DNA of 28,688 nt from a virus, in IMG/VR virus record IMGVR_UViG_3300042691_013486, positions 1 through 28,688 of that record, one strand, 5' to 3'. Position 1 is the first letter of the stretch. Each line of letters opens with the position of its first letter. Made by a program: the position numbers and the translations under genes. Positions 1 through 28,688 of the stretch are shown piece after piece. The notes beneath the pieces were generated by a model. The model was given only the letters and a program-made list of their open reading frames with translations, was not told the DNA's origin and ran no database searches.

Positions 1-11
1 AAGTGCTTTAG

Positions 12-27
12 CCCCCCCCCCCCCCCC
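12..27. repeat. C16 homopolymer tract
   Basis: Sixteen consecutive C residues near the left edge of the window. No gene crosses it. It could be a slippage-prone tract or an assembly or library artefact close to a contig end. Bases 28-60 hold nothing else that I recognise. Confidence 0.9.
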
Positions 28-60
28 ATTCTGCCTGTGCTGTGAGGCTGTGGATTTGGC

Positions 61-360
61 CTAACCAGCCGGGAGGCAAATCTTCTTTTTGGCTATTGAG
101 CGACCACCAGCGGCTCGCTTGTATGGTTTCACTATCTTGGCGCTGATATCCGGGGAGATATTGGACGCTTTGCTTGAAGAATTTTGCGAAGATTCTTCGG
201 ATTCTTTTAGGCTCTGCACTGCGTCTGCAATGATGGCACTGCGGCTTGTTTTGAAGCGCCTGTCCTTGCGATTCATCTCGATAACTTTTGCGTCAACCCA
301 GTCGCGCAATTCCAGCTCCATGGAGATGGTGAATTTGACTGCATTTTCTTTTTCGCTCAT
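61..360 (-). CDS. Ribbon-helix-helix-like DNA-binding protein (divergent regulator)
   Basis: A 99-residue protein, the only convincing minus-strand gene of the window. Residues about 8-13 (VKFTIS) fit the DNA-contacting beta strand of a ribbon-helix-helix fold. They are followed by a helix with ELRDWVDAKV and a second helix with SRSAIIADAVQSL. The C-terminal half is Ser/Lys-rich and probably disordered. On the minus strand a purine-rich GGTGAGG lies just before the ATG, supporting this start. It is transcribed away from the rest of the genome and shares a 182-bp intergenic region with a second ribbon-helix-helix gene, the usual arrangement of a phage regulatory switch. Role as repressor or accessory regulator is inferred from fold and position; family membership was not checked by search. 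Confidence 0.65.
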   Translation of the reverse strand: MSEKENAVKFTISMELELRDWVDAKVIEMNRKDRRFKTSRSAIIADAVQSLKESEESSQNSSSKASNISPDISAKIVKPYKRAAGGRSIAKKKICLPAG

Positions 361-542
361 GCCTCACCAGTAATACCGAGTGTGCAAAAAATCAAATTCT
401 TTGTTTTTAGCGCAAAATATTTTTTCGCCCGCAGAGGCCCGCCAGATGCGGATGTCAAGTAAAAAAACACGGTAGGTGAACGCCCTATTTGACAGCCCTC
501 AAAATAAAATCTTGCCACAAAGTATGACCAGTAATAATTGGT
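361..542. promoter_or_regulatory. Divergent intergenic control region
   Basis: AT-rich 182-bp region between two divergent ribbon-helix-helix genes. A 10-bp direct repeat ACCAGTAATA sits near each start codon (366-375 and 527-536). At the right end ACCAGTAATAATTGGT (527-542) is an imperfect dyad with ACCA/TGGT arms directly before the start at 543. A TTGACA (489-494) and a TAAAAT (505-510) are visible but are not spaced as one sigma-70 promoter. I infer operators and promoters here but cannot assign exact boxes. Confidence 0.45.
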
Positions 543-698
543 ATGACTATGCAAGCCGCATTTAAAAAAACCAGTGTGAGTCTCCCTGCCGAACTCATGG
601 ATTATTTGAAACTAAAAGCTCATGCGAACGGCGGGGTTCCAGTGTCCCGACTGATTGCCAAGGCCGTCCGGTTGATGATGCAGAAAGAGAAAAAATGA
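543..698 (+). CDS. Small CopG/Arc-like ribbon-helix-helix protein
   Basis: A 51-residue ORF beginning MTMQAAFKKTSVSLPAELMD. The segment KTSVSLP suits the beta strand of a ribbon-helix-helix protein, AELMDYLKLKAHANG the first helix, and VSRLIAKAVRLMMQ the second, with a Lys-rich tail. Its stop codon overlaps the start of the next gene (ATGA at 695-698), so the two are probably translationally coupled. Two in-frame ATGs (543 and 549) are possible starts. Arc/CopG-type proteins bind DNA as dimers at palindromic or tandem operators; the dyad just upstream of its own start is a candidate autoregulatory site. Function is inferred from secondary-structure pattern and position only. Confidence 0.6.
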   Translation: MTMQAAFKKTSVSLPAELMDYLKLKAHANGGVPVSRLIAKAVRLMMQKEKK

Positions 699-901
699 GC
701 GACGAGATCACAACCAGCGAGGCGGCGACTCTTTTGGGGGTCAGCAAAAAAACGGTCTACCGGCTGTTGGATGCCGGAACCATTGAGGCAAGCAAGCCAT
801 TCGGCAACCGGGTCGGCCACAAGATCAGCCGGGCAGTTCTGCTCAACTGGTATCAAGGCCAGAAGATCAAAACCACCAACCGCAGGAGGCTATCCAAATG
901 A
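695..901 (+). CDS. MerR/excisionase-type helix-turn-helix protein
   Basis: A 68-residue protein with a HTH_17-like (excisionase/MerR-family) DNA-binding domain: residues 5-30 (ITTSEAATLLGVSKKTVYRL) give the helix-turn-helix, followed by a wing-like LDAGTIEASKP and VGHKISRAVLLNWYQG. Such proteins act as excisionases, terminase-like DNA-binding subunits or transcription regulators. No integrase is visible in the window, so a regulatory role is at least as likely as excision. The gene overlaps its neighbours by ATGA on both sides, inside an operon of very small genes. Confidence 0.7.
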   Translation: MSDEITTSEAATLLGVSKKTVYRLLDAGTIEASKPFGNRVGHKISRAVLLNWYQGQKIKTTNRRRLSK

Positions 902-1005
902 GTCATCAGGAATCTCTCTGGCTACTCCAGTCGATCTGGGAGGCAATCAAGGCTCTGGGGCCGTTGGCGGCGATGCTGGCGATCACATGGGGGGTCGCGA
1001 AGTGA
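898..1005 (+). CDS. Tiny predicted membrane protein (35 aa)
   Basis: A 35-residue ORF beginning MSHQESLWLLQSIWEAIKAL. Residues about 19-33 (ALGPLAAMLAITWGV) form one hydrophobic segment. It starts in the ATGA overlap with the preceding HTH gene and ends in a GTGA overlap with the following tiny gene, which argues for real translation-coupled coding. I do not recognise the family. It and its neighbour may be a paired membrane product. The early location makes a lysis role unlikely, but this is not excluded. Confidence 0.45.
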   Translation: MSHQESLWLLQSIWEAIKALGPLAAMLAITWGVAK

Positions 1006-1154
1006 GCGCAGAGTTTGCTTTGGCGCTCGCCGTTCTGACCCTCGGCTCCTGCTACGCCAGCTATCGGCTGGGACAGGCGGACATTCTCGCAAGATTCCGG
1101 CGGCATGACGAGCGCCGACGCCGATGGGAAGAATTTGAAGATTTCGAGGATTAA
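1002..1154 (+). CDS. Tiny predicted membrane protein with charged tail (50 aa, GTG start)
   Basis: Read from the GTG at 1002, which overlaps the preceding stop (GTGA). The product has an N-terminal hydrophobic helix (FALALAVLTLGSCYASYRLG), then a strongly basic stretch (FRRHDERRRRW) and an acidic end (EEFEDFED). The layout, one membrane segment and a charged cytoplasmic tail, is common among small phage membrane proteins. An open frame continues upstream of 1002, but that part runs opposite the HTH gene and lacks a coupled start. Family unknown. Confidence 0.45.
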   Translation: MSAEFALALAVLTLGSCYASYRLGQADILARFRRHDERRRRWEEFEDFED

Positions 1155-1162
1155 ACACCCTC

Positions 1163-1225
1163 ACCACAAGAAAAGCGCCCCGAAGGACGGCAATCCAACG
1201 GGGCAAGTTAAACCACAAGAAAAGC
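1163..1225. repeat. 14-bp direct repeat flanking a hairpin, RecT leader
   Basis: ACCACAAGAAAAGC occurs at 1163-1176 and 1212-1225, 49 bp apart. Between them GCCCCG (1177-1182) can pair with CGGGGC (1199-1204). There is no T-run, so it is not an obvious terminator. This is the untranslated leader before the RecT-like gene and may be an mRNA structure or protein-binding element. Confidence 0.5.
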
Positions 1226-1237
1226 AGTAATAACAAA

Positions 1238-2077
1238 ATGAGCAATACAACACTGACTACACAAGTCAACACACAAGTCGCACTCGGCGACATGCAGGTG
1301 ATGGCAAGCGCCATCGTGAAATCGGGCCTCTTCGGCATGAAGACTCCAGACCAGGCTCTGGCATTGATGATCGTGGCGACCGCCGAAGGGCGTCACCCCG
1401 GATCAGTGGCCAGCGACTACCATATCATCCAAGGCCGCGCCTCTCTGAAGGCCGACTCGATGCTGGCGAGGTTCCAGCAATCGGGCGGGCGTGTCGAGTG
1501 GCACGACCATACCAACGAGAAGGTATCCGCGACCTTCAGCCACCCTGCGGGCGGATCGCTCCGCATCGACTGGGACATGGCCCGCGCCAAAGCGGCTGGG
1601 CTGGGCGGCAAGGACAACTGGCGCTCGTATCCCCGGCAGATGCTGCGGGCGCGGGTGATCTCGGAGGGGGTCCGTGCGACATTCCCTGCGGTTCTCAATG
1701 GGATGTATACCCCGGAGGAGGTGCAGGAATTCGACGCGCCTCGCCCTGTGCGCTCCGCGAAGGTGGAGCCGGTGGTGGAAGTGAAGGCCGAGCCGGTCAC
1801 TGAAGCTCCCGTGGTGGAGGTCGAGCCTGTTGCAGTTCCTGCGACCCCTGCCATCGAGGCCGAGGTGGTATCAAATGATACCACAGAACCAGATTGGGCG
1901 ATCACGCTGGAAAAGCGCATTTTCGAGCATGAGCCGAAGGTGAATGCCTTCCTCATCGCCAAGGGGCAAATCAGCGAGGGCCAGACATTCCGCGACATCG
2001 CGGATGAGGGCTACCGCAACCGCATCCTTTCATCGACTCCACGCTTCCTCGAAACCGTGCTGAAGGAGGTCAAATAA
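1238..2077 (+). CDS. RecT-like single-strand annealing recombinase
   Basis: A 279-residue protein. Residues about 18-165 resemble RecT/annealase proteins encoded by many phages: MASAIVKSGLFGMKTPDQA followed by ALALMIVATAEGRHP, a lid-like segment with SLKADSMLARF, and the conserved WRSYPRQMLRARV region. RecT-type proteins coat single-stranded DNA and promote strand annealing in phage recombination and replication. Residues about 172-212 are a Val/Glu/Pro/Ala-rich linker, and the last 65 residues form a separate small domain. The gene is followed by a Fe-S RecB/Cas4-like nuclease, matching the usual annealase-exonuclease pair, but an AT-rich gene has been inserted between them. The linker DNA carries a perfect 20-bp palindrome (1865-1884). 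Assignment is by pattern recognition without a search. Confidence 0.75.
   Translation: MSNTTLTTQVNTQVALGDMQVMASAIVKSGLFGMKTPDQALALMIVATAEGRHPGSVASDYHIIQGRASLKADSMLARFQQSGGRVEWHDHTNEKVSATFSHPAGGSLRIDWDMARAKAAGLGGKDNWRSYPRQMLRARVISEGVRATFPAVLNGMYTPEEVQEFDAPRPVRSAKVEPVVEVKAEPVTEAPVVEVEPVAVPATPAIEAEVVSNDTTEPDWAITLEKRIFEHEPKVNAFLIAKGQISEGQTFRDIADEGYRNRILSSTPRFLETVLKEVK
1865..1884. promoter_or_regulatory. Perfect 20-bp palindrome with TGATACC half-sites
   Basis: GTGGTATCAAATGATACCAC: two perfect 9-bp arms around AA, inside the linker-encoding part of the RecT-like gene. Each arm contains TGATACC, the core of the repeated 14-mer found before later genes, and the 9-bp arm is identical to the extended antisense copy at 9897-9905. 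This suggests an operator-type protein-binding site, but its location inside a coding region leaves this uncertain. Confidence 0.5.
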
Positions 2078-2086
2078 TGAGCGCCA
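2057..2086. repeat. Left copy of 30-bp direct repeat
   Basis: Thirty identical bases at 2057-2086 and 2380-2409. The repeat contains the end of the upstream gene, a strong AGGAGG ribosome binding site, the TAATG stop/start overlap and the first codons of the next gene. It bounds the AT-rich gene at 2077-2400. Confidence 0.9.
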
Positions 2087-2400
2087 AAAAGAAAAATCCG
2101 CATCCCTTTGGAAAAGATAAACAAGTGGAGTTTTTAGATCGTGTAAGGAGTAAAAAATTACCAATTACGGACGCGAATGCAAAAAAAGTAAAAGCATTGC
2201 TTGTAGATATTTGGCCTTGGGAATATTTTTTCAACAAGTCGTTTTTAAGAACATTGCCAGACCCCGGAGGTTTATATACTGACGGCCCCAAGGTATTGGA
2301 AGATTGGTTGGTTGAAGCATATTCTGCTAATTCATCAAGGAGAGAGTGTAGGGCGGCAATTCGTAGCGTGAGAAAACAAGTGCTGAAGGAGGTCAAATAA
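2077..2400 (+). CDS. AT-rich inserted gene of unknown function (moron-like)
   Basis: A 107-residue Lys-rich protein beginning MSAKKKNPHPFGKDKQVEFL, with an aromatic-rich centre (WPWEYFFNKSF). I do not recognise it. Its codons are strikingly A/T-rich compared with both neighbours, indicating recent acquisition. It sits exactly between the RecT-like gene and the nuclease, and both its ends lie in a 30-bp direct repeat. It therefore carries the same ribosome binding site as the nuclease gene and shares the C-terminal residues VLKEVK with the RecT-like protein. The organisation is that of a cargo gene captured without disturbing expression of its flanks. An accessory role such as anti-defence or superinfection exclusion is possible but unproven. 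Confidence 0.75.
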   Translation: MSAKKKNPHPFGKDKQVEFLDRVRSKKLPITDANAKKVKALLVDIWPWEYFFNKSFLRTLPDPGGLYTDGPKVLEDWLVEAYSANSSRRECRAAIRSVRKQVLKEVK

Positions 2401-2409
2401 TGAGCGCCA
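2380..2409. repeat. Right copy of 30-bp direct repeat
   Basis: Identical to 2057-2086 and 323 bp downstream of it. It spans the 3' end of the AT-rich gene, the ribosome binding site and the first codons of the Fe-S nuclease. A crossover between the two copies would precisely remove the AT-rich gene and restore RecT-nuclease adjacency. Confidence 0.9.
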
Positions 2410-3428
2410 CGATCAGACACTCCGCTCTGGACAAGCTCGACCTGTGTCCGTGTTTTGAATCCAACCCTGTCTCTGGCCCTGCGGCAGAGCGAGGAACGCG
2501 CATGGACTTGGCCTTCCGGGGTCTGCTCATGGGCGAGCGCCAGCCATTCTTGGCGCTCACAGAGGACGAGCAGGACTCGGTGATGTGGGCTGTGCAGACT
2601 GCAAAGGATGTGGCATCCTACCATGAGATTGTTGCTGACGAGGCGCTTCTCAAGGTGGTGACTCCGCACTTGTCGCATGTCGGCACGGAGGATGCGAGGG
2701 TGGAGGCGCTTTGCCTTTCCATGGACCTCAAGTCTGGCCAGCCACGCTCGTATCATAAGCAGCAGGCGGCTTATGCGCTTGGCAATATGGATCGCACTTT
2801 CACCAAAAAGTGGGAGTGCGTTCTTCTCTTTTGCGATCAGCATGAGGTGGTCCACTACAGCTACACTTACGAGGAGGCGGAAGCATGGGTGAAAGGGATC
2901 GTGGATTCAGTGAACGATCCGAACCGCCAGCCCTGCGCGAATGAATATTGTGGCTGGTGTCTGAAGAAAGACCGATGCCCGCAGGTGGTCGAGCCGGTCG
3001 TGCAGACGCTGGCGACCGTGGAGTCGTCGGTCTCGCTGGCCGATGTGCGGCAGGGCATTTTGGCCGATCCGGATCGGCTGGGAAAATTCCTCAAGCAGGC
3101 GTCGATCTTTGAGAAGGAACTCCTCAAGCCGCTCAAGGATGCAGCGAAGGAAATCCTCGCGGCGAGCGGAGAGGTTCCCGGATGGAAACTCCAGCACCAG
3201 AGTGGCAGCGAGTATTTCGACCGGATCGCCATCGTCTCGGCAGCAGTCGCCGGGAAAAGTGGCCTCGATGAGCTTGTGACCGCCATGGGTGGAGACATGA
3301 GCGGCAAGGCGTTTCGCGAATGGCATGAGAAGATGCGCTTGCCAGTGCAGGAGCAATACGCCCAACGCAAGACCGATATCGTCAAGCTCGTTGAGGACAA
3401 GCCGAAGAAAGCGAGGGCCTCGAAATGA
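2400..3428 (+). CDS. RecB/Cas4-like PD-(D/E)XK nuclease with predicted Fe-S cluster
   Basis: A 342-residue protein. The nuclease core shows E102, then D109-L110-K111 and Q121-Q122, matching the D-x-K and Q motifs of RecB-family exonucleases. Cysteines frame the domain: C16/C18 near the N-terminus and C179, C184, C187, C193 near residue 185, the arrangement of Fe-S cluster nucleases such as Cas4 and AddB. The equivalent of the family's GT..H motif appears here as RGTRMD, with Asp instead of His. The C-terminal third is helical and ends in a basic KPKKARASK tail. With the RecT-like protein it would make the resecting half of a phage recombination pair. The start is in a TAATG overlap behind AGGAGG. 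Confidence 0.75.
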   Translation: MSATIRHSALDKLDLCPCFESNPVSGPAAERGTRMDLAFRGLLMGERQPFLALTEDEQDSVMWAVQTAKDVASYHEIVADEALLKVVTPHLSHVGTEDARVEALCLSMDLKSGQPRSYHKQQAAYALGNMDRTFTKKWECVLLFCDQHEVVHYSYTYEEAEAWVKGIVDSVNDPNRQPCANEYCGWCLKKDRCPQVVEPVVQTLATVESSVSLADVRQGILADPDRLGKFLKQASIFEKELLKPLKDAAKEILAASGEVPGWKLQHQSGSEYFDRIAIVSAAVAGKSGLDELVTAMGGDMSGKAFREWHEKMRLPVQEQYAQRKTDIVKLVEDKPKKARASK

Positions 3429-3727
3429 GTAGGCGCAGCATGTGGCCGGAGGAGAATGAGCTTTTCGAGCGCAACGGCGAGGAGTGGGGCTTGGCACTCG
3501 CTGAAGTGCCGGACGAGGAGCGCCCGATGGTGGCGCGATGCGTGTGGTGGGATTTCGCGTCCATCTACACCGCTGATGACTATAAGAAGCGCGGATTCCG
3601 TGTCTTCGATCCTTATCTGAAATGGCAGGCGCATGTGCCAGATGACGAGAAGGTCATCATGGGACTGGTGACGGTGGGCTACTCGCCGGACCGTGCGGCC
3701 ACAAGAGTATGGAGGGCGATGAAATGA
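3425..3727 (+). CDS. Small hypothetical protein
   Basis: A 100-residue acidic, Trp-rich protein beginning MSRRSMWPEENELFERNGEE. It overlaps the nuclease stop by ATGA and is followed by another ATGA overlap, so it belongs to the same operon. There is no signal peptide, membrane segment or motif that I recognise. The C-terminal part (SPDRAATRVWRAM) may be a helix-turn-helix-like element, but this is weak. Function unknown; the position suggests an accessory to recombination or replication. Confidence 0.65.
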   Translation: MSRRSMWPEENELFERNGEEWGLALAEVPDEERPMVARCVWWDFASIYTADDYKKRGFRVFDPYLKWQAHVPDDEKVIMGLVTVGYSPDRAATRVWRAMK

Positions 3728-3993
3728 ACGATCTCCAAACCGTCATGGATCTCTTTGAGACCACCCGCGAGGACTACCTCGCCGAGGCGCGACTCGCAGC
3801 GGAATCCCTCGCCAATGAGCGTGGAGTCATCACCGTCAACGATGTCCGGGAGGTCTGTCCGCCTCCCGCGAACATCGACCCGCGAGTCATGGGGGCGATC
3901 TTCATGTCAAAGTCATGGCAGAAGGTGGGCTACATGTCATCGAGCCGCGCTCACATGAGGCCGATTGCCATGTTTCGGAGGGCGCATGAATGA
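3724..3993 (+). CDS. Small hypothetical protein, predicted winged-helix-like
   Basis: An 89-residue product read from the ATG at 3724 (ATGA overlap with the previous gene; an upstream in-frame ATG at 3709 is less likely). It has a first helix (TREDYLAEARLAAESLANER) followed by VITVNDVREVCPPP and an RVMGAIF segment, then basic residues near the end. Similar small proteins occur beside recombination genes in many phages, and the pattern looks like a small helical DNA-binding domain. I cannot name its family. It overlaps the following methyltransferase start by a few bases. Confidence 0.6.
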   Translation: MNDLQTVMDLFETTREDYLAEARLAAESLANERGVITVNDVREVCPPPANIDPRVMGAIFMSKSWQKVGYMSSSRAHMRPIAMFRRAHE

Positions 3994-4723
3994 GCTACAC
4001 CTATTTGCTGGAGCAGGGGGAGGAATCCTCGGCGGCATCCTTCTCGGACATACCCCCGTCTGTGCTGTCGAGATTGAACCTTACTGCCGCGAAGTCCTAC
4101 TCCAAAGGCAACGGGACGGAATCCTGCCAAAGTTCCCAATCTGGAATGATGTCACCACATTCGACGGAACCCCATGGAGAGGAAAAGTCGATGTCGTCTG
4201 CGGAGGATTCCCTTGCCAAGACATCTCAATCGCTGGGGGGGGGGCTGGAATTGAAGGCCAACGAAGCGGACTCTGGTCAGAAATGGCCCGAATCATTGGC
4301 GAAATACGACCAAGATTCGCGTTCATGGAGAACAGCCCAATGCTTGCTCTTCGAGGACTTGGGCGAGTCCTTGGAGACCTTTCCGAACTGGGGTATCATG
4401 CGAGGTGGGGAGTGTTGGGGGCAAACCACATTGGGGCAAGGCATAAACGGCAGAGATTGTGGATTGTTGGGAACGCCTTTGGCAAGGCTGTGGAAGTATC
4501 GGAAGTGGTGGAACCGTTCAAAGCCGATGGGCAATTTGGACGAGTTGCCAGCTACGAATCCAGAAATGTATGGGCATCTGGCTGGCAAGCAAATGAGCCT
4601 AACATGGTTGGAGCATCACATGATATTTCCACTTGGGTGGACCGATCTCGTTCCATTGGGAATTCACAAGTTCCAGCAGTGGCAGCACTCGCATTCCAAA
4701 TTCTTGGAGGGAAGCTCAAATGA
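3986..4723 (+). CDS. DNA (cytosine-5) methyltransferase
   Basis: A 245-residue C5-MTase that transfers a methyl group from AdoMet to cytosine. Motifs are in order: I at residues 7-13 (FAGAGGG, cofactor loop); IV at 74-81 (GFPCQDIS) with catalytic Cys77; VI at 115-117 (ENS, the usual ENV position); VIII at about 154-158 (KRQRL); and X at 225-233 (GNSQVPAVA). The target-recognition region between VIII and X is only about 65 residues, so this is a compact enzyme, typical for phage. Its role is probably protection against host restriction or self-marking. A tract of ten G (4235-4244) encodes Gly-Gly-Gly just after motif IV. A second ORF covers the whole gene in the +1 frame. It is coupled to its neighbours by short overlaps. 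Confidence 0.9.
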   Translation: MNELHLFAGAGGGILGGILLGHTPVCAVEIEPYCREVLLQRQRDGILPKFPIWNDVTTFDGTPWRGKVDVVCGGFPCQDISIAGGGAGIEGQRSGLWSEMARIIGEIRPRFAFMENSPMLALRGLGRVLGDLSELGYHARWGVLGANHIGARHKRQRLWIVGNAFGKAVEVSEVVEPFKADGQFGRVASYESRNVWASGWQANEPNMVGASHDISTWVDRSRSIGNSQVPAVAALAFQILGGKLK

Positions 4724-4727
4724 CTAA
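3990..4727 (+). CDS. Full-length overlapping ORF in the +1 frame of the methyltransferase gene
   Basis: A 245-codon open frame beginning MSYTYLLEQGEESSAASFSD that runs the entire length of the methyltransferase gene in the +1 frame, with its own ATG four bases after the methyltransferase ATG. It contains distinctive Trp-rich stretches (WRTAQCLLFEDL, FPNWGIMRGGECW, FPLGWTDL, HKFQQWQHSH). From memory, similar alternate-frame products are found among predicted phage proteins next to C5-MTases; I could not check this. The methyltransferase frame is clearly the functional one by motif content. This second frame may be a genuine overprinted gene or a long open by-product of a conserved frame. No separate ribosome binding site is evident. 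Confidence 0.3.
   Translation: MSYTYLLEQGEESSAASFSDIPPSVLSRLNLTAAKSYSKGNGTESCQSSQSGMMSPHSTEPHGEEKSMSSAEDSLAKTSQSLGGGLELKANEADSGQKWPESLAKYDQDSRSWRTAQCLLFEDLGESLETFPNWGIMRGGECWGQTTLGQGINGRDCGLLGTPLARLWKYRKWWNRSKPMGNLDELPATNPEMYGHLAGKQMSLTWLEHHMIFPLGWTDLVPLGIHKFQQWQHSHSKFLEGSSND
4235..4244. repeat. G10 homopolymer inside the methyltransferase gene
   Basis: Ten consecutive G, read as GGG GGG GGG G.. in the methyltransferase frame and as Gly-Gly-Gly in the overlapping frame. Gain or loss of one G would join the first half of one frame to the second half of the other. Confidence 0.9.
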
Positions 4728-5418
4728 GCGCCCTGCGTTTCAATTCTACCCCGGCGACTGGCTGGGTTCGCAGCGGGTTTCCCTGCTGACTCTGGAGGAG
4801 GAGGGGGCGTATCTGCGGTTGCTGGCATCGTGCTGGCAACACGGGTCGATCCCTTCGGACCCCGGCATGATCGCGAGACTCATTGGCAAGGGTGCTTCAA
4901 CTACCCTTGCAACTACCCTTGCAACTATGTTCCAACAACACCCCTTCAACCCCACTCTACTGGTGCATGACCGGCTGGAGAAGGAAAGGGAGAAACAGGA
5001 TGCTTGGTCAGAAAAATGCCGCGAAGGTGGCAGAAAATCCGCCGAAATGCGGAAAATCGGCAAGGGTAGTTCAAGCGTAGTTGAAGGGTTGTCGGAAGGT
5101 AGTTCCAACAAAAAGGCAACTCTTCAGTCTTCTATTACTATTACTAATAAAGAGAGGTTGGAATTTCCAGCAACCCTCCAGACCCCGGAATTTGAGAAGG
5201 CTTGGGAGGAATATCTGGAATACCGAAAAAAGGGGCGCATGAAATCCCTGCTGCCGACAAGCCAAGTGGCGCAACTTAAAAAGATGAGTGAGTGGGGGCA
5301 TGACGCCGCGATCAAAGCGATCAACGAATCCATATCCCAAGGGTGGCAGGGCATTTTTGAACCCAAGGCCACATTCAACGGGAAACAACAAAAACCACGC
5401 GCAGCATCTTGTTTATGA
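4720..5418 (+). CDS. DUF1376-type replisome organizer / replication initiator
   Basis: A 232-residue protein read from the ATG at 4720, which overlaps the methyltransferase stop (ATGA) and follows a GGAGG ribosome binding site (4707-4711). Residues 4-45 (FQFYPGDWLGSQRV ... EEEGAYLRLLASCWQHGSIP) match the DUF1376 domain found at the N-terminus of phage replication initiators. The middle (about 110-150) is a Ser/Lys-rich linker. The C-terminal part (FEKAWEEYLEYRKKGRMKSL ... IKAINESISQGWQGIFEP) resembles the helicase-loading C-terminus of replisome organizers. It is directly followed by and coupled to a DnaB-like helicase. The linker DNA contains iteron-like repeats and an AT-rich block, as in lambda gene O. 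Initiator role is inferred from domain, neighbour and DNA repeats. Confidence 0.8.
   Translation: MTKRPAFQFYPGDWLGSQRVSLLTLEEEGAYLRLLASCWQHGSIPSDPGMIARLIGKGASTTLATTLATMFQQHPFNPTLLVHDRLEKEREKQDAWSEKCREGGRKSAEMRKIGKGSSSVVEGLSEGSSNKKATLQSSITITNKERLEFPATLQTPEFEKAWEEYLEYRKKGRMKSLLPTSQVAQLKKMSEWGHDAAIKAINESISQGWQGIFEPKATFNGKQQKPRAASCL
4886..4926. repeat. Iteron-like cluster 1 (reverse-oriented units)
   Basis: Two tandem copies of AACTACCCTTGC (4899-4910, 4911-4922) followed by a partial third. They are the exact reverse complement of GCAAGGGTAGTT at 5060-5071. A further GCAAGGGT at 4886-4893 pairs perfectly with ACCCTTGC at 4903-4910, forming a dyad. Candidate initiator-binding sites of a replication origin. 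Confidence 0.6.
5060..5155. other. Putative replication origin: four 11-bp iterons plus AT-rich block
   Basis: Four tandem units at exactly 11-nt spacing: GCAAGGGTAGT (5060), TCAAGCGTAGT (5071), TGAAGGGTTGT (5082) and CGGAAGGTAGT (5093). Eleven is not a multiple of three, so the repeat cannot come from a repeated peptide and points to DNA-level function; the spacing is about one helical turn. Downstream, 5131-5155 is an AT-rich direct-repeat stretch (TATTACTATTACTAATAAAG) suited to unwinding. It lies within the linker region of the replisome organizer gene, the arrangement of lambda ori within O. Inferred, not demonstrated. Confidence 0.55.
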
Positions 5419-6656
5419 AAAATGTTCCAATAGCCAAAACCGCCGAAGCCGCAGCCTTAAGTCTTCTGGTAACTGATCCGGATATCTTCTCGGCCATCCC
5501 TTGGGATGCCTCGCTTTTCGCATTAGAGCCACACCAAACGATCTTTTCTGCCATAGAAAGGGTTCACCAGCGGAGCGGCACTTGCAGCGCGATACAGGCG
5601 ATTTGTGAGCTTGAGACAAGTGGTCGTCTGGAGTTTTGCGGAGGAACTCCGGCAGTGATGGAGATTTTCAAAACTTCTTTGTATGGACCCGGTGCTGTCG
5701 CGCAGTCGGTGGCATCGGATTACCGTAGACAATTATCGAAGGCGAAAGGGTTCCGCGATGCCATAGAGGCATGGACAGAATCCGAACCAGATATCCGGCG
5801 AATGAATTGTGACTTGGCCGAAGTTTCCGAAAAGATCGCTCGCGCAGCAGTGGGAAATGTGGTCGAGGAAAAAACCATCAAGCATCACTTAACCGAACTG
5901 ATTGACGATCTTGAGCAGAAAACAGCGATTGAAACTTTCAGCACCGGCATTCCGGCATTGGATAGACATTTCCATGGCGGATTGCTGCGAGGGGAAATGC
6001 TGGTGATCGGAGCCGAAACGGGAGGTGGGAAAAGCATTTTGCTTTACCAGGCTGCGCTACAGGCGCTGGAGGCTGGGAAGCGTGTCGCGATCTTTTCTTT
6101 GGAAATGCCTGCCAAGGCGATCCTGCGGCGGATTGCGGCGAACATGATTGGAAAACGGGTGGAGGGCATTCGGGAAACGAATGGCGACCAGCGCCATGTC
6201 GCCAGCGGATTTGACATTTCCAATGCCTTTGCTCGGTTGATGAATTTCCCGCTGACGATCCACGACACGATTTCCGAAGTGGCGGAGATCGATGCCGAGG
6301 CGCATCGGTTGGTTGCAATGGGGAAAGCTGATCTCATCGTTGTCGATTACCTCCAAATTGTCACGATGCCGAAGGCGGATAGCCGGGAGCAGGCGATCTC
6401 GGAACTTGCCCGGAGGTTGAAACTTACAGCGCTGAAGACCAATTCCGTTGTGCTGACCGCTTCGCAACTCAATGAGGAGGGCCGGTTGCGCGAATCTCGC
6501 GCCATTGGTCACCATGCTGATGCGGTCATTAACATCCGGCATGATGGATCGCCGATCATTGTCATAGATAAAAATCGGCGAGGGCAACGAGGGGCCACCG
6601 TGCCGGTGGTGATGCGTGGAGACATTTCCCGCTTTGAAGAGGACCAAAACCAATGA
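5415..6656 (+). CDS. DnaB-like replicative DNA helicase
   Basis: A 413-residue protein read from the ATG at 5415, which overlaps the organizer stop (ATGA); a TTG two codons upstream is the alternative. Residues 1-110 resemble the helical DnaB N-terminal domain (EAAALSLLVTDPDIF ... HQTIFSAI), and about 165-410 form the RecA-like motor. The Walker A is GAETGGGKS (199-207), Walker B is DLIVVDYLQI (306-315), a sensor-like TASQLN is at 348-353, and the arginine-finger region is KNRRGQRG (386-393). Hexameric DnaB helicases unwind DNA at the fork. It is directly preceded by the probable loader/initiator, so the pair should nucleate phage forks on host replisome components; no phage polymerase is visible here. 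The last codons overlap the next small gene. Confidence 0.9.
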   Translation: MKNVPIAKTAEAAALSLLVTDPDIFSAIPWDASLFALEPHQTIFSAIERVHQRSGTCSAIQAICELETSGRLEFCGGTPAVMEIFKTSLYGPGAVAQSVASDYRRQLSKAKGFRDAIEAWTESEPDIRRMNCDLAEVSEKIARAAVGNVVEEKTIKHHLTELIDDLEQKTAIETFSTGIPALDRHFHGGLLRGEMLVIGAETGGGKSILLYQAALQALEAGKRVAIFSLEMPAKAILRRIAANMIGKRVEGIRETNGDQRHVASGFDISNAFARLMNFPLTIHDTISEVAEIDAEAHRLVAMGKADLIVVDYLQIVTMPKADSREQAISELARRLKLTALKTNSVVLTASQLNEEGRLRESRAIGHHADAVINIRHDGSPIIVIDKNRRGQRGATVPVVMRGDISRFEEDQNQ

Positions 6657-6838
6657 CAACTGATACCGCTTTTGAATTGGCCCTCTACGAATTGGATTTC
6701 GCCAACAAGATTTGGGAAACCAATGACAAGGCTCGGTTCCACTTGGCGGAATCCGCCTACAAGCGGGCCGTGGAACTACGAAATACATATTTCCCCGACG
6801 AACCCAACGCCGAATTAACCGAAGACACACCATTTTGA
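6653..6838 (+). CDS. Small hypothetical protein (61 aa)
   Basis: A 61-residue acidic protein with a helical centre (ALYELDFANKIWETNDKARF). It overlaps the helicase stop (ATGA). Two features tie it to the 14-mer motif: its codons 3-5 contain ACTGATACC (6659-6667), and its stop codon TGA is part of the full TTTTGACTGATACC at 6833-6846. The acidic tail ending TPF loosely recalls an SSB-type tip, but too little is present to assign function. Confidence 0.6.
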   Translation: MTTDTAFELALYELDFANKIWETNDKARFHLAESAYKRAVELRNTYFPDEPNAELTEDTPF

Positions 6839-6846
6839 CTGATACC
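6833..6846 (+). promoter_or_regulatory. 14-mer regulatory motif, copy 1
   Basis: Exact TTTTGACTGATACC. It overlaps the stop of the preceding small gene and lies 26 nt before the ATG of the SSB-like gene. Confidence 0.75.
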
Positions 6847-6872
6847 TTTCCCCCGAACAACAACAAAACCAT

Positions 6873-7358
6873 ATGACAACACACGAACTCGCAGACAAAC
6901 AAGACCGCTATGTCAATGCCCCCGGCAAATACACGGCAAAGGTAAAAGCTCCCGGCAACGGATGGCTTGGAACAACGAAGACCGGCACGGATTTCATCCG
7001 CATCCCGCTCCTCATCGACGATCCGGCCAGCGACCAGCACGGGCGCGAAATCGTTTGGCAGGGCTGGCTCTCGGAGAAGGCCGCAGAGCGCACGGCGAAG
7101 ACGCTCGACGAAGCATTTGGCCGGGAGTGGGACATCCCATCGCTGAACGCTGGCAAAGCGCCATGGCTCGGCAAGCAGTGCCGGATCACCATCGAGGCCG
7201 AGGAGGGAGAGGACGGCAAGGTGCGTCAAAAAGTCAAATGGCTCAACCCGATTGGCTCCGCTCCGCAGGCGCTCCCGGCTGACCGGCTCGCCACCCTCAA
7301 CGACCGCATCCTCGCGGCACGCACCGCAACCCCAACCGATGAAGAAATCTCGTTCTAA
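6873..7358 (+). CDS. SSB-like single-stranded DNA-binding protein
   Basis: A 161-residue protein with a beta-rich pattern compatible with an OB fold (GKYTAKVKAPGNGWLGTTKT, DFIRIPLLIDDP, GREIVWQGWL), a helical insert and KVKWLNPIG closing the core. The last residues, DEEISF, form an acidic tip ending in phenylalanine, as in bacterial SSB tails (DDDIPF type) that recruit replication and repair proteins. Its place between helicase and resolvase fits a replication/recombination ssDNA-binding role. No clear Shine-Dalgarno sequence precedes the ATG; the 14-mer motif lies 26 nt upstream. Family assignment is by tail, fold pattern and context. Confidence 0.6.
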   Translation: MTTHELADKQDRYVNAPGKYTAKVKAPGNGWLGTTKTGTDFIRIPLLIDDPASDQHGREIVWQGWLSEKAAERTAKTLDEAFGREWDIPSLNAGKAPWLGKQCRITIEAEEGEDGKVRQKVKWLNPIGSAPQALPADRLATLNDRILAARTATPTDEEISF

Positions 7359-7536
7359 CAGAGCCAAGGTTTGCACAGGGGCCGCAGGGACAGAAACCTG
7401 CGGCTCCGACCGCGAGGACCGCTGGTGGCTGCTGCTCAGTAGGCAGATCAGCGAAGCCTGCAACCGGTTCTGGACAGCAACCCCGGAGCGGCAGGAAATC
7501 GAGGCGAAACGCAAAGAAAACAAAAAACTATTTTGA
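7339..7536 (+). CDS. Small hypothetical protein (65 aa)
   Basis: Read from the ATG at 7339, overlapping the last 20 bases of the SSB-like gene in another frame. The product is basic (begins MKKSRSNRAK, ends KRKENKKLF) with a WWLLLSRQISEACNRFW aromatic helix. GC-rich third codon positions and the lack of any other gene in 7359-7552 support coding. No family recognised. Confidence 0.5.
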   Translation: MKKSRSNRAKVCTGAAGTETCGSDREDRWWLLLSRQISEACNRFWTATPERQEIEAKRKENKKLF

Positions 7537-7552
7537 ACACACCAAGCGCCAA

Positions 7553-7978
7553 ATGAACCTCACCCATGATTACCTCATCAAAATCGGTTACCAATGTAAC
7601 CCGGACGGAACATACACCAAATCTGTCTCTATCCCTTCCGGGCTACCTCACGCCAAGCCTCAACCGGCTCCTCGGCAAACACTGGTCAACCCTTGCCAAG
7701 GAGAAGCTCCGCGCAAAAATCGCGTTACTCTCATCATTACGCGAAGCGCATGCTCGCTCCTCGACGCCGACAATTACGCTGGCGGTTGCAAGCCTCTCAT
7801 CGACCAACTGCGCTACGCAAAGCTCATTGCCGACGACGATCCGGAAACGGTCGAAATCCTCTTCCGGCAAGTCAAAGTCAAAACCAAAGCCGAAGAAATG
7901 ACCCAAGTGGATATCACGCGAAGCTGTGGGGATTTTAAAAGGGGGAACGATGATCTTGTCAAGACCTGTTTTGACTGA
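7553..7978 (+). CDS. RusA-like Holliday junction resolvase (N-terminal motif in another frame)
   Basis: In this 141-codon frame the C-terminal half is RusA-like: LLDADNYAGGCKPLIDQLRY followed by LIADDDPETVEI, giving the Asp residues that bind metal in RusA, and closing beta strands (LFRQVKVKTKAEE). RusA enzymes cut Holliday junctions during recombination. The N-terminal half in this frame does not look like RusA, but the frame starting at 7566 reads LPGYLTPSLNRLLGKHWST then LAKEKLRAK, a good RusA N-terminus. The two frames meet at an A5 run (7715-7719), where a -1 shift on AAA would join them into about 137 residues. So the product may need a frameshift, or the gene is damaged or mis-sequenced. 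The stop lies in the 14-mer motif. Confidence 0.7.
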   Translation: MNLTHDYLIKIGYQCNPDGTYTKSVSIPSGLPHAKPQPAPRQTLVNPCQGEAPRKNRVTLIITRSACSLLDADNYAGGCKPLIDQLRYAKLIADDDPETVEILFRQVKVKTKAEEMTQVDITRSCGDFKRGNDDLVKTCFD

Positions 7979-7982
7979 TACC
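7969..7982 (+). promoter_or_regulatory. 14-mer regulatory motif, copy 2
   Basis: Exact TTTTGACTGATACC. The TGA at 7976-7978 ends the RusA-like frame; the terminase small subunit ATG is 8 nt after the motif, with no Shine-Dalgarno sequence between. Confidence 0.75.
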
Positions 7983-7990
7983 ATTAGCAC

Positions 7991-8356
7991 ATGAAAATCA
8001 ACCCGAAACAAGAAGCCTTTTGCCAAGCCTACGCGAGCGGACTCTCGATCACGCAAGCCTATGTCAAAGCCGGTTACTCTGAAAAGGGAGCCGGACAGAG
8101 CGGTGAGAAATTACTGAAAAATACTGAAATAGCCAAGCGGGTCGATGAACTCCGCGCCAAAGCCGCTGCCAAGATGAGCTACAAACGCGAGACCTACATC
8201 GAAACGCTCCGCGACCGATTCATGGAGATGCCACCGGATTCAGCGGTCACTGCCAAATATGGCGAGATGCTCGCAAAGGCCATGGGATGGAACGAGCCGG
8301 AGAAGGTGGACCTCTACGGTCTGCTCGACATCAATGTCAAAATAGGTGGCGCTTAA
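7991..8356 (+). CDS. terS: Terminase small subunit
   Basis: A 121-residue protein. Residues 1-50 (KINPKQEAFCQAYASGLSIT, QAYVKAGYSEKGAG) match the N-terminal helix-turn-helix of Terminase_2-type small subunits, which recognise the phage packaging site. It is followed by the helical oligomerisation region (NTEIAKRVDELRAKAA) and a C-terminal tail expected to contact the large subunit. It overlaps the large subunit gene by 11 bases. It is the first gene of the packaging/virion block and directly follows a 14-mer motif. Confidence 0.85.
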   Translation: MKINPKQEAFCQAYASGLSITQAYVKAGYSEKGAGQSGEKLLKNTEIAKRVDELRAKAAAKMSYKRETYIETLRDRFMEMPPDSAVTAKYGEMLAKAMGWNEPEKVDLYGLLDINVKIGGA

Positions 8357-9668
8357 CATCGACATCGTCCCGCGCCCTCAATTGGCGGGCTACCTCACGC
8401 GCAGCCAACGCTGGGCGGTGATGGTCCTGCACCGCCGCGCCGGGAAGAGCTTCGTCTGCATCCAAGACCTCATCGCCAAGGTCTTCACCCACAAGCGCAG
8501 CGGCCCGCCGCTACGCTACGCCTATGTGGCTCCGACCCGCGAGCAGGCGAAGGACATCGCGTGGAAATACCTTGTGCAATTCACCTCTCAAATCCCCGGC
8601 GTGGTGGTGAACAAGGCGGATTTGCAGATCACATTTCACAATGGCGCGACGATCCGCCTCTACTCCGGCGAAGCCTACGAGCGCCTGCGAGGCATCTACC
8701 TCGATGGCGTCGTGATGGACGAAGCCGCCGACCTCGATCCGGCGGCGTGGGACAATGTCATCCGGCCAACGCTCACCGACTACATGGGGTGGGCGACATG
8801 GGTCGGCACGCCGAAAGGCAGGAATTCCTTCTGGAGGCAATGGAACCGGGCGTGTGCGGACAACGACTGGTTCACGCTCATGCTGAAGGCCAGCGAAAGC
8901 GGCATCATTCCCGACGAAGAACTCAAGGACATCCGGCGAGGCACAACAGAGAACGCCTTCGCGCAGGAATACGAATGCTCATTTAACATCGGTCGGCCCG
9001 GCGCGATCTATGTCCGCAGCCTCGAAAAGGCCCGCGCCGAGAAGCGGATCTCAAACGACATCCTGTGGTTCAAGGAACTGCCGGTCTACACCTCATGGGA
9101 TGTGGGCGCTCCGCTGAACCAGAAGGTGTGGATATGGCAACAGGTCGGCGACCGGCTCAACTATCTGGAGGCGCTCTCCGGCTCCGATGAGTGCAAGACA
9201 CCTGCGGACTGGGCGGCAAGGCTCAAGGACAAGCAGTATGCCTACGGAGGACATTTCATTCCCCATGATGCCGCAGCGGAAGTCGGTGGACTCTGGCAGG
9301 AGGCGCTTGGCCGCAGCGGGCTAACCGGCGTCATTCCCGTGCCACGGCAACTCTCGGTATGGGATGGCATCAACCTCGGCAACGACGCCTTCCCTCGCAT
9401 TCATTTCAACGAGGCCGGATGCGTCGATGGACTCGATGCGCTCGACGCCTATCATTCCAAGGAGGAGCGCGATGGGGTCACGATCAAGGATGTGCCGGTG
9501 CATGACTGGTCATCCCACTTCGCCGATGCGTTCAGTCTCTCGCACCAGGCTATCAAGCGCGGCATGGTCATCGACCGAAGCGCGATCCCTCGGAAGGCCG
9601 AGCGGCACGAAGCGATCCGAGTCACGGCAGGATTTCGCGGTGGGGGATTTGGGAAGGTCCGCCGATGA
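8346..9668 (+). CDS. terL: Terminase large subunit (packaging ATPase/nuclease)
   Basis: A 440-residue protein starting at GTG 8346. The ATPase domain shows Walker A HRRAGKS (29-35), Walker B GVVMDEA (121-127) with the catalytic Glu, and a coupling motif WVGTPKG (152-158). The nuclease domain shows SWDVGAP (Asp252), HFIPHDAA (Asp308) and HFADAFSLS near residue 395, the acidic triad of the RNase H-like terminase nuclease. It translocates DNA into the prohead through the portal and cuts concatemers. The length is normal for the family. It overlaps the small subunit gene at its start and the next gene by ATGA at its end. Confidence 0.93.
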   Translation: MALNIDIVPRPQLAGYLTRSQRWAVMVLHRRAGKSFVCIQDLIAKVFTHKRSGPPLRYAYVAPTREQAKDIAWKYLVQFTSQIPGVVVNKADLQITFHNGATIRLYSGEAYERLRGIYLDGVVMDEAADLDPAAWDNVIRPTLTDYMGWATWVGTPKGRNSFWRQWNRACADNDWFTLMLKASESGIIPDEELKDIRRGTTENAFAQEYECSFNIGRPGAIYVRSLEKARAEKRISNDILWFKELPVYTSWDVGAPLNQKVWIWQQVGDRLNYLEALSGSDECKTPADWAARLKDKQYAYGGHFIPHDAAAEVGGLWQEALGRSGLTGVIPVPRQLSVWDGINLGNDAFPRIHFNEAGCVDGLDALDAYHSKEERDGVTIKDVPVHDWSSHFADAFSLSHQAIKRGMVIDRSAIPRKAERHEAIRVTAGFRGGGFGKVRR

Positions 9669-10060
9669 ATCGCGAACTGGAACTCCAAATCCTCGATCTC
9701 TACCGGCGCTACCCGCAGCCGCGATCCTTCGCGGAGGAGGTGGAACTCACCGCATGGAATGGCGTCGTCGTGAACACCGAGGACTTCTTCATGCTCGCCC
9801 GTCCGGTGGACATTCACGACCCCGACGAACGCTGGCGCGATGCCGCGCACACATACCACAGGTTGTGTCAGAACACTTGGCTGATCACCATATATTGTGG
9901 TATCAGTCAAAATAATCCTTGCAACTTCGCGCCGTATACACTTCCCTACATCGCATGGAGTCGGCGAGACCGCCCGCTCCGGATTTACGAAACCTCGAAA
10001 CTCCTACCGCGATGCGACTCACTGACCACACCGAAAATCCGATCCTCTCCACCTGTTTAG
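9665..10060 (+). CDS. Small hypothetical protein before the portal
   Basis: A 131-residue protein beginning MNRELELQILDLYRRYPQP. The C-terminal part (FAPYTLPYIAWSRRDRPLRI) resembles a segment that I recall from small proteins encoded between terminase and portal genes in podoviruses; function is not known to me. It is coupled to terL by ATGA. An antisense 14-mer motif and an imperfect inverted repeat lie inside the gene (9879-9912), and local AT content rises there. The final codons overlap the start of the next gene. Confidence 0.6.
   Translation: MNRELELQILDLYRRYPQPRSFAEEVELTAWNGVVVNTEDFFMLARPVDIHDPDERWRDAAHTYHRLCQNTWLITIYCGISQNNPCNFAPYTLPYIAWSRRDRPLRIYETSKLLPRCDSLTTPKIRSSPPV
9879..9912. 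promoter_or_regulatory. Inverted repeat containing the antisense 14-mer motif
   Basis: Positions 9899-9912 are the exact reverse complement of TTTTGACTGATACC, the only full minus-strand copy. The left part TTGGCTGATCACCA (9879-9892) mirrors it, giving an imperfect dyad around TATATT. It lies within a coding region, in the antisense direction. The extended arm GTGGTATCA matches the palindrome at 1865-1884. Confidence 0.6.
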
Positions 10061-10407
10061 CATGGTTCGGCGGCGGACGGCGAAAGGTCGGGCCAACCAA
10101 AGAGGAAGACCAAGCCGCCAAGGCCGAGCAGGCCGCCATGCAGCAGGCCGCAGCCAAGCAAGCCGCCGCGCAGCAGCAGCAAATGGAAATGGCCCGCCAG
10201 CAGGCCGAGGCCCAGCGCAAGGCGCAGGAGGAGATGCTCCGCCAGATGGAGGCCAACAAGCCCGCGCCCGCCGCGCAGGTCGATCCCGGCAACCCGCAGG
10301 CCGATGTCGCCGCCGAGGCCGCACGCCGCAAGGGACTCCGCAAATCGATCCTCGCCGGGGAATCCGGCCAAGCGCCGATGACGACCGGCTACTCGACTCT
10401 TGGTTGA
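10012..10407 (+). CDS. Small Ala/Gln-rich coiled-coil head protein upstream of the portal
   Basis: A 131-residue product from the ATG at 10012 (in-frame alternatives ATG 9955 and TTG 9919). It starts near LSTCLAWFGGGRRKVGP and is then dominated by an Ala/Gln/Glu/Met-rich coiled coil (residues about 35-85). A conserved-looking C-terminus (RRKGLRKSILAGESG) ends GYSTLG. Proteins of this kind are commonly encoded beside T7-like portals and are thought to be minor head or connector components. Exact role unknown. It ends 5 nt before a 14-mer motif. Confidence 0.6.
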   Translation: MRLTDHTENPILSTCLAWFGGGRRKVGPTKEEDQAAKAEQAAMQQAAAKQAAAQQQQMEMARQQAEAQRKAQEEMLRQMEANKPAPAAQVDPGNPQADVAAEAARRKGLRKSILAGESGQAPMTTGYSTLG

Positions 10408-10412
10408 TGCTG

Positions 10413-10426
10413 TTTTGACTGATACC
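10413..10426 (+). promoter_or_regulatory. 14-mer regulatory motif, copy 3
   Basis: Exact TTTTGACTGATACC only 2 nt before the portal ATG, leaving no room for a ribosome binding site between them. Any ribosome recognition must overlap the motif or rely on another mechanism. Confidence 0.75.
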
Positions 10427-10428
10427 CA

Positions 10429-12096
10429 ATGAGCGGCAACAAACCCGAACTCGCCGACAAGGTTCTCCAGCGCCATGCGGAGATGGTTCACCAGCGGGCG
10501 ACATGGGAGTCGCTCTGGGAGGACATCGCGAAGTTCGTCATGCCGCGCAAGGCGTCGATGTTCAATGCGACCACATCGCCCACCACAGACGACGAGGCGC
10601 AACTCTTCGATGCGACCGCAGTCCGCGCCAATCTGGTTCTGGCCAATGGGCAACTGAGTTGGATGACCCCGCTCGAAAGCCGCTGGTTTTCGCTGGAACC
10701 TCCGAAGGAGATGGAGAGCGAGGACGAGATCGAGCAGTGGTTCAAGCGTTGCACCGAGGTCATGCAGGCCGAACTCTCGCGCAGTAATTTCTACACCGAG
10801 ATTCACGAACTCTACCTCGACCGTGGCGCGTTTGGAACGGCGGCGATCCTTGCCGAGCAGGGCAAGGTCAATGCGCTCAATTTCACCAAGCTCGACATCG
10901 GAACATTCGCGGTCTCCGAGGACGACGAAGGCTATGTGGACACGCTCTCCCGCGAGTATGAGATGACCGCACGCCAAGCCGCGCTCAAGTTCGGCATCGA
11001 GAACCTCACCGACGCCATGCGGAAGGAACTCGAAAAGCCGAACTCCAACCGCAAGTTTGCATGTGTTCACCTCATCGCTCCCCGTGGACCGGGCGAGATC
11101 GAGCAGGGCAAGCGGGACGCTGAGAACAAGCCCTACGCCTCGATCTATGTGGACAAGGCATCCAAGCATGTCTTCCTGTCCTCCGGGTTCGACGAGCAGC
11201 CATTCTTCGTCACCCGCTATCTCAAATGGAAGAACTCCGAATGCTATGGCTACAGCCCAAGCTGGACCGCGCTGCCGGAGTGCAAGCAACTCAACTTCCT
11301 TGAAAAGCAACTCGACTCGCTTGCCGAGATTCATGCGTTCCCTCGCATCCTCATCCCTGCCGGGTTCGATGGAGACATCGACCTCCGTGCCGGTGGCGTG
11401 ACCTACTTCGATCCGAACAACCCGCAGGCTACCCCGAAAGAATGGGGAACCGGCGGGCGCTACGACATCGGCGTAGAGCGTGCCGAACACAAGCGCAAGG
11501 CGATCAATGAAGCGTTCCATGTGGACCTCTTCCAGATGTTCGCCCAGTTGCAAAAACAGATGACCGCCCGCGAAGTCGCCGAACGCGCCAGCGAGAAACT
11601 CATCCAATTTTCCCCGACCTTCGCCCGCCTCACGACCGAGCTATTCAACCCGCTCCTTCGCCGGGTCTTTGCGATCTTGGCCCGCGCTGGCAAATTCCCA
11701 CCACCTCCGCAGGCGCTCCAGATGATCGGTGTCATCCCGGAGCCGGATGTTGCCTACAACAGCCGCATCGCGCTTGCGATTAAGAGCCTCGAAAACGCCG
11801 CATTCATTCGCACCACCGAGATGCTCCTGCCCTACGCGCAGATCAAGCCGGAGATGCTCGACAACTACGATTTCGATGAGATCACCCGCGACATGGCCCG
11901 CAACGATGGACTGCCTGCCCGCTGGCTTCTCGACGAGGACATGGTCGCACAGACCCGCGCTCAACGCGCCCAAGCCCAACAGCAAGCCATGCAGGCCGAG
12001 CAGATGGAGCGGGCCGCGAGCGCCCTCGGCAAGGCGGGCAGCGTGAAGCAGGATTCCGCCCTCGCCCAGATGCTCCCCGGCATGATGCCCGCATGA
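10429..12096 (+). CDS. Head-tail connector (portal) protein, T7 gp8-like
   Basis: A 555-residue protein of the podovirus head-to-tail connecting family. The N-terminus (ELADKVLQRHAEMVHQRATW, ESLWEDIAKFVMP) and the following DATAVRANLVLANG are typical. The central wing and stem contain FYTEIHELYLDRGAFGTAAI and a later NEAFHVDLFQMFAQLQKQMTA helix followed by TAREVAERASEK, the tunnel/stem region. The C-terminal tail is Gln/Ala/Met-rich. Twelve copies form the ring at the capsid vertex used for packaging, tail attachment and ejection. The length is normal for the family. It is followed by an ATGA-coupled small gene. Confidence 0.92.
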   Translation: MSGNKPELADKVLQRHAEMVHQRATWESLWEDIAKFVMPRKASMFNATTSPTTDDEAQLFDATAVRANLVLANGQLSWMTPLESRWFSLEPPKEMESEDEIEQWFKRCTEVMQAELSRSNFYTEIHELYLDRGAFGTAAILAEQGKVNALNFTKLDIGTFAVSEDDEGYVDTLSREYEMTARQAALKFGIENLTDAMRKELEKPNSNRKFACVHLIAPRGPGEIEQGKRDAENKPYASIYVDKASKHVFLSSGFDEQPFFVTRYLKWKNSECYGYSPSWTALPECKQLNFLEKQLDSLAEIHAFPRILIPAGFDGDIDLRAGGVTYFDPNNPQATPKEWGTGGRYDIGVERAEHKRKAINEAFHVDLFQMFAQLQKQMTAREVAERASEKLIQFSPTFARLTTELFNPLLRRVFAILARAGKFPPPPQALQMIGVIPEPDVAYNSRIALAIKSLENAAFIRTTEMLLPYAQIKPEMLDNYDFDEITRDMARNDGLPARWLLDEDMVAQTRAQRAQAQQQAMQAEQMERAASALGKAGSVKQDSALAQMLPGMMPA

Positions 12097-12389
12097 TGGC
12101 CCCCGAAGACAAAGCCGCAGCCCTCCGGCGCGAACGCGAGCGCCAGAAGATCACAAACGCCTACCACCGTGTCTTCGCCAACAAGGATGGCCAGACGGTC
12201 ATCGCCGACATGAAGGCGCAGTTCGCCACCGACTCGCAGGTCTTCCTGCCTGGTTATGATTTCAACCCCGTCGTCGCCGCTCTCCGCGATGGCCAGCGCG
12301 GCGTCCTCCTCCACATCGAGGCGATGCTCCGCAGGCCGGTCCTCGCAGACGGCGACATCGAAGCCCCCAAACGCAAAGTGAAAAAATGA
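12093..12389 (+). CDS. Bbp19-like small phage protein
   Basis: A 98-residue protein. The pattern YHRVFANKDGQTVIADMKAQ, then FNPVVAALRDGQRGVLLHI and a closing EAMLRRP helix, matches the small Bbp19-type protein encoded between portal and scaffold in Bordetella phage BPP-1-like podoviruses. Its role there is not established to my knowledge. It is coupled to both neighbours by short ATGA overlaps. Confidence 0.65.
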   Translation: MMAPEDKAAALRRERERQKITNAYHRVFANKDGQTVIADMKAQFATDSQVFLPGYDFNPVVAALRDGQRGVLLHIEAMLRRPVLADGDIEAPKRKVKK

Positions 12390-12568
12390 GCAAGAAACCC
12401 GATTCCAAGCCCGCACCAAAAAACATCCCGCCCGCTCCAGAGATGGAGCAGATGCTCGGCGACAAGACGCCCGCTTATGTCGAGTGGATGCGCGACCATC
12501 ATCCGCAGGAATTCGCGATCCGCTACGCCGGACGCCGCACCCACCTCGGCTACCACCCGCATCCGTAG
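12386..12568 (+). CDS. Small Pro-rich protein (60 aa)
   Basis: A 60-residue protein with a Lys/Pro-rich N-terminus (KKPDSKPAPKNIPPAPEMEQ) and a C-terminal AYVEWMRDHHPQEFAIRYAG helix. It overlaps the previous gene by ATGA. No family recognised. It is encoded inside the head-gene block and ends 8 nt before a 14-mer motif. Confidence 0.55.
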   Translation: MSKKPDSKPAPKNIPPAPEMEQMLGDKTPAYVEWMRDHHPQEFAIRYAGRRTHLGYHPHP

Positions 12569-12576
12569 GCGTGGAG

Positions 12577-12590
12577 TTTTGACTGATACC
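12577..12590 (+). promoter_or_regulatory. 14-mer regulatory motif, copy 4
   Basis: Exact TTTTGACTGATACC, 6 nt before the scaffold ATG. Confidence 0.75.
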
Positions 12591-12596
12591 TAATTT

Positions 12597-13469
12597 ATGG
12601 AAGACACCATCGACACCTCCGGCGAGACCTCGCTTCTCGCCGCAGCCGATAACACAAGCGCCTCTCCGGAGGCACAGGCGCAGCCCACCGCTGCGGGAAC
12701 TACCACGCAACCCTCGACTCCTTGGGTCAATCCCGATGGCACTTTTGGAGAGGGGTGGACGAACAACCTCCCGGAGGATTCTGCTGCCTACAAGGACACG
12801 CTCTCCAAATACAAGAGCGTTCCCGACATGGCCAAGGCGCTCGCCAACGCGAACGCCCTCATCGGAAAAAAGCTCGGCGTCCCGAACGAGAAATCCTCGC
12901 CCGAAGAGGTCGCCGCATTCCGCCGCGCCATGGGCGTTCCGGAATCTCTCGACGAATACAAGCTCGCTCCGGAAACCCTGCCGGAGGGCATGACATGGAA
13001 CGACGACATGGCGAAGCCCTATGCCGAGATCGCGCACAAGCACGGCATCCCGCCATCGGCCATGAAGGAACTCGTCGCCCAACACGCGAAGACCGAGATG
13101 TTCAAGATGGAGGCGATCCAAGCCACCTTTGAAAAGCAACGCACCGAAGCGGTCGGCACACTTCAAAGGGAGTGGGGGAATGATTTCGGAAAGAACATCG
13201 GACTCGCCAAGCAGGCCGCGAAGATCGCTGGCGTTGACGCGAACTCGCACGGTTTCAGCGATCCCGAAGTGGTCCGCGGATTCGTTCGCATGGCCCAGAT
13301 GATGAGCGAGGACAAGGTCGGTCGCTCGATGGGTGGCACGGAGTTTATGACCGGCGCAGCCCGCGCCAAGGACATCATGTCGAATCCCGACAACACTTGG
13401 CACAAACGCTACATGGATGGCGACCGCGAGGCCGCTGCCCTTGTCACCTCCCTGCTCAAGCAGGGATAG
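12597..13469 (+). CDS. Capsid scaffolding protein
   Basis: A 290-residue acidic protein located directly before the major capsid gene. The N-terminus is disordered (Ser/Thr/Ala/Pro-rich to about 45). YKDTLSKYKSVPDMAKALANA and KKLGVPNEKSSPEE are hallmarks of podovirus scaffold proteins, with a further AFRRAMGVPESLDEYKL. A long helical region and a C-terminal segment (WHKRYMDGDREAAALVTSLL), probably the coat-binding end, complete it. Scaffolds direct prohead assembly and leave before or during packaging. The tRNA gene starts 5 bp after its stop codon. Confidence 0.85.
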   Translation: MEDTIDTSGETSLLAAADNTSASPEAQAQPTAAGTTTQPSTPWVNPDGTFGEGWTNNLPEDSAAYKDTLSKYKSVPDMAKALANANALIGKKLGVPNEKSSPEEVAAFRRAMGVPESLDEYKLAPETLPEGMTWNDDMAKPYAEIAHKHGIPPSAMKELVAQHAKTEMFKMEAIQATFEKQRTEAVGTLQREWGNDFGKNIGLAKQAAKIAGVDANSHGFSDPEVVRGFVRMAQMMSEDKVGRSMGGTEFMTGAARAKDIMSNPDNTWHKRYMDGDREAAALVTSLLKQG

Positions 13470-13474
13470 AAAAC

Positions 13475-13545
13475 TGCGGGGTAGTGAAAAGGTATCACAC
13501 CAGTTTCATAATCTGGAGTTCCGAGTTCGATTCTCGGCCCCGCTA
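13475..13545 (+). tRNA. tRNA-Met (CAT), possibly tRNA-Ile2
   Basis: A 71-nt cloverleaf folds by eye. The acceptor is TGCGGGG/CCCCGCT, six G-C pairs with an unpaired U1-U72. The D-stem is GTGA/TCAC with loop AAAGGTA. The anticodon stem is CCAGT/TCTGG (inner T-T mismatch) with loop TTCATAA, giving anticodon CAT. The T-stem CCGAG/CTCGG is perfect, with loop TTCGATT, and the discriminator is A73. No CCA is encoded. U11-A24 is elongator-like rather than initiator-like. CAT could also be a tRNA-Ile2 if C34 is modified to lysidine. Eight T follow immediately, so the transcript may end there. Confidence 0.8.
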
Positions 13546-13553
13546 TTTTTTTT
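13546..13553 (+). terminator. T8 run after the tRNA
   Basis: Eight T directly after the GC-rich tRNA acceptor/T-arm helix. It may act as a factor-independent terminator or processing boundary, ten bases before a 14-mer motif. Confidence 0.4.
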
Positions 13554-13562
13554 AGAAAAAAG

Positions 13563-13576
13563 TTTTGACTGATACC
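13563..13576 (+). promoter_or_regulatory. 14-mer regulatory motif, copy 5
   Basis: Exact TTTTGACTGATACC. It follows the tRNA and T-run and opens the 178-nt leader of the major capsid gene. Confidence 0.75.
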
Positions 13577-13699
13577 GCAGTGGCGGTAATGTCACCTTCG
13601 TCAGAGCAGACACCTCCTTTGTGAGCCTGCTCCCTAATACCCGCCGCCGCTGACCCCACACGGGACACTCGGAAGCGAAGGGAGCAAACAAACCATCAG
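13577..13699 (+). promoter_or_regulatory. Structured leader of the major capsid gene with alternative stems
   Basis: CAGTGGCGG (13578-13586) pairs with CCGCCGCTG (13644-13652), nine pairs with one G-U. Inside it GAGCAG (13604-13609) pairs with CTGCTC (13627-13632). GCTCCCT (13629-13635) can instead pair with AGGGAGC (13679-13685), which would disrupt the GAGCAG stem. The competing stems resemble an attenuator or switch. No ORF is present. Found by eye; not folded computationally. Confidence 0.4.
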
Positions 13700-13713
13700 T
13701 TTCGACTGATACC
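13700..13713 (+). promoter_or_regulatory. 14-mer regulatory motif variant, copy 6
   Basis: TTTCGACTGATACC, one mismatch to the consensus, 27 nt before the major capsid ATG. Preceded by ATCAG, so ATCAG and CTGAT can pair around the motif. A standard AGGAG ribosome binding site (about 13730-13734) follows. Confidence 0.7.
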
Positions 13714-13740
13714 AACTCACCAAAAACCAAAGGAGACCAA

Positions 13741-14649
13741 ATGGCCGATCTAAACGGAGTTCTGACGAACATCCCCAATCACTTCACCACCCAGTTCGAC
13801 TCGAACTGGAAACACCTCGTTCAGCAGAAGAACAGCAAGCTGAAAGAATATGTCACCCTCGATTCCATCGAAGGGAAGGAGAAATCCTACAACCAACTCG
13901 ACGCAACCTCCATGACCCAGATCACGGATCGCTCCCGCGACACCCGGATCACCGATCAAGCGATGGCCAAGCGTTGGATTCGCCCGCTCAACTACGACTG
14001 CGCCAAACTCGTTGACGAGTTCGACGAGCAATTCCTCGGCGAGGTCGTGCTGCCCACCAGCCCGATCATCCAGAGCCACGCCGCAGCCTACGCTCGCACT
14101 TGCGACAAGATCATCATCGACGCCCTCGGCGGCACAGCCTTCACCGGCACGACCGGCACAACCGCCACCGTCCTGCCCGCAGGCCAGAAGATCGCAGCCA
14201 ACTATGTCGAGAGTGGCGCAGTCGCCAACTCCGGCCTCACCATCGCCAAACTCCGCGCAGCGAAGTTCCTCTTCGACTCCAACGAGGTGGACGAGGAGGA
14301 GGAGCGCATCATGGTTGTGTCCGCCAAGCAGCTTCAAGACCTGCTCCGCACGGTCGAGGCGACATCGGCAGACTACAACTCGGTTCGCGCCCTGGTTGAC
14401 GGCACTTTGAACACCTTCATGGGTTTCAAATTCCGCCGCAGCCAACAGCTCCCGCTGGCCACCGATATCCGCTCCTGCTTCGCGTATGTGAAGAGTGGCG
14501 TGATCCTCGCCGAGCGTGGACTCAAGACCATGATGGATGTCCGTCCCGACCTCTCGCACTCCCTTCAAATCCGCTCCGTGGCCAGCCTCGCTGCCGTCCG
14601 CATGGAAGAGAAGAAAGTCGTCGAGATCGCCTGCGACGAAGTCCTCTAA
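13741..14649 (+). CDS. Major capsid protein
   Basis: A 302-residue protein beginning MADLNGVLTNIPNHFTTQFD, with QQKNSKLKEYVTLDSIEGKE close behind. The order portal-scaffold-this gene, the length, and the pattern of podovirus capsid proteins of the Bordetella BPP-1 type support the call. Segments such as RWIRPLNYDCAKLVDEFDE, AAAYARTCDKIIIDALGG and the C-terminal LKTMMDVRPDLSHSLQIRSV fit the coat family with an HK97-like fold. It is preceded by two 14-mer motifs, a structured leader and a good AGGAG ribosome binding site, and followed by a strong terminator, consistent with high, separately controlled expression. Confidence 0.88.
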   Translation: MADLNGVLTNIPNHFTTQFDSNWKHLVQQKNSKLKEYVTLDSIEGKEKSYNQLDATSMTQITDRSRDTRITDQAMAKRWIRPLNYDCAKLVDEFDEQFLGEVVLPTSPIIQSHAAAYARTCDKIIIDALGGTAFTGTTGTTATVLPAGQKIAANYVESGAVANSGLTIAKLRAAKFLFDSNEVDEEEERIMVVSAKQLQDLLRTVEATSADYNSVRALVDGTLNTFMGFKFRRSQQLPLATDIRSCFAYVKSGVILAERGLKTMMDVRPDLSHSLQIRSVASLAAVRMEEKKVVEIACDEVL

Positions 14650-14661
14650 TTCATAGCCCGC

Positions 14662-14695
14662 TGGCAGACCGGGAAATGTCTGCCACCCCTTTTTT
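14662..14695 (+). terminator. Rho-independent terminator after the major capsid gene
   Basis: TGGCAGAC (14662-14669) and GTCTGCCA (14678-14685) form a perfect 8-bp stem with loop CGGGAAAT, followed by CCCC and six T (14690-14695). Thirteen bases after the capsid stop codon. Confidence 0.85.
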
Positions 14696-14720
14696 CAATC
14701 TGTGATCTGACCGCGCCTCA

Positions 14721-15734
14721 ATGACAGACATCCAAATCTGCAACCTCGCTCTCGCCCGACTCGGTGATTCCCGCATCACCGCGCTCACCGACGCGACCGC
14801 ACAGGCGCAATACTGCTCGCTCTTCTACGCGCAGACTTTGGAGGAACTCCAAGCGGAGTTCGATTGGCAGTTCTGCCGCAAGCAGGTCAACCTCACCAGC
14901 GGCACAGCCCCGCTCACCGGCTACTCATTGCAGTATGCCTTGCCCGCCGATTTCATCCGGGCGCTACGGCTCGGCAGCATCGATGCCAGCGAGAACTTCG
15001 GATCGTGGGAGATCATTGGAACCAACCTCCACACGAACATCGCCAGCCCCGTGGCGCTTGACTACATCGCGCTTGTCACGACCACCACTTCCTTCCCCGC
15101 CATCTTCGTCGAGGCGCTCTCCATGAAGCTCGCCGCCGTCCTCGCGATGCCGCTTACCGGCTCCAAGGAATTGTTCAAGCAATGCGCCGAGCTTTACATG
15201 GCCACCGTCCAGAAGCCCGCCTTCGGCAACGCCACCGAAGCCTACGCCCCGGCCCGCACATCCGCCGCTCCTGTGAGTGTCTCGGAGATTTGCCGCAGGG
15301 CCATCTTGCGTGTCGGCAGCGCCGACCTGTTCAAACCTCACGGCGAACCCATGGTCATCGCGCAGTCCCTCTACGAGTCGGTTCGCGACAGCCTGCTCTC
15401 CGACTTCCAATGGTCGTTTGCCCGCGCCCAAGTCTCCATCGTGAAGGACGCAGTCAATCCGACGACCGGCTACTCGTTCCGCTACGCGATCCCCGCATCC
15501 TCCAAACAAATCATCCGGGTCAACAACATCGATGACTCGGAGAACAACGCGCAGTGGGAAGTGGTAGGTGGATTCATCCATACCAACTTCACGACCCCGA
15601 TCATTCTTGATCACACCACCACCGTCACCGATGTGGCCAAGTTCCCGCCCATCTTCGTCGAAATCCTCACCGCCTCCCTCGCCTTCAAACTCGCCTCCAT
15701 CGTTGAATTCCCAACAAACCAACCATCCCAATAA
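14721..15734 (+). CDS. Tail tubular A-like protein with two domain copies
   Basis: A 337-residue protein with two copies of a domain resembling T7 gp11 (tail tubular protein A, the ring between portal and nozzle). Each has an opening helix (IQICNLALARLGD; SEICRRAILRVGSADLF), a DFQWSFARAQV-type helix end, a GYSFRYAIPAS strand pair, a D.SEN..(S/Q)WE(I/V)(I/V)G..(L/I)HTN core and a closing LA.KLA helix. Equivalent codons are 184 residues apart. The second copy lacks the final helix (SKELFKQCAELYM in copy 1); that segment reappears as the N-terminus of the next gene. The next gene is in the same frame, directly after this gene's TAA. No clear ribosome binding site precedes either start. Confidence 0.8.
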   Translation: MTDIQICNLALARLGDSRITALTDATAQAQYCSLFYAQTLEELQAEFDWQFCRKQVNLTSGTAPLTGYSLQYALPADFIRALRLGSIDASENFGSWEIIGTNLHTNIASPVALDYIALVTTTTSFPAIFVEALSMKLAAVLAMPLTGSKELFKQCAELYMATVQKPAFGNATEAYAPARTSAAPVSVSEICRRAILRVGSADLFKPHGEPMVIAQSLYESVRDSLLSDFQWSFARAQVSIVKDAVNPTTGYSFRYAIPASSKQIIRVNNIDDSENNAQWEVVGGFIHTNFTTPIILDHTTTVTDVAKFPPIFVEILTASLAFKLASIVEFPTNQPSQ

Positions 15735-17393
15735 ATGAAATCCGAAGAACTCTTCAAAGAACTTCAATTCCTCATGTCCAAGCCTGCCCTCCTTGAGGCA
15801 GTCGAGGCAGTCGCCAACTACTCCGGCACACTCACCACAACCGCCAGCGAGATCATCCGCCAAGCGGTCATGCGTGTTGGTTCTGCCGATGCCTTCAAGC
15901 AAAACGGGCAACCCTTCGTCTTCGCGGCCAAATTCTACGCGCAGACCATCAACGAGATTCTCTCGGAATACGATTGGCGCTTTGCTCGCCAACAAGCTGG
16001 GAATGTCGCAAAGGATGTCACCGCTCCCGTCACTGGATACGATTTCCGCTACCCCGTCCCAACAGGGACCATCAAGGTTCTGCGAATTAACGGAATCGAC
16101 GCCTCGGAGAACTTCGGCACATGGGAGGTTGTCGGCAACTTCATTCACACCAACTTGGTGACTCCGATCTCGGTGGATTACATCGCCGCCCCGACCCTCG
16201 ACACGACCTACCCGGCGATCTTTATCGAACTCGTCGTCGCCCGGCTCGCCTACAAGCTCGCCATGGCGCTCGGAGCCGGTGACCAAGCGATAGCCGCAGC
16301 CAAGGAATTCGACTTCATCATCCAGCGCCCCGCTCTCCAGCGCGAAATCGCTTCGGTCGCCGATGCTTCCACATCCAACACCATCACGACCCGCACGCAA
16401 ATTTGCAAACAGGCAATCATGCGCCTCGGCTCTTTGGAATCCCTCAAAAGCCAGCCGATGGTATTCGCGAATTCCTTCTACGATCACACGCTGGAAGAAC
16501 TCCTCTCCGATGTGCCGTGGGCGTTTGCGAAGAAGCAAGTCACGCTCGTTGTCAACGCGACCAATCCTTCGGCGGGCCACACGAAGCGTTACACCCTACC
16601 CACGGATTTTATCCAAATCATCCGGGTGAACAACATCGACACGACTGAGAACTTCGGCCAATGGGAAATCGTTGGAGGTTTCCTCCACACCGATATCGGA
16701 GCGCCGATCATCGTGGACTACACCTCGCTGGTCACCGATGTGACCCTGTTCCCGGCTCCGTTCATCGAGGCACTCATCTGCCGCCTCGCAGCCAAGATCG
16801 CGCTTCCGCTCACAGCCGATGGCAACATCGTCACCGCCATGGTTCAAGTGGCTGCTGAGACCATGCAGCGCCCCTCGGTGAAGAACCAGATCGAGAAATC
16901 CGCCAAACCCCGCACGACCTCCTCGGCCAACACGGTCTCGGAAATCTGCCGCCAAGCTATCCTCCGGGTGGGAAGCGCCGATGTCTTCAAACCTTACGGC
17001 GAACCGATGTCCATCGCGACCAGCCTCTTCGACCAGACCCGCAACGAACTCCTCGCCGACTTCGACTGGCAGTTCGCCCGTGTCCAGACAACCCTCTCTG
17101 CCGATGCTGTGGCTCCGTCCTTCGGTTACGCCAAACGCTACCTGCTGCCGACCACGACCATCAAGGTGCTGCGGGTCAATGGCGTGGATGAGGATGAAAA
17201 TTTCGGCAAGTGGGAGATCGTCGGCGGTTACCTCCACACGGATTCCACGCCTACGGTCCAGATCGAGACGACCGCCATTGTCACTGACGCCAGCAAGTTC
17301 CCGGCGGTCTTCGTGAACATGCTCACCGTCACACTCGCGATGAAACTCTCCCAACTCATGGAATCGCAACCCGCGCAGGTCGTTCGCCAATAA
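15735..17393 (+). CDS. Tail tubular A-like protein with three domain copies
   Basis: A 552-residue protein. Its N-terminal MKSEELFKELQFLMSKPALL aligns with the inter-domain helix of the previous gene (SKELFKQCAELYM ... KPA). Then follow three copies of the tail tubular A-like domain, opening with SEIIRQAVMRVGSADAF, TQICKQAIMRLGSLESL and SEICRQAILRVGSADVF. Each copy ends with the (I/V)HTN/LHTD strand, a V(T/A)D....FPA.F segment and a helical linker with RPA or RPS. The repeat period is 183 and 181 residues. The gene starts immediately after the TAA of the previous gene, in the same frame, and ends in TAA six bases before a third gene in the same frame. The series looks like one ancestral polyprotein cut by stop codons. 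Confidence 0.8.
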   Translation: MKSEELFKELQFLMSKPALLEAVEAVANYSGTLTTTASEIIRQAVMRVGSADAFKQNGQPFVFAAKFYAQTINEILSEYDWRFARQQAGNVAKDVTAPVTGYDFRYPVPTGTIKVLRINGIDASENFGTWEVVGNFIHTNLVTPISVDYIAAPTLDTTYPAIFIELVVARLAYKLAMALGAGDQAIAAAKEFDFIIQRPALQREIASVADASTSNTITTRTQICKQAIMRLGSLESLKSQPMVFANSFYDHTLEELLSDVPWAFAKKQVTLVVNATNPSAGHTKRYTLPTDFIQIIRVNNIDTTENFGQWEIVGGFLHTDIGAPIIVDYTSLVTDVTLFPAPFIEALICRLAAKIALPLTADGNIVTAMVQVAAETMQRPSVKNQIEKSAKPRTTSSANTVSEICRQAILRVGSADVFKPYGEPMSIATSLFDQTRNELLADFDWQFARVQTTLSADAVAPSFGYAKRYLLPTTTIKVLRVNGVDEDENFGKWEIVGGYLHTDSTPTVQIETTAIVTDASKFPAVFVNMLTVTLAMKLSQLMESQPAQVVRQ

Positions 17394-17396
17394 CGC

Positions 17397-18872
17397 ATGA
17401 AATCCGAGGAGCTATTCAAGGAACTCCAGTTCCTCGCAGGCAAGCCCGCATTGAAAAATGCGGTCGAGGCCCGCGCCTCCTCGCGCCCTTCCAGCGTCCT
17501 CACCGAGGACGAACTCTGCCGCCAAGCGATCCTTCGCGTTGGCACAGCCGAGCAATTCGGCCCCTCCTCGCAGGCGATGCTCCTCGCCAAGTCGCTCTAC
17601 CCGCAGGTGCGCGACTCCCTCCTTCTCACCGGATCGTGGACATGGGCGATGAAGTCCCTCACGGTGGCCGAGAGCCTCCCGCGCCCGGAATACAAATGGG
17701 CCTACCGCTACGCGATCCCGTCCGACTGCCTGCGCGTTTTCCGGGTGAACGACCAAGATTACGCCACCGGCGATGCGGCGTGGGAGGTCTCGGGGAATTT
17801 CGTCCTGTCGAACTCTGATTCCGGCGCTCCCGACTGGGTCGCGGGCCGCACCTACGAAGTTGATAATGTCGTAACCAGCGCCGAGGCAGTCTACCGCTGC
17901 ATGGTCACTGGCACAACCAAGCAACCCGGAGTCGCGGCGGGCTGGACCACCGACTGGGATGTCTGGCTCGGCAGCGCGATCACGCTGGAATATGTCCGCA
18001 AGGTCACCGAGGTCACCCTCTTCGACTCCCTCTTCATCGACCTCCTCACGGCCAGCCTTGCCGCCAAGCTCGCCGTCCCCCTCACTGGCGATGCCGCCAA
18101 GGCCGCGCTCCTCGCGAAGGAGACCGACATCCTCGGCAAAAACCCCGCCATGCGCCGGGATTCCACCGAGCGCAAGGGCCGCATCAAGCCCGCTTGGATG
18201 TCCAGCAAGCTCGTCTCTTCCCGTAATGGCGGCGACGGCATCGAGGCGCAAGCCAAGGCCGGAGGATCGGGTGGGGGAGTCAGCTACCCTTCGCTCCTCG
18301 TCCAAGTCGGCAATGTTTCCGCCGTATCCGGCAACACCCAGCCCTTCGTCACCAACTCCGGCACAGGCAACACCGCCGTTCTAAACTTCGGCCTTCCGCA
18401 GGCGGGTCTCCTCGACTCGGCCAAGACCACCCTCACCGGCAACGGCACGCTTCGCACCTTCTCGGTCTCCGGCCTCCGCTCCTCCGACCCCAACCATGTC
18501 ATCGTGGCGATCAACGGAGTCACGCAGGAACCCACAGCCGACTACCTCGTCAACCAGGGCAGCGGCACGATCACCTTCACCTCCGCAATCCCAAACGGCG
18601 CGAAGATCGTCGTCATTGCTCTCGGCCTCTACTCGCCCACCACCCAGCGCGATCCGGACAACTACATCCACGCCTTCGCCGTAAACACCGCAGGAACCTT
18701 TTCCTACTACGGACTACTCCTCAATTCCGACATCCCCGCCACCGGCCCCGCTGCCACCGTGGCGAAATGGGCGATCACCCGCTCCGCACTCACCGCCGCC
18801 GGAGCTGTCACCACCACCGCCAAGGCGACCAATGTCGCATGGACCAACCGGGAGACCGCCGCCTACGCCTAA
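17397..18872 (+). CDS. Tail tubular A-like domain fused to fibre-like C-terminal region
   Basis: A 491-residue protein. The first residues (MKSEELFKELQFLAGKPALK) nearly repeat those of the preceding gene. Residues about 37-255 are the sixth tail tubular A-like domain (ELCRQAILRVGTAEQF). It is interrupted after the equivalent of the HTN strand by an insert at about 143-190 (DWVAGRTYEVDNVVTSAEAV then YRCMVTG), resembling chitin-binding CBM5/12-type modules. From about 280 on the protein is Gly/Ser/Thr-rich and beta-structured (HVIVAINGVTQEPTADYLV, GTITFTSAIPNGAKIVV), like phage fibre modules. It is probably the outermost member of the series, linking tail ring and fibres. It overlaps the next gene by TAATG. 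Confidence 0.72.
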   Translation: MKSEELFKELQFLAGKPALKNAVEARASSRPSSVLTEDELCRQAILRVGTAEQFGPSSQAMLLAKSLYPQVRDSLLLTGSWTWAMKSLTVAESLPRPEYKWAYRYAIPSDCLRVFRVNDQDYATGDAAWEVSGNFVLSNSDSGAPDWVAGRTYEVDNVVTSAEAVYRCMVTGTTKQPGVAAGWTTDWDVWLGSAITLEYVRKVTEVTLFDSLFIDLLTASLAAKLAVPLTGDAAKAALLAKETDILGKNPAMRRDSTERKGRIKPAWMSSKLVSSRNGGDGIEAQAKAGGSGGGVSYPSLLVQVGNVSAVSGNTQPFVTNSGTGNTAVLNFGLPQAGLLDSAKTTLTGNGTLRTFSVSGLRSSDPNHVIVAINGVTQEPTADYLVNQGSGTITFTSAIPNGAKIVVIALGLYSPTTQRDPDNYIHAFAVNTAGTFSYYGLLLNSDIPATGPAATVAKWAITRSALTAAGAVTTTAKATNVAWTNRETAAYA

Positions 18873-19111
18873 TGACGACGATCACCGAGACCAACATCAC
18901 CCAGCAACTGGACCTGTCGAACTTCACGATTGTCCTGCCGGAGGAAAGCATCAAGCAGCTCGTCATCTACCCGTCCGCCTCGGACTTCCCCCAACCCGGC
19001 AGGGAAGCCCGAATCTACCACGCGCAGGACACCCATGTGCAGTGGCTTTGGGATGACGCCACCAACACCTACCGGCTCCTGCTCGAAATGATCGACTGCG
19101 GAGAATTCTAA
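18872..19111 (+). CDS. Small hypothetical tail-region protein
   Basis: A 79-residue acidic protein read from the ATG in a TAATG overlap. Sequence features: TNITQQLDLSNFTIVLPEES near the start and HVQWLWDDATNTYRLLLEMI near the end. No signal peptide or membrane helix. Family unknown; coupled to the tail tubular/fibre gene, so probably a small virion or assembly protein. Confidence 0.6.
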   Translation: MTTITETNITQQLDLSNFTIVLPEESIKQLVIYPSASDFPQPGREARIYHAQDTHVQWLWDDATNTYRLLLEMIDCGEF

Positions 19112-19143
19112 CTTTCCCCATGAACAAACCACAAACCCATCAG

Positions 19144-19157
19144 TTTTGACTGATACC
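19144..19157 (+). promoter_or_regulatory. 14-mer regulatory motif, copy 7
   Basis: Exact TTTTGACTGATACC, 25 nt before the fibre ATG at 19183. Preceded by CATCAG, so ATCAG/CTGAT could pair across it. The surrounding leader (about 19130-19182) resembles the capsid leader at 13690-13740, including CACCAAAAACCAAA-like sequence. A 9-codon mini-ORF (19120-19149) ends within the motif. Confidence 0.75.
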
Positions 19158-19182
19158 TAACCAACACCAAAAACCAAATCAA

Positions 19183-20160
19183 ATGCCCAATCCAATCCTG
19201 AAAATTAAACGCGGAAGTGGTTCGCCACAAAGTCTTTCCGCTGGCGAACTCGCCATCGACACAGCAAACAAGAGCCTGTTTGTAGGCCAAGCAGACGGCA
19301 CTCCGCTCGTCATCGGCGGTGAAAATGTCTTTGCAAAAAAGACTTACGCTGACGCAGCAGTGGCAGCAGAGGCCGCACTTCGATCCGCAGCGGACGCCAC
19401 ATTGACATCGAACCTCGCAACCGAGGTTTCGGATCGTGCTTCTGCGGTATCCGCAGCCGCCTCCACCGCCGCGAGCAACCTCGCAACAGAGAGCAGCGCG
19501 AGACAAGCCGCCGATGCGACATTGACTCAAAATCTCGCAACCGAGGTTTCACGGGCGCAGGCCGCAGAAGGCACGCTCACCACAAACCTCGCCAGTGAGG
19601 TTTCCCGTGCCACCGCAGCAGAGGTCGCGCTCGGAACTCGCATCGACAATGTCCTTTCCAATGTGGACGGACCCGCCCTTGATTCTCTTTCGGAAGTGGT
19701 CGCGGCGTTCCAAACGGCGGATTCCAGCTTGAACGGAGCCATAACAAGCCTCGCTTCAACAGCTTCCACAGGTCTTGCAAACGAGGTTTCGCGTGCGACC
19801 GCAGCGGAAGCAGCCATCGCCGCCGACCTCGCGACCGAGACCAGCAACCGCACCTCGGCGATCTCCTCGCTCACCTCCTCGACCTCCAGCGCCCTCGCCT
19901 CGGAAGTTTCACGGGCCACCGCAGCCGAAGCAGCCCTCGCGAGCGACATCTCGGACATTGAAACCGCAGCAAGCGCCTTGACCAGTAGGGTTTCTGCCGC
20001 AGAAAGCGACATCAATGCCGAGGAATCAGCCAGAGCCGCAGCCATCACCGCAGTGGAAGCGAGCATCGCCTCCGAGGCTTCGACCCGTTCGTCGGCAGTT
20101 TCGAGCTTGGGCAATCGCATCACCGCTCTGGAAACAACCATAGATGGTGGAACTTATTAG
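19183..20160 (+). CDS. Tail fibre with trimeric coiled-coil repeats
   Basis: A 325-residue protein. The N-terminus (ILKIKRGSGSPQSLSAGELA followed by LFVGQADGTPLVIGG) is a common attachment module of phage fibres. From about residue 55 to the end it is built of repeats of the type NLATEVSRA.AAE.AL, with regular Ala/Leu/Val spacing and few aromatics, as in elongated trimeric coiled coils. It ends near a TIDGGTY cap without a distinct receptor-binding domain. So it is probably a stalk whose tip is provided by a neighbouring protein. It is followed at once by a terminator hairpin. Confidence 0.78.
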   Translation: MPNPILKIKRGSGSPQSLSAGELAIDTANKSLFVGQADGTPLVIGGENVFAKKTYADAAVAAEAALRSAADATLTSNLATEVSDRASAVSAAASTAASNLATESSARQAADATLTQNLATEVSRAQAAEGTLTTNLASEVSRATAAEVALGTRIDNVLSNVDGPALDSLSEVVAAFQTADSSLNGAITSLASTASTGLANEVSRATAAEAAIAADLATETSNRTSAISSLTSSTSSALASEVSRATAAEAALASDISDIETAASALTSRVSAAESDINAEESARAAAITAVEASIASEASTRSSAVSSLGNRITALETTIDGGTY

Positions 20161-20176
20161 TATTCAATAACAAAGC

Positions 20177-20213
20177 CCGCCGAGGTCCAACCCCTCGGCG
20201 GCAACCTTTTTCT
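20177..20213 (+). terminator. Strong hairpin terminator immediately before the next start codon
   Basis: CCGCCGAGG (20177-20185) and CCTCGGCGG (20193-20201) form a perfect 9-bp stem around TCCAACC, followed by CAACC and TTTTTCT. The ATG of the next gene is at 20216, so the terminator occupies the place where a ribosome binding site would be expected. Confidence 0.75.
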
Positions 20214-20215
20214 AC

Positions 20216-20584
20216 ATGGCAAATCCGAAAATAATTTTGAGAAACAGCACAATCGATGGGAGTATTCCTACTGATTTGGCTTTCGGCGAAGTGGTTATAA
20301 ACCACACAAACCGCAAGATTTTCACTCGGAATCCTGCCACTGGAGAGACCTATAAACTCGCAGGCGCAAAGGAGGCTCCCGACCGGCTCTGGATGTTCGA
20401 CCTCATCGGCGACACAACCTATCTGGGCTACCTCCTCTACTCGGCCTTCCCCAACTCCGGAAGCGTCTTCGACGCCGAGGGATGGGAGATCGTCCGAACC
20501 ATCTTCAACTCAGCAGGCACAACCTCCACCGAAGCCAGCGCCACCGGCGCGTGGTCTTCCAAAACCCAACTTTCTTACAGCTAA
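20216..20584 (+). CDS. Small fibre-associated protein
   Basis: A 122-residue protein. Its first 50 residues (PKIILRNSTIDGSIPTDLAF, GEVVINHTNRKIF) resemble the N-terminal module of the preceding fibre (KIKRGSG..P.SL..GELAI), suggesting a related attachment domain. The C-terminal half (LWMFDLIGDTTYLGYLLYSA and onward) is different and may be a compact tip domain. No ribosome binding site is visible because a terminator hairpin abuts the start. Function is inferred from position and module likeness. Confidence 0.6.
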   Translation: MANPKIILRNSTIDGSIPTDLAFGEVVINHTNRKIFTRNPATGETYKLAGAKEAPDRLWMFDLIGDTTYLGYLLYSAFPNSGSVFDAEGWEIVRTIFNSAGTTSTEASATGAWSSKTQLSYS

Positions 20585-20602
20585 AACCAAAATCCAAACA
20601 CC

Positions 20603-20884
20603 ATGAACGCTACCAACCCCATCGAAATCGACGGCAAACAATACCAGAAACTATCGCTCAACCTCGCCATCACGGGCCGGTATCTGGGCGATGGCTCGTC
20701 AGACGCCAATGTCGCCATGCGCCTTGTCCCGACCCGTATTGAAAACGGTGAGGTCAGCACCGCAGACGAGGCCGCCATCGGGATCGCGCTCGGCTCACTC
20801 GCCGGTTCTGACGAAGCCACACAGCAAGCGGTGGGCAAAATCCAAGCCGCACTCCAAGCCTACATCCAAGCGAAAGGACTCTAA
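20603..20884 (+). CDS. Small hypothetical tail-region protein (93 aa)
   Basis: A 93-residue protein beginning MNATNPIEIDGKQYQKLSLN. The N-terminal half is beta-like and the C-terminal half is helical and Ala-rich (DEATQQAVGKIQAALQAYI). No motif recognised. It lies between fibre genes and is likely a virion accessory or assembly protein. Confidence 0.6.
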   Translation: MNATNPIEIDGKQYQKLSLNLAITGRYLGDGSSDANVAMRLVPTRIENGEVSTADEAAIGIALGSLAGSDEATQQAVGKIQAALQAYIQAKGL

Positions 20885-20887
20885 GCC

Positions 20888-22402
20888 ATGGCAACTTACT
20901 ACGCTCGCAAAGCGGGAAACATCAACGCCGCCGATGTCTGGGCCACCACGCCCAGCGGAACTGCCGCCGCCGTCACATTCGCCAGCGGCGATGTGCTGGT
21001 CGCAAACAGCTTCACGGTCACGGTCAATGTGTCCACCAACCTCGGCAGCACTGGGGAGGTGCGCAACGACACCACGGGCGGAGCAACGGCAGGCGGCTCA
21101 TTCACGCTTGCGGATGGCGTTACATTGACCGCCAACATTTTTGCTGGCAGCACCGCCACGGCCTGTGTCGGCCAGGGCGGCACAACCTCGGGAACCATTG
21201 TTGGCAATGCTCGCGGAGGCACATCTTCCAACGCTGGCCACGGAATCAACAAAACCAGCTCGGGAACTTTGGACATCACCGGGAATCTGACAGGGGGATC
21301 GTCCGCTTTGCAAAATGGGTTATCCATGACCGCTGGAACCGTGAACCTCACCGGAAACATCACAGGCGGTTCTTCTGCTTCTGGCGGGGCATCCAATACA
21401 GCAGGCGTGTCGATTTCTGGCGGAACGCTTAATGTTTTGTCCGGCACAGCCACAGGCGGGACAGCCAACAGCGTGTCCGGCCTTTATGTCTCCGGTGGAA
21501 CCGTGAATTTCACAGGAAACTCCGTCGGATCGTCCACCGCCGCACTTACCACATCACACGGCATCACCAATGCAGGCACAGGCGCGGTCACGCTGAATGG
21601 CAATGCCACAGGCGGGAATCAAGCCAGCGGAGGCGGCGGCCTCGGAATCGTCAATTCCTCTACTGGCACGGTAGTCGTAAATGGTAATGCCATGGGCGGA
21701 TCAGTTCTCGCAGGAGCCTCAAACGCATCCACTGGAACCATGACGGTGAAACGCGCCATCGGTAACGCTTACGGTCCCGGCAACACGGCAGGATTATCCT
21801 CCGCCGTCGGGGCCAGCAATACTGGTCTCGGAGTCCTTGAGGTTCAGGAAATCGAATTCGGCGCATACGGCCAATCGCCCGTAAGCGGCACAGGCATCCG
21901 CCTCAAAAAAGCCAACACCAATGTGGCCGTTTTTAATTACGCCGACACCGCAGGCGCAAAGACTCTCATCGACGCCACGGCCAACGCCGCCATGCCAGCC
22001 GCAACCGATGTCCGCAGCGGCGTGAGTTACGCCAGCGGTGCAGTCACAGGCTCATGTGCAGTCCCTGCCGCAGGCTCAGTCGCGCTGGGCGTCCCTGTCG
22101 ATTCAACCACAGGCACGGCAGTCCTCACGCCCGAAGCTGTGTGGGGCCACACCAGCCGCACAATCACAGAAGGCGGGATCACCGCCGCCGATGTGTGGAA
22201 CGCAGCCAGCCGCACAATCACCGGCGGCACGGTCACCACTTTGACCAACGCGCCCAATGTGCCAACCCCCAGCGCCATCGCCGATGAGGTCTGGAACCGC
22301 CAAGCCTCCGCGATCACCACGACCAACTCGATTGGTGAGCGTGTCAAAAACACGGCGACAACCGCAATTGTCGGCAACCTCCTCGCCCAAGCCAATAGCT
22401 AA
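20888..22402 (+). CDS. Gly/Thr/Ser-rich beta-solenoid tail fibre/adhesin-like protein
   Basis: A 504-residue protein. Residues about 75-290 are irregular repeats rich in Gly, Thr, Ser and Asn with alternating hydrophobics (GTLDITGNLTGGSSA, GTVNLTGNITGGSS, GTLNVLSGTATGG, GTVNFTGNSVGSS), as in beta-helical adhesins and tailspikes. A later part has two copies of an AVWGHTSRTITEGG / DVWNAASRTITGG element typical of phage tail proteins, and a third, weaker one (DEVWNRQASAIT). No catalytic motif is evident. Likely surface-binding fibre. It overlaps the next gene by TAATG. Confidence 0.7.
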   Translation: MATYYARKAGNINAADVWATTPSGTAAAVTFASGDVLVANSFTVTVNVSTNLGSTGEVRNDTTGGATAGGSFTLADGVTLTANIFAGSTATACVGQGGTTSGTIVGNARGGTSSNAGHGINKTSSGTLDITGNLTGGSSALQNGLSMTAGTVNLTGNITGGSSASGGASNTAGVSISGGTLNVLSGTATGGTANSVSGLYVSGGTVNFTGNSVGSSTAALTTSHGITNAGTGAVTLNGNATGGNQASGGGGLGIVNSSTGTVVVNGNAMGGSVLAGASNASTGTMTVKRAIGNAYGPGNTAGLSSAVGASNTGLGVLEVQEIEFGAYGQSPVSGTGIRLKKANTNVAVFNYADTAGAKTLIDATANAAMPAATDVRSGVSYASGAVTGSCAVPAAGSVALGVPVDSTTGTAVLTPEAVWGHTSRTITEGGITAADVWNAASRTITGGTVTTLTNAPNVPTPSAIADEVWNRQASAITTTNSIGERVKNTATTAIVGNLLAQANS

Positions 22403-22677
22403 TGAGCGGCGAATCCACCATGCTCGAAACGATCAGCCATGCGGCGGCTCAGTCCGACCGCTGGCTCTTCGTGGCGCTCCTCGTCATCGGAATTTCGGCC
22501 ATCGGAATCCTGTTCCGCTATTTCACCGCGAGATTGGACACGCTCCAAGATCGCATGGACAAGCAGAACGCCGATTTCGTCGCCCACCTCACCACGGCCA
22601 ACCGCGAAATGCTGGATGTCATCTCCAGCGCCAAGGTCGTCATCGAGCGAGTCGAGCGTAAATTGGAGTTAAAATAA
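22402..22677 (+). CDS. Small single-pass membrane protein (holin-like candidate)
   Basis: A 91-residue protein with a membrane segment at about residues 21-40 (WLFVALLVIGISAIGILFRY) and a predicted coiled coil after it (ARLDTLQDRMDKQN ... SSAKVVIERVERKLELK). Size and topology would suit a holin or holin-associated protein, but no lysin gene is adjacent, so a tail-assembly or membrane-anchoring role is possible too. It is coupled by TAATG to the fibre gene. Confidence 0.5.
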   Translation: MSGESTMLETISHAAAQSDRWLFVALLVIGISAIGILFRYFTARLDTLQDRMDKQNADFVAHLTTANREMLDVISSAKVVIERVERKLELK

Positions 22678-22678
22678 G

Positions 22679-25624
22679 ATGCCGAAGTTCGATTTCTATC
22701 CCTCGTTCAACGCCGGTGAAGTCTCCCCCTTCATCGACGCCCGGACGAGCTTGGAGAAATACCGCAGCGCCTGCCGCACGCTGGAGAACTTCCAAATCCT
22801 CCCCTACGGCGGCGTCATCCGACGCCCCGGCACGGAGTTTCGCGGCACGACCAAAAACCCCGCTGCGTCGAGCAACGGCGAGGTTCGCCTCATCGGATTC
22901 AACTTCAGCACCACCACCCGCTTCATCATCGAAATGGGCGTGGGCTACATGCGGTTCTGGAGCGGGGCGACCGGCGCTCCCGTGACCGTAGCCACCCCCG
23001 GCGCATGGGCAACCGGCAACATCTACTCGGTCGGCAACTATGTGCGCGAAGCCAGCGTCACCTACTACTGCACAAGCGCCCACACCTCCGGCACATTCGC
23101 GACCGACCTCGCCGAAGGACGCTGGGTGGCGCAGACGATCCTTGAGGTTCCCACCCCTTATGCGGCCTCTCATCTGCGCGAAGTCCAGTTCGCCCAGATC
23201 AACGATATCATGTATTTCGCGCACGCGAGCTACCCGCCCTACAAGCTCTCCCGCCTCGCCGACAACAACTGGACCTTCACCCCAGTCGTCTTCGATTACC
23301 CTCCGCTCCAAGAGCAGAACACCACCGAGACGGTCGTAAACATTTACCCCAATCCAGACACTTGGGTCGCCGGGACAAGCTATATCCTCGGCGACTATGT
23401 TCGCCCTCCCGCATGGACTGCCAGCACCGCCTACGCAGTGGGCGACATCGTCCTCTCCAGCAACATAGCCTACCGCTGCGCGACCGCCCACACCTCCCCG
23501 GCCACCTTCGCCGCCACGAACTGGACCGCGCAGAACCAAGCCAACCAGGCTTTCTACTACTACGCGATGAGCGCCCACCGGGCGGGGTCGAACTTCGGCG
23601 TGGATCAAGCCGCTGGCAAGTGGTCGCAATTCCCGATCCCACTCAACGAAATGGGCAAATACTCGGTCAGCGCCGGAAGTGGCCTTTTCCCCTCTTCGAC
23701 AATTGGTTCGCAAGTGGAACTCAAGTGGCAGAAGCCAAACTTCTACGCCGAGCAGGTCATCACCGGCAACTATGTCTCCACCACGCTGGCCGTGGAAGGC
23801 GGATGGGATTTCAGCACCTCCGGCACTTGGACGGCCACACTCCAACTCCTGCGTGTCCCGGCGGATGTCTTTTCGGCAGGCCGCATCGTGGCCACGGCCA
23901 TCCGCAATACCAACACCGTCACCGTCTACCATCCCTTCCACGGCTGGCAAAACGGAAACTTCATCTGCGTGGGCGATGGATTGGCCGCAAACAACTACGC
24001 CACACACGGAGCGGTCATTACTTACATCGACCAGCACAGCTACTCCTACCCGATCACCGGCAACACGCAAACCGGCTATCTCGACATCTACCCGGAGAAC
24101 CTCACGAAGATGGAGATCGTGAAGGAATATGCTGTGGCAGCGGATCGCAATATCATCGCGAGCGGCACGGAATCCGAACGCTGCGGCCTCAAAATCCGCA
24201 TTCTGGATTGGGCGTCCGTATCTGGAACCACCGTGCAAAAAGCCCGATTGGAAACCGACACCAAGGTCACAGGCGGTATCGCCACCATCGTCGGCAGCGC
24301 CCAGATCAATGTGGACAAGTGGCTCGGCGAGGGGCCGCGCAACCAGCGCAATACAAAATACTGGGCCTTCGGCAGTTTCTCCTCGACTCGCGGCTACCCG
24401 CGCTCCGTCGCCATGCACGAACAGCGCCTCTGCTTCGGCGGCACATCGTCCCAACCAAACACGATCTGGTGCAGCCAAATTGACAATTTCGAGAACTTCA
24501 AGACCGGCGTCACCGCGAGCGATGCGGTCCAATTCACGCTCGCCGCCTCCGAGGGCAACCGCATCAACTGGATGTATTCGCAGTCCCAACTCCTCATCGG
24601 CACATCCGGCGACGAGTGGACCATCGGCAGCGCCGACTCCTCGGCCTCGCTCTCGGCCACCAATGTTCAAGCCAGCCGCCAGTCGAGCTACGGGTCAAAA
24701 TACATGCGGGCCGCGCTGGTCAACGATGTCCTGCTTTTCGTCCAGCGCAACGGACGCAAGGTGCGCGAACTCGTCTACGAACTCAACAAGGACGGATGGG
24801 TCGCGCCGGACCTCACGCTGCTCGCCGAACACATCACCAGCGGCGAGATCGTCGAGGTTGCCTACCAGCAGCAGCCCGATGCCGTCCTTTGGTGCGTGCG
24901 CGGAGACGGCACGCTCATCGCCATGACCTACGAGCGTGACCAGAAGGTCGTCGGCTGGCATCGCCATGTCATTGCCGATAATGCCGATGTCGAGTCTGTC
25001 GCCACCATCTACGGCAACCAAACCGAGGACGAGGTCTGGATGGTCGTGAAGCGCACCGTCTCCGGGCAGGACTACCGAACCATCGAGCGGTTCCCGCTCC
25101 TCTGGCGCAAACACATCGATGACCAGACAACCAACTCATGGCGCTACCTCGATGGATGGTCCGCATTCCCATCCGGCGCAGCAGGCCGCTCGCTATTTGG
25201 TATTGCACACCTCAACGGAAAAACTGTCACCATCGTGCAGGAGGGCCAAGCTCCCATCACTCGAACGGTTACTTTAGGAGTTGTCGTTCTGCCCGCATCC
25301 AGCGCCGGATATGTCGGCCTGCCCTACACCAGCACGCTCACGCCCATGAAGCTCGACATGGACCTTGAGGACGGCACTTCGCAGGGCCGCAAGAAGCGCA
25401 TCCACAAAATCATCGCCCGCCTCTACAAGAGCCGGGGAGGGGAGATCAGCACGAACAACGGCCAATGGTATGCCCTCGCCGACACACTCTCCACCGGAGA
25501 CCAAAAAATGATCTTGGCCGGTGCGTTTGGATTCGACGCAGATGTCACCTTGAGGCAAACTGCTCCCTACCCAATGGCCGTCATCGCCCTTCAACCTGTG
25601 TGGGATACCTTCGGAAATGAGTGA
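22679..25624 (+). CDS. Tail tubular B-like protein with CBM5/12-like insertions
   Basis: A 981-residue protein of the podovirus tail nozzle family (T7 gp12 role). The N-terminus has the characteristic FYPSFNAGEVSPFIDARTSL followed by CRTLENFQILPYGGVIRRPG. The central part includes AMHEQRLCFGGTSSQPNTIW and WTIGSADSSASLSATNVQAS, conserved in nozzle proteins. It is longer than T7 gp12. Inserts near residues 107-153 and 227-313 have the W.(A/T)G..Y..G(N/D)YV...YYC/YRC pattern of chitin-binding CBM5/12-like modules. The nozzle extends the tail below the adaptor ring and may contact the cell surface through these inserts. It overlaps the next gene by a few bases. Confidence 0.85.
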   Translation: MPKFDFYPSFNAGEVSPFIDARTSLEKYRSACRTLENFQILPYGGVIRRPGTEFRGTTKNPAASSNGEVRLIGFNFSTTTRFIIEMGVGYMRFWSGATGAPVTVATPGAWATGNIYSVGNYVREASVTYYCTSAHTSGTFATDLAEGRWVAQTILEVPTPYAASHLREVQFAQINDIMYFAHASYPPYKLSRLADNNWTFTPVVFDYPPLQEQNTTETVVNIYPNPDTWVAGTSYILGDYVRPPAWTASTAYAVGDIVLSSNIAYRCATAHTSPATFAATNWTAQNQANQAFYYYAMSAHRAGSNFGVDQAAGKWSQFPIPLNEMGKYSVSAGSGLFPSSTIGSQVELKWQKPNFYAEQVITGNYVSTTLAVEGGWDFSTSGTWTATLQLLRVPADVFSAGRIVATAIRNTNTVTVYHPFHGWQNGNFICVGDGLAANNYATHGAVITYIDQHSYSYPITGNTQTGYLDIYPENLTKMEIVKEYAVAADRNIIASGTESERCGLKIRILDWASVSGTTVQKARLETDTKVTGGIATIVGSAQINVDKWLGEGPRNQRNTKYWAFGSFSSTRGYPRSVAMHEQRLCFGGTSSQPNTIWCSQIDNFENFKTGVTASDAVQFTLAASEGNRINWMYSQSQLLIGTSGDEWTIGSADSSASLSATNVQASRQSSYGSKYMRAALVNDVLLFVQRNGRKVRELVYELNKDGWVAPDLTLLAEHITSGEIVEVAYQQQPDAVLWCVRGDGTLIAMTYERDQKVVGWHRHVIADNADVESVATIYGNQTEDEVWMVVKRTVSGQDYRTIERFPLLWRKHIDDQTTNSWRYLDGWSAFPSGAAGRSLFGIAHLNGKTVTIVQEGQAPITRTVTLGVVVLPASSAGYVGLPYTSTLTPMKLDMDLEDGTSQGRKKRIHKIIARLYKSRGGEISTNNGQWYALADTLSTGDQKMILAGAFGFDADVTLRQTAPYPMAVIALQPVWDTFGNE

Positions 25625-26030
25625 GATTTTTCCAGCTCTCAAAATGTTCGATCCAGAAACGGATTACCCCATTGTCAAAGAATGGTGGGTAAGCCACGGG
25701 TGGAATGCCGTGCCGCTGGCCGTGCTTCCGAAGCTGGGGATCGTAGCCAACTTGGACGGTGGTCCCGTTGCCGCCGGGTGGCTTTACATGGACAACAGCA
25801 TCGGCGTCTCAATGATGGAGTGGGTGGTCTCCAACCCAGAGGCCAAGCCCAAATCCGTATACAGGTCGATCAAGGCCATCGTCGAATTCCTCAAAGGGCA
25901 GGCCAAATCCTTCGGATACTCTGTCATGCTGACCACTTGCAAACAGGAATCGCTGGCGCGGGTTTATGAAAAGACCGGCTTCCAACGCACCGACACCGAA
26001 ATGATCCACCTTGTGCAAACCTTGAACTGA
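25617..26030 (+). CDS. GNAT-family N-acetyltransferase-like protein
   Basis: A 137-residue protein. The pattern GGPVAAGWLYMDNS, then a beta strand, a basic helix (KAIVEFLKGQAKSFGYSVML) and ESLARVYEKTGFQRTD (the A..(L/Y)YEK.GF signature) fits the acetyl-CoA-binding GNAT fold. Similar genes sit between tail nozzle and internal virion genes in several podoviruses. The substrate is unknown; modification of host or virion proteins is possible. The start overlaps the nozzle gene. Confidence 0.7.
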   Translation: MSEIFPALKMFDPETDYPIVKEWWVSHGWNAVPLAVLPKLGIVANLDGGPVAAGWLYMDNSIGVSMMEWVVSNPEAKPKSVYRSIKAIVEFLKGQAKSFGYSVMLTTCKQESLARVYEKTGFQRTDTEMIHLVQTLN

Positions 26031-26031
26031 C

Positions 26032-26904
26032 ATGGCATCCGCAACCACCATCGCTCTGACTACTGCATCGGTTCTTGCCACAGCCGCTTCGACCGGCATC
26101 GCGATGTATTCCGCCGACCAGCAGTCGAAATCCCAAGCCGCCATCGCGGACTACAACCGCCAGATCAACGAGCAGAACGCCTCATGGCAACGCATGGCCG
26201 CAGAGCGGGCCGCGCAGGCCGAGCAGTTTAACTCCCAACTCGCCATGTTCAACGCCCAGTCCGCAGGCGACCAGGCGAACATGAACAACATCCTCGTCCA
26301 GCAGCAGGCGCAGCAACTCCGCGCCCAAGCCGATGGGGTGGATTCCCAAGCCCGCCAGCAGGCCGAGCGCATCCGCGCCGAGAAGGCCCGCATCCTCGGC
26401 CTCCAGCGCAGCCAGTTCGCCAAGGGCGGCGTGACCCCCGAAGGCTCTCCTCTTGCTGTTTTGGCTGATACCGCCAACCTCTACGAGATGCAGGTCGCCG
26501 ACACCAAGCTCCTCGCCAATTTGGAGAGCAACAAGAAACGCTACGAGGCCGACATGAATAGCCTCGTCGGCGACTTCAACACGAACGCCGACCTCTTCTC
26601 CAGCGCCATGGCCAAGAAGAGCGCACAGATTTCATTCAATGACGCGCAGTTCGCCGAGAAGGCCGCAGGCGCCGGCTACCGCATCGCCATGCGCCAAGCC
26701 GCCATCGAGCAGCAAGCAGGCATGGCAACCAGCCGCGCCACCCAACTCGGAGGCTACGCCGCCGGAGCAAGCGGCCTCGCCCAGATGGGGCAGATCGGCA
26801 TGTCCGCCTACGGAAACTCGACATCCAAAGCAGCGGCGACTGGAGCGACATCACCCGGAGGAGCCTACAACCCATACGCCCAAGTAAGGCGACCCATAGC
26901 ATAG
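26032..26904 (+). CDS. Internal virion protein, T7 gp14-like by position
   Basis: A 290-residue protein. It has an N-terminal hydrophobic segment (TTIALTTASVLATAASTGIAM), a long Gln/Ala/Arg-rich helical region (residues about 35-130) containing QRSQFAKGGVTPEGSPLAVL, and a Gly/Ala-rich C-terminus. Small ejection proteins of podoviruses (T7 gp14 type) share this composition, membrane-active N-terminus and place after the nozzle gene. It would be packed in the capsid core and inserted into the host envelope on infection. An in-frame copy of a motif variant (26459-26472) is present. Confidence 0.7.
   Translation: MASATTIALTTASVLATAASTGIAMYSADQQSKSQAAIADYNRQINEQNASWQRMAAERAAQAEQFNSQLAMFNAQSAGDQANMNNILVQQQAQQLRAQADGVDSQARQQAERIRAEKARILGLQRSQFAKGGVTPEGSPLAVLADTANLYEMQVADTKLLANLESNKKRYEADMNSLVGDFNTNADLFSSAMAKKSAQISFNDAQFAEKAAGAGYRIAMRQAAIEQQAGMATSRATQLGGYAAGASGLAQMGQIGMSAYGNSTSKAAATGATSPGGAYNPYAQVRRPIA
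26459..26472 (+). repeat. Intragenic 14-mer variant
   Basis: TTTTGGCTGATACC, one mismatch to the 14-mer, inside the internal virion gene where it encodes part of VLADT. It could be coincidence. Confidence 0.3.
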
Positions 26905-26918
26905 CCTTTTCCTAACCC

Positions 26919-28586
26919 ATGCCAACCATCCGACTCGCCGACATTCCCAACGCAGGCCCGCAAGCCCTCGGCCCATCGACCGGCATCCTCGCCCCGCAGG
27001 CCGCGAAGCTCACCGGAGCCGCGATGGTCGATTCTTCCATCGCCACCCGTGGAGCAAAGTCGATGCTCGACCAGACGCTGGCGCTCGATGCCTTTTCCAA
27101 AGAGGACGCCGCATGGGGCAAGATCGCCTACCAAGTCGGCCAAGTCGGAGAGGTCGCCCTCACATGGAGCGACAAGATGGCCAAGGCCAAAGACACCGCC
27201 GACCTCGCCCGCGCCGAGACCCTCATGCGCTCGGCTTTCGAGAAGCAGCAGAACGATCAGATGAACACGCCGGTCGATAAGTGGCAGGAGAAATGGGCCG
27301 CCAATGTCGAGCAAACCAAAAAAGCCATCGGCGAGATCGGCATCAGCAATAACGCCGCCAATTCTCTCTCCCCCGCCTTTGAACGCTGGGGAGAAATGTC
27401 CGGCATCCAGATCGAAGGTGCTGCTAACAAGAAACGCATCGAAGGCTACCAGCAGGACATCGAAGCGAACGCCTTGATGAAGATCGCCGACGACGACATT
27501 GAGGGCGCAATCGGCATCTACAACAAAGCGGTCGCGGACGAAATCATATCTGAATCCGCAGGCAAACTCGCCGTGGCCCGCTTGGCAGATAACCACGCCC
27601 GCAAGGCCAAGGAAGAGCGCAACGCCAATGTCGCCAGCACCATCATCCAGAACCCCATCGGCGCAGAAGCCGATCTGGAAAAGGCGATTGAAACCGGCAA
27701 ATCAGAACTCTTTCCGGAACTCACCGACAAGGCCGACATCGTCCGCGCCTACAGCAACGCCCGCAGCGAAGCCAGCGTCTACCGCAACAACATCGAGGAC
27801 GACTTGGATCAATTGATCCTTTCCGGGGAACTCACCAAGCCGGAGGATATCCGCCGGGTCGCTGAAGGCATCCTCCCGGAGCGCCGGATTCTTTCGGCCA
27901 TCGAGACTCTCGATAAGACCCCGGCGGAAATTGAAAAAGCCCTCGCCATGCGTCCGACCCTGCTTGCCATGGTCGATGCCTACGATGCGAGCAAGGACGA
28001 CAAGGACCGCTCCGAATACCTCAAAATCAAAGACTCCATCCGCCAGCTTCCCGAAGGCGAGCGTGGCGAACTCCTTCAATCCCTGCGCGACAAGTGGAAC
28101 AACCCCAAAGAGGCCACCCCGCTCACCGAAGCATCCTCTCAACTCAAGACCCTTTTCACCAAAGGCCAATTCGGAACATGGACAGAAAAGGACGGCAAGA
28201 TGCCGGACTCCGAAGTGCCGAAATACCTCGCCGCTGGGCAGAAGTTTACCAAGTTCAAAAACAGTTTGGAAAGCTGGGCCAAGGCAAATCCCAAGGAGGC
28301 AGCGGACGAGACCAAGGTCTACGAGAAGCTCAACGAAATCCTCGCCGCAGATAAGAATGTCCAAAAAATCAAATCCGGCGGGTCATCCTGGTGGTATCCG
28401 GGTTCATGGTTCGGACCCTCCAAGCCGCCGACATCGACCGACGATGTCCGCAAAAAAATCGACGCCCCACCAAAGACCTCCAAGGCCGATAGCATCAACA
28501 AAAACTCCTCCAAGGAGGACATCGCCAAGGCCGCGCAAGAAGTCGATTTCGACACTCCTCTTCCAGAAATTTCCAATCTTTCCTAA
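26919..28586 (+). CDS. Large helical internal virion protein, T7 gp15-like by position
   Basis: A 555-residue, highly helical charged protein beginning MPTIRLADIPNAGPQALGPS. A long series of amphipathic helices follows, with segments such as DDDIEGAIGIYNKAVADEII in a TPR-like pattern. The C-terminal part (after about 490) is Lys/Ser-rich and disordered. Its place after a gp14-like protein and before another large virion gene suits the T7 gp15 role in the ejectosome. No enzyme motif is seen. Family not confirmed by search. Confidence 0.6.
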   Translation: MPTIRLADIPNAGPQALGPSTGILAPQAAKLTGAAMVDSSIATRGAKSMLDQTLALDAFSKEDAAWGKIAYQVGQVGEVALTWSDKMAKAKDTADLARAETLMRSAFEKQQNDQMNTPVDKWQEKWAANVEQTKKAIGEIGISNNAANSLSPAFERWGEMSGIQIEGAANKKRIEGYQQDIEANALMKIADDDIEGAIGIYNKAVADEIISESAGKLAVARLADNHARKAKEERNANVASTIIQNPIGAEADLEKAIETGKSELFPELTDKADIVRAYSNARSEASVYRNNIEDDLDQLILSGELTKPEDIRRVAEGILPERRILSAIETLDKTPAEIEKALAMRPTLLAMVDAYDASKDDKDRSEYLKIKDSIRQLPEGERGELLQSLRDKWNNPKEATPLTEASSQLKTLFTKGQFGTWTEKDGKMPDSEVPKYLAAGQKFTKFKNSLESWAKANPKEAADETKVYEKLNEILAADKNVQKIKSGGSSWWYPGSWFGPSKPPTSTDDVRKKIDAPPKTSKADSINKNSSKEDIAKAAQEVDFDTPLPEISNLS

Positions 28587-28688
28587 TGCTCTCCGTCACA
28601 CCTACGCCGGTCGAACTTATCGACGACGACACAGCCACCAAATACTACAACGAATTTGACACTCTGGAGGGAGCGGAGCGCGAATCCC
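28586..28688 (+). CDS. Start of a further virion gene (partial, runs off the window)
   Basis: The ATG at 28586 overlaps the previous stop (TAATG) and opens an uninterrupted frame of 34 codons to the window end (MLSVTPTPVELIDDDTATKY at the start). By order it could be the large gp16-like internal virion protein, but too little is visible to identify it. Confidence 0.6.
   Translation, partial: MLSVTPTPVELIDDDTATKYYNEFDTLEGAERES

Follow-up and report, generated by a model that had tools for sequence, protein, structure and literature searches.

Podoviruses other than crassviruses had, as of 2023, been seen with only one tail-adaptor ring, made of one protein (PMC10172136). In the T7 adaptor, gp11, the loop joining helices 1 and 2 touches the nozzle, and the C-terminal helix clasps the portal (PMC6702177). 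The examined members of the type represented by T7 gp11, epsilon15 gp11 and the Carin1 connector each come from a phage with a single adaptor gene, which encodes a single domain. By contrast, the crassvirus crAss001 has five stacked dodecameric rings built from four paralogous ring proteins, and its barrel is longer than those of other podoviruses (PMC10172136). A different kind of precedent comes from termination–reinitiation, which needs closely placed or overlapping stop and start codons: overlapping pairs couple translation, and they are enriched among the subunits of heteromeric complexes (PMC10666635).

The locus described here, on a 28,688-nt stretch of DNA from an uncultured short-tailed phage (IMG/VR record IMGVR_UViG_3300042691_013486, positions 1 to 28,688; hereafter the window), shares features with each of these systems and departs from each. 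Its domains have the fold common to T7 gp11, epsilon15 gp11 and Carin1, with a full-length structural match across a stop codon, and the gene order capsid protein–adaptor–nozzle is the same, but the window group carries 2 to 7 domains in tandem, with breaks inside the helical bundle. With PhicrAss001 R1–R5 (PMC10172136) it has in common several paralogous adaptor-like ring proteins and a number of ring genes that varies among relatives; there, each ring unit is a separate gene and the stacking has been solved, whereas here the units are fused in tandem (2+3+1 in the window) in a set order, with splits falling between helix 3 and helix 4, and the stacking is proposed from array sizes. As in termination–reinitiation gene pairs (PMC10666635), stop and start overlap or lie a few bases apart and a fixed product ratio in a complex would be expected, but at this locus the boundary in addition runs through a folded domain, leaving part of the upstream domain on the downstream product.

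Six tail-adaptor domains of the T7 gp11/epsilon15 gp11 type are spread over three plus-strand genes in the window. Translation of 14721–18872 gives 1384 codons in one open frame, with TAA at codons 338 and 891 plus the terminal stop, and the anchor codons of successive domains lie 184, 188, 183, 181 and 190 codons apart, exactly reproducing the single frame with two internal stops and the period continuing across them that an earlier note on this DNA had described. As judged from sequence, the spacing and homology of the domains far exceed chance. Gene 1 (14721–15734) encodes alpha (about 14721–15263) and beta without its last helix (about 15264–15734), as read from a phrog_394 match, a domain HMM and a domain tree. 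Gene 2 (15735–17393) opens with the helix 4 that completes beta (15735–15800, MKSEELFKELQFLMSKPALL), assigned by alignment with single-domain adaptors and by the equivalent joined model of epsilon, and continues with gamma (about 15828–16373), delta (about 16374–16916) and epsilon without its last helix (about 16920–17393), on the evidence of phrog_394, the HMM and the model. Gene 3 (17397–18872) likewise opens with the helix 4 that completes epsilon (17397–17465, MKSEELFKELQFLAGKPALKNAV), assigned from the joined model and structural alignment; zeta, the last adaptor domain, follows (about 17490–18212, with an ancestral-type C-terminus). The six repeats of the earlier note are therefore six homologous domains, with the refinement that the sixth ends near 18212 and the remainder of gene 3 is fibre-like (18240–18872; phrog_2710 tail fiber, 1.4e-6).

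The adaptor identity of these domains is strongly supported. The phrog_394 ‘tail protein’ profile matches all three genes (8.8e-72, 2.6e-75 and 8.4e-28 for genes 1, 2 and 3), and the domain HMM, built from the domains of the window and its relatives, detects six domains in the window, each at E 8e-46 or better. The epsilon15 gp11 protein, which its depositors describe as T7 tail tubular protein A-like, can be aligned with the domains of the window, and Pfam gives a weak SU10_adaptor match to the array, below the cut-off. Because a PDB sequence search with gamma alone returned no match at E up to 1, structure comparison was needed.

Several observations indicate that the gene boundary cuts the adaptor fold (two helices, a beta fibre-dock and two further helices, with a four-helix bundle). 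First, both breaks fall between helix 3 and helix 4, which leaves helix 4 on the following protein; beta and epsilon lack it before the stop in every array that has a break, and the break position is conserved. Second, the segment after the stop, MKSEELFKEL, is homologous to the final helix of uninterrupted domains, and when it is aligned with single-domain adaptors from BcepC6B, epsilon15, Baldr and vB_EcoM_APEC, this post-stop helix falls where they have their final helix. The earlier note had pointed to this reappearing helix and proposed gene splitting with the helix displaced onto the next gene; both points hold, and the cut can now be placed between helices 3 and 4.

Third, joining across the stop restores the full adaptor fold in a predicted structure. 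The model of epsilon core plus post-stop helix (TAA read as Gln, 39 sequences, the stop being residue 157) reached pLDDT 85.4 and pTM 0.80, with 88 and 84 for the blocks with the post-stop helix. Structure comparison matched it to Carin1 (Z 15.9, rmsd 4.0, 173 aligned, residues 3–190), LME-1 (Z 15.2, rmsd 3.8, 172 aligned, residues 1–190) and T7 gp11 (6r21; Z 11.9, rmsd 4.7, 163 aligned, residues 1–190), all well above unrelated rows near Z 5. Scores against the crAss001 R proteins, Z 7.7 to 8.3, lie in between and make a structural relation to them no more than possible. A larger joined model of 819 residues agrees on the fold, but its domain arrangement is not usable (pTM 0.35). The structure prediction of a joined product that the earlier note had suggested thus returned an adaptor fold for epsilon.

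On the basis of these models we propose helix exchange between chains, in which the N-terminal helix of each protein would complete the preceding protein's bundle in trans; alignment when fused need not mean exchange in the virion. The genes could instead encode ordinary separate paralogous adaptors, with the helix that opens genes 2 and 3 either packed against its own chain or acting as a free linker, and with rings formed by only some domains. Each gene does have its own start codon adjoining the stop, and the gene 2 N-terminal helix, which is without a partner in the 819-residue model, is predicted at low confidence (pLDDT about 49). We nonetheless consider such separate adaptors unlikely, given the homology of the start helix to helix 4, the incomplete beta and epsilon upstream of every break, the full fold regained on joining and the constancy of the break position across arrays.

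How the chains are translated can be approached from relatives. A first scan of viral contigs gave 80 relatives, and two further scans brought the set to 185 sequences, or 89 distinct arrays. At every break found in these arrays, the stop and the next ATG adjoin or overlap (≤8 nt), with the start offset from the first base of the stop by −1, +2, +3, +6 or +8; the forms are ATGA overlaps, TAATG, TAAATG, TAACGCATG and a single case of the +8 offset. The next protein begins with a conserved MK...LF or MK...FF helix, whereas the residue count before the stop ranges from 1 to 12 across arrays. In the window, junction 1 (15732–15737) is TAAATG, with the start directly after the stop, where most relatives have ATGA; junction 2 (17391–17399) reads TAA CGC ATG, where relatives have TAAATG or ATGA.

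The junction frames bear directly on a polyprotein made by readthrough of both TAA codons, or by frameshifting in relatives. Both window junctions are in frame, and low-level readthrough could still occur, but in the 89-array survey the frame changes at 45 of 47 first junctions and at 27 of 57 second ones (in frame, 2/47 and 30/57), mostly through ATGA overlaps and also through TAATG; readthrough would not yield the domain where the junction lies in another frame, as it mostly does in relatives. One near-identical phage, L021, with 99% identity to the window in gene 2, differs at junction 1 by one A (TAATG versus TAAATG) and is out of frame there. No slippery motif common to the pre-stop sequences was seen by eye in relatives' junctions, the pre-stop tails vary in length, and no suppressor tRNA was found in the window, where the only tRNA is a tRNA-Met (CAT; 13475–13545, separating the capsid gene from the gene before it). 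Since junction frame and tail length vary in relatives, stop readthrough is ruled out as a shared mechanism, and the survey indicates that frame continuity in the window is incidental; a shared frame at one junction has a prior chance of 1 in 3 and is not kept in relatives. The CAA TAA context of both stops, which the earlier note had taken as a possible sign of readthrough, is incidental as well, because relatives' junctions are mostly ATGA or TAATG in another frame. We regard the polyprotein as very improbable. That the stops are assembly or sequencing errors is more improbable again, to the point of being negligible: the window comes from an IMG/VR virus record that is possibly incomplete, but many independent contigs carry the same breaks with start codons, which refutes this explanation.

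The comparison with relatives, which the earlier note had named as a possible refutation, therefore finds the repeats present and the frame continuity not conserved, and the constant adjacency of stop and ATG favours reinitiation, one of the options it had offered. The three genes are probably separate and translationally coupled; the case for separate genes is strong, and the coupling we infer from the spacing. By the same spacing, genes 1–3 would be translated 1:1:1 via termination–reinitiation, a ratio that would be required were every core dependent on the following chain for its helix 4.

In the domain tree the domains fall into seven types, alpha, B, beta, gamma, delta, epsilon and zeta, six of which occur in the window. 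The tree shows the domains to be paralogues of one adaptor type, in line with the phrog_394 matches and with the earlier proposal of a duplicated gp11-type adaptor. Written with one letter per type (a, B, b, g, d, e, z) and a slash at each break, the arrays seen are az, ae/z, ade/z, aBe/z, aBde/z, ab/gde/z and aBb/gde/z. All are ordered subsets of 2 to 7 domains that open with alpha and close with zeta, and beta and epsilon are the only types followed by a break. Trailing fragments of zeta in the raw array listing, read as matches to an insertion in the nozzle-type gene (below), were excluded from the counts. The two split types, beta and epsilon, form sister clades (UFBoot 97; 94 on helical columns). 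The simplest history is therefore a single split, later duplicated together with its junction, and this would account for gene 2 and gene 3 having near-identical starts.

Individual arrays depart from this pattern in detail. The fibre-dock of gamma in L043, L047 and L077 groups inside the alpha clade while the helical part groups with gamma, and the L010 gamma (L010:2322–2864) looks similar by eye; these four domains suggest swapping of the fibre-dock between ring positions. The delta domain of L064, L069, L076 and L080 has an extra insertion of roughly 80 residues, and the L080 zeta (L080:4601–6532) has a seemingly very large insertion, after which the final part of the domain matches again about 1.3 kb further downstream.

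One assembly compatible with the rule of 12-fold adaptor rings (PMC6702177), and with array sizes of 2, 3, 4 and 6 that divide 12, is a single pseudo-symmetric ring in which the six domains are neighbours and the set is present twice to give 12 domains. Close relatives with five domains (L049, L052 and L080) and seven (L076 and L077, both ending at a contig end) weigh against it, as neither number divides 12; they also overturned the idea, drawn from the first counts, that domain totals must divide 12. We consider this single ring distinctly improbable. Because 5- and 7-domain sets cannot build one 12-domain ring, a stacked barrel is the simplest remaining picture. Each domain type would form one 12-fold ring, with 12 copies of each chain, and the rings, six in the window and two to seven in relatives, would stack into a barrel beneath the portal and so lengthen the tail, the array sizes being what suggests the stacking. 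Three proteins whose six adaptor domains form stacked 12-fold rings, strung together covalently and linked by a helix in trans, are in our judgement the best explanation and a moderately probable one. The broader proposition is a short-tailed phage lineage whose tail-barrel length depends on how many tandem adaptor domains its covalent chains carry, each domain giving one 12-fold ring in a fixed order and an in-trans helix 4 joining successive chains; we regard it as evenly balanced. In this picture the adaptor would be hetero-oligomeric, as the earlier note envisaged.

The two ends of the array suggest an orientation for such a barrel. Alpha alone keeps a 16-residue loop between helix 1 and helix 2 (type B, missed by the pattern, lay outside this measurement), and zeta is the one type retaining the ancestral-type C-terminus, whose motif is present in 143 of 154 zeta domains. 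Because the alpha loop and the zeta C-terminus match the contact elements of T7 gp11, alpha may be nozzle-proximal and zeta portal-proximal, and the chains may run from nozzle to portal. The fibre-like region on zeta would then sit near the portal, which is unusual and counts against the stacked-ring explanation.

The gene neighbourhood is that of an adaptor. The major capsid protein (13741–14649, plus strand; PF19821, Phage_capsid_2, 3e-76) is encoded directly upstream of the array, and downstream lies a plus-strand tail protein gene (22679–25624; phrog_376 tail protein, 2.5e-173) that we take to encode a gp12-type nozzle; the array has the same place between capsid and nozzle-type genes in relatives. 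Insertions resembling carbohydrate-binding module family 5/12 occur both in the nozzle-type protein (PF02839, 9.2e-12) and, weakly, in zeta (17820–17960, plus strand; PF02839 E 0.0014, 19.1 bits, below the Pfam cut-off of 26.2). Elsewhere in the window, at 3965–4727, two long same-strand open reading frames in different frames overlap almost completely; one encodes a C5 cytosine methylase (PF00145, 9.5e-33) and the other matches phrog_1008 (3.4e-10).

A tblastn search of gene 2 against cultured phages matched 113 phage records, none covering 80% of gene 2, and among the matches listed the two-piece top matches fall on one single-domain-sized span; at that sensitivity, the search showed no tandem array in cultured phages. 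None was found in the literature within open papers. The profile phrog_9239 (741 positions), considered as a known four-domain tandem adaptor, was set aside, as the best stretch matched by the tandem proteins covers only about its first 167 positions. The two-domain array of one relative, L085, is found within a Verrucomicrobia metagenome-assembled genome; in that phylum, 33 of 388 genomes have some match, mostly covering one domain.

Set beside the single one-protein ring seen by 2023 in podoviruses other than crassviruses, this lineage of 2 to 7 domains would, if the stacked-ring explanation is true, be a natural series. Its close relatives with 2 to 7 ordered domains would allow a test of how ring number sets tail length and of what is gained during infection. 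The lineage would further exemplify gene boundaries that are maintained within a fold, reinitiation supplying the mutually completing chains in equal amounts.
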